Assembly (NCBI GenBank): GCA_913063225.1
Contig: CAJXYP010000017.1
Coordinates: 1-64,000, forward strand
DNA: 64,000 nt
Source: an uncultured Cellvibrionales bacterium
Lineage (GTDB): Bacteria; Pseudomonadota; Gammaproteobacteria; Pseudomonadales; GM7GCV1
Reading direction: 5' to 3'
Positions 1-64,000 of the stretch are shown here, one piece after another. The position numbers and the translations under genes are program-made. Positions within the stretch are counted from its first letter, which is position 1. Each line of letters opens with the position of its first letter. The notes under the pieces are model-generated. The model had not been told where the DNA came from. It worked only from the letters and a program-made list of their open reading frames with translations, and did no database searches.

Positions 1-64
1 AGCAGAAGACGGCATACGAGATCTAGTACGGTCTCGTGGGCTCGGAGATGTGTATAAGAGACAG
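1..64. other. Illumina Nextera P7 adapter with i7 index (library contaminant)
   Basis: agcagaagacggcatacgagat + 8-nt index ctagtacg + gtctcgtgggctcggagatgtgtataagagacag matches the Nextera P7/i7 adapter exactly. Minus-strand translation gives the artefact tail [12 protein letters not shown]. Confidence 0.99.
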
Positions 65-484
65 AGAGAACTCAACGTCGTCGCAAAGGCTTCGAGCCAG
101 CTTTACTGAATCTATCGCTCGCTCAAGTACTTTTTCCGGCTCCATTTGAAGCTTGTACTTCATATGAATTGGTGAGGTAGCGATAAAGGTATGAATGCGC
201 CCGGCATTGGCTCCAGCAATAGCTTCGCCCGCTCGATGAATATCTTTCTCTGTCGCCCGCGCTAGGCTGGCGATTCGGCTATCCATAATATTGTCGGCTA
301 CTAACTTGACCCCTTCGAAATCCCCAATGCTTGCAATAGCGAATCCAGCTTCGATTACATCAACCTTCAGCTTCTCCAATACCTTGGCCACACGAAGTTT
401 TTCGTCTTTAGTCATAGATGCGCCCGGACTTTGTTCGCCGTCGCGCAAGGTTGTATCAAATATAATTAATTTTTCTTTGTTCAT
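65..484 (-). CDS. leuA: 2-isopropylmalate synthase, N-terminal fragment truncated by contig end
   Basis: [30 protein letters not shown]...; HMGL-like domain start motif [15 protein letters not shown] runs into adapter. Confidence 0.93.
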
Positions 485-517
485 TTTCTTATCCAGCCGT
501 TAGCTGCAAATAGTAAC

Positions 518-539
518 GCTCCCAGATCACAAAGGGAGC
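518..539 (-). promoter_or_regulatory. Hairpin in leuA leader, possible attenuator element
   Basis: gctccc N10 gggagc inverted repeat between the leader ORF and leuA. The GGAGC arm is also complementary to the Leu-codon run (GCTGCTCC). No clear U-tract. Confidence 0.4.
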
Positions 540-579
540 ACGGAATAGAATATATTTGAATGTATTTTAAGTATCTGCC

Positions 580-663
580 CTAAGGCAGGAGCAGCAAGGC
601 AAGAGCAAATCCGCCGCGAACGGGCGAAATCGTAGATAACTGAATGTTAGTAACAATGCTCAT
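580..663 (-). CDS. leuL: Putative leu leader peptide MSIVTNIQLSTISPVRGGFALALLLLP
   Basis: Manual minus-strand reading: ATG at 663-661, TAG at 582-580. Leu-rich end (CTT GCC TTG CTG CTC CTG) upstream of leuA, followed by hairpin-forming sequence. No strong SD seen. Confidence 0.6.
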   Translation of the reverse strand: MSIVTNIQLSTISPVRGGFALALLLLP

Positions 664-741
664 GTATGGAGATTTTACACAGAATGATTCATGTGTCTAG
701 CCACTTAAGACACATCTTTGCAGAGCTCTATCGAATAATAG

Positions 742-1203
742 TTACTTTTTTTCGGTAAAAATCATCACTGTTGATTGCGCATGAGCGTATATCTCTCCCG
801 CATCGTCTATCAAGGCGCCTCGCGTGAAAGCAAGGTTTTTGGTCCGTCGAATTAGGTGTCCTTCGGCCTTTACTGGTTTCCCTAATGGCAGGGGTTTGAT
901 CATCTGAACGTTAAGATCAACGGTTGCACAGGATTGGCCCGCATCCAGAACGGTTTGCACCACTATACCGGTGACCATATCCAGTACCGTAGCGCCATAA
1001 CCACCATGAACGGTGCCTGCGGGGTTTAGATGCTCGGCTGTCGGAGTAGCCTTTAGTCCTAAAAACCCTTCATCGGCTTTGACCGCACGTATACCCATGG
1101 TATCTGCCATGGTCCCCATGGAAATCTGACCATCAATAGTCGCCTGAACAAACTCCAACCCCGAAAGGCTATACCAAAGTTCTTGGATATCGGAATCGGA
1201 CAT
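742..1203 (-). CDS. PaaI-family hotdog thioesterase
   Basis: Hotdog-fold motif NPAGTVHGGYGATVLDMVTG. Confidence 0.8.
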   Translation of the reverse strand: MSDSDIQELWYSLSGLEFVQATIDGQISMGTMADTMGIRAVKADEGFLGLKATPTAEHLNPAGTVHGGYGATVLDMVTGIVVQTVLDAGQSCATVDLNVQMIKPLPLGKPVKAEGHLIRRTKNLAFTRGALIDDAGEIYAHAQSTVMIFTEKK

Positions 1204-1952
1204 TAGCGTTTAAAGAATTGACTCAAGGCCTGTTTGGCTTCGTCTGATTGTAATCGCTGAATAAATTCCAAAGCTTCTTCGTCGATACGTTTATGTATTT
1301 CTTCTGCGCTCGGTTGCATTAGCGCTTTCGACGCGGCCAAGGCACCTGCCGGTTTTGCTGCCAGTGCAGATGCATACATTGCTGCGGTTGTATCAAGCTC
1401 GGCTGCAGCACAAACTGAGTTACATAGTCCCATTTGCAAGGCTCTATCACCGGAAATGGGAGCTCCCAACAATAGAATCTCTGCAGCATTGGCCCGACCC
1501 ACTCGTGCGGGCAAAAGTAGACTAGAACCACCCTCGGCGACTAACCCCAAATCAACAAATGGCGTCTGTAATCTGACGTTATCGGCACAAACTACCAAGT
1601 CACAATGCAGTAGCATGGTGAAACCTATGCCTATAGCTGCCCCCTGAACCACAGCAACCAAAGGAAGTTTACAATCGACCAATGCGTGCAATAAAACCAA
1701 GGGAGGGAAGGAGCTAAGGTCTCCGGAAAGCCCTCCGCTCTGCGCTAAAGCCAGAAAATCCATCAGATCATTGCCTGCACAGAAGTTATCACCTTCACCG
1801 CGAATTAGAATGACCCGCAGGGATTCACCTTCTTGCGCAACTTTGATTTGCGTAGCTAGCTCTAGATACATAGCTGCTGTTAATGCATTTTTTTTATCTT
1901 GGCGGTCGATGCTTAGTGTCATCACACCATTTTCAGTACTAGTATTAATCAT
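1203..1952 (-). CDS. Enoyl-CoA hydratase/isomerase family protein
   Basis: Crotonase features (RGEGDNFCAGNDLMDF, AAIGIGFTMLLHCDLVV); ATGA overlap with upstream gene. Confidence 0.9.
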   Translation of the reverse strand: MINTSTENGVMTLSIDRQDKKNALTAAMYLELATQIKVAQEGESLRVILIRGEGDNFCAGNDLMDFLALAQSGGLSGDLSSFPPLVLLHALVDCKLPLVAVVQGAAIGIGFTMLLHCDLVVCADNVRLQTPFVDLGLVAEGGSSLLLPARVGRANAAEILLLGAPISGDRALQMGLCNSVCAAAELDTTAAMYASALAAKPAGALAASKALMQPSAEEIHKRIDEEALEFIQRLQSDEAKQALSQFFKR

Positions 1953-2914
1953 GTTTTGCACCAATCTGACTGAGCCAGCTGATTTACACTCTGGTTAAAT
2001 TCTGAGCGCATTTCTTGCACTAGATCCGCGGTATCCTGCACATTCTCTATGGCGCCCAACCCTTGACCAGCGCCCCAGATATCTTTCCAGGCTTTACTGC
2101 CACCTGAGAGCTTTTCAAAGTTCATATCTGATTTGTCACCATCCGGAAGGTTCTTAGGATCTAGCCCGGCTCGAACAATGGAAGGTTTAAGATAATTTCC
2201 GTGAATTCCGGTAAAAAGAGAGCTGTACATAATGTCTGAGGCCGCACTGTCTACAAGCATTTGCTTGTAGACCGGATCTGCATTGGCCTCAGTTGTAGCG
2301 ATGAAGCGTGTACCGCTGTAGCCCAAATCGGCACCCATTGCTAAGGCTCCGGCAACAGCCTGCCCTGAGGCAATAGCACCAGACAAAATTATGACTCCGT
2401 CAAACCACTGTCGTACTTCCTGCACCATAGCAAAGGGGCTCATTGGCCCCGCATGTCCACCAGCGCCCGCGGCTACGAGAATCAATCCATCTACGCCCTG
2501 CTCCGCCGCTTTCTTCGCATGGCGGACACTAATTACATCGTGAAATACCAAACCTCCGTATGAATGCACTGCTTGCACGATTTCAGCCGGAGGGCTGAGG
2601 CTGGTTATAACGATAGGGACCTGATGTTTTACACAGAGCCGCACGTCATGTTCTAAACGCGTATTTGAGGGGTGACAAATTTGGTTTACCGCAAAGGGTG
2701 CAACCGGAGTATCTGAAGGGGCCGCTAGTGCCTCTTTGATTTCCACCAGCCAATCATCTAACAAAGCCTCTGGTCTGGCATTCAAAGCCGGGAAAGAACC
2801 GATAATTCCAGCCCGACATTGAGCTATTACTAGAGCTGGATTGGAAACAATAAAAAGGGGCGCGCCTATTAACGGCATGCTCATTTGCTGCGAAAGAGAT
2901 CGCGGTAAACTCAT
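1949..2914 (-). CDS. Nitronate monooxygenase / 2-nitropropane dioxygenase family
   Basis: NMO family features: LVAAGAGGHAGPMSPFAMV, GAIASGQAVAGALAMGADLGYSGTRFIAT. Confidence 0.88.
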   Translation of the reverse strand: MSLPRSLSQQMSMPLIGAPLFIVSNPALVIAQCRAGIIGSFPALNARPEALLDDWLVEIKEALAAPSDTPVAPFAVNQICHPSNTRLEHDVRLCVKHQVPIVITSLSPPAEIVQAVHSYGGLVFHDVISVRHAKKAAEQGVDGLILVAAGAGGHAGPMSPFAMVQEVRQWFDGVIILSGAIASGQAVAGALAMGADLGYSGTRFIATTEANADPVYKQMLVDSAASDIMYSSLFTGIHGNYLKPSIVRAGLDPKNLPDGDKSDMNFEKLSGGSKAWKDIWGAGQGLGAIENVQDTADLVQEMRSEFNQSVNQLAQSDWCKT

Positions 2915-2959
2915 AACTATTCCTTAGAAATTGCACTAATTCTTAGAGCTGAAGGCCTT

Positions 2960-5047
2960 TCATAGGTGAAGGCTATCCCACCCTGGTTTGGCGGTAAATC
3001 GATCACCCAAACTAGATTCCAGTTCCGCTAATCGGTTGGCACAGACATCTTTAGTTTGGCTTCGCATATATTGTATGGGCCCACCCAAGAAAGGAGGAAA
3101 TCCAGTACCAAATATCATACCCATATCAAGACTGTCTGAATTTGTAACCACATTTTCTGCAAGACACTGAACCGATTCGTTCAACATCATATAAAGCATA
3201 CGATCTGATATTTCTCTAGTGTCATTGGATCCACGGGAAGCTTTTTGTTTGATTGCCTTACCTTTTTTCCAGGTGTAAAAACCTTGGCCAGATTTGCGGC
3301 CCAAATTTCCCTTTTCTATGTGAATTGTGAGCACATCACTGGAGTCCCCACCAAAGGCAGATATCATCTCTTCGGCAACCGCTTGGCAAATATCTAAACC
3401 AACCGTATCTGATAATTCGATAGGACCCATCGGCATTCCAAGCTTAACCGCCAATTCATCAATCAATTCTGGCTGAACGCCTTCTTGATAGAGTTTCATG
3501 GCTTCACCCAAATAAGCCATAAGTACTCGATTCACCAAGAAGCCTGGAGAACTTTTTACTTCTAACGGCAATTTACCAATCCGAGTAACCACACCCAAAG
3601 CCAAATTCACTACTTCATCCGAGGTATTTTGACCCCGCACCACTTCAACAAGCTGCATTAGTGCAACCGGGTTAAAAAAGTGGATGCCCACTAAGCGTTC
3701 TGGCCGGGCCAATCCCTCAGAGAGTTGCTCTAGAGGCAAACTAGATGTGTTGGTCGCAAGTATCGCGCCGGGCTTCATACGCGGCTCTAGATTAGCGTAG
3801 AGTCCTTTTTTAGCATCTAGACGCTCAGTTATAGCCTCGATAATTAAATCTGCCTGAGGCACGCCTAAGGCTTGCGGGTCTGGGATTAACCGGTCCATAG
3901 CCGCATTCACCAGGTGGGTTGCCTTAAGCTTGCGCTTAAAGAGCTTGTGAGCCCGCTTTATCGCCGGTGCAATAAACTCTGGCTTGGAATCCTGAAGTGT
4001 CACTCTAAGACCACTAAGGGCACACCAGGCGGCAATATCGCCACCCATAACCCCCGCGCCTACGACATGCACGTGAGTTCCCTCAAATTTGGCTTTTTTG
4101 CCTTCACTTTTAAGTTTTTTGTCGAGTAGAAAAACCCGGACTAGATTCTCAATAGCGCGTGCTGAGTTCGCACCTGCAAACAGTTTGGCTACGGACTCTG
4201 CTTCTGCCCGATAGGCTGACTCGTGACCGCCTGGATTTTCTTTCCAAAAATCGATTATTCGATAAGGCGCCGGGTAGTGTTCTTTACTGGCTTTTTTGGC
4301 AACTTGTTTTGCTGCCATGGAACCTACTAAGGTTCTCACTGGCGGCAGTGCATAGAGATTTTGCTTGAAATCGCGCTTTTGCTTGCGCTTACCTTTTTTC
4401 AAAAGAGCCGCTCCCGCCTCTTCGAAGTATCTCGAATGAACTGCGATATCCGCCATTCCCAATCGTTTTGCCGCCTTGCCGTCTACCATTCGACCAGCCA
4501 ACATAAGCTGTAATGCCTGACCGGGATCAATCAGTCGCGGTAAACGAATAGCACCGCCATAAGCGGGATGGATGCCAAGTTTTACTTCGGGAAGCCCAAG
4601 TTTGCAGTCTCGAGAAGACTCAGCCACGCGATAGTCGCAAGCCAGTGCAAGCTCCATCCCGCCACCCAAACAATGCCCGTGTATAAGGGCAACGGTCGGA
4701 CACTTGAGGCGTTCCACACGTAAAAATAAGTTCTGTCCGCGCTGAAGCATGACAATAACTTGGTCATGCGTCTTAAGGTCTTGGAACTCGCTAATATCCG
4801 CGCCGGCTAGAAAGCCCGCCGATTTAGCAGAAGCGATCATCAGCGCCTTGGGCGGTTCGTTTTCAAAGTGGTCAACTATTTGCTCAAGCTCGGTAAGTGT
4901 ATTCCTGTCGAGTACATTTACACCGCTATCGGCTTTGTCCAAAATTAGCTTTGTATACTCCTCACCCGGCTGTATGTGCCAATTTTGTAGATTGTCCAAG
5001 CTCATTTCTTTTGCTCCGTTCGAATTAGTTTCTAATTCGATATCCAA
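2960..5047 (-). CDS. fadJ: Fatty acid oxidation multifunctional protein (enoyl-CoA hydratase / 3-hydroxyacyl-CoA dehydrogenase), FadJ-like
   Basis: N-terminal crotonase (HGHCLGGGMELALACDYRV) plus HAD (VVGAGVMGGDIAAWCA, GIHFFNPVALMQLVEVV). Confidence 0.88.
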   Translation of the reverse strand: MDIELETNSNGAKEMSLDNLQNWHIQPGEEYTKLILDKADSGVNVLDRNTLTELEQIVDHFENEPPKALMIASAKSAGFLAGADISEFQDLKTHDQVIVMLQRGQNLFLRVERLKCPTVALIHGHCLGGGMELALACDYRVAESSRDCKLGLPEVKLGIHPAYGGAIRLPRLIDPGQALQLMLAGRMVDGKAAKRLGMADIAVHSRYFEEAGAALLKKGKRKQKRDFKQNLYALPPVRTLVGSMAAKQVAKKASKEHYPAPYRIIDFWKENPGGHESAYRAEAESVAKLFAGANSARAIENLVRVFLLDKKLKSEGKKAKFEGTHVHVVGAGVMGGDIAAWCALSGLRVTLQDSKPEFIAPAIKRAHKLFKRKLKATHLVNAAMDRLIPDPQALGVPQADLIIEAITERLDAKKGLYANLEPRMKPGAILATNTSSLPLEQLSEGLARPERLVGIHFFNPVALMQLVEVVRGQNTSDEVVNLALGVVTRIGKLPLEVKSSPGFLVNRVLMAYLGEAMKLYQEGVQPELIDELAVKLGMPMGPIELSDTVGLDICQAVAEEMISAFGGDSSDVLTIHIEKGNLGRKSGQGFYTWKKGKAIKQKASRGSNDTREISDRMLYMMLNESVQCLAENVVTNSDSLDMGMIFGTGFPPFLGGPIQYMRSQTKDVCANRLAELESSLGDRFTAKPGWDSLHL

Positions 5048-5092
5048 TTTATTATTTAGTTGATTTATTAGTAATGATAATCAATGCCTGAC

Positions 5093-6376
5093 TTACATTC
5101 GCTCGATAAGCGCTGCACCGCCTTGGCCACCACCAATACAAAGAGAAGCAACTCCGCGCTGCGCGTTTTGCAGATGAAGAGTACGTGCCATATGCAAAAT
5201 AATGCGCGCACCAGACATGCCGACCGGATGACCACAAGCAACTGCTCCACCGTGAATGTTCAGCCGATCAATTGGCAGATTACCTAGCGCAGCATCTACG
5301 CCTATTTGCTTGCGGCAATAATCATCAGATGCCATGGCTTCCACACAAGCCAGTACCTGAGCGGCAAAAGCTTCATTAATTTCCCAGTAGTCAATATCGC
5401 CCATACTTAGATCATTGGCCTTTAGCAGTTTGGCGATAGAATGCGCAGGGCCCAAGCCCATTTCTGCGGGGTCTAGTCCGGCCCACCTGACATCTGTGAT
5501 CTTGGCGATTGGTTTCAAGTTATGCTTTTCAACGGCGCTTTCAGATGCAAGCAATACCCAAGCGGCACCATCGCTGATCTGAGAACTATTCGCTGCAGTA
5601 ACCTTGCCATATGGCTTTTCAAATACTGGTTTCAGCGTTGATAACTTCTCAACATTTGAATCTGATCTAACACCGTCGTCTCGATCATAGAGTTTGCCCG
5701 ACCCGTCAATAACGGGAACGACTTCATCTTCAAATACTCCGGCTTCGAATGCTTCCGCAGCTCGCAAATGACTGCGTACAGCCCATTCATCCATTTGTGA
5801 CCTGGTAATTCCAAATCGCTCAGCAATTTGTTCTGCAGTTTGCCCCATATTGAGACTAACCACCGGGTCCGTCAGACCATGTTCCAATGCAAAAACCGGC
5901 GCAAGCAGAGAGGGCCGGAACGAGCTGATAACTTTTAACTTGGCTACTGGAGTTTTAGCTGCCATTAAGCGACCCAAAAAAACCACATACTTATCTGAAA
6001 ACATTATGGGTGCACGGCTCATAGCCTCAGACCCACCAGCAAGCACAATATCCGAATGGCCTAGTTGGATTCGATTCATCGCGCAATCAACGGCCTGCAT
6101 ACCTGAAGCGCAGTTTCGTTGAACCGTCCAAGCCGGAACCGATTCAGGCACCCCAATGCGCAGACTTGCGATACGCCCAATATTCGCTTCCCGCTCAGAG
6201 GGCATTACGCATCCGAGTATAGTTTCGTCAATATCACTGGTTTGTATATTGGTTTTCATCATCAGATGTCGACCGGCAAGGGTTGCCAGATCTGCCGAGG
6301 CAAAAGGTCCTGCTTTACCGCGGGCCTTCAAAATCGGCGTGCGGGCGCCTTCGATTAAATAGACACTGGAACTCAT
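5093..6376 (-). CDS. fadI: Acetyl-CoA C-acyltransferase (thiolase), FadI-like
   Basis: Thiolase motifs QRNCASGMQAVDCA, INEAFAAQVLACVEAM, NIHGGAVACGHPVGMSGARI. Confidence 0.88.
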   Translation of the reverse strand: MSSSVYLIEGARTPILKARGKAGPFASADLATLAGRHLMMKTNIQTSDIDETILGCVMPSEREANIGRIASLRIGVPESVPAWTVQRNCASGMQAVDCAMNRIQLGHSDIVLAGGSEAMSRAPIMFSDKYVVFLGRLMAAKTPVAKLKVISSFRPSLLAPVFALEHGLTDPVVSLNMGQTAEQIAERFGITRSQMDEWAVRSHLRAAEAFEAGVFEDEVVPVIDGSGKLYDRDDGVRSDSNVEKLSTLKPVFEKPYGKVTAANSSQISDGAAWVLLASESAVEKHNLKPIAKITDVRWAGLDPAEMGLGPAHSIAKLLKANDLSMGDIDYWEINEAFAAQVLACVEAMASDDYCRKQIGVDAALGNLPIDRLNIHGGAVACGHPVGMSGARIILHMARTLHLQNAQRGVASLCIGGGQGGAALIERM

Positions 6377-8853
6377 GCGGCCTCTCCCTTAGATACCGAG
6401 TCCTTAACCCAATGATCGTGTTCAAATTCATCTACCTGAATAGCTTCATAGCGCGCGGCCTGAACTTCTTTAAGGGTTTTGGCTTCGATATCCGTAATTA
6501 GTCCCTTGGCAATAGCTTCTTGCAGAGCTCCGGGGTAATCGACATCCCAGGCATCTAGACCTTTGCGGGCTTTACGGAACTTACGTTCAATATCTGCGGC
6601 GCCCAAAACCATTTGAAATGTTCTTTCCATATGGGCGACATGGTCACCTTCAGCGGTCGGCTTAAATATTCCACTTATAAGATCATCTCGGGTATCAGAC
6701 TGGTGGGTAATAAGGTCTGCTAAGCGTCCTTCGAGTTTTCGGTTACGTGCAATGGTTGGAATACCTAAAGGATAGAGGGTAACTTTTAGTGCTGTGGTCG
6801 CGCTGCCCAAAGGTTTGTTGCCAAGTATAGTGCGCATGGCATCGTGGAACATGCGGTAGCAGTCTTCCATCGCCCAGTTCAAAAGATCTAAATCATCAAC
6901 CGGCTCGCCTCGGCTTTGATAGTGCTTCAATACGGCTGAGGCCATATAGAGAGAACTAAGCAAGTCACCTAGAAGGCAGGAGTAAAACTCCAGTCGTTTC
7001 AGATCTCCGCCAAATCGCAACATCATTAGATCTGCCATCAGTCCAAAGCGTGCACTTAGTAAAGATAGTGTTTGATAGTGTTGTTCTGCAGGTGAAGCCA
7101 CCTTAGTTCGTACAAATAACCGCTTGCTAAAACTTCCCAAAAATGAATTTGATACGTTGGTAACAAACATCAGGGCATGATTACTGATCGCCTGATCAAA
7201 AATCGCCAATGACTCAGGACTATCTGACATTTTCGCCGCTTCCATTTCCTTCAGAATCCAAGGATGTGAGCGCACGGAACCCTGACCGAAGATGATAAGG
7301 CTGCGGGTTAGAATATTCGCACCCTCAACGGTAATGCTTATGGGTACCGCCTGATAGCTGCGTCCCATGGGGTTTCTTGGGCCCATGCAAATGGCCGAAC
7401 CACCGTGCACATCAACCGCAGCATTAATAGTTTTACGCATACGTTCTGTTAGGTGATATTTGGCAATTGCGGAAGCCACACTGGGTTTTTCCCCCGCATC
7501 AATACTGGTCGCTGTCATGGTGCGTACGGCATCCATTAAATACGTATTGCCGGCAATTAGACTAAGAGCCTCCTGAACGCCTTCAAACTCGCCAATGGAT
7601 ACACCGAATTGGCTGCGAACTCGCGAATAGGCGCCGGTATGCATGCAACAGAACTTGCCTGCTGCACTGGATAGTGAGGGCAATGAAATACCTCGACCAT
7701 CAGAAAGGCTTTCCATCAGCATGCGCCATCCGTTACCCAACTGAGCTTGACCACCGATAATATCATCCATGGTAATAAAGACGTCTTTGCCTCTAATAGG
7801 ACCATTCATAAATGGCACATTGAGGGGCATATGCCGTTCACCAATCTGCACGCCTTCGGTATCCGAAGGTATCAGGGCAACGGTAAATCCAATGTCTTCC
7901 TTATCACCTAAAATTTGCTCGGGGTCGTAAAGCTTGAACGCTAGTCCCAGAACCGTGGCCACAGGAGCAAGAGTTATATATCTCTTGTTCCAGTTTAAAA
8001 CAATGCCGACCTGCTCTACTCCATCGATTACACGTTTGGTAACAATACCGTGACTTGTCATGCCAGCGGCATCAGAACCGGCCTCAGGCTCGGTTAAGGC
8101 AAAACATGGGATTTCCTGGCCCGTTGCCAAACGTCTTAGATATCGGTTTTTTTGCTCTTGGGTTCCGTATTCATGCAACAACATGCCTGGGCCCAATGAG
8201 TTAGGAACCATAGTGGTCACACCGAGAGCACCAGAACGGCTGGCAACTTTCTGAACTACACAGGAGTGGGCATAGGCCGAAAACTCTAAGCCCCCATATT
8301 CTTTAGGGAGCACCATTCCGAAAAAACCATTTTCACGAAGGAATTGCCACGCTTTAGGCGGTAAATCATGCAACTCGCTTACCACTTCCCAGTCATCAAT
8401 CATGGCGCAGAGCTCTTCAACAGGGCCATCTATAAATGCGCGCTCTTCATCGCTTAGCTTGGCACCCTCTGCATCCCTAAGCTCATTCCAATTCGGACGT
8501 CCTGAAAATAATTCGCGTTCCCACCAGACCGTGCCAGCTTCTAGAGCCGCGGCTTCGGTTTCCGACATAGGAGGTAATACTTTTCGGTAGTAAGCAAGCA
8601 TTGGCTTCATGAAAACCGTTTTGCGCACCGGGGGTATCAGGGCAACAACCAATTTAATAGCAAGAATTGTCCAGAAAATATTGTGGAACCATTCAGGCAA
8701 AGCTGACTGGGCGTCATACACAGATAGCACCACAAATACTGCGCCAACGGCACCAATAAACTGAGTTTTAACTTGACTAAAAATATTAAAAGCCAACAAC
8801 ACTGCAGCTATTGTCACTAACAAATAGACTGCGAGTAAAAGAAGTTCGAACAC
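6373..8853 (-). CDS. fadE: Acyl-CoA dehydrogenase, FadE family
   Basis: 826 aa with N-terminal TM segments; CFALTEPEAGSDAAGM; DVHGGSAICMGPRNPMGRSYQAVPISITVEGANILTRSLIIFGQG. Confidence 0.93.
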   Translation of the reverse strand: MFELLLLAVYLLVTIAAVLLAFNIFSQVKTQFIGAVGAVFVVLSVYDAQSALPEWFHNIFWTILAIKLVVALIPPVRKTVFMKPMLAYYRKVLPPMSETEAAALEAGTVWWERELFSGRPNWNELRDAEGAKLSDEERAFIDGPVEELCAMIDDWEVVSELHDLPPKAWQFLRENGFFGMVLPKEYGGLEFSAYAHSCVVQKVASRSGALGVTTMVPNSLGPGMLLHEYGTQEQKNRYLRRLATGQEIPCFALTEPEAGSDAAGMTSHGIVTKRVIDGVEQVGIVLNWNKRYITLAPVATVLGLAFKLYDPEQILGDKEDIGFTVALIPSDTEGVQIGERHMPLNVPFMNGPIRGKDVFITMDDIIGGQAQLGNGWRMLMESLSDGRGISLPSLSSAAGKFCCMHTGAYSRVRSQFGVSIGEFEGVQEALSLIAGNTYLMDAVRTMTATSIDAGEKPSVASAIAKYHLTERMRKTINAAVDVHGGSAICMGPRNPMGRSYQAVPISITVEGANILTRSLIIFGQGSVRSHPWILKEMEAAKMSDSPESLAIFDQAISNHALMFVTNVSNSFLGSFSKRLFVRTKVASPAEQHYQTLSLLSARFGLMADLMMLRFGGDLKRLEFYSCLLGDLLSSLYMASAVLKHYQSRGEPVDDLDLLNWAMEDCYRMFHDAMRTILGNKPLGSATTALKVTLYPLGIPTIARNRKLEGRLADLITHQSDTRDDLISGIFKPTAEGDHVAHMERTFQMVLGAADIERKFRKARKGLDAWDVDYPGALQEAIAKGLITDIEAKTLKEVQAARYEAIQVDEFEHDHWVKDSVSKGEAA

Positions 8854-8968
8854 GATTTATCTCCTGAATAGATATCAAATATTTTATAGGCCCTAACTCT
8901 AAAAAATAATTAAGTAGGGCGGAAGGCACAAAAGTACTAAAGTCTTGCACAAATAGAAAGAGAGGCCT

Positions 8969-9949
8969 ATGGTTCACTACATGAAAAGCTCGAACAAAAT
9001 GGAAAATGTTCCCACTTTCAAGCTGTTTCAAGGCAGCGAAGAGTGGCCCATCAAGGAACTGGTACACCATGAGTATATACAGCAACGCTGTGCAGAGACC
9101 GAAGGACGCATCGCGACTCATCGGCATCTCGATCTTTTCCACGTTTTGTACCTTTATAGCGGGAGTGCAAAAGCGGTTTTAGACGGAGAAGAGTTTCGTA
9201 TTCACGCTCCACTGCTAGTCACAGTGCCGCCCATGTGCATCCATGGTTTTACGCCGACTGAAACAATTCATGGCCACCTACTAACTATTCCCGGGTCATC
9301 GCTATCCCATCTTCTGAGTTTCGAAGAAACCTATACTGAATTCGCGGAACAGCCAAAAATAATCCGCGGAAATAGTACTGGTAAATGGCCTGACCTCGAC
9401 CAAATGTTTCGCGAGCTGTCGAAGGAATACACCCACGACAATCCCTCTCGTTTTTTAGCTATACAATCGATTCTGCGATTGATCTTTGTTTGGGCGATCC
9501 GGCATCAGGCGAGCCCTGTACTGGGGCACGATGTTTCTGCATCAGATCGCGATTCAATTCGGATTCGTAAATTCAAGAAACTAATTGAAGCCAACTATAA
9601 ATCCGGACTTTCCATAAAAGGTTACGCAAGCGAAATGGGACTAAGCAGTGCCCAGCTCAACAATATATGCCGCGCGAAAGTCGGGCAGTCTGCCCTGCAA
9701 ATAGTGCATGAGAGAGTCACTCTCGAAGCAAAAAGGTACTTGATTTATACCTCTCTGACCATTAGCGAAGTCGCCTATGAACTGGGCTTTGCAGACCCGG
9801 CTTATTTCACCCGCTTCTTTAGTAAGCAGGCTGGCCACTCACCTAAGCGATATCGAATTACTCATCGTCCCGATCGGGCTTTGCCTGATTCTCAGAATTT
9901 TGCTTCAGCAACTCCTCATCAGAAGCATGTTCGTCGAGTTCAGCGATAG
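8969..9949 (+). CDS. AraC-family transcriptional regulator
   Basis: N-terminal cupin and C-terminal HTH (LTISEVAYELGFADPAYFTRFFSKQAGHSPKRYR); divergent from fadE. Confidence 0.9.
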   Translation: MVHYMKSSNKMENVPTFKLFQGSEEWPIKELVHHEYIQQRCAETEGRIATHRHLDLFHVLYLYSGSAKAVLDGEEFRIHAPLLVTVPPMCIHGFTPTETIHGHLLTIPGSSLSHLLSFEETYTEFAEQPKIIRGNSTGKWPDLDQMFRELSKEYTHDNPSRFLAIQSILRLIFVWAIRHQASPVLGHDVSASDRDSIRIRKFKKLIEANYKSGLSIKGYASEMGLSSAQLNNICRAKVGQSALQIVHERVTLEAKRYLIYTSLTISEVAYELGFADPAYFTRFFSKQAGHSPKRYRITHRPDRALPDSQNFASATPHQKHVRRVQR

Positions 9950-10889
9950 GGGTTTTAATTACTTTCGGTAGCTCTAGCGTTCCGTCTATATCTCCACCTA
10001 GACCGACCACATCACCCACCTCTGGTCGCACATGAAGTACATCATGCGCACTCACTAGATCATGCATCTCGGGTCTTTGGTCCGGGTAATCTACCCAGAC
10101 TAGCTTGCGGTAATATCCAGTGCGGGGTTTACCAAAGCGATTGGTTTCGGATCTAAGCAAGGGGCACTTAATTACGTCAAAGAACGGCGAATAATCAAAA
10201 TCCCTGGGCGTGAACAAACGCGGATTACGCCGAAATAATCTGTAGCTACCCTGCTCGTCTTCTTGAATCAAAGGCAGTATTGGAAAATCTACCGCACTGA
10301 AGGCCTCAGCAATCATTGAAGAGCAAACTGCTTTGGTGGATTCACCCGCGTTATGCTCAAACAAACTGGAGTGCCAGCTCCGCGGAATAATTGTCCACCA
10401 GGGAATAAGGAATCGGGCCAAATCCAGCAAATGGTGCACGCTATAAGCTGTACCCATTTTACTAACCATATATTTTACAACCTGGTCCCGATCATCCTTT
10501 GTTAGACCGATAGGGCGGCAAATCCGCATGTGGTAGGTACTGTAATGGCTTAGCGGAGTAACAACGGTCCCGCGATCTATCTCTGACTCTACTAAAAGTG
10601 GCTCATTTGTATCGTCATTCCAATATTCTGAAACTAAAGCAAAAAGCTCAGGATCCTTAATCGAATTTAAGCTGCCAATACAAAAAGCGGCGTGGCTCCA
10701 GGAACTGCGGGATATGCTCTTAATTATGTAACCAACTCGAGACCGGCCCTCAATTAGCAGCACATCGCCAGCCTTAATCGAGCTTTTCAAACACTCCAAA
10801 TCGTTAGGTGACAGTGAGGCAGATTCCTCCTTCTTGGTAAGAATACCAATCAGGAAAATCCAGATTTTTTCTTTGATAAAGCTGAACAA
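9858..10889 (-). CDS. YiiX/YebB-like NlpC/P60 permuted papain-fold protein
   Basis: AGDVLLIEGRSRVGYIIKSISRSSWSHAAFCIG ... STKAVCSSMIAEAFSAVDFPILP. Confidence 0.65.
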   Translation of the reverse strand: MFSFIKEKIWIFLIGILTKKEESASLSPNDLECLKSSIKAGDVLLIEGRSRVGYIIKSISRSSWSHAAFCIGSLNSIKDPELFALVSEYWNDDTNEPLLVESEIDRGTVVTPLSHYSTYHMRICRPIGLTKDDRDQVVKYMVSKMGTAYSVHHLLDLARFLIPWWTIIPRSWHSSLFEHNAGESTKAVCSSMIAEAFSAVDFPILPLIQEDEQGSYRLFRRNPRLFTPRDFDYSPFFDVIKCPLLRSETNRFGKPRTGYYRKLVWVDYPDQRPEMHDLVSAHDVLHVRPEVGDVVGLGGDIDGTLELPKVIKTPIAELDEHASDEELLKQNSENQAKPDRDDE

Positions 10890-11001
10890 AATATCTCCAA
10901 TCAGTTAAGGGCACCTAATGATAGGCGCCCTTCATCTGCTGATTAGAACATAATATTTAGGGCCCGAGTATTTCTCAGAGTCTATGAGTAACTAGCTCCG
11001 C

Positions 11002-12468
11002 TTAGTCATCCGCGGCATTGGCAATAAAGTCGAGCACTTCTTCAGTAAATAGGTAGTCAGCTGTGCCAATGGCAGCCATATAGGAAATATGCCCGTGATC
11101 GGGTATTTGCCGTATCCGTGGGCTAGCCTGGTGCTCGTTAGCCAACTGGCTGACTAGCTGCGTAATAGCAGGAAGAAATGTTGGTGGATCAAACTCGGCT
11201 ACAGCTACCAGCACCGGTATAGAGACACGCTCTATATTGTCCAACAATATCTTGTCGGACCACTGACTCGCATCCTCACCGAAATAGGCCAGATTTGTCG
11301 CACCGGGGTTTTGCAGGTCAACGGTCAAGCTAGCAGGAGATGCCAAAATTGCGCCAGCGACGACATGAGTATCGGCTGCCATAAGGCTGGGTCTGAATAC
11401 ATAGTTCGCAACGTGATTTGCCCCCGCAGAATGTCCCATCACAAATATACGATTCGTATCGCCGTTATATTCGGCTATATTTTCCGCAGTCCAGTTTACG
11501 GCCATACCCACGCTAACAGCACCGGCAGGAAATGGATGTTCGGGAGCGAATGGGTAAGTCATATTTACCACTACATAACCCAAACCAGCAAAGTGCGTTG
11601 CTACTGGCGCGAGCTCGTCAGGGTTGCCGCGAATATATCCACCACCATGAACAAGAATTATTACCGGAGCTCCGCTCCGTCCCGGGTAATTTCGGTTATT
11701 GCCAAGATAGACGCGCAGCCGATTATTTTCATCTGGACCATAACTAATATCATTTGTAACGGTCACATCCACAGCACTAAATTGCCGCGGCACATCTCGG
11801 TATATAGCTTGGGTTCCCTGGGGATTAACTGTTCGACCCAGAGCGGCAAGGCCTTGCCTAATTTCGTTCGTCATACCTGAGCGCAGGGAATTAGCGCTAT
11901 AAGTTGTTTGCTCGTCAGGAGCAGCCCAGCGCCACGCTTGGCGGTACGCATATTCGCTGGCACAGGCTTGAAGGCTGATATCTCTTGAAGAGTATGGCAG
12001 CGTATTTTCAGGGGTGTTTACGTATACTTTTTCAGCTGCGAGAGTCAGGCATAGTTCCGAATTCTCAATCGGGCTTACCCGACCGCTATCTAGTACACGC
12101 CATCCATGGGCAGAATCGGCAGCACATTCAACCGTATTTACTAGTGCCCCCGAGGACATACTGGCTCCGGATAAGCAGAGGTCATATTCAGGTAAGCGCA
12201 GTTGCTGGCTATCGGTTAACTCAAAAACCTCATCCACCCAAAATCCAGGTATCCCGTACTTACAGGAATGCGTAGAAATGGGCGCGTCTTTTCTTAGATT
12301 TTGACCAAAACCCGGCACATCCAAACAATACCCCAAGGGATCTTCCAGATTATGTAGGGACCGCAAAAACCCCTCATCCGCCGTGGCAGATTGAACTGAA
12401 AGCATTACTGCGATTGGAAAGATGCTGAATAAAGTTTTTCGAACTAAATATGACATTTGTGTCCCCAC
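11002..12468 (-). CDS. Exported alpha/beta hydrolase (esterase/lipase) with N-terminal ricin-type lectin-like region
   Basis: Signal peptide; Cys-rich GYCLDVPG...DLCLSGASM...ELCLTL...QAWRW beta-trefoil-like pattern, then HGGGYIRGN and GHSAGAN. Confidence 0.72.
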   Translation of the reverse strand: MGTQMSYLVRKTLFSIFPIAVMLSVQSATADEGFLRSLHNLEDPLGYCLDVPGFGQNLRKDAPISTHSCKYGIPGFWVDEVFELTDSQQLRLPEYDLCLSGASMSSGALVNTVECAADSAHGWRVLDSGRVSPIENSELCLTLAAEKVYVNTPENTLPYSSRDISLQACASEYAYRQAWRWAAPDEQTTYSANSLRSGMTNEIRQGLAALGRTVNPQGTQAIYRDVPRQFSAVDVTVTNDISYGPDENNRLRVYLGNNRNYPGRSGAPVIILVHGGGYIRGNPDELAPVATHFAGLGYVVVNMTYPFAPEHPFPAGAVSVGMAVNWTAENIAEYNGDTNRIFVMGHSAGANHVANYVFRPSLMAADTHVVAGAILASPASLTVDLQNPGATNLAYFGEDASQWSDKILLDNIERVSIPVLVAVAEFDPPTFLPAITQLVSQLANEHQASPRIRQIPDHGHISYMAAIGTADYLFTEEVLDFIANAADD

Positions 12469-12652
12469 TCCCTAAGTGAAGCCAATTGTGCAATCAAACA
12501 GAGCGCCTAATGTAGTAAATACTTTTTTTTAACAATTCTGAACAAAGTCAGATGGTGCTAGTCACACAGACCTAGAAATACGAAAGTTAATTAGATTGGA
12601 AAGATGCCACGCTTAGATCAGACACCAAAGCTAAACGAGACAATGGAGGGAA

Positions 12653-13060
12653 CTATTTCTTCGTACGCACGTAGAGCACTAGCGAGTGGCCCGCCAATTC
12701 AAAGCCATGCTCATCAGCAATTTGCTCCTGTAGGCGTTCAATTTCTTCGTTGTGAAACTCAATTACCTGACCAGTCTCTGTGCAAACCATATGATCGTGA
12801 TGGCTACCGTTGTCTATCTCATAGACTGATTTGCCGCCCTCAAAGTTGTGCCGCAATACCAGCCCAGCATTTTCAAATTGGGTTAACACCCTATAGACAG
12901 TTGCCAAACCAGTTTGCTCGCCGGCCTCAAGCAATTGCTGATAAATTTCCTCAGCGCTTAGATGACCAAGTTCTGCTTTTTCTAATAGCTCAAGGATTTT
13001 TAGCCTTGGCGTGGTCACCTTTAATCCGGCTTTCTGAAGTTCTTTGTTTTGATCTGGCAT
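12653..13060 (-). CDS. fur: Ferric uptake regulator
   Basis: LKKAGLKVTxPRLKILELL-like start, GLATVYRVLTQFENAGLVLRHNFEGGKSVYE, HHDHMVC. Confidence 0.96.
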   Translation of the reverse strand: MPDQNKELQKAGLKVTTPRLKILELLEKAELGHLSAEEIYQQLLEAGEQTGLATVYRVLTQFENAGLVLRHNFEGGKSVYEIDNGSHHDHMVCTETGQVIEFHNEEIERLQEQIADEHGFELAGHSLVLYVRTKK

Positions 13061-13127
13061 TTAAGTCTCTACTGAGGTCGGGGTTTAGGCTATTATCCTG
13101 TTTGTTGTCCCTCTATGGAACCTTTGT

Positions 13128-13499
13128 ATGTCTAGCCCAATAAGGAGCAGGTTTTTTCTCCTGGTCGCCCTATTTTTTGCACTCAGCGCTTGCTCTAGTA
13201 TGTCTGGCCTTTCAATCTTTCCAGGTGTTCACAAGCTCGATCGCCAGCAGGGAAATATTATCGATCAAGAAAAGCTGGAACAATTAGAAGTGGGAATGAC
13301 AAAAGCGCAGGCACAATTCGTAATGGGAACTCCGTTAGTTAGCGACACCTTTGATTTAGATCGCTGGGATTATATTTACCAATTCTTGTCTGCAGCAGGT
13401 ACGGTACTCGAAAAATCTGTCACCTTACGATTCGACGAGAATCTTTTGGTAAGCATTGAGGATGATTCAGAACTTTCAGTAACTCAGGCTGACGAGTAG
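13128..13499 (+). CDS. bamE: Outer membrane protein assembly factor BamE (OmlA)
   Basis: Lipobox LSACSS; LEVGMTKAQAQFVMGTPLVSDTFDLDRWDYIY; divergent from fur. Confidence 0.95.
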   Translation: MSSPIRSRFFLLVALFFALSACSSMSGLSIFPGVHKLDRQQGNIIDQEKLEQLEVGMTKAQAQFVMGTPLVSDTFDLDRWDYIYQFLSAAGTVLEKSVTLRFDENLLVSIEDDSELSVTQADE

Positions 13500-13542
13500 C
13501 CATAGATCCTGACGCTGCGTACCAGAGCCTCTGGCGAATTGG

Positions 13543-13611
13543 GAGCCCTCAGCCCAAGCGAAGCGAACTAAGGGTTCTCAGCCCGGCGAAGCCTACTAAG
13601 AGCCTTCAGCC
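13543..13611. repeat. Imperfect ~28-29 bp direct repeat (2.4 copies)
   Basis: gagccctcagcccaagcgaagcgaactaa / gggttctcagcccggcgaagcctactaa / gagccttcagcc. Confidence 0.7.
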
Positions 13612-13964
13612 TTTTTCTTATCCAAATCTGCCGCAGCAGCTGCCTCGGCTCTTTTCGTCTTAGCTTCTGCAGCTCGCTGACGCCGAACCTCTTTGGGGTC
13701 GGCAATCAAGGGGCGATAAATTTCAATTCGATCCCCCTGCCGCACCAAATATTCATCCGGCGCGGATAAGCCGCGAGTACCAAGTTCGTTTCCAAAGATA
13801 CCCATAGCGGAGCTGCCTAAATCCAAATCTGGAAAATGGCTTTGAATCCCCGACTGCTTTGCGGCGTCTAAGGCTGTCGTGCCACGCGCGACCTGGATCG
13901 ACTGAATCTTTTGACGATCCGGCAAAGCGAAGGCAACTTCTATGCTAATAAGCTCTTTGGTCAA
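13596..13964 (-). CDS. rnfH: RnfH family protein
   Basis: ISIEVAFALPDRQKIQSIQVARGTTALDAAKQSG; FGNELGTRGLSAPDEYLVRQGDRIEIYRPLIADPKEVRRQRA. Confidence 0.93.
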   Translation of the reverse strand: MTKELISIEVAFALPDRQKIQSIQVARGTTALDAAKQSGIQSHFPDLDLGSSAMGIFGNELGTRGLSAPDEYLVRQGDRIEIYRPLIADPKEVRRQRAAEAKTKRAEAAAAADLDKKKAEGS

Positions 13965-13975
13965 TGTTCATTTCT

Positions 13976-14410
13976 CTATTTTCTGTAGATCTCATCCGCT
14001 CGTTGGCAAATAGCATCTACCAATTTGTTTGACGCCTCAACTACCAACCCGGATACCAGTTTATTGAGAAGAGAGCGCTTCATCTCAAACGCCAGATGAA
14101 ACTCGACTTTACAGCCTAGCCCTTCGACCTCCTTAAAACTCCAATCACCTTGAAGCTCAGTAAAGGGTCCGTCCAATAACTGCATCTGAATATGCTCAAA
14201 CTTCTTGTTGGTATTCCTCGTTGAAAACCGTTGTTCAATACCAGACTTTGCCAGACAAAGTTCCGCCTCAAGAGCATCTTCGCTCCTACTAAGAATGGTC
14301 GCGCTTTTGCAGGAAGACAGATAGGTCGGGTATGCCTCGATATCGTCAACAAGAACAAACATCTGTTCAGCGGTATAGGGCACCAAGGCCTGGCGATCAA
14401 CTCTAATCAT
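13976..14410 (-). CDS. ratA: RatA/COQ10-like START-domain protein
   Basis: RQALVPYTAEQMFVLVDDIEAYPTYLSSCKSATILSR; adjacent to rnfH. Confidence 0.92.
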   Translation of the reverse strand: MIRVDRQALVPYTAEQMFVLVDDIEAYPTYLSSCKSATILSRSEDALEAELCLAKSGIEQRFSTRNTNKKFEHIQMQLLDGPFTELQGDWSFKEVEGLGCKVEFHLAFEMKRSLLNKLVSGLVVEASNKLVDAICQRADEIYRK

Positions 14411-14425
14411 TAGGGCCCGGGCCTT

Positions 14426-15829
14426 CTAACTAAATAGATTGAGTAGAGATAACCAGGGCCAGCCAAATATATCCGACAGCCCTTCAAGGGTTACCCAGAG
14501 AATGGCAATCGGAGAAATATAGCGCAGCACAAAGGTCCAAGCGTTAAAAATTCGATCATTGTCGATGTCTAGCTCATCCCTAACCGTATTGGTATTCATC
14601 ATCCAGCCAACAAAAATCGCCATAACCATGCCCCCCAGAGGCAACATAATATTTGCTGTTAGGAAATCTGCGAACTCGAAGAAATTTAATCCAAGCAAAC
14701 GTATATCTTCCCAAGCCCCGAAAGAAAACACAGTGCCCAAACCCAACAACCAACATATGAGCCCAAAAGCCAGTCCTGCCTGAAGGCGCGTAGCCTTCTT
14801 GGTTTCTACAAACCAGGCAACCGCAGGCTCAACTAGAGAAATAGATGAACTCCAAGCAGCCATAGTTACCAATGCAAAAAACATAAAGCCAAAGATGATT
14901 CCGCCGGGCATATTACCAAAGGCAATAGGCAGGCTTACAAAAAGCAGTCCCGGGCCTTCGCTAGGCACAATGGCTTCGTTAGCAAATACAATTGGAAATA
15001 TGGCCAAGCCTGCTACCAAGGCCACCAATGTGTCCAGACCAGCCACCGTAAGCACCGTTTTACCAATTGGCGCATGCTCTGGCATATAGGCGCCGTACAC
15101 CATGATGGCACCCATGCCCAAACTAAGCGTAAAAAAAGCATGCCCAAGAGCAGTAAGAATGGATTGTCCGGTTAACGACGAGAAATTCACAGCAAACAAA
15201 TAGTTCACCGCGGCGGGAAAATCACCCATGCGAATACTAAATGTAAGCAGAACCAACAACAGAACCATCAACAGTGGCATAAGTATGCGTACAGCCCTGC
15301 CCAGCCCTTTCGTGACGCCGGCAATAACCACAAACATGGTCATAACCATAAACAGGCTGTGGTAGAAAATTAGGGTCCTAGGGCTACCAAGCATCTCGGC
15401 AAACATCTCGCTCGAGCCTGCACCGTCCAAGCCATTGATATTACCTGAGGCCATCTGCAACAGGTAGTGGATAGCCCAGCCAGCTATAACACTGTAGTAA
15501 GAGAGAATAACGACGCCAGCGACCACACCCATCCAGCCTATACCATGCCAAATGCGGGGCGCCTTAATCTCATCCACCAACTTATACATTGTGTGTACTG
15601 GACTAGATCGACCCCAGCGGCCCATCAGTACTTCTGCCATCATGATTGGGATGCCAAGCACCAGAATACAAATTAGGTATATCAATACAAAAGCACCGCC
15701 ACCATTTTCACCGGCGATGTAGGGGAATTTCCAGATATTACCCAGCCCAACCGCAGAACCGGTGGCCGCCATCACAAAGGTCCAACGGCTATTCCAAGTT
15801 TCATGAACTCCGTCAGCTTTATTGGACAT
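14426..15829 (-). CDS. Sodium-dependent transporter (NSS/SNF family)
   Basis: WNSRWTFVMAATGSAVGLGNIWKFPYIAGENGGGAFVLIYL. Confidence 0.95.
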   Translation of the reverse strand: MSNKADGVHETWNSRWTFVMAATGSAVGLGNIWKFPYIAGENGGGAFVLIYLICILVLGIPIMMAEVLMGRWGRSSPVHTMYKLVDEIKAPRIWHGIGWMGVVAGVVILSYYSVIAGWAIHYLLQMASGNINGLDGAGSSEMFAEMLGSPRTLIFYHSLFMVMTMFVVIAGVTKGLGRAVRILMPLLMVLLLVLLTFSIRMGDFPAAVNYLFAVNFSSLTGQSILTALGHAFFTLSLGMGAIMVYGAYMPEHAPIGKTVLTVAGLDTLVALVAGLAIFPIVFANEAIVPSEGPGLLFVSLPIAFGNMPGGIIFGFMFFALVTMAAWSSSISLVEPAVAWFVETKKATRLQAGLAFGLICWLLGLGTVFSFGAWEDIRLLGLNFFEFADFLTANIMLPLGGMVMAIFVGWMMNTNTVRDELDIDNDRIFNAWTFVLRYISPIAILWVTLEGLSDIFGWPWLSLLNLFS

Positions 15830-15949
15830 AGGTAGGGCCTTTTAATGGTTAGGTTAGCGAGGCATTCTATCCAGAGTCTGGAAAGCCTGTCCACGCTTAA
15901 ACATTATTCGCGTTCTATCAATCGGATAATCATAGAGCCGAGAATAAAA

Positions 15950-17263
<1,314 letters not shown>

Positions 17264-17290
17264 CTAAAAAGTTCAGAAGAACTAAATTAA

Positions 17291-18280
17291 CTAATTGACC
17301 GTGTTACCGGCTTGAACTAATGCTTTTAAATCGGTGCTAAAACCGGTCGCAGGCCTGGCACGCCCGAAGGCAGCTCCCACCTGATCATATCGACCACCGT
17401 TGGCAATTGAAGAACCATAACCCGGCGCATATGCCGCAAACACCAGACCAGAGTGATAGTTTGAACCACGAACTTCCGCCAGGTCCAAAAACAAATTTAC
17501 ATCAGAGAATTCTTTTTGCAGGGCATCAACCAAAGACTGAAGCTGATCAACAATTTGCAACAGGCGATCAATACCGGCAAATATTTCCCGCGCTCGAGCC
17601 AATACGGAAGTATCTCCGGCCAGTTGAGGCAATTCAGAGACAAGGGCTTTGATTTGATCACTGCAGCCGGATTTGCCTACCCAAGCTTTAATTTCAGGTA
17701 TACGTTTACCTTGAATTAGATCGAGTAACCGTTCGCTATCTTCGCCTTGATCTGCGATTTGCTCCGCAAGCCATGCAAATATACCAACATGCCCCAAATC
17801 CAGAGTAATTTTTTCAATACCGGCTAGCTTCAAGCTACTCAGCATAATCAACACGATTTCAACATCAGCCGCGGCAGTCGCGTCACCAAAAATCTCGGCT
17901 CCCACTTGCAGTGGCGAGCGGCTGGCATCGGAACCTGTCGGCAATGTTTTTAGAGTAGATCCGGCGTAGCAGAGTCGGCTGACCCCCTCACTAGCCAAAC
18001 TGTGTGCATCAATTCGCGCGGCTTGCGGGGACATATCACTGCGTAATCCCAAGGTTCTGCCGCTGATCTGATCTACCATTTTGAATGTAAGTAAATCCAG
18101 GTCGGCGCCAACCCCGGTAAAAAGGGCATCGGTAAATTCCACCAAGGGAGGAATTATTAGGCCATAGCCAGCTTCGCGATAACTATCCAATAACTGACGG
18201 CGTAATTTTTCAATATTCCAGGCCTGATCCGGAAGAATCTCTTCCACTCCGTCTGGCAATATCCAAGGATTTTTATTCAT
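17291..18280 (-). CDS. hisZ: ATP phosphoribosyltransferase regulatory subunit
   Basis: HisRS-like paralogue (MNKNPWILPDGVEEILPDQAWNIEKLRRQLLDSYREAGYGLIIPP) next to purA/hflC. Confidence 0.9.
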   Translation of the reverse strand: MNKNPWILPDGVEEILPDQAWNIEKLRRQLLDSYREAGYGLIIPPLVEFTDALFTGVGADLDLLTFKMVDQISGRTLGLRSDMSPQAARIDAHSLASEGVSRLCYAGSTLKTLPTGSDASRSPLQVGAEIFGDATAAADVEIVLIMLSSLKLAGIEKITLDLGHVGIFAWLAEQIADQGEDSERLLDLIQGKRIPEIKAWVGKSGCSDQIKALVSELPQLAGDTSVLARAREIFAGIDRLLQIVDQLQSLVDALQKEFSDVNLFLDLAEVRGSNYHSGLVFAAYAPGYGSSIANGGRYDQVGAAFGRARPATGFSTDLKALVQAGNTVN

Positions 18281-18297
18281 GATATTTAATCTGGGCG

Positions 18298-18510
18298 TCA
18301 AAGCAGGTACAGAAGAAAGACTCCAGCCACCATAGTGACCAGTCCAGTAATGCGCACAGCAGAATCGTTACTCGTCGAAATACCCTGTAACAGCTGACGC
18401 CACCCCTTCGGGTACAGGAAGGGCACAATCCCCTCTAACACCAGCAATAGCGCAAAAGCACGAGTTATTTCGATCCAAAAGCTGTCCACTTGATGTCCCT
18501 CAGAACACAC
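18298..18510 (-). CDS. DUF2065 small membrane protein
   Basis: ALLLVLEGIVPFLYPKGWRQLLQGIS; conserved position between hflC and hisZ/purA. Confidence 0.85.
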   Translation of the reverse strand: MCSEGHQVDSFWIEITRAFALLLVLEGIVPFLYPKGWRQLLQGISTSNDSAVRITGLVTMVAGVFLLYLL

Positions 18511-18512
18511 AC

Positions 18513-18542
18513 AAAAAAGCCGGGTGCTTCCCGGCTTTTTCG
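18513..18542 (-). terminator. Rho-independent terminator downstream of hflC
   Basis: aaaaaagccgggtgcttcccggctttttc: GC-rich stem with T/A tracts on both sides. Confidence 0.8.
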
Positions 18543-18604
18543 GATTTTATCACAGCCAAACCCAAGGGTCAGTGCTGAATTTTACAAGCGAGGAAATTAC
18601 CGCC

Positions 18605-19480
18605 TTAGTTGCCACCCTCACTGTCCTTCAAATATCTGAAAAACTCACTATCTGGCTCCAACACCATTATGTCTCCGCCGCCGCCAAAGGTATTCCCATA
18701 GGCCTGCAGACTTCGTATAAAGGAGTAGAACTCAGGGTTTTGACCGTAGGCGCCAGCGTAAATAGCAGCTGCCTGCGCGTCACCCTCACCACGAATCTCT
18801 TCTGCCAGCTTGTAGGCTTCGGCTTCAATCAGTACCTGTTGACGATCTGCGTCTGCTTGAATTTTTTCCGCCTCTTCTAGGCCTTCAGAACGAAATTGCT
18901 GCGCCTCTTTTTCTCGATCCGAGCGCATGCGATTGTAGATCGTGCCACTAATCTCTTCCGGCAAATCAATTCGCTGTACCCGAACATCCAAAACTTCAAC
19001 GCCCAGGACTTCGTCCATGGTTAAATTCAGTTCCTCGGTAAGCTGCCTCATTAGCTCGTCGCGCTCTCCCGATACCACCTGTTGTAGGGTACGATTGGAA
19101 AATTCGTTTCGCAAACCATCGTTGATCCGAGCCGTTAAGCGCAGACCTGCAGTGTTTGCATCGCCCCCGGTAACCCGATAATAGTTTCCGACATTAGAGA
19201 CACGAAACTTAGTGTAGGAATCAACAATGAGCTGTTCCTGCTCTGAAGTGAAGAACCTTGCATCATCAGTCTCAACCGTGAGCACCCTGCCATCAAAACG
19301 CCGAACTTCGTCCACAAAAGGAATCTTAAAATGCAGGCCAGGTTGAATATCTTCACTAACAATTTCACCAAATCTCAGCAATACCGCACGCTCTATTTCG
19401 GTGATGCGAAAAATGGTTGATGAGCCAATCAATACCACCAGCACTAGGGTAAATACGAATATCATTCCGCGGTTATTCAT
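18605..19480 (-). CDS. hflC: FtsH protease modulator HflC
   Basis: SPFH/prohibitin protein; ERAVLLRFGEIVSEDIQPGLHFKIPFVDEVRRFDGRVLT. Confidence 0.96.
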   Translation of the reverse strand: MNNRGMIFVFTLVLVVLIGSSTIFRITEIERAVLLRFGEIVSEDIQPGLHFKIPFVDEVRRFDGRVLTVETDDARFFTSEQEQLIVDSYTKFRVSNVGNYYRVTGGDANTAGLRLTARINDGLRNEFSNRTLQQVVSGERDELMRQLTEELNLTMDEVLGVEVLDVRVQRIDLPEEISGTIYNRMRSDREKEAQQFRSEGLEEAEKIQADADRQQVLIEAEAYKLAEEIRGEGDAQAAAIYAGAYGQNPEFYSFIRSLQAYGNTFGGGGDIMVLEPDSEFFRYLKDSEGGN

Positions 19481-20619
19481 CTTATTGTCCTCGCTGGGCT
19501 ACCCGCACTGCTAGGAGCAGCACTATTAATCTGATTTTGAGCATTCTCTAGTAAACGCAATAGTTCGGTTTCCCGTGCCGATGAAATACCGCCACCGCCC
19601 AATCTATCCAGAGGCAAATACATCATATTGTTGCCACCTTCTACATCCATCAATACTTTAGAGGTATTGGCCAAGACGCCTTCAATAGCATCGATATACA
19701 AGCGCTCCCGAGTTACCGTTGGAGCTCTCTCATACTCAACTAGAAGTTGTGTAAAGCGAGAGGCATCACCTTCGGCGCGAGCAATAAGCTCGCCTCTGTA
19801 ACCCGCTGCAGATTCTATTGCTCTCTGAGCGCGACCCCGAGCCTGAGGCACTATCTGATTGCTATAGGCTTCTGCCTGATTGATAAAACGCTCTCTGTCT
19901 GCTGCCGCTGCAATCACATCATCAAAAGCAGGCTTAACCGCTTCCGGGGCTTGCCCTTCTTGCAGCGTCACATCAATAATATTAATGCCTGTCCCATAAA
20001 TATCTAGATAAGACTGTAAGCGCAGTTCAACCTCAACCCTCAATAGCTCTCTACCTGCAGAGATAACATTATCAAGGTTACTGCTACCAACAGCGTGTCT
20101 GATAGCACTGTCAGTTGCTTGCTCAAGTGTTTCATCTGGATTATTAACATTCAGCACATAGTCTTTCACGTCTTTGATATTGTATTGAACCGTAAGCGGA
20201 ACAATTACAATATTTTCGTCTTGAGTCAGCATCAAACTCTGACTTAGAGGCGGATTGTACTGACGCTCGTCCGTCACCGAGACAATCTGCACTATATCGA
20301 TCACTGCGGGTTGCCAGTTAATCCCTGGCTGAATAGTAGAATGATATTCGCCAAGCCTAAGAACTACTCCGCGCTCTTGTTCGTTAACAATATAAATACT
20401 GTTTATCAGCCAATATCCGATCAGAACCAGAAGTACGATATAAATAGGCAAGTTTGAGCCTCCCTTTTTAGGGGATCCAGACCCGGGCTTGCCCGGCTTA
20501 CCGCCAAACAATCCCTGTAATTTATCTTTCAACTGCTTAAATGCTTCATCCAGATCCGGTGGAGTGGAATTATTATTTCCGCCCCAAGGATCACGACCGC
20601 CAGGATCATTCCAAGCCAT
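19477..20619 (-). CDS. hflK: FtsH protease modulator HflK
   Basis: MAWNDPGGRDPWGG...; YIVNEQERGVVLRLGEYHSTIQPGINWQ. Confidence 0.96.
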   Translation of the reverse strand: MAWNDPGGRDPWGGNNNSTPPDLDEAFKQLKDKLQGLFGGKPGKPGSGSPKKGGSNLPIYIVLLVLIGYWLINSIYIVNEQERGVVLRLGEYHSTIQPGINWQPAVIDIVQIVSVTDERQYNPPLSQSLMLTQDENIVIVPLTVQYNIKDVKDYVLNVNNPDETLEQATDSAIRHAVGSSNLDNVISAGRELLRVEVELRLQSYLDIYGTGINIIDVTLQEGQAPEAVKPAFDDVIAAAADRERFINQAEAYSNQIVPQARGRAQRAIESAAGYRGELIARAEGDASRFTQLLVEYERAPTVTRERLYIDAIEGVLANTSKVLMDVEGGNNMMYLPLDRLGGGGISSARETELLRLLENAQNQINSAAPSSAGSPARTIR

Positions 20620-20726
20620 GTTTAAATCTCCAATGTCGACGCTTTGCGCCTTTAGTATGTAAGTTTTTAATTAACCGCTGTCTACACATGACAATCGGTA
20701 CCGAATTCGTTTTATGCAAAACTAAA

Positions 20727-22019
20727 CTACTCTATGGGGGTGAATACGTCCGCACTCAAGCCCTCTGCACCAAGAATTTTTCGTAAACTGGGTCGATTGA
20801 TTGAAATAAGTAGCTCACAAGAACCATCTTCCCCATATTTTTCTTCGCAAATGGCACTTTGTGCGTGTAATCGAGCGATTAGGCGACTGTGATTTGCAGG
20901 CAATCGATACCAAGCTCGAACCCTATCGGCACCCAAACAGGTTGCGATAGTTTCTTGCAGTAAATCTAACCCTGCGCCTGTCTTGGCAGACAACCAAACG
21001 CTTGAATCTAAACCGTCGTCAGAGCTTTGAACTTCCGGTTCACGGCCGGGTAGCGAATCAATTTTGTTGTAGACGCGAATACGGGGAATTTGGTCCGCGT
21101 GGATTTCTTCCAAAACAAGCTGAACCTCATGGCACTGTACACGCCAGTCTTCAGCACTGATATCCACGATTTCGAGTAACAAATCAGCTTGCGCTGCTTC
21201 TTCCAGTGTCGCCCTGAAAGCTTCCACTAGTTGATGCGGCAACTGGCTAATAAACCCTACCGTATCTGCCAAAACAACGGGTCCGAACTCAGCCAACTCT
21301 ATTCGGCGCATCGTTGGATCGAGAGTTGCAAACAGCTGATCCTTGGCGAAAACTTTGGCGTCAGCCAATTTATTGAATAACGTCGACTTGCCGGCATTGG
21401 TATAACCAACTAAAGACACCACGGGTAGCTCCGCTCTTTTCCTGGCGAGTCGTCCCTGTTCTCGCTGGGTCCGCACCTTATCCAATCGCTTCTTTATCAA
21501 CTTAATCCGATCCCGCAGCAAACGTCTATCCGTTTCCAGCTGAGTTTCACCGGGCCCGCGCAAACCGATCCCGCCTTTTTGCCGCTCAAGATGAGTCCAG
21601 CCTCGAATCAATCGGGTTGAGAGATGCTGGAGCTGCGCCAATTCAACTTGAAGCTTTCCTTCGTGAGTGCGTGCGCGCTGAGCAAAAATATCCAGAATCA
21701 GACCCGTTCTATTCAGCACCCGGCATTTCAGCTCGGCTTCCAAATTGCGCTCCTGACTTGGAGTCAGGTCATGATCGAAAATAACAATTTCGGCCTCACA
21801 GGCTTTAAGAGTCTCAGCAATTTCTTCCAGTTTACCAGTGCCGACAAAAAACTTGGCTTGAGGACGCTCACGATTCCCTTCCACGTAACCCACCGGACCA
21901 GCGCCCGCAGCTGCTACCAATTCAGTGAATTCGTTTGGGTCGGCCTGCCGATTTTCTGAACGAATGCGCATTTGCACAAGCAACGCACGTTCTCCAGAAT
22001 CTGGTCGATCAAAAAACAA
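20727..22019 (-). CDS. hflX: GTPase HflX
   Basis: VSLVGYTNAGKSTLFNKL; LADTVGFISQLPHQLVEAFRATLEE; glycine-rich KGGIGLRGPGETQLETDRR. Confidence 0.97.
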   Translation of the reverse strand: MFFDRPDSGERALLVQMRIRSENRQADPNEFTELVAAAGAGPVGYVEGNRERPQAKFFVGTGKLEEIAETLKACEAEIVIFDHDLTPSQERNLEAELKCRVLNRTGLILDIFAQRARTHEGKLQVELAQLQHLSTRLIRGWTHLERQKGGIGLRGPGETQLETDRRLLRDRIKLIKKRLDKVRTQREQGRLARKRAELPVVSLVGYTNAGKSTLFNKLADAKVFAKDQLFATLDPTMRRIELAEFGPVVLADTVGFISQLPHQLVEAFRATLEEAAQADLLLEIVDISAEDWRVQCHEVQLVLEEIHADQIPRIRVYNKIDSLPGREPEVQSSDDGLDSSVWLSAKTGAGLDLLQETIATCLGADRVRAWYRLPANHSRLIARLHAQSAICEEKYGEDGSCELLISINRPSLRKILGAEGLSADVFTPIE

Positions 22020-22069
22020 TCAGGTATCCGTCCTGCTATTAGGAAGAGCAGTACTCAAAGGTTTACTAA

Positions 22070-22357
22070 TTATTGGTTATGCTCATCGAAGTCTTGATCT
22101 TGATCTTGATCTTGATCTTGATCGTCACCAGGAGGCGCAACCATCGGCATTTTTACAGCGCGAGCTGGAACAATAGTTGAGATGGCGTGCTTGTAGACCA
22201 TTTGGCTCACGGTATTCTTCAATAAAACTACAAACTGATCGAAGGATTCGACCTGACCTTGAAGTTTTATTCCGTTTACCAGATAAATTGCTACTGGAAT
22301 GCGTTCTTTCCGAAGGGCGTTAAGGAAAGGGTCTTGTAAACTATGCCCTTTTGACAT
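22070..22357 (-). CDS. hfq: RNA chaperone Hfq with DQ-repeat C-terminal tail
   Basis: [66 protein letters not shown]. Confidence 0.98.
22093..22122. repeat. Hexanucleotide tandem repeat (cttgat)x5 within hfq
   Basis: Five perfect copies, translated as (DQ)n on the minus strand. Confidence 0.98.
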
Positions 22358-22424
22358 TTGTATTCTCCAAAAAACAAAAAAATAATGCGCTGCAAATAGC
22401 ACTGCGAGTAACCTAGCATAAACA

Positions 22425-23384
22425 CTAGTTAAGACAATTCAAAGAAGCTTGAATTAAATCTGTGTTAGGGGCCACACTCTTCTCAGACCAGCGCACTGGC
22501 AAGAGGTTCAAATCGGGCCAATTGCGCATCCAGGTCAATTGGCGTTTAGCTAGTTGCCGCGTTGCAGCTTGACCTTTAAGCACAAGCTCATCTCGGTCAA
22601 AATCGCCTTCAAGGAATTGCCAAACCTGGCGATACCCAACGCATCGCATAGACGCGTCCTCGATCGTCAGCGTGTGGTTTTTCCGCAATTCCTCTACTTC
22701 CTCTATAAAGCCAGACTCCAGCATCAACTCAAATCGATAATTAATGCGATGGTGCAAGGCGCTGCGGTCTGTCACTTCTAAACCAATTTGGCGGATATCA
22801 AAATGGTCCCCAATTGGCTGATAACCTTTGACTGAGGGCTTGGCGAGTAATTCTGTCATCGTTAAACCGGTGGAATAACAAACCTCCAAAGCGCGACAAA
22901 TACGCTGGGAGTGGTTGATGTTTATACGCACGGCAGCTTCAGGGTCTAGCTTTGCCAACTCAGCGTGCATTGCCGGCCACCCCAGATCTTTTGCCTTGGC
23001 TTCAATCTTTTTGCGCTCTTTGAAGTCCGCTTCCGGCAAATCCGACAATCCATCGATCAGCGCCTTAAAATAAAGCATGGTGCCGCCGACCAAAATAGGT
23101 AGCTTGTTATCTACTACCGCCTGATTCATTGCTACCTTGGCATCCTCAATGAATCGCGCGACGGAATACTTTTGGTTCGGTTCTATAATATCTACTAGGT
23201 CATGAGGGTATTTTTTGAGCAGATCCGCTTCTGGCTTGGCAGTGCCTATATTCATATGGCGGTAAATTAGGGCCGAGTCGACACTAATCAGTCGCGAATT
23301 TATCCGATCCGCGAGATCAATTGCGAGGTCAGTTTTACCCGAGGCGGTTGGCCCGAGAATAAAGAGGCATTTGGGTTTACTCAT
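22425..23384 (-). CDS. miaA: tRNA dimethylallyltransferase
   Basis: [40 protein letters not shown]. Confidence 0.97.
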
Positions 23385-23514
23385 CTACGCTCCATTAAAA
23401 GCGTCGCGAGCGACGGTAAGAGAAGGCAAAAATTGGCGAGAACGCGGAGTTTATGATTCATAGATGAGCAGTTTGAGGTAAATTTTTACGCACTATTGCC
23501 TAGCGTATTAGCGT

Positions 23515-25347
23515 TTAACGGCCACGCATAAATAGTTTGTCCAGCTCTACCAGACTAAGCTGTCGCCAAGTAGGCCGTCCGTGATTGCACTGCCCACTTC
23601 TTTCGGTGATTTCCATGTCTCGCAGCAAAGCATTCATTTCATGAATAGTTAGCTTTCTATTGGCTCGCACTGAACCATGGCAGGCCATAGTAGATAGCAC
23701 TTCGTTGATTTGTTCGCGGATTCGATCAGATGAGCCCATGGCTAATAGATCAGAGAGCACATCGCGAACCAAGGGTTCTACCTGGGGCTGTTTGAGAATT
23801 ACAGGGACCTGACGAATCAGTAGCGTTTCAGGCCCGGCGCGGTCCAAGCTTATTCCCAGATGAGTAAAGACCTGAATATGCTCCTGAGCTATATTCGCCT
23901 CTCTCTCACTTACCGCTAAGGACTCCGGAACCAATAAAGGTTGTGAGGCTAGACCCTCGCCGTCCCAAGCTGTCTTCATTTTTTCGTAGACTATGCGCTC
24001 GTGAGCTGCGTGCATATCCACCAGAATCAAACCCTCGGTATTTTCAGCAAGGATATATATGCCCTTCAACTGAGCTAGAGCAAAACCCATAGGCGGAATG
24101 ACTGAGTCTTCAGCATCGGCAGGCCGATAACTAACTGAGGTGACATCATTTATTTCATTCACCGCTTTTCCATCCAACATAGCGTCGAAGCGCGCGTCTT
24201 TCGCTGGATTTGGAGCTAAAGATTCTTGGCCGCGATAGGAAAGTGGCAAGGAGCCTTGGCCTCTTGGCTCTGACGCGATATCCGCCAGAGGAGACCGTAA
24301 GTCTTCCATCAGGGCTGGAGCAGGACCGCTTCCCGCAGTTGTTTGAGCAATTAGGCGATGCAGGGAACCATATATAAAGGAATGCACTTCACGAGAATCT
24401 CGAAAGCGGACTTCATGTTTTGTTGGATGCACGTTTACATCAACATCCTTTGGGTCTACCTCCAGGAAAAGTACAAAAGCTGGATGCCGCCCGTGAAAAA
24501 GCACATCCTGATAAGCCCTGCGCACCGCATGAGCTACCAGCTTGTCGCGCACTGGCCGACCGTTAACAAAGAAGTACTGCAAATCTGCCTGGCTGCGAGA
24601 GAATGTCGGCAAGCCAACCCAGCCATGCAGGCGAAGTGACTCGCTCTTCTCACCGCTAGACTCTCTGTCTATGGGCAGCGCTTGCTCCATGAAAGCGGGG
24701 CCACAAACATTGGCAACGCGCTTTTCAATTTCAATCTGATTTTGCGCAGGCAGCATATTCAATCGAATCCGACCCGCCTGAGCCAACTTGATTCCGATTT
24801 GCGGATGACTCAATCCAATACGTTTGACTATATCCTCAATACGACCCAACTCGGTTTTTTCCGTTTTCAGGAACTTCCGCCGTGCCGGCGTATTGAAAAA
24901 CAAATCTGAAACATCAACCGAAGTACCCGTCGGGTGGCTGGCCGGCTGCACATTAGCGGCCATTGTGGACCCTTCAGTTTCAACCTGACAAGCCTCAGCG
25001 GCCTCGACAGCGGAGGTTAATTTCAAGCGCGATACGGAGGCAATACTGGCCAAAGCCTCACCACGAAAACCCAGGGTAGCAACGGCTTCTAAATCATCGA
25101 CTGAATGTATTTTGCTGGTGGCATGTCGCTCCAGCGCCAACGGCATGTCCCCAGAACTAATACCGGCTCCGTCGTCTCGCACCAATATGCGCTTTACGCC
25201 GCCAGCTTCTATATCTATAGAAATATTTTTTGCGCCGCCATCAATACTATTTTCCAGTAGCTCTTTTAGGACAGATGCAGGGCGCTCGACGACTTCTCCA
25301 GCCGCGATTTGGTTAGCGAGTCGTGGCGGCAACCGGATAATACTCAA
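23515..25347 (-). CDS. mutL: DNA mismatch repair protein MutL
   Basis: [37 protein letters not shown]-terminal [12 protein letters not shown]...GQCNHGRPT. Confidence 0.98.
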
Positions 25348-26759
25348 CTAGCTGGAATTCTTAGGGTCTGACCAACGCGAATCGACGAGCTGGAAAGGCT
25401 ATTGTGCTGTATCAAACTGCCGCTGCTAATACCAAAGCGCTCAGCGATCTCGGATAAAGTATCTCCCGCCCGAATCACATAGCTGCGTGGCTCAGAACTG
25501 CCGATTGAAGCAATCAGGGTGCCATCTGGCGGGAAACGCTCGAAATAGCTGCGAACACCTCCGAAAATAGCGTTGGCCAGATTGGCCTGAAAAGTCGGGT
25601 CAGAAAGTTTTCTCGCCTCATCCGGATTTGAGATAAATCCAGTTTCTATAAGTAATGAGGGCATATCTGGCGACTTTAAAACCATAAAAGCGGCTTGTTC
25701 CACCTGTTTTTTGTGCAATCTAGTGACCTGATCTAGCTGTGGGACTATCGCCGCACCTAAGCGCAAACTCGAGTCGAGAGTCGCTGTCATGGATAGATCG
25801 AGCAAAACGCTGGCTAGCACGTCGTCTTTATCACGCAAACTAAGATCTCCAACACCACCGATAAGGTCGGCGCGGTTTTCTTTTTGGGCCAAATAACTTG
25901 CGCGCTCACTGGTAGCCCCACGATCCGACAAAGCGTAGACCGAAGCACCATTTGCCGATGGCTGATCAAAAGCATCCGCATGAATTGAAAGAAAGATATC
26001 AGCGCGGCTCTGCCTCGCAATTTCGGCTCTATCTCTAAGGGCAATATAGTAATCGCCGTCCCGCACCATTAGGGCGGTATAGCCAGGTGTTGATTCGATG
26101 ATGCGCTGCATCTGCCGACCTATGCCCATCACCACATTTTTTTCACGAACTCCGCCTGGACCAGACGCGCCCGGATCCTCACCACCGTGTCCGGCATCTA
26201 TTGCCACAATAATATCGCGTTCAGCTGACGCGACTTGGTCAATGGTACGCACCGCGGTAATGGCGTCCCGCTCCAAGTCCAAGACCAACCGATGGCCATA
26301 ACTTTCGTTCGGCGCCAAAGAAAATGACTGAGGACGAGCCGCCTGATTAAGGTCAACTACCACCCGCAAACCACCATCGTCGCGAGTTCCAAATCGAATA
26401 CCGGACATTTGTGTGGCGCTATAGTCGATACCACTAAGATCAGCATCAACCTCTGTCTCCGGCAGATCTATGACCACACGATGAGGATTAGAAAGCTGAA
26501 ACAAACTATGTTCAACAGGACTGCTTAAATCGAAAACAACCCGGGTATTTTGCGGAGATGGCCACACTCGAATTTGTTCGATAACCGGCTGAGCCGATAG
26601 AGTGTAAGAGGTCCAGGTTGAAATTAGAGCAATAAAAGCGAGAGGTAGAAAAGCCCTTGGACGGAGTGCTAATTCGGTCCCTTGAGGGCGGCTTGATATA
26701 GGCTCAAACCTTAGTAAAGCCAATAACGAGATAAATAACAAAACCAATGGTCGCTTCAT
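25344..26759 (-). CDS. amiB: N-acetylmuramoyl-L-alanine amidase with AMIN and LysM domains
   Basis: [28 protein letters not shown]-terminal Lys[20 protein letters not shown]; mutL-amiB-tsaE synteny. Confidence 0.93.
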
Positions 26760-27193
26760 GTCGCGGTATTTTGCCACTCTGGCCTGATTTGTCTAGCATT
26801 TCCCTGCACTGAGAGGGTTAAAGTTAGGTTGGGCCCCGGTAACCAACCCTCGCCTTTTTCCGGCCATTCAATTAGACACAAACCTTCATCAAAATATTCC
26901 CGCCCACCCATAAACTCGAGTTCTTCAGGATGCTCCATTCGGTATAGATCAAAATGGTGCACTAATAAATTGGCAACATCGTAGCTTTCGACCAGGGTAT
27001 AGGTGGGGCTTTTTACTGGCCCAATATGGCCAAGACCTGCGAGTAAACCTCGAACCAAAGTTGTTTTTCCAGCTCCCAAATCCCCTTTCAAATAGACCAC
27101 AAATGCGCCATTGGGTAGTTTAGATGCGAGCGCAGCACCCCAAGCTAGCGTCTCCTGCTCATCAGCCAATAAGCTAGTCTCTAGATCAAACAT
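26756..27193 (-). CDS. tsaE: tRNA threonylcarbamoyladenosine biosynthesis ATPase TsaE
   Basis: LKGDLGAGKTTLVRGLLAGLGHIGPVKSPTYTLVE; start set to MFDLETSL. Confidence 0.94.
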   Translation of the reverse strand: MFDLETSLLADEQETLAWGAALASKLPNGAFVVYLKGDLGAGKTTLVRGLLAGLGHIGPVKSPTYTLVESYDVANLLVHHFDLYRMEHPEELEFMGGREYFDEGLCLIEWPEKGEGWLPGPNLTLTLSVQGNARQIRPEWQNTAT

Positions 27194-28706
27194 CCTGAAT
27201 TTCCAGAGATAACTGTGTTTCAGGAATAGCCCTGATAACATCAGATGCCCGCAGCGAAATTTTTCCCTGCACCTGCGCTGCATTATCTGCAGCCACTCCA
27301 TGTAAATATGTGCCTGCAGCCGCTGAGCTTTCTACCGAATATCCCTGAGCTAGCACCGCACCAATAAGACCGCTCAATACGTCGCCCATACCTCCGCTCG
27401 CCATGCCTGGATTTCCTGTTCTATTTAAATAGGCTGGCATATCCATTCGGCTTACCAAACTGCCGTTGCCTTTCAACACCCAATGGCCTGCCAGCTTATT
27501 CTGAAGCGCAACTAAGGCTCCGAATCTATCTTCCTGCACAGCACCTGCACTAGAACCCAAAATTCCAGCCGCTTCACCTGAGTGTGGCGTGTAGCAAACC
27601 CTATCTTTGTTAGGAGTCACCACGCCCGCGGCTATTAGATTTATTGCATCTGCATCACACACTATCGGAATATCGTTCTGCAACGCGCAATGCAGCATTT
27701 GCTCGGCCCATGCATCGGTTCCCAAGCCGGGACCGATAACCACTGCAGTGCACTTATCAAGCAGGGGTTGTAGATAATTGTAGTGCTCTATTTTACGCCC
27801 CATAACCTCGGGGACTCTTGCCAGCAAGGGAGCCAAACTAGGCTCGCGTGTTGCTACCGAAACTTTTCCAACTCCCAGCGTTAAAGCCGCTTCCGCCGCC
27901 AGAATAACCGCGCCAGCCATGCCGATATTGCCACCAATAATCAGAAGATGTCCGCAGCCACCTTTGTGCGCGCTGGCGACCCGGGCGGGAAACACTGCTT
28001 GCACATGCTCTGATGTCAAAATTTCATGAGGATGCAAAGACATATCTTCCGGAGTTTCTATGTCTAAGTCATCCAGAATTAATTCACCAACGCAGTTTTC
28101 TGCATAGCCAGTCAATAGGCCTCGCTTAGCGCCAATAAAACTGATGGTGGTGTTGGCCTGAATAGCGTCGTCCGCGCAAGCTCCGGTATCGGCATTGACT
28201 CCAGACGGCACATCCAGTGCAAACACCGGCATGTCAGTTTGATTAATCAGCTGACAAGCTTTTAGCGCTGAGCCCCTAAGTCCCCCCGTAAAACCAATCC
28301 CTAGAATGGCGTCAACGATCAAGCCCTCCTGCCCGGCCAAATCGGGAAGCTTAGTAACAACTTCCTTCACCCTAGCCAGCGCAAAGTCTCGTGCCTGAAG
28401 TGCTTCGTCGGATAACTTTTTTGGATCGGCCAAATCTACCAAGCACACAGCCCAATCCGCATCCGCGGCTAATCCAGCCAACACAAAACCGTCTCCGCCG
28501 TTATTGCCGCCGCCACAAAATATATACAGCTTTGTAGCCTGCGGGTTTGACTGCTGAATCGCCTCAAATGCGGCTCGACCGGCCTTGGTCATCAGCTTAA
28601 CTCCCGATATGCCTTGTTTTTCAATAGCAAAAGCTTCCAGCGCACAGATATCGGCGACGGAATAGCAGTAATTTATTTCAGGAATATTGATTCTGGCCAT
28701 GGTCAA
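27186..28706 (-). CDS. nnrD: Bifunctional NAD(P)H-hydrate epimerase / ADP-dependent dehydratase
   Basis: YjeF_N (FCGGGNNGGDGFVLAGLA) plus carbohydrate-kinase-like domain (GNPGMASGGMGDVLSGLIGA). Confidence 0.95.
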   Translation of the reverse strand: MTMARINIPEINYCYSVADICALEAFAIEKQGISGVKLMTKAGRAAFEAIQQSNPQATKLYIFCGGGNNGGDGFVLAGLAADADWAVCLVDLADPKKLSDEALQARDFALARVKEVVTKLPDLAGQEGLIVDAILGIGFTGGLRGSALKACQLINQTDMPVFALDVPSGVNADTGACADDAIQANTTISFIGAKRGLLTGYAENCVGELILDDLDIETPEDMSLHPHEILTSEHVQAVFPARVASAHKGGCGHLLIIGGNIGMAGAVILAAEAALTLGVGKVSVATREPSLAPLLARVPEVMGRKIEHYNYLQPLLDKCTAVVIGPGLGTDAWAEQMLHCALQNDIPIVCDADAINLIAAGVVTPNKDRVCYTPHSGEAAGILGSSAGAVQEDRFGALVALQNKLAGHWVLKGNGSLVSRMDMPAYLNRTGNPGMASGGMGDVLSGLIGAVLAQGYSVESSAAAGTYLHGVAADNAAQVQGKISLRASDVIRAIPETQLSLEIQDV

Positions 28707-28799
28707 AACAAGAATTCAAATGGTGAATTCAACATAGAGTTAAGAAGTTCCGGCATTATAGGCCACCTATCTGCAACGCAGGCTACTTATAGCCGAGAT

Positions 28800-29858
28800 A
28801 TGAGTGATCTAGAACAATTAAAAGTCCTGAGAAGCAAGCTTGATCATTGGGCTGCCGCCGAAGGTTTCGCCAAAGTAGGTATTGCGGATTTAGAACTGGA
28901 CCAGGCAAGCCTGAATCTTCGCAATTGGCTTTCGCAAAAGTATCAAGCGGATATGAATTGGATCGAGGATCGACTGGATCTTCGCGAGAACCCAAAGAAG
29001 CTGGTCCCTGGCGCTCTGCGTGCCATCTGCTTTCGCATGGATTACCTGCAAGACAAAGTCCAGCCACTGCAAATATTGGAAGACCCAAGCAAAGCTTATG
29101 TCTCGCGGTATGCACTGGGCCGCGACTACCACAAGCTTATCCGCAAAAAGCTCGCGCGCATCGCCGGACAAATACAGGACTGGGCGAACCAAGAATTGGA
29201 ACAGCGCCCTTTTGTGGATAGCGCACCGGTTATGGAAAAACCCTTAGGCCACAAAGCGGGATTGGGCTGGATCGGTAAGAACACGCTTCTACTGTCCCAG
29301 GAGGGTGGCTCTTGGTTCTTCTTGGGAGAAATACTGACCTCGCTAGAACTTCCAATAGACCATCACCGGGAAGAGAACCAATGCGGTAAATGCAAAGCTT
29401 GCATGACTTGCTGCCCAACGGACGCCTTCCCGGAGCCCTATGTATTGGACGCCCGTAAATGCATCTCTTATTTAACCATAGAGAATTCCGGACCCATTCC
29501 TGTCGAACTGCGCAAACCCATGGGAAACAGAGTCTTCGGCTGCGATGACTGTCAGCTGGTATGCCCCTGGAATCGCGATGTCAGCCTTAGTACAAATGAG
29601 CATTTCTCTCCTCGCCACCAGCTAGACAACTCAGGTCTTGTAGAAATATTCACCTGGGACCAAAACAGCTTCGAAGAAAAAACCGCGGGCTCGCCTATTC
29701 GGCGGGCTGGCTACGAACAATGGCAGCGAAATCTTGCAGTCGGATTGGGCAACGGCCCCGCTTCCGCTGAAGCCATTAAGGCCTTGCAAGGCAGCGAGAG
29801 TTCATCACCTTTGGTGCGTGAGCATATAGAATGGGCTCTTAACCAGCTAACAAGTTGA
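28800..29858 (+). CDS. queG: Epoxyqueuosine reductase
   Basis: GLGWIGKNTLLLSQEGGSWFFLGEIL; ferredoxin clusters CGKCKACMTCCPTDAFPEPYVLDARKCISYLTIE; start MSDLEQL. Confidence 0.95.
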   Translation: MSDLEQLKVLRSKLDHWAAAEGFAKVGIADLELDQASLNLRNWLSQKYQADMNWIEDRLDLRENPKKLVPGALRAICFRMDYLQDKVQPLQILEDPSKAYVSRYALGRDYHKLIRKKLARIAGQIQDWANQELEQRPFVDSAPVMEKPLGHKAGLGWIGKNTLLLSQEGGSWFFLGEILTSLELPIDHHREENQCGKCKACMTCCPTDAFPEPYVLDARKCISYLTIENSGPIPVELRKPMGNRVFGCDDCQLVCPWNRDVSLSTNEHFSPRHQLDNSGLVEIFTWDQNSFEEKTAGSPIRRAGYEQWQRNLAVGLGNGPASAEAIKALQGSESSSPLVREHIEWALNQLTS

Positions 29859-30436
29859 CCATGAAACCCGAAAGCTTTGAATCCCTCAGTGGGAACCTAC
29901 TACTCGCTATGCCTGGCATTGCGGATCCATTTTTCTCACGAACCCTTACCCTTCTCTGCGAGCACAACGAAGATGGCGCAATGGGTGTGGTGATCAATCA
30001 ACCTACTGAAGTTTCCTTGCAGGAAGTCTTTGAGCAGCTAGAGTTAAGTGATGCCTCAACAGAAGCAATGCACCGCCCGATCGGCTATGGCGGACCCGTC
30101 AGTAGAGATCAGGGATTTATTTTACATACCGCCAATGATGAGCAGAAATGGGCTTCTTCATTCGAAGTAATGAAAGGTATTGAGCTAACCGCGTCCCAAG
30201 ACATTATCGAAGCGATCTCGAAAGGCTCGGGACCAGATAAATGGCTCTTTGTGCTGGGCTACGCAGGTTGGGGAGCGGGACAACTCGAGACTGAATTAGC
30301 TGGCGACTCCTGGATTACCGTACAGGCAACCGAGCAGCTAGTCTTTGATACTCCTGCAGCAGAGAAACTCAAAGCTTCCGCCTCTAGGCTCGGTATCGAA
30401 TTTGGCCGCTTTGCTACTATTTCGGGCAGCGCATGA
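29855..30436 (+). CDS. YqgE/AlgH family protein
   Basis: GNLLLAMPGIADPFFSRTLTLLCEHNEDGAMGVVINQP; GYAGWGAGQLETEL. Confidence 0.95.
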   Translation: MTMKPESFESLSGNLLLAMPGIADPFFSRTLTLLCEHNEDGAMGVVINQPTEVSLQEVFEQLELSDASTEAMHRPIGYGGPVSRDQGFILHTANDEQKWASSFEVMKGIELTASQDIIEAISKGSGPDKWLFVLGYAGWGAGQLETELAGDSWITVQATEQLVFDTPAAEKLKASASRLGIEFGRFATISGSA

Positions 30437-30861
30437 CGGGACAATTGCTCTGCTTTGATTTCGGATTAACCAGTATTGGCGTTGCCACTGGACAGACTGG
30501 CATGGGCATTGCTTCTCCCCTGCCAGAGTTAAAAGCCAAAGAAGGTTCGCCGGACTGGTCTGCCGTAGGTGCACTGATATTTGAGTGGCAGGCAAAACGA
30601 TTATTGATAGGCCTGCCCCTAAATATGGACGGCAGCGAAAGTAAGTTGAGCGCGCGGGCTCGCAAATTTGCCAACAGGTTAAACGGACGATTTGACCTAC
30701 CCATAGAAATGGTCGACGAGCGACTGACTAGTCACTCGGCAAAAGAGGAAACGAGTAATTTGGGCCACAAGGGCGACTACAAGAAAAAGCCTATCGACTC
30801 CGTAGCCGCCTGTTTAATCCTGGAGCAGTATTTTAACCATCAGAACCTTTCGAACGACTGA
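30433..30861 (+). CDS. ruvX: Holliday junction resolvase RuvX (YqgF)
   Basis: LCFDFGLTSIGVATGQ; LLIGLPLNMDGSES; VDERLTSHSAKEE. Confidence 0.94.
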   Translation: MTGQLLCFDFGLTSIGVATGQTGMGIASPLPELKAKEGSPDWSAVGALIFEWQAKRLLIGLPLNMDGSESKLSARARKFANRLNGRFDLPIEMVDERLTSHSAKEETSNLGHKGDYKKKPIDSVAACLILEQYFNHQNLSND

Positions 30862-30870
30862 AGTGAAGGA

Positions 30871-32019
30871 CTAAAACAAAGACCCGCCTTTTTCATCTTC
30901 CTTAGTTTCTTCCATCATCAAGCCTTCAGTACCATCATCTTCTCCAGGTATAGCGTCGCTCGAAGAGTGCAATTTGATCATCAGCCTTAGGTCGTTTTTG
31001 CTGTCTGCATGCTTGATTGCGTCATCGTAGCTAATAACGCCCTCGTTAAAGAGCTCATACAGCGCCTGATCAAAAGTCTGCATTCCCAGCTCTTTGGACT
31101 TGGACATAATTTCTTTAATTTCATGCACATCACCCTTTTTAATCAAATCGCCAATTAAGGGCGTATTAATCAAGATCTCAATCGCGGGCCGTCGTCCACC
31201 GTCAACCGTTGGGATAAGTTGCTGCGCAACAAAGGCTCGCAGGTTTAACGATAAATCCAATAACAGCTGATCTCGTCGATCAGAAGGGAAGAAGTTAATA
31301 ATACGCTCGAGAGCCTGGTTTGCATTGTTGGCGTGTAATGTCGCAAAAACCAGATGGCCGGTTTCGGCGAAAGCTACCGCATGCTCCATGGTATCGCGAG
31401 ATCGGATTTCACCGATCAAAATTACGTCAGGGGCCTGCCTCAGTGTGCTTTGCAGGGCATTTTCCCAACTCAGGGTATCAATCCCCAATTCCCGCTGTGT
31501 GATAATGCAGCCCTTGTGCTTATGCACAAATTCAATGGGGTCTTCAATGGTAAGAATATGCTCGTACTTATTCTCGTTGATGTAATCGATCATCGCCGCA
31601 AGCGTAGTACTTTTACCGGAACCAGTCGGGCCAGTAACTAACACCATGCCGTTGGGCTGCATACAGATATTCTTAAAAGTATTGCCCATACCCAACTGTT
31701 CCATCGTGAGTACTTTCGAAGGAATAGTTCTGAATACTCCACCACAACCGCGATTTTGGTTAAAGGCGTTTACCCGAAAACGCGACAGCCCTGGAATTTC
31801 AAAAGAGAAATCCGTTTCCAAGAGTTCTTCAAAATCTTTGCGCTGCTTATCATTCATAACCTCATAAATTAGACCATGCACCTCTTTATGCTCCATGGCA
31901 GGCAGGTTAATTCTGCGAATATCGCCATCGACGCGTATCATGGGCGGTAGCCCTGCAGAAAGGTGCAAATCAGATGCTCCTTGCTTAACCGCAAAGGCCA
32001 AAAGTTAAGTAATATCCAT
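30871..32019 (-). CDS. Type IV pilus retraction ATPase, chimeric PilT(N)/PilU(C), with in-frame TAA at codon 5
   Basis: LLAFAVKQGASDLHLSAGLPPMIRVDGDIRRINLP (PilT-like); QRELGIDTLSWENALQSTLRQAPDVILIGEIRSRDTMEHAVAFAETGHL (PilU-like). MDIT-TAA-LLAFAVKQG upstream of the called TTG start at 32001. Confidence 0.85.
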
Positions 32020-32047
32020 TAAGTCAGTTCCGCATTGGTTGGGAATA

Positions 32048-32719
32048 ATGCCCAGAATATCCGAAAAGATTGAGAGCGTACAAACCCGGCTTGCTGAGGT
32101 AGCGCAACATAACCAAGTTCCACTGCTTCTCGCGGTTAGTAAAACCCGTACAGAAAAAGAGGTTCGTGAAGCTACAGCCTGCGGATTGCTTAACTTTGGC
32201 GAAAATTACCTACAAGACGCTATCGCAAAAATCGAGGCGCTGGACGACCTAAATATTATTTGGCATTTTATTGGTTCTATCCAAAGTAACAAAACCTCAG
32301 ACATCGCGAAGCACTTTAATTGGGTCCACACAGTGGACAGACTAAAAATTGCACGCCGCCTTTCCGAGCAGCGACCCGAGTCGATGTCAGACTTAAATAT
32401 ACTGATTCAGCTAAATATCGACGACGAAGACAGCAAAGGAGGAATAGCTCCCGCTGAGTTAATGGGTCTGGCAGCAAAATTGGTAGCGCTGCCCAAGGTA
32501 AAATTGCGTGGACTGATGGCTATACCTGCTCCTCGAACAAAGTTTGAAGAGCAGCTTGCGGTCTGTGAAAAGATCCATAATTACTACCTTCAGCTGCAAC
32601 AGCAATATCCCGAAGTTGATACACTCTCGATGGGTATGTCGGCAGATCTGGAAGCAGCTACCAAAGCCGGTAGTAATCTGGTTCGCATCGGTACAGATAT
32701 TTTCGGACCTAGGCAATAA
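32048..32719 (+). CDS. YggS family PLP-dependent protein
   Basis: LLAVSKTRTEKEVREATACGLLNFGENYLQDAIAKI; WHFIGSIQSNKT; MGMSADLEAATKAGSNLVRIGTDIFG. Confidence 0.96.
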   Translation: MPRISEKIESVQTRLAEVAQHNQVPLLLAVSKTRTEKEVREATACGLLNFGENYLQDAIAKIEALDDLNIIWHFIGSIQSNKTSDIAKHFNWVHTVDRLKIARRLSEQRPESMSDLNILIQLNIDDEDSKGGIAPAELMGLAAKLVALPKVKLRGLMAIPAPRTKFEEQLAVCEKIHNYYLQLQQQYPEVDTLSMGMSADLEAATKAGSNLVRIGTDIFGPRQ

Positions 32720-32771
32720 CGGCAGCTCTTTTACACGACCCATTTTAATAAGACAGCATAGGTACATAGAT

Positions 32772-33605
32772 TTGGAATTAAATTATCCGAGCATCGGTTT
32801 TATCGGTGCTGGCAACATGGCAACAGCGCTTATTCGAGGCATTTTGGCCACGGGCTACCCTGAAGATAAAATTGTCGCTTGTGACCCATCTGTAGAGCAG
32901 TTAGATCGGCTCGCCGACACTATCATCTCTCACAAAATCACTACTAGCCTGGATAGCAGTGCAGTGAACCATTGCGATATGGTAGTTCTAGCGGTTAAAC
33001 CTCAAATCCTGCCGAGTGTAGCTAAACAACTTAGTTCGCATATTGGCTCTGATACATTGGTTGTTTCTGTTGCCGCTGGCATAACCCTTGAGCTTTTGCA
33101 GTCCTATTTAGACGGCCGTCCCGCGGTACGAAGCATGCCGAATACGCCCGCACTAATAGGCGAAGGCGCTAGTGGACTATTTGCTAGCAAGAATACTAGT
33201 CAGCAACAGAAGGATTCGGTAACTGAGGTTTTTAAATCTGTTGGTATTGTTGAATGGCTTGGCAGCGAAACCGATCTGGATTTGGTCACCGCCGTATCCG
33301 GCAGTGGCCCGGCATATTTCTTCCTCTTTATGGAAGCCATGGTAGAAGCAGCTGTGGACATGGGGCTGGATCGAGAAACGGCTCACCGCCTTTGCGTGCA
33401 AACTTGTCGCGGCGCTTCAACAATAGCAACCCAAAACCCGGATATCGCTGAATTGAGAAAGCGCGTTACCAGTCCGAACGGAACTACGGAAAAAGCTATC
33501 TCAGCTTTTGAAAATGGCGACCTTCGGGCGCTAGTAAAAACAGCTATGCAGGATTGCGCTGATCGTTCTGTAGAAATGGCCCAAGAGGTCGCTAATAAAG
33601 ATTAA
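32772..33605 (+). CDS. proC: Pyrroline-5-carboxylate reductase
   Basis: IGFIGAGNMATALIRGIL; VRSMPNTPALIGEGASGLFA; AVSGSGPAYFFLFMEAMVEAA. Probable TTG start. Confidence 0.95.
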   Translation: MELNYPSIGFIGAGNMATALIRGILATGYPEDKIVACDPSVEQLDRLADTIISHKITTSLDSSAVNHCDMVVLAVKPQILPSVAKQLSSHIGSDTLVVSVAAGITLELLQSYLDGRPAVRSMPNTPALIGEGASGLFASKNTSQQQKDSVTEVFKSVGIVEWLGSETDLDLVTAVSGSGPAYFFLFMEAMVEAAVDMGLDRETAHRLCVQTCRGASTIATQNPDIAELRKRVTSPNGTTEKAISAFENGDLRALVKTAMQDCADRSVEMAQEVANKD

Positions 33606-33666
33606 TCCAAGCCCACTACACCAAATTAGAAGCTTGGTAAGTTTGTTATTGACTTAGAGGTAAAAA

Positions 33667-34257
33667 ATGCAGGAAATCAGTTTATATATTGTTCAATCCC
33701 TTGGCGGCTTATATCTGGCAATCTGCCTGCTAAGAGTTCTGCTCCAGCTAGTGCGGGCAGACTACTACAACCAGGTTAGCCAATTTATTGTGATGGCTAC
33801 CAGAGCGCCGATTCAGCTGCTGCGCCCGGTGCTGCCGAACTGGGGCAGACTCGACTCTGCAGCCCTTGTATGGTCAATTTTAGTGGCCGTGCTTGGCATT
33901 CAAATATCTGCGCTAATTGTGGGCTACCCCTTGGTAAACCCGTTCGATAGCTTAGTCTGGTCCCTGCTTGGTCTAGCTCACATCTTTCTAAATATTATTT
34001 TCTACGGACTGCTGGCCGTAATTATCATTAGCTGGCTCACAGCCATGGGCGGCATGCGCATATCCCACCCTATTATTGGTTTGATGAACCAAATCATTCG
34101 ACCCTTTATGACGCCCTTCCAAAAAATACTGCCTTCCTTCGGCGGTATAGACCTGTCGCCCATCCTGCTATTCATGTCGATTCAGGTTCTGCAAATGCTT
34201 AGTGGGCAAGTCGCTTACTCCGCAGGATTAATTCCAGGATTAGTTCTGGGTTACTAG
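33667..34257 (+). CDS. YggT family membrane protein
   Basis: Two YGGT repeats; synteny proC-yggT-yggU. Confidence 0.92.
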   Translation: MQEISLYIVQSLGGLYLAICLLRVLLQLVRADYYNQVSQFIVMATRAPIQLLRPVLPNWGRLDSAALVWSILVAVLGIQISALIVGYPLVNPFDSLVWSLLGLAHIFLNIIFYGLLAVIIISWLTAMGGMRISHPIIGLMNQIIRPFMTPFQKILPSFGGIDLSPILLFMSIQVLQMLSGQVAYSAGLIPGLVLGY

Positions 34258-34281
34258 CTCAACCAAAAAACCGGAGGTTTA

Positions 34282-34611
34282 GTGTCTGATACTCCTTGGA
34301 CCTGGCAGGGCAAAAACCTTCGACTGATGGTTCATGTTCAGCCCGGCGCAAAATCCACGCAGCTATCCGGTTTGCATGGTGACCGACTGAAAATTCGATT
34401 AAATGCACCGCCCGTTGATGGCAAAGCAAACAGGCGTCTTATTGCCTTTATCAGCGAAATCTTTAGGGTGCCCAAGTCCTCCGTCAGCATCGATAAAGGC
34501 GAATCCAGCCGCCACAAAACCCTGCTTATAGAAGACCCTCAATTCTTGCCCTCAGAGTTTTTGACCCTTCAATCCAAAAAGGCCATGGTTCCAACGCAAG
34601 ATTCTCAGTAG
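34282..34611 (+). CDS. DUF167 family protein (YggU)
   Basis: LMVHVQPGAKSTQLSGLHGDRLKIRLNAPPVDGKANRRLIAFISE; GTG start. Confidence 0.93.
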   Translation: MSDTPWTWQGKNLRLMVHVQPGAKSTQLSGLHGDRLKIRLNAPPVDGKANRRLIAFISEIFRVPKSSVSIDKGESSRHKTLLIEDPQFLPSEFLTLQSKKAMVPTQDSQ

Positions 34612-34613
34612 AC

Positions 34614-35855
34614 TTGCACGCTATCGCGAGTTGTATGCATAAAAATAAAATGAACCAGCAGAGTAGTTCCAGACCAGACGCCGAAAATTCAATCGGCATC
34701 GTCACAGCCAAATCAGTGGACATTACAGATCCACTGACGTTGGCCTGTGGGCAGGTTCTATCTGAATATCACCTGGTCTACGAAACATACGGCGAACTAA
34801 ATTCTGACAAGACAAATGGTATTTTAATTTGCCATGCCCTTAGCGGAAACCACCATGCTGCGGGCTATTACACAGACGACACCAATGAAAAACCTGGCTG
34901 GTGGCACAACTGTATCGGCCCGGGTAAGGCTATAGATACCAATAAATTCTTTGTAGTGGTGCCAAACAATATCGGCGGTTGCCACGGGACTACAGGGCCA
35001 TCTTCAATTAACCCAGATACAGGAAAAATCTGGGGGCCAGACTTCCCTCCTCTGCGTTTTCGCGACTGGGTGGATAGCCAAGTTCAGCTTTCAGACCACC
35101 TCGGCATCCAGACTTGGGCTGCAATTGCAGGTGGCAGCCTCGGCGGTATGCAAGCAATGCGCTGGTCTCTGGAGTATCCGGACCGTCTGAAGCATTGCCT
35201 AGTAATAGCCTCGGCAATGAATCTATCTCCTCAGAACATTGCCTTTAACGAGATGGCTCGTCAGGCAATTCTGGCGGACCCGGATTACTGTGAAGGCCGC
35301 TACCTTGAAGAAGGTAAAGCGCCGACCACCGGATTAGCCCTTGCCCGCATGATTGGGCACGTTACCTACTTATCGCAATCTCAGCTGGATGAACGCTTCG
35401 GGAGAGATTTGAGTGCCGGCAGTTTTGAACGGGGTAACGATAATCCTGTTCAGTTCGAGATCGAGTCTTACCTGAAATACAAAGGCGACCAGTTTGCTGA
35501 AGATTTTGACGCTAATACCTATATGGTAATTACGCGCATGCTCGATGTTTTTGATCTTGCACGGGAATATAACGACGATCCGGTTGAGGCTTTTTCCAAG
35601 GCGACCTGTCGCTACTTTGTTGCTTCCTTCTCAACGGACTGGAGATTTTCGCCAATCCGTTCTGAGGAAATAGTTAGTGCGCTTATAGGTGCCAATAAAG
35701 ACGTGTCCTATTTAAATATCGAAACTGATAGAGGCCACGATGGTTTTCTATCGGATATTCCGCGCTACACCAAGGATTTGGGTTTATATCTAGACAATAT
35801 TTCAAAGGAAATATTCGCCAAGCAAGTTAATGCGGGTAGTGAAGATGCGAGTTGA
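34614..35855 (+). CDS. metX: Homoserine O-acyltransferase MetX
   Basis: ILICHALSGNHHAAGYY; AIAGGSLGGMQAMRWSLEYPDR; ETDRGHDGFL. True start may lie downstream (e.g. MNQQSS). Confidence 0.95.
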   Translation: MHAIASCMHKNKMNQQSSSRPDAENSIGIVTAKSVDITDPLTLACGQVLSEYHLVYETYGELNSDKTNGILICHALSGNHHAAGYYTDDTNEKPGWWHNCIGPGKAIDTNKFFVVVPNNIGGCHGTTGPSSINPDTGKIWGPDFPPLRFRDWVDSQVQLSDHLGIQTWAAIAGGSLGGMQAMRWSLEYPDRLKHCLVIASAMNLSPQNIAFNEMARQAILADPDYCEGRYLEEGKAPTTGLALARMIGHVTYLSQSQLDERFGRDLSAGSFERGNDNPVQFEIESYLKYKGDQFAEDFDANTYMVITRMLDVFDLAREYNDDPVEAFSKATCRYFVASFSTDWRFSPIRSEEIVSALIGANKDVSYLNIETDRGHDGFLSDIPRYTKDLGLYLDNISKEIFAKQVNAGSEDAS

Positions 35856-36453
35856 TTTCGACATCCTGAAAAACTGGGTACCTCAGGGTTCTCACGTACT
35901 TGATCTCGCCTGCGGAGACGGAGCGCTGCTGCGCAGCCTAATGGACGATCGTGCAGTCACTGGCTACGGACTCGAAAATGACCATACGTCTATTACCCAA
36001 TGCATTGAGAAAGGCGTAAACGTAATAGATAGAGAACTAGTGCGTGATTTAAGCGAATTTAGGAATAACTCCTTTGATCTGGTGATCATGACCCAAGCTA
36101 TTCAGGTGATGAAATATCCCGACATAATTTTGGACGAAATGCTGCGCGTCGGTCGCGAATGTATTGTGACCTTTCCAAATTTTGGCAATCTGCGCACGCG
36201 CGCACATTTGGCCCTACGCGGCAAAATGCCGGTAACCAAAAAACTGCCTTACCAATGGTACGACACGCCTAATATTCACTTCTGTACTGTGGCGGATTTT
36301 CAGAGCCTGTGCCAAAGCAAAGGATATCGTTTTATCAATCAGGCGACTCAGGCTGAGCTACTATTTAACAAACAGTTCAAGGGGCTTTGGCCAAACCTGT
36401 TTGCAGAAAATGCCATCTATCACCTTACAAAAGAGACTACACAGACAGAATGA
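35845..36453 (+). CDS. metW: Methionine biosynthesis protein MetW
   Basis: WVPQGSHVLDLACGDGALLRSL; QAIQVMKYPDIILDEMLRVGRECIVTFPNFG. Confidence 0.95.
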   Translation: MRVDFDILKNWVPQGSHVLDLACGDGALLRSLMDDRAVTGYGLENDHTSITQCIEKGVNVIDRELVRDLSEFRNNSFDLVIMTQAIQVMKYPDIILDEMLRVGRECIVTFPNFGNLRTRAHLALRGKMPVTKKLPYQWYDTPNIHFCTVADFQSLCQSKGYRFINQATQAELLFNKQFKGLWPNLFAENAIYHLTKETTQTE

Positions 36454-36893
36454 GATTAAAAATATTTGCACTAGCACTCGGCTTTTTACTGTTTGGCCAA
36501 GCACAGGCGCAAACAGACATGTTCAAAAACTTTGGTGAATATAAAGTCTATTACACTGTATTTAACAGCAGCTTTATAACGCCAGAGATCGCTGAAATAT
36601 ACGGATTAACCCGTGCTGAAGATCAGGCCATCGTGAATATTTCGTTAGTGAGAACCTCGCCTGATGGTGACAGCTTGGGACTTCCGGCCCGGGTTAGCGG
36701 GCATAGACAAAATCTTTTCATGCAATCGTTCCCTTTTAGGTTTATTGAGATCGATGAGGGCGATGCGACTTATTATCTAGCGGCTTTTGCCTTTGAAGAT
36801 CAGGATCCTCTGCATTTCAAAATCGAAGTCAGCCACGCGGGAATAAGCGTTCCATACCAGATAGATTTTACTCGCACGCTATACCACGACTAA
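36450..36893 (+). CDS. DUF4426 domain-containing exported protein
   Basis: Signal peptide; FGEYKVYYTVFNSSFITPEIAEIYGLTRA; metW-DUF4426-rdgB synteny. Confidence 0.85.
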   Translation: MRLKIFALALGFLLFGQAQAQTDMFKNFGEYKVYYTVFNSSFITPEIAEIYGLTRAEDQAIVNISLVRTSPDGDSLGLPARVSGHRQNLFMQSFPFRFIEIDEGDATYYLAAFAFEDQDPLHFKIEVSHAGISVPYQIDFTRTLYHD

Positions 36894-36941
36894 TTCGCAG
36901 TATCTCAATCTACTTTTGACAAGTCCCAGGAATCAGAGATT

Positions 36942-37535
36942 ATGGAAATAGTTCTCGCCTCCGGAAATAAGGGCAAACTTAAAGAACTGCAAAGCAAATT
37001 GGGTCACCTTGCCGATTTTGTGGCCCAGTCCAGCTTCGGCCTTGAAACGCCGGAAGAAACCGGCAGCACCTATCTCGAAAACGCCATACTTAAAGCACGT
37101 TTTGTTTCGGAGCAAACCGGATTGCCAGCTCTGGCTGACGACTCTGGACTTTCAGTAGATTATTTAGATGGAGCGCCGGGCATCTATTCCGCGCGCTTTG
37201 CTGGCGAAGAGGCCACAGACCAGGAAAATAACGATAAGTTGTTAGTGAGCTTGCAGGGAGTTCCTCATATAGACAGAGGAGCAGCCTTTCATTGTGTACT
37301 TGCGCTGGTATATCCAAATGACAAACCAGATCCGATTCTCTGCGAAGGCATTTGGCGCGGAAAGATTTTTGAAGCGCCCCGAGGAAAAAACGGCTTTGGT
37401 TACGATCCGCTATTTCAGCCGGATGGAATGGAGTGCGCCTCTGCCGAGTTGAGCCCTAAGCATAAAAATCAAATAAGCCACCGAGGCAAAGCCATGTCCA
37501 TGCTGGCATCCAGACTTACCGAACAGGATGATTAA
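36942..37535 (+). CDS. rdgB: XTP/dITP diphosphatase
   Basis: IVLASGNKGKLKELQSKL; GLPALADDSGLSVDYLDGAPGIYSARFAG. Confidence 0.97.
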   Translation: MEIVLASGNKGKLKELQSKLGHLADFVAQSSFGLETPEETGSTYLENAILKARFVSEQTGLPALADDSGLSVDYLDGAPGIYSARFAGEEATDQENNDKLLVSLQGVPHIDRGAAFHCVLALVYPNDKPDPILCEGIWRGKIFEAPRGKNGFGYDPLFQPDGMECASAELSPKHKNQISHRGKAMSMLASRLTEQDD

Positions 37536-37566
37536 AGCGGGGCTTTAGTCTTGTTGTAATCCTGCT

Positions 37567-38316
37567 TTAATCCTTATCTGATTGCTTAGCGACTTTGTGT
37601 TGGTCGTCGCTTAACCCGAGATGCCAATAGCTGCTGGCGTATATTTCATCGCGTTGAACACCCTTTTCCAACTTTAAGTATCGCCGGATAGCGCGCGAAG
37701 TATGGAATTCTGCTGCAATCCACATGGAAGGTTTACCTTCCAAAAAATCAAACTCTTTTACTTTCTCCAACAGCGGAAAACGCTTGCGCTCTGAATGGGG
37801 GTTAACAACCCAGTGAATTTCAACACCCTCGGGTACTGGTAATTCTTGGATATCTTCTTCCGAAATCACCTCAATCGCTACATAGCCTCTGGCGTTTTCT
37901 GGTAGCTGCTCAATATTCACACTAACTGCCGGTAATGCAGTCATATCACCCGCTATAAGAAACCAATCTGCTCCGAAATCGACAAGCTTTTTTGCCCCCG
38001 GTCCGACTACAGATACCTTTGAGCCCACCTCAGCGTCCATTGCCCAGGCGCTAGCTGGTCCGCCGTCCGCATGCAACATAAAATCGAGATGTAATACTTT
38101 GGCATCAAAATCGAACTCGCGAATGGTATAGGTACGCAGAGCTATTTCCCCGTTCTCTTCTAACATGAGCTTTACATAGCCGCTCTCCTGTCCTTCAGGA
38201 AAATCCTGCAGGTCAGCTCCAGTTAAACTGATACGAAGCATATTGGGAGTAAGTACTTGAAGATCACTGACGGTCAGCTCTCTCGGTTCTTTATTGCGGG
38301 TGGATCGTTCGGCCAT
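37567..38316 (-). CDS. Siderophore-interacting protein (FAD-binding ferric reductase family)
   Basis: SGYVKLMLEENGEIALRTYTIREFD; WFLIAGDMTALPAVSVNIEQLP; EIYASSYWHLGLSDDQHKVAK. Confidence 0.85.
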   Translation of the reverse strand: MAERSTRNKEPRELTVSDLQVLTPNMLRISLTGADLQDFPEGQESGYVKLMLEENGEIALRTYTIREFDFDAKVLHLDFMLHADGGPASAWAMDAEVGSKVSVVGPGAKKLVDFGADWFLIAGDMTALPAVSVNIEQLPENARGYVAIEVISEEDIQELPVPEGVEIHWVVNPHSERKRFPLLEKVKEFDFLEGKPSMWIAAEFHTSRAIRRYLKLEKGVQRDEIYASSYWHLGLSDDQHKVAKQSDKD

Positions 38317-38463
38317 TCTAATTCACATGGTTTAATCAGGTTGATGCGCTATTCTCTCCGATCTTCCATTAATTTCAAAGGTTCTAGAGCAATTATCTAA
38401 TGCCAATGTAATGAATTGCTTACCCACTTGGCTCTGACTTAATAATGGGTGTATAAAAAACCC

Positions 38464-38798
38464 ATGGATCAACCTCGTTATCAAAGTTTTGAAGAATTCT
38501 GGCCCTTTTACGTGAGGGAGCATTCTAAAGTGCTAACTAGAAATCTGCATTTCTGTGGCATCGGCCTAATGATTCCCATAGCTATCTTTGCTGCCTTGAA
38601 TAGCCTTTGGTTGCTTCTATTGCTGCTGGTTTCTGGCTATGGTTTGGCTCGGACCTCACATTTTTTGTAGACAAAAACCGTCCGGTAACTTTCAAATACC
38701 CTTACTGGTCGCTCTTCGGTGACTTCAAAATGTTTGGCCTTATGTGCGCCGGAAAGATGCACCAACAAGTAAATCAACATATTAGGAGTGATACATGA
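38464..38798 (+). pseudogene. Mpo1/DUF962-like protein, frameshifted
   Basis: MDQPRYQSFEEFWPFYVREHSKVLTRNLHFCGIG... in one frame, FFVDKNRPVTFKYPYWSLFGDFKMFGLMCAGKM in another; shift near T6 at 38661-38666. Confidence 0.8.
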
Positions 38799-39181
38799 AA
38801 ACGTCGATCAAGATTATGACTATCGGCGCTCTGCTTAGCCTAAGCAGCGCTGCCTTCGCGCACCACGGTTGGAGAGGCTATACCGTCGATTACAACTTCA
38901 CCGCAACTGTGACCTCGGTAACCTTCCGAATGCCACACGCCTTTATTGTTGCTGAAGATGAGCAGGGCCAAGTTTGGAATCTTTTCCTCGCACCGGCAGA
39001 CCGAAACCGCGAATTCGGATACGACGAAGATTCGATCTCTGTTGGAGTGCCGCTTCAACTTATCGGTCAACACGCGTCAAATGACAATGAAGGTAAGGTT
39101 CACTTTGCCAACAGTTTGGAAGGCGAAAATTACTACACTTATTACTATGACAACGGTTCATCAAGTTGGTCCCGTCGCTAA
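38795..39181 (+). CDS. DUF6152-like exported protein
   Basis: Signal peptide ending AFAHHGWRGYTVDYNFTATVTSVTFRMPHAFIVAED. Confidence 0.65.
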   Translation: MKTSIKIMTIGALLSLSSAAFAHHGWRGYTVDYNFTATVTSVTFRMPHAFIVAEDEQGQVWNLFLAPADRNREFGYDEDSISVGVPLQLIGQHASNDNEGKVHFANSLEGENYYTYYYDNGSSSWSRR

Positions 39182-39197
39182 ATTGGAGAACATTAAA

Positions 39198-39788
39198 TTG
39201 AGCCATATCGCTAAAATTTTTAGCAGCGCCCTAGTAGCGCTTTGGCTAGTTACTCCCTTCGCTTTTGCGCAATCAGGTGCATTGCCTGAGGTAATTACTA
39301 ATGGTCAGGCGGTCACGCCCATTATGGTTTCGCTTCCCTTGGAACAGGCTAGCGCCATTGTTGATTCGGCCCTAAGCATTGGCCGAGAAGAAAGCATGCT
39401 GCCGCTTACCGCAGTAGTCCTGGACAGTGGCGGACATATGGTTGCGGTAAAACGAGAAGACGGTTTCGGTATTTTTCGTATTGAAGTAGTCAATGCCAAA
39501 GTCTAGGGTGCCTTAGGTATGAGTGTGTCTACGCGACTAATGGGACAACGACTTGAGGACAGGCCCGTATTCGCGGCATCGCTCAACGGACTCTCAGACG
39601 GCCAATGGGTGCCCGTACCCGGTGGCGCATTGATACGCAATGCCGAAGGCTATGTTATTGGCTCCGTAGGCGTTAGCGGCGACACTTCAGATCGCGACGA
39701 ATTTACTGCGATTAACGCGGTAAGAAACGCTGGGTACTATCCAGAACCTCTAAAGCCTAATACGTCTTGGAAAGATTCACATCTATAA
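39198..39788 (+). pseudogene. Exported GlcG/HbpS-like heme-binding protein with in-frame amber codon
   Basis: ...VVLDSGGHMVAVKREDGFGIFRIEVVNAKV-TAG(39504-39506)-GALGMSVSTRLMGQRLEDRPVFAASL...; same frame either side of the stop. Confidence 0.82.
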
Positions 39789-39872
39789 TAGGCCACCAAA
39801 TGATGCCGCGTTGATGCCGAGATGGCTTTCCAAAAATAGAAATTAACCAAATAGATAAAGGGATGAATAACA

Positions 39873-40913
39873 ATGTTTAAAGTAAGCAGAATTTTAAAAC
39901 CGGTGCTGGGTACCGCAGCATTTATAGGATTGTGTCTAGGTTATTCGCTTTCAGCGAATGCGACCACCGAGGAAGTACAAGCCAATAAAGCCGTGGTAGC
40001 GCAGTTGATCGAAGTTATGGGTAATCCAGCAAGATTTCCCGCAGTAGCTTCACAAGTATTTGCAGAAGATGACCGGCAGCTTAGAAACGAATTCGAAAAT
40101 CTTGTCTATAACGCCAAAGATCCGACGATTTCGGCTGTGATGCTGCCGCCTCATGAAGCGATCACAAGTCGCACAAATACCATTACCCGCATTATGGGTG
40201 AAGGTGACATGGTCGCAGCGACCATCCGTGTTCAGGGAACCCACACGGGTAACCTTTATGGCATACCGGCTACGGGTAAAACATTTGATATCGAATCCGG
40301 CGCCATTTTCAAACTGGAGAATGGAAGAATTGTAGAGAGCTGGTATATGTCTGACGAAGCCGCCTTGCTTCGCCAATTGGGCGCTCGTCTCCCTGCTCGT
40401 CAAGATGGCAAGATTAACCTTGCACCTGTTTATGACGACGTCCGTTCCTTTGATGAAGCATTTGCGGAACATACAGCGAACCCAATCGATACGCCCGAAT
40501 ATCGTCACAGCAGACTATTGTTAGCATACAAGTCAAAGAACAAACCCGCTGACTACAACTTCACCGGCAGGCCTTATTCAAACCTTGTACGAGGCGGTAT
40601 CGACAATATCGTTGACCGCGGTGCTGAGCTCGGTGTAGAAGGCAGTCACGGTGCCTCAATGAGTGAACGTGAAGACATGATTGGCAACGTAATATCCGAA
40701 GGGAGTCAGGCAATGTTCCAGTTTAGGCTTACGGCTATAAACAGCGGGCCTTTGTACGGCATTCCCGCTTCGGGAAATCATCTACACGATTGGGAACTTG
40801 GCTTCGCAGACTTCGATGGTGATAAATGGACTAATGCTTGGTACATGGCAGATGAGCTGGGATTCCTGCTCACCATAGGCAATCAGGAAGCGTTGGATTT
40901 CCTAGTGGAGTGA
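39873..40913 (+). CDS. Exported tandem SnoaL-like (ester cyclase) domain protein
   Basis: Signal peptide; two repeats with GTHTGNLYGIPATGKTFDIESGAIFKLENGRIVESW and LTAINSGPLYGIPASGNHLHDWELGFADFDGDKW. Confidence 0.75.
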   Translation: MFKVSRILKPVLGTAAFIGLCLGYSLSANATTEEVQANKAVVAQLIEVMGNPARFPAVASQVFAEDDRQLRNEFENLVYNAKDPTISAVMLPPHEAITSRTNTITRIMGEGDMVAATIRVQGTHTGNLYGIPATGKTFDIESGAIFKLENGRIVESWYMSDEAALLRQLGARLPARQDGKINLAPVYDDVRSFDEAFAEHTANPIDTPEYRHSRLLLAYKSKNKPADYNFTGRPYSNLVRGGIDNIVDRGAELGVEGSHGASMSEREDMIGNVISEGSQAMFQFRLTAINSGPLYGIPASGNHLHDWELGFADFDGDKWTNAWYMADELGFLLTIGNQEALDFLVE

Positions 40914-40952
40914 TTTTGGTAGGGCAATAGACGCCCTATTTCTGAAAAGAAG

Positions 40953-40988
40953 AAGCGCTATCCCTGAAAAGGAATAGCGCTTTTTTTT
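40953..40988. terminator. Bidirectional rho-independent terminator
   Basis: aagcgctatccctgaaaaggaatagcgctttttttt between convergent genes. Confidence 0.8.
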
Positions 40989-40992
40989 GGGC

Positions 40993-41559
40993 CTATGCAC
41001 GGCTCATAAATTTACGCTCTTCCACATTTACCTTAACCATATCGCCGGTTGAAATATGCTCTGGCACTTGCACGGTCAAACCAGTGGATAACAAAGCTGG
41101 TTTGGTTCTAGAAGTTGCAGAACCGCCCTTGATAGAGGGGTCCGTTTCCATCACCTGAAGATCCACATTGCTCGGTAAATCCAGCGCTACCGGCGAGTCG
41201 TTAACCACAAGCACCTGCATGCCCTCAGTGGTTTCATTGAAGAATAGAGTTTCGTCAGCAATAGCGTCTTTACTGAGGTTATATGGCGTGTAGTCCTCAG
41301 TATCCATAAAGACGTATTCGTTGCCGTCGATATAAGAAAACATGACGGCTCTGCGGATAAGGTCGGCAAGGTCCAACATATCCGAATCTTTGAAGGTCTC
41401 ATCAATTTTGTTACCCGTTACCACATCGTACATACGCATACGATAAATGCTGCCGCCAGCACGGCCCTGCGGAACGGAACGACCAATATCTCTGACTATG
41501 TAAGTTGCGCCGTTATATTCGATCGCGACGTTCTTCTTTATTTCACTTGCCTTGGGCAT
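40993..41559 (-). CDS. efpL: Elongation factor P-like protein (EfpL/YeiP)
   Basis: [78 protein letters not shown]. Confidence 0.93.
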
Positions 41560-41712
41560 TTCTTAGTTCCTTAAATGAAGATGTTTTGTAGATCAGGAAT
41601 ATCCCACCAGATCTTCAAATGTGATGGACTTAATATACGGGGTTTTTATATGAAGAGAACCGGGGGAGTATTTATTTTTGTTCGGGGTAAATAATTGCGC
41701 CCCGTTTATGCG

Positions 41713-41728
41713 ATCTGACCCCACTTAT
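41713..41728 (-). repeat. Dispersed 16-bp motif ATAAGTGGGGTCAGAT (copy 1)
   Basis: Reverse complement atctgaccccacttat; exact match to 60204-60219 on the other strand. Confidence 0.85.
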
Positions 41729-41782
41729 TAGATTAATAGCGGTCTATAATTGCCGACCCTATTGTTGGTTCGAGTAAATTAC

Positions 41783-42112
41783 ATGAGCAATATCAAACTT
41801 ACTTATTTTGGCTTTAACGGCGGCCGCGGCGAACCCATCCGCATGGCCCTGGCTATTGGTGGCATTGAATTCGAGGACGTTCGTCTGCCCTTTGATCAAT
41901 TCCGCGAGTTGCAACCGAGTTTTCCGCTAAATGCGGTTCCGACAATGGAAATTGATGGTGTGGTTCACACTCAGGCCAACGCCATGACCCGATATGCCGG
42001 CAAGCTGACCGGACTTTATCCAGAAGACTCATGGCAGGCCTTTCTCTGCACTTACGTGGACCAGCTTCTGAAGAACCAACCCACTCGGCGTCTTCTTGAA
42101 TGTTCGACATGA
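41783..42112 (+). pseudogene. Glutathione S-transferase, 3'-truncated
   Basis: MSNIKLTYFGFNGGRGEPIRMALAIGGIEFEDVRLPF...FPLNAVPTMEIDG...YAGKLTGLYPEDSWQA, then non-homologous tail. Nearly all of the C-terminal domain is absent. Confidence 0.8.
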
Positions 42113-42169
42113 ATTCGTAGGTGGTCCAACCAATTACCTTATTGGTCCCACCTTGCGCGTTCAAAACAT

Positions 42170-42367
42170 TCACAGAGGGAAACATATTCCCACTGGAGAT
42201 AAGGCTTCACAATCCTGCCAACCTTCATTATTTGTGACGTAACCTTGCACGATTACGGAGCCGGGGTAAGCAATACTCGGGGCTGAAACCCCGAGCAGGA
42301 CAAATCCGGAAACCAGTAAGATAAATAAGGGAAATCTAAATCGACGTTGCTCATTACAGTTGCTCAT
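42170..42367 (-). CDS. Small exported protein, possibly a fragment
   Basis: Signal-peptide-like N-terminus FPLFILLVSGFVLLGVSAPSIAYPGS; only about 30 aa mature. Possible continuation in another frame (SVNVLNAQGGTNKVIGWTTYEFM). Confidence 0.4.
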   Translation of the reverse strand: MSNCNEQRRFRFPLFILLVSGFVLLGVSAPSIAYPGSVIVQGYVTNNEGWQDCEALSPVGICFPL

Positions 42368-42528
42368 TTCTAATCCTTGAAATGGTGAAAACTTTCTCTA
42401 CTCTGCCACCGGTTTTTTTATTGATCAACCCCCCATTTATCTGAAAACCGAGTTTCATACCGTAAATCACTGTTTTAGCGAGTAAAATAAATTGGTGTCG
42501 TTCTAGACAAACCTGCGACAATGCGCCC

Positions 42529-43698
42529 ATGACAAAAACACCAAATAAATATTCGATAGGGCCAGCATTACCGCCACTCTCCGCCTATATCCATATCCCT
42601 TGGTGCGTTCAAAAATGCCCCTACTGTGATTTCAATTCCCATGGCATTGGCGAGGAAGAATTACCTGAACTGGATTATTTATACGCTTTGGCGTCTGACC
42701 TACAAGATGACCTTCCTCTAGTCCAAGAACGTACTTTAGATTCGGTATTTTTTGGTGGAGGCACCCCCAGTCTTTTTAGCGATACGGCCATTGGAAACCT
42801 GATTACGCTTTTGGATAAAACGGTTGGATTTAGTGATGATTGTGAAATCACGTTGGAAGCCAATCCCGGAACATTTGAGGCGGCAAAGTTTGCGGGCTAT
42901 CGCGAGCTTGGAGTAAACCGTCTTTCTATCGGCGTACAGAGTTTTGAAACCGAGAAGTTGCAAAAACTTGGTCGTATTCATTCTTCTGAACAAGCTCTAA
43001 ATGCCTTCGCCATTGCGCGAAATGCTGGCTTTGATAATATCAATTTGGATTTAATGCATGGCTTGCCGAACCAATCTAGTGATCAGGCCTTAGCGGATTT
43101 ACAGCAGGCTATCGATCTGGGACCGGAGCATATTTCCTGGTACGAACTCACCATTGAACCTAATACCGAATATTTTAAGCGGCCACCCAAGTTGCCGACC
43201 GAATCTATATTGGCGAGCATTAATGACGAAGGTCATGCGCTTTTGGATGCAGCGGGATACAAGCGTTATGAAACGTCCGCCTATTGCCGCGATGACAAGC
43301 GGTCGCGCCATAATATGAATTACTGGCAGTTCGGTGACTATTTAGGCATCGGTGCCGGCGCCCATGGAAAACTTACTGAGCCTTCCGGAATCAAGCGTTT
43401 CTCAAAAACCAGGGCACCGAATCACTATCTGAATACCCGAGAAACTTATCGCGTGGGTGAAAGCCCGGTCGAAGTTGAAGATCAGTCTTTTGAGTTCCTG
43501 ATGAATGCTTTGCGACTTATAGATGGCAGTAGCTTTGATATCTTTGAATCGCGCACGAATCTAGGCCGGGATGTGATCGAAAAAACTATCGATAGATTGT
43601 GTAAGTTGGGCTATTTAGACCGCGATACAGAACGATTTTGGCCGAATGACAAAGGCGTGCGATATCTGAATAACTGCCTAATGGAATTGATGACTTAA
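42529..43698 (+). CDS. hemW: Radical SAM heme chaperone HemW
   Basis: SAYIHIPWCVQKCPYCDFNSHG; FFGGGTPSLFSDTAIGNLI. Confidence 0.96.
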   Translation: MTKTPNKYSIGPALPPLSAYIHIPWCVQKCPYCDFNSHGIGEEELPELDYLYALASDLQDDLPLVQERTLDSVFFGGGTPSLFSDTAIGNLITLLDKTVGFSDDCEITLEANPGTFEAAKFAGYRELGVNRLSIGVQSFETEKLQKLGRIHSSEQALNAFAIARNAGFDNINLDLMHGLPNQSSDQALADLQQAIDLGPEHISWYELTIEPNTEYFKRPPKLPTESILASINDEGHALLDAAGYKRYETSAYCRDDKRSRHNMNYWQFGDYLGIGAGAHGKLTEPSGIKRFSKTRAPNHYLNTRETYRVGESPVEVEDQSFEFLMNALRLIDGSSFDIFESRTNLGRDVIEKTIDRLCKLGYLDRDTERFWPNDKGVRYLNNCLMELMT

Positions 43699-43851
43699 TT
43701 TATATCGATAATATTTCAATATAGCACTCATAATCGATATTAATGGCGCTTGCAGCTAGTCTCAGTTAAAATGCGCGGATTGATGCAATCCCGTAGAATC
43801 CCCTTTCAAAAGTTTTGCATCATTAAAAGTAACCCAACACGAGGCCAAAAA

Positions 43852-45408
43852 ATGCCACTTACTATTGGCGTACCCAAAGAGGTTCGAAAAAACGAATGCC
43901 GCGTTGCAACCACGCCGGAAGCCATCGGCCAGCTACAAAAGCTGGGCTTTGAAATATTGGTTGAGGCTGGCGCAGGTATCGCAGCGAAATACACCGACGA
44001 AGCCTATACCGAAGCCGGTGCAACCGTTGTTGCCGATACCAAGCAACTCTGGGCAGAGAGTGACATCATTCTGAAAGTGCGCGCTCCTCAACAACACCCG
44101 CTGCTTGGTATTGACGAAGCAGATCTTCTAAAAGAAGGACAAACACTGGTGAGCTTTATGGCTCCAGCACAAAATCCAGACCTTCTAGAAAAACTCGCCG
44201 CGAAAAATATTAACGCACTTGCGGTTGAGGGTATTCCTCGTATTTCACGTGCGCAAAAAATGGATTGTTTATCGTCCATGGCAAATATCGCCGGCTACCG
44301 CGCAATCATTGAAGCGGCTCAGCAATTTGGTCGTTTCTTTACCGGTCAAATCACAGCTGCCGGCAAAATCCCACCTGCGAAAATTCTTGTAATTGGCGCT
44401 GGCGTTGCCGGTCTTTCAGCCATCGGCACAGCTGCATCGATGGGCGCAATTGTTCGCGCATTCGATACTCGTATGGAAGCAAAAGATCAGGTTGAAAGCC
44501 TAGGTGGTGAATTCCTGGTTTTGGAATTTGATGACACCGAGGGTTCTGGTGAAGGCGGTTACGCTAAAACCATGAGCGACGAATTTATCGCTGCAGAAAT
44601 GGCGATGTTCGCAGAACAAGCTAAAGAAGTGGATATCGTTATTACCACAGCGCTGATCCCGGGCAGACCTGCACCTGAGCTCTGGACCGAAGAAATGGTT
44701 AAGTCCATGAAGGAAGGCAGCGTGATCGTTGATCTTGCGGCAGAAATGGGCGGCAACTGTAAGCTGACAGAAGCAAACGAGATTGTTACTAAACATGGCG
44801 TGACCCTGATCGGCTATACCGATCTTCCAAGCCGTTTACCTACACAAGCCAGTCAGCTTTACGCAACTAACTTGCGTCATCTGATGAGCGATATGTGCCC
44901 AGAGAAAGACGGCAATCTCATTATCGATTTTGACGATGAAGTAGTTCGCGGCGCGACTGTAGTTAAAGACGGCAAGATTACTTGGCCACCGCCAGCGCCG
45001 AAGCTTACTGCTGCACCAAAAGCAGAAGCAGTAGCTACTCCGGAGCCAAAAGAAGAAGAGAAAAGTAGCGCTACTGGATCAATAATCGCAGCAGTCGTTG
45101 CGAGTGCTGCTCTATTAGGCATGGGCGCCGTGGCGCCCGCCGATTTTATGGCGCACTTTACTGTGTTTGTACTGTCCTGCTTCATCGGCTACATGGTTGT
45201 ATGGAACGTCTCTGCGTCCTTGCACACACCTCTCATGAGTGTGACTAACGCGATTAGCTCCATCATCATCATTGGTGCTCTGTTTCAAATTTCCTCATCG
45301 GATAGTTTACTCATGTATATATCTGCCTTCGCGGTGTTTATCACCATGGCCAATATCGTCGGCGGCTTCGCCGTGACGCGTCGCATGCTTGCGATGTTCC
45401 AGAAGTAA
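43852..45408 (+). CDS. pntA: NAD(P) transhydrogenase subunit alpha
   Basis: [54 protein letters not shown]-terminal TM segments. Confidence 0.97.
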
Positions 45409-45423
45409 GAGAGAGAAAAAATA

Positions 45424-46824
45424 ATGTTATCTCAAGGTGTAATTACAGCCGCTTATATTGGCTCTTCAATCCTATTTATCCTCGCACTGGGCGGCCTTAG
45501 CTCACAAGAAAGCTCTAAGCGCGGAAACTACTACGGTATGGCTGGCATGCTGCTGGCTCTAGTCGCAACGGTTTTTGGCGTCGTAACTGGTAACTTCTGG
45601 ATCTTGGCGATTGCCATGATCGCAGGTGCAGTCGTCGGCTTGATTCTAGCGGCCAAAGTGCAAATGACGCAGATGCCAGAACTGGTTGCGATTCTGCACA
45701 GCATGGTTGGTTTGGCGGCTGTTCTAGTTGGTTATGCGACCTTTCTGGATCATAGCCATCCCCTCGAGGGCGTAGAGAAAACCATTCATAGTATCGAGAT
45801 CTATCTCGGCATCCTGATTGGCGGCCTAACTTTCTCTGGATCAGTAATCGCTTATCTGAAGCTCAGCGCAAAGATCGGTGGCAAGCCTCTTATGCTTCCA
45901 GCGCGTCATTGGCTAAACCTGTCATTGGGCATTGGCGCTATTGTTGTCGGCTACCTTTTTGTGACCCAGTCGGCTGGCGGCGAAGGAATGACTCCACTGC
46001 TGATTATGACCGCGATTGCGCTTGTCTTTGGTATTCACATGGTTATGGCCATCGGCGGTGCGGATATGCCTGTTGTTGTCTCCATGCTAAACAGCTATTC
46101 CGGTTGGGCAGCAGCAGCGACCGGCTTTATGCTCGGCAATGACCTTCTTATCGTTGTTGGCGCGCTTGTAGGTAGCTCGGGGGCAATCCTCAGCTACATA
46201 ATGTGTCGCGCCATGAACCGAAAATTCTTTGCAGTAATAGCAGGCGGCTTTGGTACTCCAAAAGCGACCGCCGGTGGAGCGTCCGCAGAAATCGAAGGCG
46301 ACGTTACTCCAATAGAGAGCAACGAAGTTGTCAACCTGCTCAAAGATGCTAAAGAAGTGATGATCATCCCAGGCTACGGTATGGCTGTTGCTCAGGCTCA
46401 GCACTCAGTGCGTGAGCTGGTCGGCAAGCTTCGTGCGGAAGGAATAAACGTCCGATTTGGTATCCACCCTGTCGCAGGGCGTATGCCAGGCCACATGAAC
46501 GTCCTTCTCGCCGAAGCCAAAGTGCCTTACGACATCGTGTTTGAAATGGACGAAATCAACGACGACTTCCCTAACGTGGACGTCTCTATCGTTATTGGTG
46601 CCAACGACATCGTAAATCCAGCCGCCCTCGACGTACCCGACAGCCCCATCGCCGGTATGCCAGTACTTGAGCCCTGGAATGGTGAAACCACCATTATTCT
46701 CAAACGCTCTATGGCCACTGGCTACGCAGGCGTTCAGAACCCTCTGTTCTACAAAGACAACTCGCGTATGCTCTTCGGCGACGCCAAGGACAGCATCAAC
46801 AGCTTGGTTAAAGGACTGGACTAA
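45424..46824 (+). CDS. pntB: NAD(P) transhydrogenase subunit beta
   Basis: [70 protein letters not shown]. Confidence 0.98.
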
Positions 46825-46851
46825 ACAGCCTCCTGAGAAGCCAAACAATAA

Positions 46852-46877
46852 AAGCCGGCGCAAGCCGGCTTTTTTGT
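46852..46877 (+). terminator. Rho-independent terminator downstream of pntB
   Basis: aagccggcgcaagccggctttttt. Confidence 0.9.
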
Positions 46878-46937
46878 GCTTTGGGTATTTTTAAAGCTGA
46901 GCTAGCTGCGTGCTAGAGTGTCCTTTCCTAGTCTTCG

Positions 46938-47790
46938 ATGAATCAATTCATGAAACAACCAAACTCCATAGAACGCAGCAGACAGGAGTCTTCGGAGCTG
47001 ATTCCGACCAAATCAAAGCTCCTAGTTTGGGTAGTCTTCGCGCTAATCTTAGCTCTCGTATCGGGCGGTACCGCAGCGGCTATTGCCGTCGTCGAGTTGA
47101 TTGAGTTGGCAACAGCCCACGCTCATCAATCGTCCCTACCTTTCATGCCCGTAACCTACGAACATACGGTGTCTTTTGCGGCAATGATTCTGATGGTTCT
47201 GGGTGGTCTTATTGGTACCCTAGCTTTCTCTGGTTCTTTAATCGCCTTTGCCAAGCTACAAGGTTGGATGACGGATGTAATTAGCTTTCGGGGACAGCGC
47301 CCTTTGAGCGTCCTCGCTTTTCTGGCTACATTGAACCTCGGTGGCCTGTTGGTTTATCAAACAGAGATGATTCCAGGCACTACAATAATCTTCGCCGCCA
47401 ACTTCCCGATCGAGATTCTGCTGGGCTTCTTTATTTTGGCTTTGGTCTTGGGTGTAATGATAACTAAGCCCATCGGTAGATCCGATATGCCAGTAGTTAT
47501 CTCGCTTATAAACGTATTAACCGGTTTAGCTGTTGGCTTTGAAGGATTTGCACTCGGTAGTGCTGCCATAATGATAGCCGGCGCTGTAATTGCCTCAACC
47601 GGGTTCCTGCTGACCCAGTTGATCGCAAAAGCGATGAACCGAACTCTGTCTAATGTGCTCTTCTCTCACTTTGGCTCAGGCGCAGCATAAAATCTGGGAA
47701 CTGACGCAATTACCTCGTAACAGCAGCGTTAAAGTGAAATTCGCCATTCATCCAGTTGCCGGATTTTTTATATCTGGAATTTACGTTCAA
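46938..47790 (+). pseudogene. Decayed pntB-like paralogue
   Basis: IGRSDMPVVISLINVLTGLAVGFEGFALGSAAIMIAGAVIASTGFLLTQLIAKAMNRTLSNVLFS, then in a different frame LAQAQHKIWELTQ...VKVKFAIHPVAG. N-terminus and most of NADP-binding domain missing. Confidence 0.8.
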
Positions 47791-47793
47791 AAT

Positions 47794-48379
47794 TTACAAA
47801 TTCAGCAGCACGTCTCTATATCTATCTTGGGCACTACCAACCACGGGTTTACCATGAGCCGGCAACAGATTTTGAAACTCCAGATTTAACAGGCTCTTCA
47901 TTTCGGTCTTATCTGGTTTGGCAAACTTGAGCCAGGCAGGACCCACATTGTGCGCTTTGATAAAACCGCCTTTTGTCATCATCTTCTTGGCAATGAAGCT
48001 GAAGTACTGATCCGTTTCGCTCCAGTTCTGCAGGCTTAGGCTCGGCATCGAAAGTGAAGTTGTAGACCGCATCAACGGACCAAACCTTTGCGCCGTAGCG
48101 GTCTTTATAGAATGGATCGTCCACGCCATGAAAACCCGCTAGACGAATAACATGTTTGACCTGCCCCAAAGCTTCCAGCTGTTTCAGCCCGGCTTCGTTT
48201 AATCGAACTGTATTGATAAGGGTTAGCTCATTGCCGTCTCTAACTACCGTCATATTGCGACTGAATTTCATCGGTAGTGGGCGTCGACTACTGCAGCTTC
48301 CTGTCACAAAAAAGACGTCGGAAAATACTTCTTCGATATCGCCATGTTTCATGGCTTTAGGAAAGGCCTTTTTTATCAT
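47794..48379 (-). pseudogene. MBL-fold-like hypothetical protein, frameshifted
   Basis: VFFVTGSCSSRRPLPMKFSRNMTVVRDGNELTLINTVRLNEAGLKQLEALGQVKHVIRLAGFHGVDDPFYKDRYGAKVW in one frame; KSLLNLEFQNLLPAHGKPVVGSAQDRYRDVL in the other. Confidence 0.7.
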
Positions 48380-48440
48380 TGGCCCCTCACTTTGTTTCTA
48401 CTTTTAATGATGTGTGCAAATCTGCCGCGAAATCTAATTA

Positions 48441-49043
48441 CTAATCGATTTTCAAATTTGTACAGGCTTGAAGCATTGCGTTCATCTTATTCGATCTTAA
48501 GCCTACCAGCAGTTCGATATTGCGTTCAGGAATTAGTTCCGGATTTGGATAATTTTCCAAAACCCGTTCTAGGCTGCTTTCTCGTAATATATGCAATATG
48601 GGATAGGGAGACCTATTGGTATAGTTTTCCGCATCCTCTGGATTGGTGCCGCCAAACTGATATTGCGGATGGAAGCTGGCGATTTGATAGATGCCCTCCA
48701 GTTCCAAATCAGCTAACAGGTTTTCTGCCCTTTCTAGGAATTGGTTGTAGTCGTAAAAATCCGTAAGCACGCCGGGGTGGATTAGCAGAGTGGTTTCAAT
48801 CGAATCATCTTTGTCCAGAATCTCAAATTCCGACGCTAGTTGCCTTAGTAGGCTCTCTTCGGTTGCCGCTTCCGTAACAGAAAAGCGCACTCTATTTTTT
48901 AGCAATTCGGCTTTGGCAAAGGGGCATAGATTTAGACCCACAACGACTGAATCTACCCATTGCCGCACTGAATTAATGAATTTTTCCTGCTCCTTTTGCT
49001 CCTTCTCTTCTTGTTCCTTTTGTTGCTTCAAAGCACCCCTCAA
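48441..49043 (-). CDS. DUF1415 domain-containing protein
   Basis: VRQWVDSVVVGLNLCPFAKAELLKNRVRFSV; ASFHPQYQFGGTNPEDAENYTNRSPYPILHILRE. Confidence 0.9.
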   Translation of the reverse strand: MRGALKQQKEQEEKEQKEQEKFINSVRQWVDSVVVGLNLCPFAKAELLKNRVRFSVTEAATEESLLRQLASEFEILDKDDSIETTLLIHPGVLTDFYDYNQFLERAENLLADLELEGIYQIASFHPQYQFGGTNPEDAENYTNRSPYPILHILRESSLERVLENYPNPELIPERNIELLVGLRSNKMNAMLQACTNLKID

Positions 49044-49110
49044 TTAAAAAAGTCCTAAAAGATTGGGTCAGCCTATCCCATCCTGCGTCTAAATAGGGTA
49101 AAACGACATC

Positions 49111-49965
49111 ATGAAAATCCCTAAGCGCCTTCAGCCACTTTACGACGACGGTCTTGTCGACGAAGTTATCTCTCGTTTGATGAGCGGTAAAGAGGCGGAT
49201 GTCTATGTGGTGCGCTGCGGAAAAGAGATTCGCGCGGCCAAAATATATAAGGAAGCCGCTAAACGAAGCTTTAAACAGGCTGTCACTTACCAAGAAGGCC
49301 GCAAGGTCCGCAATAGCCGCCGCGCACGCGCTATGGAAAAGGGTTCAAAGTTCGGACGTAAGCAGCAAGAAGAAAGCTGGCAGAGCGCTGAAGTAGATGC
49401 CCTGGTGCAGGTCGGTCGCGCCGGCGTAAGAGTTCCGGAAACCTTTGGCTGCCTTGAAGGCGTGCTCTTAATGGAACTTATTACCGACGAGAACGGCAAT
49501 GTAGCACCGCGATTAAGCGACGTGGCTATGTCTACTGAACAGGCCATCGAAGACCATGACTTGGTTATGCAATATGTGTCTCGTATGCTCTGTGCTGGCA
49601 TCGTACATGGCGATCTGTCGGAGTTTAATGTACTTGTCGACGAATATGGTCCGGTAATCATTGATATGCCACAGGCGGTCAACGCAGCGGCTAATAACAA
49701 CGCGGAAAGCATGTTGCTGCGCGATGTTAATAACATGAAGAACTACTATGGGCAATACGCGCCAGAATTACTAAACAGCCAATATGGCAAAGAGATTTGG
49801 GCGCTCTATGAAGAAGGCGAGCTAACGCCAGAAACCGAGCTCACCGGATTGTTTGAAGATCCCACAGAAGCCGCTGACGTTGACGGTGTATTGCACGAAA
49901 TTATGGCTGCAATGGCCGAAGAGGAAGAACGGCTGGAACGGATTCGGGAAGCTGAGGAAGGTTAA
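49111..49965 (+). CDS. RIO1-family protein kinase
   Basis: SGKEADVYVV; HGDLSEFNVLVDEYGPVIIDMPQAVNAAANNNAESMLLRDVNNMKNYY. Confidence 0.92.
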   Translation: MKIPKRLQPLYDDGLVDEVISRLMSGKEADVYVVRCGKEIRAAKIYKEAAKRSFKQAVTYQEGRKVRNSRRARAMEKGSKFGRKQQEESWQSAEVDALVQVGRAGVRVPETFGCLEGVLLMELITDENGNVAPRLSDVAMSTEQAIEDHDLVMQYVSRMLCAGIVHGDLSEFNVLVDEYGPVIIDMPQAVNAAANNNAESMLLRDVNNMKNYYGQYAPELLNSQYGKEIWALYEEGELTPETELTGLFEDPTEAADVDGVLHEIMAAMAEEEERLERIREAEEG

Positions 49966-50003
49966 GGAGAAGACTAGCGTTTATCCAAAGGCGGCTAAAT
50001 GCC

Positions 50004-51020
50004 TTAGCCCACGCAATTCCATTCGTTCACTTTTAATTCGGGCCGCCAGATCCAATAGCGAGAAAGCTCAAGCGGTTGGGTAAAGGTTACCGGGTCAACA
50101 ATAGTTATATCGTAATCCAGACGCTCTTGATCATCAGACAGGCTAAAACGTTCAACCAATCGAATACTACTATGCATGGGAGTGCCCAGATCATCGAGAG
50201 CAGGCGCGTCGATTCTGGAAGTCTCAACTACTAGATCGTTGCCTTCCCATTTGCCCGAGGAGTAGCCAAGTAACCCTTGAGAGTCGGCTGGCGTTTGGTC
50301 CACTTGCCCCATATGAATTAGACGTTCCGCATCATCTTCTTCAAAACGCATCAGGATATCTTCACCTTGCTGAACAAACTCAATCGGGTGCGGAGTAATC
50401 ATCAGAAAGGGCATACCTTTTTCCCAGCAACTCAGCTGAATCTCTTCCGCAGGAACCCAAGTGGCTTTGATTGCAGCTGCAGCCTCTGTAAGCGGATAGC
50501 CGCCCCTATACATAGGAAACGAGCGATCTAATACGGTGGCCCAAACTCGGAATATCCCATTCGCAGATTCTCGTGCCGATTGGGCAAGTTCATTATCAAA
50601 TACAGCCTCAAGAACCCGGCCGCTATCTGGATCGGTAAAGTAAGGCGTCGATCCACTATCTACCAATACCTCGGTACCATCCATCAATAAAAGGTTATTA
50701 CCTGCCAGAGCTGGCAAACCGCCGCGAGCGGGATTCCCAGCAATTTGAATAGCGTCACCGATATGTAATATTTCCTGATCAAGGCCACGGGTTCGCAGCA
50801 TGCTGAGGGCAGATAGCTCGATCTCCCATGCCTAGCTATTGCCTTGGTCGTCCAGAACGGCGACTTCAAGTCTTACGTGAGGATTACTCCAACGAAAATC
50901 AGTGATGGTGCCTTGAATGGCTATAGTTTGGTCAGAATCAAAAGTCCCTAGCGTACTGTGATGTGCAAAGGCTGATGTACTAAGCAGCAGCACAAGTAAT
51001 CCGTATTTTGATTTATTCAT
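50004..51020 (-). pseudogene. DUF6152-like exported protein with in-frame amber codon
   Basis: MNKSKYGLLVLLLSTSAFAHHSTLGTFDSDQTIAIQGTITDFRWSNPHVRLEVAVLDDQGNS-TAG(50834-50832)-AWEIELSALSMLRTRGL...; 50831-50004 is one uninterrupted frame. Confidence 0.8.
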
Positions 51021-51039
51021 TTAGCCCCCCAGCTTCCGA

Positions 51040-51702
51040 TCAGATATTTGTCATCTCGGTTTTTAGTAATTCTAATGTATTTGAAATATCTGCATCTAAT
51101 TCCAGATTTTCTTCGAAAAATTCAGCGTAAATTGCGTGTAGCTCTGCCGCATCCAAATAGTCCGGATGATGCACTTCAGCTATATTAGCGTAGTGAACCC
51201 GCAGATCGCCTTTGCGGACAAATAGTTCGTAGATATGTACCGCGAGATTGGTGGCCGGAATATCGCCCATTTTGGAATAGGTAGCGGCGTAGTCCTGATT
51301 TACTTCAATTTCACCAAAGTACCGGTTCTCTTTTTCAACTACCCAGGCATGTTCCAAGAAGACTTCGCCTATGGATCGACCGCGCACAATCATACGGTGC
51401 TCGTCCGTCAGTTCTTGATCAATTTTTTCGTCGTACGTCACCAGCGCTAAAGTGCGGGTGGTGCGAACCCCATCAGCTAGGGTGTGTAAATCAGAGACCC
51501 GCAGTTGCTCTCCGTTCTTTAGAACTTCAATCTGGTAGTTGCCAAATATTCTTTCTATTCGCTGGCTATTTAATAGTGGGCGCAAAGACTCTGGATCAAT
51601 CTGTTGCACGCCCTCAAGGGGTTCTGCCATTACATGGGAAAAAACCAGATTTCCGCTCACCAGTAGTTGCGCAAATAGCATTTGATTTCTATTCATAACC
51701 AT
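51040..51702 (-). CDS. Exported hypothetical protein
   Basis: Signal-peptide-like N-terminus, 220 aa intact ORF. Confidence 0.6.
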   Translation of the reverse strand: MVMNRNQMLFAQLLVSGNLVFSHVMAEPLEGVQQIDPESLRPLLNSQRIERIFGNYQIEVLKNGEQLRVSDLHTLADGVRTTRTLALVTYDEKIDQELTDEHRMIVRGRSIGEVFLEHAWVVEKENRYFGEIEVNQDYAATYSKMGDIPATNLAVHIYELFVRKGDLRVHYANIAEVHHPDYLDAAELHAIYAEFFEENLELDADISNTLELLKTEMTNI

Positions 51703-51731
51703 ATGTTTTTAAGAGTTTTTCCAAGAAATTA

Positions 51732-52754
51732 TTAGGGCGCTAATTGTAACGTTGGCTCTTGTAATATAGCGAACTGTTCTCGCAATTCCAATATATGTTC
51801 GCCCCAATAACGTTCGGTGTTGAACCAGGAGAAATGTAGGGGAAATGCGGGGTCGTCCCAGCGGCGGGACAGCCAAGCGCAGTAATGCATCATGCGAAGA
51901 GTTCGCAAAGGTTCGATCAACTTAAGCTCTTGTGTATTGAATGGCTGAAATACCTCATAGCCCTCAATTATCTCGGACATTTGCGCAGTTTGTTGAAATC
52001 GGTCACCGGATAACAACATCCATAGATCTTGAATCGCTGGCGCCATGCGCGCATCGTCAAAATCTACAAAATGCGGTGCATCGTCCCGCCATAAGATATT
52101 ACCTATATGGCAATCTGTGTGCGTGCGTATCCATTTCACCGAATCGCAAGCGGCAAAACGTTCACGAATTACCAACAGCAGATCATTACAGAGGCTTTCA
52201 TAGGCTTCCCGCAGGTAATCCGGAATCATGTGCTCGAGAACATAATCCATGCTCTGTTGACCATAAGTCTCAATATCTAGGCTGGTTCGGTATTTAAAAG
52301 GTTTTGATTGACCAATGAGGTGCATGCGGCCCATGCACTGACCAAGGGTGTATAGATTGTCGAGATTATCCAATTCCGGCGCGCGCCCGCCCCTTCGAGG
52401 AAATACGGTGAGCATAAAATCCTCGTACTTCAGCAGGCTCTTTTTGTGTGAATTTAGCCAAGGAGTGACCGCTGAGAGTTCGTGCTCTTCTAGCTCGAAG
52501 GTAAAGTCATGCTCTTCCTGAATCTGGTCAGCAGACCAACGATCTGGCCGATAGAATTTCACGATTACCGGCTCGGCATCTTCTAAGCCCACCTGATAAA
52601 CACGATTCTCGTAGCTGTTTAGGGCCAGCATGCGACCATCAGTTTCGAACCCCTGAGCCTCAACCGCCTGCAATACATAGTCAGGCGTTAGCTTCGCAAA
52701 TGCGTGCTCTGGAGGTTTAGACGGTGGTTCGTCTTTGATCGCGACATTTGCCAT
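51732..52754 (-). CDS. srkA: Serine/threonine protein kinase SrkA (RdoA/YihE)
   Basis: LNSYENRVYQVGLEDAEPVIVKFYRPDRWSADQIQEEHDF; RTHTDCHIGNILWRDDAPHFVDFDDARMAPAIQDLWMLLSG. Confidence 0.95.
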   Translation of the reverse strand: MANVAIKDEPPSKPPEHAFAKLTPDYVLQAVEAQGFETDGRMLALNSYENRVYQVGLEDAEPVIVKFYRPDRWSADQIQEEHDFTFELEEHELSAVTPWLNSHKKSLLKYEDFMLTVFPRRGGRAPELDNLDNLYTLGQCMGRMHLIGQSKPFKYRTSLDIETYGQQSMDYVLEHMIPDYLREAYESLCNDLLLVIRERFAACDSVKWIRTHTDCHIGNILWRDDAPHFVDFDDARMAPAIQDLWMLLSGDRFQQTAQMSEIIEGYEVFQPFNTQELKLIEPLRTLRMMHYCAWLSRRWDDPAFPLHFSWFNTERYWGEHILELREQFAILQEPTLQLAP

Positions 52755-52761
52755 TTTGCTA

Positions 52762-53124
52762 TTAGGCCGTGATTCGCTTTTGCAGGTATTCGATAATCTC
52801 GGATGAATCATAAATCCAGCGTACTTCGTTGGCTTCTTCCGCTCGAAGACAGGGTACTTTCAATTTGCCACCACCAGCAATTAACTCATCGCGCGCTGCT
52901 TCGCTGCGTTTGGCGTCGCGGGTTTCGAGTTTCAATCCATTGCGTTTCATAGATCGTCGAACCTTTACACAGAAAGGACAGGCTTTATATTGATAAAGGA
53001 TCGTACCGGCGATTTTCTCGTCAATAGCGGCCTGTGCATCGGCATCTCGCTTTATTGTACGGGGCGTAAAGACCCAATTGAAAAACAAAATAAGCGCACC
53101 TAAAATCTTATGAATAACCGACAT
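52762..53124 (-). CDS. Glutaredoxin / GST N-terminal domain protein
   Basis: LYQYKACPFCVKVRRSMKRNGL; LKVPCLRAEEANEVRWIYDSSEIIEYLQKR. Confidence 0.88.
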   Translation of the reverse strand: MSVIHKILGALILFFNWVFTPRTIKRDADAQAAIDEKIAGTILYQYKACPFCVKVRRSMKRNGLKLETRDAKRSEAARDELIAGGGKLKVPCLRAEEANEVRWIYDSSEIIEYLQKRITA

Positions 53125-53235
53125 TTACTCTCCAAAAAAACTGATAACTAGACTGATTTGCGGCGCGCAGAATATCACTCTCTTGATGGATTAGCGCGTC
53201 GCCCCTTCACATTCCTTGCCGATCGACATATCTTA

Positions 53236-54558
53236 ATGCCTATAAGAAGATTTTACATAGGGGCATTGGCCATTAACGATATTCCCGGATCAGAGACTGC
53301 GACCAGAACCGCGACAAAGACCGCGACAAAGAGGTTCGTGATTCTTGCGAGTATTATTTTTGCGGGCGAGATGATTTTTTCTCTGCCATTTCATATCACC
53401 CGTTTCTTCCGCCCCACTTTTCTCGAAGTTTTCTCTATAAGCAATACGCAATTGGGCGATATCTTCGCTGCTTATGGTGTGGTTGCCATGCTGTCCTATT
53501 TCCCTGGTGGCATCATTGCGGATCGATTTGCCCCACGAAAACTGATGACCTTTTCATTGCTGGCAACGGCACTTGGAGGTCTCTATCTCTATTCCATACC
53601 TCAGGCCTCGGGATTGAAGCTGCTATTTGCATACTGGGGAGTCACCAGCATTTTATTGTTCTGGGGAGCAATGATTAAAGTAACCCGCCAGTGGGGGGCT
53701 GCAGATACGCAGGGTTTAGCCTTTGGCCTGCTGGATGGCGGTCGAGGTTTTGTTGCCAGCCTATTCGCCAGTGGTGCCGTTTTGATACTGAGTATCTCTG
53801 TAGGTGCGGGCAGCGGCGCGGGCCTGGGAAATATCATTCTTTTCTATACGTTGGTTACAGCAATAGCGGCACTGGTAATTTGGTTTACTTTGCCCGCCAA
53901 CACTGACAAACCCGAATTAGAAGCGGGAATAAAACGAACCCATATAATCGAGACGCTTAAAAACACCAATGTATGGATACAGGGCGGTATCGTTATCGCC
54001 GCATACTGTGGTTACAAGGCATTGGACAACTACGGAATTTATGCGGTTGATGTGCTGGGCATGTCGCAATTGGAATCCGCTGAATTTACTACCTTAGCCA
54101 GCTATAGCCGCCCTATTGCCGCCATCGCCGCCGGATTAATAGTAGATCGATTCAGTGCTAGCTCAGTAATAAGAATTCTTTTTACAGTGCTTATGGCAGC
54201 CTTTGTTTTACTGGCGGTATTCGACCCATCAACAAATCTTTCATCAGAAATGGCCTGGTTTGTAATGGCCAATCTAATCATCACTTTTGTAGCGGTTTAC
54301 GCGCTTCGTGGTGTTTACTTTGCCCTACTGGAGGAGAGCAAAGTAAAGCTCCACAGCACCGGCACAGCCGTTGGCATCATCTCTCTATTGGGCTTTACGC
54401 CAGATATCTTTTTTGCCCCCATAACCGGCAGAATTTTGGATGCGAATCCCGGCTTTGTTGGATTTCAACATTACTTCTTAGCCTTGGCAGCCGTCGCGCT
54501 AGCAGGTCTAGTGCTCTCAGCGTTCTTAGTGAAACGGGTATCAAATATAAGAACCTAA
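53236..54558 (+). CDS. MFS transporter
   Basis: 12-TM hydrophobic profile; FAAYGVVAMLSYFPGGIIADRFAPRKLM. ATG at 53236 preferred over TTG at 53158. Confidence 0.88.
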   Translation: MPIRRFYIGALAINDIPGSETATRTATKTATKRFVILASIIFAGEMIFSLPFHITRFFRPTFLEVFSISNTQLGDIFAAYGVVAMLSYFPGGIIADRFAPRKLMTFSLLATALGGLYLYSIPQASGLKLLFAYWGVTSILLFWGAMIKVTRQWGAADTQGLAFGLLDGGRGFVASLFASGAVLILSISVGAGSGAGLGNIILFYTLVTAIAALVIWFTLPANTDKPELEAGIKRTHIIETLKNTNVWIQGGIVIAAYCGYKALDNYGIYAVDVLGMSQLESAEFTTLASYSRPIAAIAAGLIVDRFSASSVIRILFTVLMAAFVLLAVFDPSTNLSSEMAWFVMANLIITFVAVYALRGVYFALLEESKVKLHSTGTAVGIISLLGFTPDIFFAPITGRILDANPGFVGFQHYFLALAAVALAGLVLSAFLVKRVSNIRT

Positions 54559-54564
54559 CCCGAC

Positions 54565-54951
54565 CTATGCCTCTAGGGCCGGGCGACTATCCGCCATAAG
54601 TTTGTCCAGATCTTTCTGAGCCTGCTTGGCGTTGACGATATCTTGCGGTTCCAACATTTCGCAGTCGTCCCCAATCATCTCTGAGATAGATGTGGGATAC
54701 GACCGGCAGTCCTCCGGTCGGTCGTAATAAATATCGCAGGTGTAAAGATCTTGGTTTGGTTCTTTTCTCAGCCAGGGACATAGCTCTATCTGCTCGCCAC
54801 TTTTGGGGTCCATCCAGATTTTCCCATCTCGCACGTAGGCGCTAATCTTGGGTCGAAATAGATCCCACAACTCAATATCACTCTTAGAAGCTGAGAGTCC
54901 GCCATTACTGTATTTGATGCAGCATTTGCCGCATTGATTGCAGTCTTTCAC
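54565..54951 (-). CDS. YkgJ family cysteine cluster protein
   Basis: CNQCGKCCIKYSNGGLSAS; CPWLRKEPNQDLYTCDIYYDRPEDCRSYP. Confidence 0.9.
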   Translation of the reverse strand: MKDCNQCGKCCIKYSNGGLSASKSDIELWDLFRPKISAYVRDGKIWMDPKSGEQIELCPWLRKEPNQDLYTCDIYYDRPEDCRSYPTSISEMIGDDCEMLEPQDIVNAKQAQKDLDKLMADSRPALEA

Positions 54952-54990
54952 AGAATTTTTGCGGGTGATAGGCCAACAGTTGCTGCCCTA

Positions 54991-55962
54991 TTACATGCAG
55001 TGCTCACCAGTGATCATTGGCGTATCGGATAGATTGCCCCATTCGGCCATAGAGCTTTCGTAGAGGCGCACATCTTCGTAACCAAGAAGCTCAGACAAAA
55101 CGAACCAGGGCATAGCGGCGTGCAGACCCTCGTTGCAATAGGTGACAACAATGCCGCCCTTTTCGATTTCATGGGCTTCATATAGCGCAAACAGTTCCTC
55201 AGTGGATCGGAAGCTGCCGTCCTCAAGCAAATTTGATGCCCAAGGCACGCTTTGAGCTCCGTAGATGTGGCCAAGACGATCATGCGCAGAGCCCGTATTG
55301 AAGACCGTGCCGTCGCTCTCACCGGTATATTGGTCGAAGGGTCGACCGTCGACTAAATCAAGATTTGAATCCGAAAGATTGCGCAACAGGTAATCCATAT
55401 CCACCAATATAGTGCCGCGCACCGTCTCGACAGCGTAATTAGTTTTTGCGATATAGGTGGTCGCATCTGTCAGTGGATAGTTGGCCTTCCATGCCTCCAT
55501 TCCGCCGTCTAATACTTTGACGGATTCATGCATGTAGTACTTGAGCGTCCAGAACATTCGAGCCGAAAGTCTGCTGCTCAGAGTGTCATAAAGCACAATC
55601 GTTGAATCAGTGGTTATGCCTAACTCACGCATTAAGCTTTCGAACTCCTGCCTTGGCAGGATATTGAATTTTTCCGGCTGCGACTGATCAGAAATATCCG
55701 TGCGCCAATCCATAAACTTGGCGCCGGGAATATGCCCGAATGAATACTCGTATGCCGTCCGACCCATTTCTAATATATGTACGCCGGGGTTGGATAGATT
55801 CGCCGCCAGCCATTCTGGATTAATTAGCACCTCTGCCCGGTGCGCTTCTATCTCAGCCAGATCTGCATCTGAATGGTTAACGGGTAAACCAGACCTATCG
55901 CAAGAAGCCAGAATCAATAGGGACAGTAAGAATAGGGATTTTGATTTGTTAAATATTTTCAT
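54991..55962 (-). CDS. Lipoprotein sulfurtransferase (tandem rhodanese domains)
   Basis: Lipobox LILASC; GHIPGAKFMDWRTD; LVDGRPFDQYTG; active-site loop TYCNEGLHA. Confidence 0.9.
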   Translation of the reverse strand: MKIFNKSKSLFLLSLLILASCDRSGLPVNHSDADLAEIEAHRAEVLINPEWLAANLSNPGVHILEMGRTAYEYSFGHIPGAKFMDWRTDISDQSQPEKFNILPRQEFESLMRELGITTDSTIVLYDTLSSRLSARMFWTLKYYMHESVKVLDGGMEAWKANYPLTDATTYIAKTNYAVETVRGTILVDMDYLLRNLSDSNLDLVDGRPFDQYTGESDGTVFNTGSAHDRLGHIYGAQSVPWASNLLEDGSFRSTEELFALYEAHEIEKGGIVVTYCNEGLHAAMPWFVLSELLGYEDVRLYESSMAEWGNLSDTPMITGEHCM

Positions 55963-56163
55963 CACTGGAGTATATCTAGAGCCTAGGTAGTTTCCATTAT
56001 TAATCGCAGTTATTAGTACCACTAAAGAAATAATTAGGCCCTCATAATTTGTACCCATGGCTAAGACTCTTTTGCAAAACCTCGAAGCTGGTACAGACCT
56101 GCTCCGCAACAGGCCTTATCATTCAGCGCTTCTGCATGCGCTCGGAAGACCAACATAATTAAT

Positions 56164-56826
56164 ATGGATTTCACCAAACAGGTGGTTATCGACACTGACC
56201 AACAGGAATGGGTTGAAGCGCCTATGCCTGGTGTTTGGCGAAAGCGACTAGCACGCGAGGAAGCCGAGCGTGGCCATGCAACCAGTATTGTCCGCTACGA
56301 CCTGGGTGCAAAGTTCAGCACCCACGATCACCCGCTGGGCGAAGAGATTCTGGTTCTGGAAGGCACTTTTTCTGACGAGACCGGTGATTACCATGCCGGC
56401 ACCTACTTTCGAAACCCTGAAGGATTTAGGCACGCGCCTTATAGTACGGATGGGTGTGTATTACTGGTGAAACTGCATCACTTTCAGGAAGGTGATACAG
56501 CCCATGTGGTTATAGATACGAAAGGCGCACCTTTTAGCCCAGGTATTGGCAACCTCGAAGTTCTGCCCTTGCATCAATTCGGAGCTGAAAGCGCAGCCCT
56601 AGTCCGCTGGCCGGCAGGTGAACGATTCCAAAGGCACGCCCATTTTGACGGCGAAGAAATTTATGTAATCAGCGGTGAGTTTCAGGATGAACACGGCCGC
56701 TATCCCGCAGGTAGTTGGATTCGTAGCCCGCATTTAAGCGAGCATTTTCCCTTTGTTGAGGAAGATACTTTGATTTGGGTAAAGACGGGACACTTAGCAG
56801 TGTTAGAGAGAAGTCTAGCTCTTTGA
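56164..56826 (+). CDS. ChrR-like tandem cupin protein
   Basis: GAKFSTHDHPLGEEILVLEGTFSDETGDYHAGTYFRNP and GERFQRHAHFDGEEIYVISGEFQDEHGRYPAGSWIRSP. Confidence 0.9.
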   Translation: MDFTKQVVIDTDQQEWVEAPMPGVWRKRLAREEAERGHATSIVRYDLGAKFSTHDHPLGEEILVLEGTFSDETGDYHAGTYFRNPEGFRHAPYSTDGCVLLVKLHHFQEGDTAHVVIDTKGAPFSPGIGNLEVLPLHQFGAESAALVRWPAGERFQRHAHFDGEEIYVISGEFQDEHGRYPAGSWIRSPHLSEHFPFVEEDTLIWVKTGHLAVLERSLAL

Positions 56827-56835
56827 TATCAGCAG

Positions 56836-57240
56836 CTAACTCGGTTCTCTATCAGCAGGGTGATTAACTCCATCTCCCACCGGCACCGGGTCTAGTACAA
56901 ACGGCTTTACACCATCCAGGCAAGCGACGTTGTACCCATACTCGTTTGGATGCGAGCGTCGCTGGTGATGGGTATCGATACCGCACTTAGAGCAAAAATA
57001 GTGCTTTTCGGTATGAGTATTGAATTGATAGAGAGAAAGCACATTCTGCCTTTGAAAAACTTCCAATTGAGCCCGCTTGACCGAAGCAACTATGGCTCCT
57101 TTACGGCGGAAAATAGAAAAATCACAGCGCTGTGGGTTGACTATTCCGTCGGGAAGATTCAACAGTAACTCAACGCTACCGCAGTGGCAGCTCGCTTTGT
57201 GTTTGGTTAAAATTTGAGTCTCACCAACCTGCCTAATCAT
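56836..57240 (-). CDS. GFA-family protein with altered metal site
   Basis: ASCHCGSVELLLNLPDGIVNPQRCDFSIFRRKGA; HYFCSKCGIDTHHQRRSHPNEYGYNVACL. Confidence 0.88.
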   Translation of the reverse strand: MIRQVGETQILTKHKASCHCGSVELLLNLPDGIVNPQRCDFSIFRRKGAIVASVKRAQLEVFQRQNVLSLYQFNTHTEKHYFCSKCGIDTHHQRRSHPNEYGYNVACLDGVKPFVLDPVPVGDGVNHPADREPS

Positions 57241-57400
57241 TGTTCCACCGTTCCAATATTCATGTTCTATCTCTACTGATCAAACCAATACCAGATAATA
57301 TTCTTCGAAGAACATCAAGAAGTTGTGACCAGATTACTGGAACCCAGCGTCTTCGAATGCAAGAATGTCCTACCTAATCTGTAGCAGCAGGAGATGTCAT

Positions 57401-57559
57401 ATGCAGCCCTACAAAAAACTCTTATTTATAGCGCTATTCGCTTGCTTGGGCACTGTGCTCAGTGCCTGTAATACCATCAGTGGTATCGGTGAAGATCTGC
57501 AAGCCGCAGGCGGTGCAATTACGAATAAAGCAGAAGATATTCAAGATGGCGATGACTAG
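57401..57559 (+). CDS. Entericidin-like small lipoprotein
   Basis: MQPYKKLLFIALFACLGTVLSACNTISGIGEDLQAAGGAITNKAED. Confidence 0.88.
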   Translation: MQPYKKLLFIALFACLGTVLSACNTISGIGEDLQAAGGAITNKAEDIQDGDD

Positions 57560-57584
57560 AGACCTAAAAGAAGAGAAGTGCTAA

Positions 57585-58067
57585 ATGTCTGATTTTACAC
57601 ACCTTAATAGCGCAGGCGAAGCCCATATGATCGATGTATCAGCCAAGTCGGCTACCGCACGTACGGCAATTGCTTCCGCAGTTATTGTTCTGGGGCGCGG
57701 CATAGTAGATCGCATTTATGCGGACGATATGCCCAAGGGCGATGTACTCGCCACGGTACGAATTGCTGGCATACAAGCTACTAAGCAATGTTCCAGCCTT
57801 ATACCTCTATGCCATCCCTTGCCCTTAGATAAAGTATCAGTCGATATAGGGCGTGTTGGCGATGACTCGATTGGAATTGAGGTTACCTGCCGAACCACGG
57901 GAAAAACCGGTGTTGAGATGGAAGCCCTTACCGGTGCCTCTGTCGCCGCCCTTACGCTTTACGACATGTGTAAAGCATTAGATAAAGGTATTCGCATTGA
58001 ATCGGTCCGATTGCTGGAAAAAACCGGTGGTAAAAGCGGTGACTGGAAAGCCGAGAGCGGTAGCTAA
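57585..58067 (+). CDS. moaC: Cyclic pyranopterin monophosphate synthase
   Basis: FTHLNSAGEAHMIDVSAKSATARTA; CSSLIPLCHPLPLDKVSV; TGVEMEALTGASVAALTLYDMCKA. Confidence 0.97.
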   Translation: MSDFTHLNSAGEAHMIDVSAKSATARTAIASAVIVLGRGIVDRIYADDMPKGDVLATVRIAGIQATKQCSSLIPLCHPLPLDKVSVDIGRVGDDSIGIEVTCRTTGKTGVEMEALTGASVAALTLYDMCKALDKGIRIESVRLLEKTGGKSGDWKAESGS

Positions 58068-58068
58068 A

Positions 58069-58323
58069 GTGACAGTTAACGTATTACTTTTTGGTCGACT
58101 TTCGGAACTCCAATCTGGATCCAATATTACTATTGAATTGGATGAGACCAACAGCTCGCCAAACGCTGTGCGCGCCCTACTCAGCGCAGACAATTCAAGC
58201 CTTGGTCGGGCACTAAACGAACCGCAGATTCTTGTTGCCGTGAATAAAGAGATCGTCTCCCTCGACCATGCGCTTAAAGACGGCGACGAGCTGGCCTTCC
58301 TGCCACCCGTAACCGGTGGCTAA
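58069..58323 (+). CDS. moaD: Molybdopterin synthase sulfur carrier subunit
   Basis: VNVLLFGRLSELQ...C-terminal FLPPVTGG; GTG start. Confidence 0.94.
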   Translation: MTVNVLLFGRLSELQSGSNITIELDETNSSPNAVRALLSADNSSLGRALNEPQILVAVNKEIVSLDHALKDGDELAFLPPVTGG

Positions 58324-58326
58324 CTG

Positions 58327-58803
58327 ATGACCTCAGAGGTATTAGTTAATGAGGCAGACTTTGATCTGGGAACCGAATACCGAAATCTCTGCAACGAACT
58401 GCCTAATGTTGGCGCGGTTGTAACCTTTGTCGGCAGGGTTCGTGACCTAAATCAGGGTAATAAGGTTGCCACACTTGAGCTACAACATTACCCGGGTATG
58501 ACTGAAAACCTTATTCAAGAAATTATCGGAAAAGCCAAGCAACGTTGGGACCTTGAGCGCGTGCGGGTTATTCATCGCGTTGGTCCTTTGCAACCCAGCG
58601 ATCAAATCGTTTTTGTCGGGGTTGCTAGCGCCCACCGCAAAGAAGCCTTTGCTGCAGCTGAATTTATTATGGATTACCTAAAGACCCAGGCGACTTTTTG
58701 GAAGAAAGAAACTGGCAGGAAAAAGGAAACGGGGGACGAAAGCTCCGACTGGCTGGAAATGAAAGCCAGCGATACTGATGCTGCCGAGCGCTGGAAAGAA
58801 TGA
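58327..58803 (+). CDS. moaE: Molybdopterin synthase catalytic subunit
   Basis: VGAVVTFVGRVRD; LELQHYPGMTENLIQEI; HRVGPLQPSDQIVFVGVASAHRKEAF. Confidence 0.96.
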   Translation: MTSEVLVNEADFDLGTEYRNLCNELPNVGAVVTFVGRVRDLNQGNKVATLELQHYPGMTENLIQEIIGKAKQRWDLERVRVIHRVGPLQPSDQIVFVGVASAHRKEAFAAAEFIMDYLKTQATFWKKETGRKKETGDESSDWLEMKASDTDAAERWKE

Positions 58804-59552
58804 GTCTGAATCACCAAGAATTTTTACGCTACAGCCGTCAGATGATGGTTGCCGGCATGGGCGAAGAATCTCAGGAAAAGCTTAAAGCCGCCACTGTCGT
58901 GATAGTTGGATTGGGAGGCTTAGGTTGCCCCGCTTCTCTTTACTTGGCAGCCGCTGGCATCGGCAAACTTATGCTTATCGACGGCGACGAAATTGAGCTA
59001 TCAAATCTGCAACGTCAGATCCTATTTAGGGATTCAGATGTTGGCAAATACAAGGCCAAGGTTGCTGCCAAACGATTACTGAAGCTGAACCCTAATGTGC
59101 AAACTGAGGTTGTTTTGGAAAATATAGATCGCCAGGGGCTTGCTGGCCTTCTTGATGACGCGGCCCTGATATTGGACTGCACCGACAATATAGCAACGCG
59201 CCAAGAAATTAACCGTGCAGCCGTAGCCTATTCAAAGCCGCTAATTTCCGCCGCTGCTCTGGGTTGGGAAGGACAGCTTCTTGAAGTGCGAACTGATATT
59301 GAGTCTGCCGCCTGCTTGGCCTGTGCCTATGGGTTAGAAGAAGACGAACCTATGATGAACTGCTCTACGGCCGGCGTAATGGGCCCCGTGCTGGGTGTAA
59401 TGGGAAGCATGCAAGCGCTGCGGGCCATTCAAATAATTGCCGGCAACAGCACATCTGACAATAGTCAATTAGGCCGTTTTGATGGCAAGAGCGGTGAATG
59501 GAAGCATTTCGGCATCCCCGCCAAGACTGATTGCGCAGTTTGTTCCAAATAG
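58800..59552 (+). CDS. moeB: Molybdopterin-synthase adenylyltransferase / ThiF-family E1-like
   Basis: LRYSRQMMVAGMGEESQEKL; VVIVGLGGLGCPASLYLAAAGIGKLMLIDGDEIELSNLQRQILF. Confidence 0.94.
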   Translation: MSLNHQEFLRYSRQMMVAGMGEESQEKLKAATVVIVGLGGLGCPASLYLAAAGIGKLMLIDGDEIELSNLQRQILFRDSDVGKYKAKVAAKRLLKLNPNVQTEVVLENIDRQGLAGLLDDAALILDCTDNIATRQEINRAAVAYSKPLISAAALGWEGQLLEVRTDIESAACLACAYGLEEDEPMMNCSTAGVMGPVLGVMGSMQALRAIQIIAGNSTSDNSQLGRFDGKSGEWKHFGIPAKTDCAVCSK

Positions 59553-59647
59553 ATTGAGCTTTTGAAACCTTGAATTTCGTTCTGCCAAAACTGTGCCTTA
59601 CGTGATCGCCAATCTCTTGATAGTTGAATAAATTCAAATAGCCACAC

Positions 59648-60031
59648 ATGTTGATCTGTAACGCCCTGCAATACTTACACCAAAAATTTGTAGCTAGGGT
59701 TGTAACTGATTATTTGAAGGGAATCACGAATGAAAAAGGAATTTCAGCAGCTATCAGCGCCGATGCTCGTATCTTACTAAAATACTTACATGAGATAAGA
59801 GATGAAATGAACTCGTTTCCCAAATTGGCGAAAGAGAACTCTATTGGTTTCTTGGAAAATGCTCCACCAGATTTCAGTTGGGCGAACGCCTATTCAATTA
59901 GCATGCTTGAAATGCTTGCCAGCCTGATAGTACTAGCTGGTCTGACCGAAAAGATTAAGGAAATCCCCAAAGAAAACTTTGCTTCGACAAATTGTCGATG
60001 GAGACGAAATTCTTCTATTTTAAGCTGTTAA
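59648..60031 (+). CDS. Hypothetical protein, possibly a remnant
   Basis: ORF GITNEKGISAAISADARILLKYLHEIRDEMNSFPKLAKENS...; no recognised family. Another frame gives plausible C-terminus KTLLRQIVDGDEILLF. Confidence 0.3.
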   Translation: MLICNALQYLHQKFVARVVTDYLKGITNEKGISAAISADARILLKYLHEIRDEMNSFPKLAKENSIGFLENAPPDFSWANAYSISMLEMLASLIVLAGLTEKIKEIPKENFASTNCRWRRNSSILSC

Positions 60032-60203
60032 AGTAGACTCAACTTTACAGCACACGGGAAGAAGACAAGGACACATTCAATCGTAAAGTTAGAGAGTACC
60101 GACGCATGTCAAGGATCGAAATTTCGTAAAATTCAATCCATGAACAAACTAATTTTATGTGGATAATCCTATAGCCATAACTAACCGCTCAAATGATAAT
60201 TGG

Positions 60204-60219
60204 ATAAGTGGGGTCAGAT
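60204..60219 (+). repeat. Dispersed 16-bp motif ATAAGTGGGGTCAGAT (copy 2)
   Basis: Exact match, opposite orientation, to 41713-41728; both intergenic. Confidence 0.85.
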
Positions 60220-60408
60220 ATCACTTTCCCGAACGCTAGGTCTCGAACCGCCGATACGAGGATTTTCAACTCCCGGCACGAAAGCCCAGTAAAACTCGAA
60301 CTTTGACTCGAGGTACTTGTGCCGCAAGGCTAGTTCAGTAACTATTCGCACCCTAGGGCTTTGTCTACGATGTAACAGCCAAACCGCACCAATTTTAGGA
60401 GATAACCG

Positions 60409-60915
60409 GTGATTCACGCCGATAAAGTATTTGTTCCAATTAACATAGCCGTACTTACGGTTTCTGATACCCGCACATTGGATAACGACACCTCAGGCCA
60501 GTACCTGGTCGATAAACTGATTGAAGCAGGGCACAATTCCTGTGACCGTCAGCTAATTATCGATAGCAAATACGAAATACGCGCAGCGGTTTCAGCTTGG
60601 ATTGCAGACTCCGATACGCAAGTGGTACTTATTACCGGCGGCACTGGCTTCTCGGATCGAGACGTTACGCCAGAAGCGGTCGAACCTCTTTTCGATAAAG
60701 TAGTAGAAGGCTTTGGCGAACTGTTCCGGCAGGTGTCATACCAAGAAATTGGCAGCTCAACTATTCAATCCCGCTGCATTGCCGGCTTAGCCAACAAAAC
60801 TTTGATCTTTTGCGTACCCGGCTCAACGGGCGCATGCGGAACTGCTTGGGAGTCGATCATCAAAGATCAGCTGGACAGCCGACATGGGCCCTGCAATTTC
60901 GTGAAGCACCTATAG
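60409..60915 (+). CDS. moaB: Molybdenum cofactor biosynthesis protein B
   Basis: IAVLTVSDTRTLDNDTSGQYL; VVLITGGTGFSDRDVTPEAVEPLFDK; GSTGACGTAWESII. Confidence 0.96.
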   Translation: MIHADKVFVPINIAVLTVSDTRTLDNDTSGQYLVDKLIEAGHNSCDRQLIIDSKYEIRAAVSAWIADSDTQVVLITGGTGFSDRDVTPEAVEPLFDKVVEGFGELFRQVSYQEIGSSTIQSRCIAGLANKTLIFCVPGSTGACGTAWESIIKDQLDSRHGPCNFVKHL

Positions 60916-60949
60916 AAAACTCCTGAAATGGCACGACACTGAAAACACA

Positions 60950-62149
60950 ATGTTAAGCGTTGACGAAGCTAAAGCCGAAATACTAAGTAAAGCAAAGCTT
61001 AGTGTTGGCACTGAGACTATCAATTTATTTGAGGCTCTGAATCGACGCCTTGCTGAAGACATGTATTCACCAATAGATGTGCCGCCGGCGGACAATTCAG
61101 CGATGGATGGTATCGCCGTATTCACTGGTGATTGCCAACCCGGCCAAAATTTCTTAATTCTCAGCCAGCGCATTGCCGCTGGGGACAAAACAAAAGCACT
61201 GGCTGCAGGCACGGCCGCTCGAATATTTACCGGCGCTGAAATCCCAGAGGGTGCCGATGCTGTCGAAATTCAGGAAAACTGCACTTTCATTGCCAAGGGA
61301 GACTCTGTTGAGTTTAGGGGTGCTCCTGAAACTGGCCAGAATATTCGTAGCAAAGGACAGGATATTCAATCCGGCTCGCTGGTTCTCTCCAAAGGTACTG
61401 CACTGCGATCCCAAGAACTGGGACTTTTGGCTTCCATTGGTATCGGCCAGATTGCTGTATTCAAAAAATTACGTGTGGGTGTTTTTAGTACCGGGGACGA
61501 ATTGGTCCAGCCCGGAATACTTTTGCAACCTGGGCAAATATACAATTCCAATCGCTACTCCTTAGCGGGGCTGATCCAGGAAGCCGGCTGCGATTTTGTT
61601 GATCTAGGAACCGTTAGTGACAGCCTAGAGGCGACCATTCAATTGCTGAAAGACCGCAGCCCTGAGGTAGCCGTTTTGATTTCAAGCGGCGGCGTATCCG
61701 TCGGCGAAGAAGACCACGTAAAACCCGCTGTCGAAGCCTGTGGCTCTCTTTCGCTTTGGAAAATTGCGGTTAAACCCGGTAAACCTTTGGCGGTTGGGCA
61801 GGTCGGCGATACTGCCTTTTTTGGATTACCCGGCAACCCGGTCTCTGGTTTTGCTACCTTCTTACTCTTTGTTAAACCATTTCTTCGCGTTTTAGGAGGT
61901 GGTGACGCTGAGCCACTAAATTGGCTTAAAGTGCCAGCGGAATTCGAGCGCAAGGCCCCAAAAAGAGAAGAGTATCTTCGAGTTAGATTGACTGCTGGTG
62001 AAAACACAGGCCGCGCAGAATTATTCCCCAACCAGAGTAGTGGCGTACTTTCTTCTGTTAGCTGGGGAAGTGGCTTGATTCGGCAGAAAGTCGGCCAACA
62101 TATAAGCAAAGACTCCCTAGTAGATTACCTACCTTTTAACGAGTTCTAG
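60950..62149 (+). CDS. moeA: Molybdopterin molybdenumtransferase
   Basis: PPADNSAMDGIAV; RIFTGAEIPEGADAVEIQE; VFSTGDELVQPG; FGLPGNPVSGFATFLLF. Confidence 0.97.
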   Translation: MLSVDEAKAEILSKAKLSVGTETINLFEALNRRLAEDMYSPIDVPPADNSAMDGIAVFTGDCQPGQNFLILSQRIAAGDKTKALAAGTAARIFTGAEIPEGADAVEIQENCTFIAKGDSVEFRGAPETGQNIRSKGQDIQSGSLVLSKGTALRSQELGLLASIGIGQIAVFKKLRVGVFSTGDELVQPGILLQPGQIYNSNRYSLAGLIQEAGCDFVDLGTVSDSLEATIQLLKDRSPEVAVLISSGGVSVGEEDHVKPAVEACGSLSLWKIAVKPGKPLAVGQVGDTAFFGLPGNPVSGFATFLLFVKPFLRVLGGGDAEPLNWLKVPAEFERKAPKREEYLRVRLTAGENTGRAELFPNQSSGVLSSVSWGSGLIRQKVGQHISKDSLVDYLPFNEF

Positions 62150-62255
62150 CGTCAGTTCTAGCAGTAATATCCCCCCACAAAGATTGTGGACAAATCTTAT
62201 GAAACCTGACAAATCGGTTAATTTTCATTAAAGCCATTGCCCACTGATCCTACCT

Positions 62256-63083
62256 GTGGAATTAATGCTACTCGGCTATAGATGGGGACTAATGTTGCGA
62301 AGTTCTATTTTCTTAATATGCGTTTTGTGCGCATCGCAACTATTGGCACAACCCCGCTCTTTAGATTTTTTTCGAGGCTCCGATACGTCCCTTCAAAGCG
62401 AGAGCCTTTCAGTCACGCCGCCTGATGCCGAATTCAGTTTTGTACGCCTGACTTATGACCAAAGCCTTAGCAGCTTTGGTCGACGCGCCCCTTGGCGAAC
62501 CGACTGGCCGGAAGCGGGAACGCACTTTCTTCAGGGCATCTCCCGACTTTCCGTTGTAGATAGTGCCGGCCAAGCGCGCAGTGTTCGGCTTACCGATGAC
62601 GCAATATTTGATTACCCTTGGCTCTATGCCGTCGATGTAGGCAAGTGGTCACTAACCAATGAGGAAGCGACTGCGCTTAGAGAGTATTTGCTGCGCGGCG
62701 GATTTATGATCGTTGACGATTTTCACGGTAGCTACGAATGGCAGGTTTTCCAAACTCATTTGCGCAAAGCTTTTCCAGATAGGCCCATTGTAGAAATTCC
62801 CGAAGACGACGCGCTGATGTCAGTGATGTTTGATCTGGACCAGAGTATCCAGATTCCGGGTATTCGTGCATACAACAGCGGTCAGACGTGGGAGCAAGAT
62901 GGCCATTCACCTCATTGGCGAGGTGTTTACGACGACAACGGTCGCCTGATGCTGGCTATAAATTTTAATATGGATTTGGGTGACGCTTGGGAACATGCGG
63001 ACGATCCCGGTTACCCTGAACCCATGACTTCATTGGCATACCGCTTTGCCGTAAATTACGTTATTTATGCGATGACGCACTAG
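62256..63083 (+). CDS. DUF4159 domain-containing exported protein
   Basis: FSFVRLTYDQSLSSFGRRAPWRTDWPEAGTHFLQGISRL; YLLRGGFMIVDDFHGSYEWQVF. Confidence 0.88.
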   Translation: MELMLLGYRWGLMLRSSIFLICVLCASQLLAQPRSLDFFRGSDTSLQSESLSVTPPDAEFSFVRLTYDQSLSSFGRRAPWRTDWPEAGTHFLQGISRLSVVDSAGQARSVRLTDDAIFDYPWLYAVDVGKWSLTNEEATALREYLLRGGFMIVDDFHGSYEWQVFQTHLRKAFPDRPIVEIPEDDALMSVMFDLDQSIQIPGIRAYNSGQTWEQDGHSPHWRGVYDDNGRLMLAINFNMDLGDAWEHADDPGYPEPMTSLAYRFAVNYVIYAMTH

Positions 63084-63096
63084 ACTCATATAAGAA

Positions 63097-64000
63097 ATGT
63101 TTGAATTTCTATTTAAGTATCCTCGCAACTACTTCCTTGAAGGGGAGCTGATTCCTCAAACGTGGGGTCAGCCTGCCTGGATCGTCGGCATTCTTTTGGT
63201 CGGCGTGGCACTAATTGTCTTTTCTGCGTTACGCAGTCGCGACGATTTGCATCCAGCAAGATTGATGTCCGTTGCAGCACTGCAGTTGGTGACTCTGTGT
63301 ATTAGTTTAGCGATGTTGATGCAACCGGTTCTGGAGATAGAAGAGCTGCGCCCACAAGACAATAAGATTATTGTTTTGGTAGACACCTCGCGTAGCATGG
63401 CCCTAAGTGACAACGGTGAAACCTCGCGTCTGCAAAGCATATTGCCTACCCTTGATTTGGATATTCTGCAGCCTCTGCAGGAAAGTGGTTATAGCCTCGA
63501 ATTACAGAGCTTTGACGGCAGTGTTGAGAATGTCGAACAACTCTTGTCCGCCGAGGCCCAGGATCGTTCGCTAATTACCAATCAGCTGACAACCGCCTTG
63601 CGAGGCGCCAGTAATCAGGCGCTAGCCGGCCTTATATTGGTATCCGACGGTGCCGATAACTCCAATGAATTGGATGAGCTTTGGTATTCTCAACTGCAGA
63701 GTTTTGGCGTGCCAGTGCATGCATTGGGTGTTGGTCGTGAAGTAATGACGGAAGATCTGGAGATCAGTGCGGTTAATCTGCCCGACTCAGCAATACCAGA
63801 CGCAAATTTGCGAGCTGAAGTTACGCTTCAATCCGGAATAGCCAGACAATCTACGTTAAAGGTCTATGACGGTGAAAGAATTATTGCCTCACAAATTGTA
63901 GATCTGCCCGGTGACGGCCAGAAAATAAAAGCATCGGTAAGTATTCCTACCGGGGATATTGGGGTTCGCCACCTGAGGTTCGCTCTCGACCCTGGCGCCG
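63097..64000 (+). CDS. VWA-domain-containing membrane protein, truncated by window edge
   Basis: Manual reading: MFEFLFKYPRNYFLEGELIPQTWGQPAWIVGILLVGVALIVFSALRSR...IIVLVDTSRSMALSDNGETSRL...LILVSDGADNSNEL; open to the end. Confidence 0.88.
   Translation, partial: MFEFLFKYPRNYFLEGELIPQTWGQPAWIVGILLVGVALIVFSALRSRDDLHPARLMSVAALQLVTLCISLAMLMQPVLEIEELRPQDNKIIVLVDTSRSMALSDNGETSRLQSILPTLDLDILQPLQESGYSLELQSFDGSVENVEQLLSAEAQDRSLITNQLTTALRGASNQALAGLILVSDGADNSNELDELWYSQLQSFGVPVHALGVGREVMTEDLEISAVNLPDSAIPDANLRAEVTLQSGIARQSTLKVYDGERIIASQIVDLPGDGQKIKASVSIPTGDIGVRHLRFALDPGA

Follow-up and report, generated by a model that had tools for sequence, protein, structure and literature searches.

A leucine-run leader peptide in front of leuA in a Cellvibrionales genome and a candidate leader type of Gammaproteobacteria

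Does the short leucine-rich reading frame that precedes leuA in an uncultured Cellvibrionales bacterium encode a leader peptide, and how might such a peptide control the gene? The window, i.e. the whole stretch of 64,000 nucleotides analysed here, comes from a 2.26 Mb assembly. In it, the reading frame is flanked by a thioesterase gene, whose stop is at 742, and by leuA, which starts at 484. An earlier note, made from the letters alone, had proposed a probable attenuator, and its description of the locus was accurate: minus-strand positions 663-580 translate to MSIVTNIQLSTISPVRGGFALALLLLP and a stop exactly as given, a Leu-rich codon series precedes the stop (CTT GCC TTG CTG CTC CTG CCT TAG, 603-580), a hairpin GCTCCC-N10-GGGAGC lies at 539-518, the start of leuA is correctly placed, and both a Shine-Dalgarno (SD) sequence for the leader and a strong U-tract (GTTACTATTTGC) are missing. 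The features of the locus are as follows.

672 to 699, minus strand: sigma-70-like promoter of the leader, with -35 box TAGACA (699-694), 16-nt spacer and -10 box TAAAAT (677-672)
580 to 663, minus strand: leader ORF of 27 codons, MSIVTNIQLSTISPVRGGFALALLLLP and stop, without SD, probably leaderless
586 to 603, minus strand: regulatory Leu codons CTT GCC TTG CTG CTC CTG, adjoining the Pro-stop
575 to 588, minus strand: small hairpin CTGCC-TTAG-GGCAG, whose loop holds the stop codon
541 to 574, minus strand: G-poor spacer beyond the stop hairpin, where Rho might load
518 to 539, minus strand: hairpin GCTCCC-N10-GGGAGC followed by GTTACTATTT, weakly terminator-like
65 to 484, minus strand: leuA, 2-isopropylmalate synthase, first 140 codons, the remainder lying beyond the contig end

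The 140 codons of leuA match LeuA models (TIGR00973, E 1.4e-55), and the ORF breaks off at about position 64, where the contig end is occupied by a sequencing adapter (window 1-64; minus strand CTGTCTCTTATACACATCTCCGAGCCCACGAGAC-CGTACTAG-ATCTCGTATGCCGTCTTCTGCT), which we take to be a Nextera read-2 end with its index. The 19-base core of this adapter occurs 22 times in the genome, many times within 80 bases of a contig start. The adapter was left in the assembly and would give a false C-terminus to any annotated protein that runs into it.

The leader peptide and its probable leaderless start

The leader ORF is kept at 27 codons in both other species of the genus, ending in ...LLLLP or ...LFLLP and the stop. 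In the nearest relative (G002), whose leuA is 94% identical to that of the window, the leader reads MYRATTHFSLPTAPVLGGFALALLLLP and stop, and the promoter, ATG, reading frame, length, and Leu run are all shared; CTGCCTTAGGGCAGATACTT and GGGAGCGTTACTATTTGCAGC recur there unchanged, and of the five differences in the last 15 leader codons four are synonymous by inspection. The more distant congener (G001, leuA 87%) has MKTQVHNFSAPYRTAFAGLLLDLFLLP and stop, ending in ...AGLLLDLFLLP. Across the genus the N-terminal half of the peptide varies while length, Leu run, and promoter spacing stay constant. Since promoter, ATG, frame, length, and Leu run are all kept in the nearest relative and a 27-codon ORF with its Leu-rich ending in the second congener, the ORF is more than a chance reading frame. 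It has the sequence hallmarks of ribosome-mediated amino-acid leader peptides, being a short ORF rich in codons for the pathway product upstream of a biosynthetic gene, with ORF and regulatory codons conserved in relatives. The comparison of leuA upstream regions that the earlier note had recommended thus recovered a conserved short ORF with a Leu run, and the proposed Leu leader peptide was borne out by the congeners as well as by a motif in many gammaproteobacterial families (see below). On sequence grounds, a real, conserved leader peptide in front of leuA is well supported. In two other genomes of the same family (G003, G004), the sole LeuA homologue is a distant one (E about 1e-7 to 1e-9) and no close leuA was found; the gene may have been lost or replaced there, or be absent from the assembly.

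The predicted promoter matches the sigma-70 boxes at 10 of 12 positions and is the sole promoter-like site in 400-900, where shuffled sequence gives 0.6 per region. Its 3' end lies 8 nt upstream of the leader ATG, so that transcription would begin at the ATG itself or no more than a few bases from it. The congeners have the same arrangement (TAGACA-N16-TAGAAT-N7-ATG in G002, TATGAT-N7-ATG in G001), and all three species of the genus have a -10 box 5-8 nt upstream of the leader ATG. Among 43 leaders with a suitable in-frame ATG, 19 had a -10-like box 5-8 nt before it, compared with a frequency of 12.8% at control positions (p about 4e-7; where there were several ATGs, the best one was taken for leaders and controls alike), while an SD-like word preceded only six of the 43 leader starts vs 34 at leuA. 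The leaders with a -10-like box are mostly 27-32 codons long. The leader ORF is therefore probably translated leaderless, which would account for the absent SD; the earlier note was right about that absence, but what it had listed as a weak point would be explained by the probable mode of initiation.

Could the ORF be untranslated and conserved merely because of the hairpin or the promoter DNA? The missing SD would fit such a reading, as would the letters of the hairpin, which vary less than the peptide does. However, Leu is enriched at positions -3 to -7 before the stop (82, 61, 61, 43, and 39% in 28 non-redundant leaders, vs 0-25% further upstream) and all kinds of Leu codon are used there, leader length is similar in many lineages (about 27-30 codons), change in the congener is mostly synonymous, and the promoter is placed 5-8 nt before an ATG. 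We thus regard an untranslated ORF as very improbable.

Distribution of the leader type and its known counterparts

The recurring ending of these leaders consists of a Leu run, CTG, CCN, and the stop, followed by GGCA or GGGGCA. Scanning the upstream regions of 142 leuA genes with a strict rule (CTG-CCN-stop-GG) returned the motif in 35, most of them ending in Leu runs. Leu at -2 and Pro at -1 were selected for in the set of leaders from the order, which was chosen by CTG-CC-stop-GG, so the conservation of these letters and residues is by construction and proves nothing. A first covariance model, built from 13 motif sequences and run as a blind search of 195 genomes in the order, placed 13 of 14 matches at E<0.001 directly upstream of leuA, including six of six in genomes outside the model. 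A second model of 35 sequences was run against 185 genomes of the class; here 14 of 17 matches at E<0.001 preceded leuA, all from outside the training set and nearly all from different families, and the window leader was also recovered. A phylum-wide search gave two chance-level matches, neither with leuA. Weaker matches away from leuA (L164, L167-L169, L194, L195, L197, L223, L224) were rejected as they had no LeuA match; the few such weaker matches that were inspected lay inside coding sequence or resembled ordinary hairpins. Leu-rich leader ORFs of another build, ...SLLLTDLGLRLNSP and MSSIATSSLLLALLGTRRAR before the stop, were seen 100-112 nt before leuA in two MAGs titled Rhodospirillaceae (L105, L108) and in Ideonella (L106, L111).

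The second constant element is the small hairpin around the stop codon, whose 5' arm is formed by the last Leu codon and the CC of the Pro codon. In the relatives, 97.6% of its pair cells hold standard pairs, vs 26-63% when the partner is slid. The stem letters show no covariation among relatives, so we infer the fold from mirror sequence with loops of differing length. Three leaders (L188, L190, L196) have a loop without a stop codon, the stop following 9-12 nt later, immediately downstream of the hairpin; because these moved the stop and kept the hairpin, it is the hairpin and not the Pro-stop that is the conserved feature. Many leaders (e.g. L031, L041, L126, L132) also have a T-rich stretch (e.g. 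TCTATTATTCC) some 10-20 nt beyond the stop hairpin, followed by an A-run in several lineages; the polymerase might pause at this stretch, or a protein might bind it.

The build bears comparison with tnaC of the Escherichia coli tryptophanase operon, where the leader ends in Pro-stop, a Rho site follows directly, and the location of the ribosome determines whether Rho gains access. In tnaC it is free tryptophan that is sensed, by arrest of the nascent peptide, and a catabolic operon that is induced, whereas here a codon run stands before a biosynthetic gene. An analogous arrest, with the nascent ...LLP-stop peptide sensing free leucine and blocking its own release, would fit the Pro before the stop in all selected relatives, although this Pro was part of their selection. 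Against it, the three leaders with a displaced stop keep the hairpin, conservation does not extend to the part of the peptide ahead of the Leu run, and a release block at high leucine would switch on a biosynthetic gene just when it is not needed. We consider such arrest very improbable.

Leu-run leader ORFs before leuA are as such a known kind, found in enterobacteria, Epsilonproteobacteria, and Actinobacteria. Enterobacterial leuL (RF00512, Leu_leader) likewise is a short Leu-rich ORF just upstream of leuA; it has its Leu codons mid-peptide, an SD, and a strong intrinsic terminator downstream, while in the window-type leader the Leu run abuts the stop and both the SD and a general terminator are lacking. 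In Campylobacter jejuni, a 28-codon LeuL ORF with five C-terminal Leu codons precedes leuABCD, and its RNA ends shortly after the stop (PMC3847290). This epsilonproteobacterial LeuL resembles the window leader in its C-terminal Leu codons and its place upstream of leuA, but was found via an upstream ribosome-binding site, and the passages on it mention no hairpin at the stop codon (PMC3847290). The actinobacterial LEU element also comprises a Leu-run leader ORF before leuA, for which no terminator was reported and whose Leu codons were suggested to base-pair with the SD of leuA; the element is defined by a pseudoknot, and its authors think that a protein binds it (PMC1262725). Window-type leaders share the Leu-run ORF with it and may also share the SD pairing, which is weakly supported here. 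The mycobacterial polycysteine ORFs, reported to act as attenuators (Canestrari et al. 2020, as cited in PMC9031893 and PMC13236596), resemble the probably leaderless window leader in that they are short and leaderless and contain a codon run for the product of their pathway; they differ in the amino acid (cysteine), the phylum (Actinobacteria), and the genes controlled.

No Rfam family matched the window or the loci of 20 relatives at threshold. RF00512 did not reach its gathering threshold of 50 bits in the window genome (best 32.6 bits, elsewhere in the genome) and passed its cut-off in a control genome. Judging from these searches, the leader with a Leu run and a stop hairpin is a type found across many Gammaproteobacteria and not contained in Rfam. 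The gammaproteobacterial build was not found in the literature searched, which left most subscription journals outside its coverage, and the type may have been described elsewhere: there is reportedly a 2004 survey of proteobacterial attenuators, and a list of RNA motifs is said to name an ilvB leader of oligotrophic marine gammaproteobacteria.

From the Leu run to leuA: candidate outputs

The earlier note's attenuator contained two parts, a leader peptide, which stands with the conserved ORF and Leu run, and a structural switch, which folding does not bear out. The switch was drawn as mutually exclusive structures, with the GGGAGC arm of the hairpin at 539-518 pairing alternatively with the Leu run. 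In folding with simulated ribosome positions, that hairpin had a probability of 1.00 at every position and the alternative pairing 0.00. The polarity of the switch would also be wrong, as a stalled ribosome would remove the competitor of the terminator and thus lower leuA expression during starvation. A 2:3 antiterminator was tried and discarded (segment 2:3 pairing 0.00 in the window). The middle spacer was likewise discarded as a partner for the GGGCA arm or for the Leu run, since own pairs were no better than swapped ones.

A classical intrinsic attenuator, in which the hairpin at 539-518 would terminate transcription unless a ribosome stalled on the Leu codons allowed an alternative structure to replace it, draws its support from the genus: each of the three species has a hairpin at this site, followed in two of them by GTTACTATTT, and that of the window reaches -10.1 kcal/mol with 5 T in 9. 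The U-tract is weak, though, no competing structure was found with or without a stalled ribosome, and the hairpin has no general counterpart in other families. Terminator candidates downstream of the leader were no better than in shuffled sequence among the 28 relatives, many of which had no candidate at all. With no terminator shared by these relatives, classical intrinsic attenuation is not the shared mechanism; a weak hairpin confined to the genus takes the place of the conserved terminator of classical attenuators, and a ribosome-dependent antiterminator was not found. We consider intrinsic attenuation improbable as the explanation, while intrinsic termination may act in the window's genus. 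A second inverted repeat, CAGC-TAACG-GCTG, lies at 506-494 just before the leuA ribosome site, and G002 has GCAGC-ATTGG-GCTGC in its place.

Translational attenuation would instead have the Leu run pair with the leuA ribosome-binding region, so that a stalled ribosome frees leuA for translation. Along the leader, the Leu-run/stop region is indeed the strongest partner of the leuA SD region, own pairs beat swapped ones in the order set (p 0.004-0.02; 0.002-0.02 combined), and some relatives have 7-8 perfect pairs (L022, L041, G001). The class set alone was not significant, however (p 0.15-0.23), simulated stalling leaves the SD closed on average (p 0.75), the window's own pairing is no stronger than swapped pairing, and that of the nearest relative amounts to merely -6.3 kcal/mol. 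This output, too, seems unlikely.

The spacer points to a third output. Of the 28 relatives in the order set, 26 have more C than G in the first 50 nt beyond the stop hairpin (325 C, 155 G), compared with 54 of 97 decided leuA upstream regions lacking the motif (p 2e-4). The same bias appeared in 14 of 16 leaders of the class set, which is partly independent since its search model includes some of the spacer bases. A C-rich, G-poor, unstructured segment after the leader stop is thus present by composition, as expected where Rho loads, although the bias could also serve only to keep the spacer unpaired beside the C-rich Leu run.

We propose that RNA polymerase would start at or near the leader ATG and ribosomes would load on the 5'-terminal AUG, with the small stop hairpin possibly pausing the polymerase to keep it in step with the ribosome. 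Under a shortage of charged tRNA-Leu, the ribosome would stall on the Leu run just before the stop, shielding the stop hairpin and the first part of the G-poor spacer, and transcription would continue into leuA. With plentiful leucine, the ribosome would finish and leave, exposing the C-over-G spacer, and Rho would most likely end transcription before leuA. The parts of this proposal differ in strength. The conserved ORF, the Leu run, the promoter spacing, the stop hairpin, and the G-poor spacer are seen in the sequences themselves. Leucine sensing by ribosome stalling is very probable. Rho-dependent termination is a plausible output that we rank above the intrinsic and translational ones, yet would not ourselves wager on. 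For a leucine-sensing leader peptide controlling leuA along this whole course, we lean slightly in favour. That these leaders form an uncatalogued leuA leader class, leaderless, with a Leu run leading into a stop hairpin and a ribosome occluding a Rho site, is a tentative suggestion and rather doubtful in all its parts together.

Implications for leucine regulation

The textbook picture of amino-acid attenuation in Gammaproteobacteria is the enterobacterial one, i.e. an SD-led leader ORF, competing hairpins, and an intrinsic terminator. If the proposal is true, many marine and other gammaproteobacteria would regulate leucine synthesis by a leaderless leader peptide with no general terminator, and they would offer a natural system for leaderless translation and Rho control in Gram-negative bacteria. 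The search model (R2) lets annotators find such leader mini-genes, which fall below the usual ORF size cut-offs.
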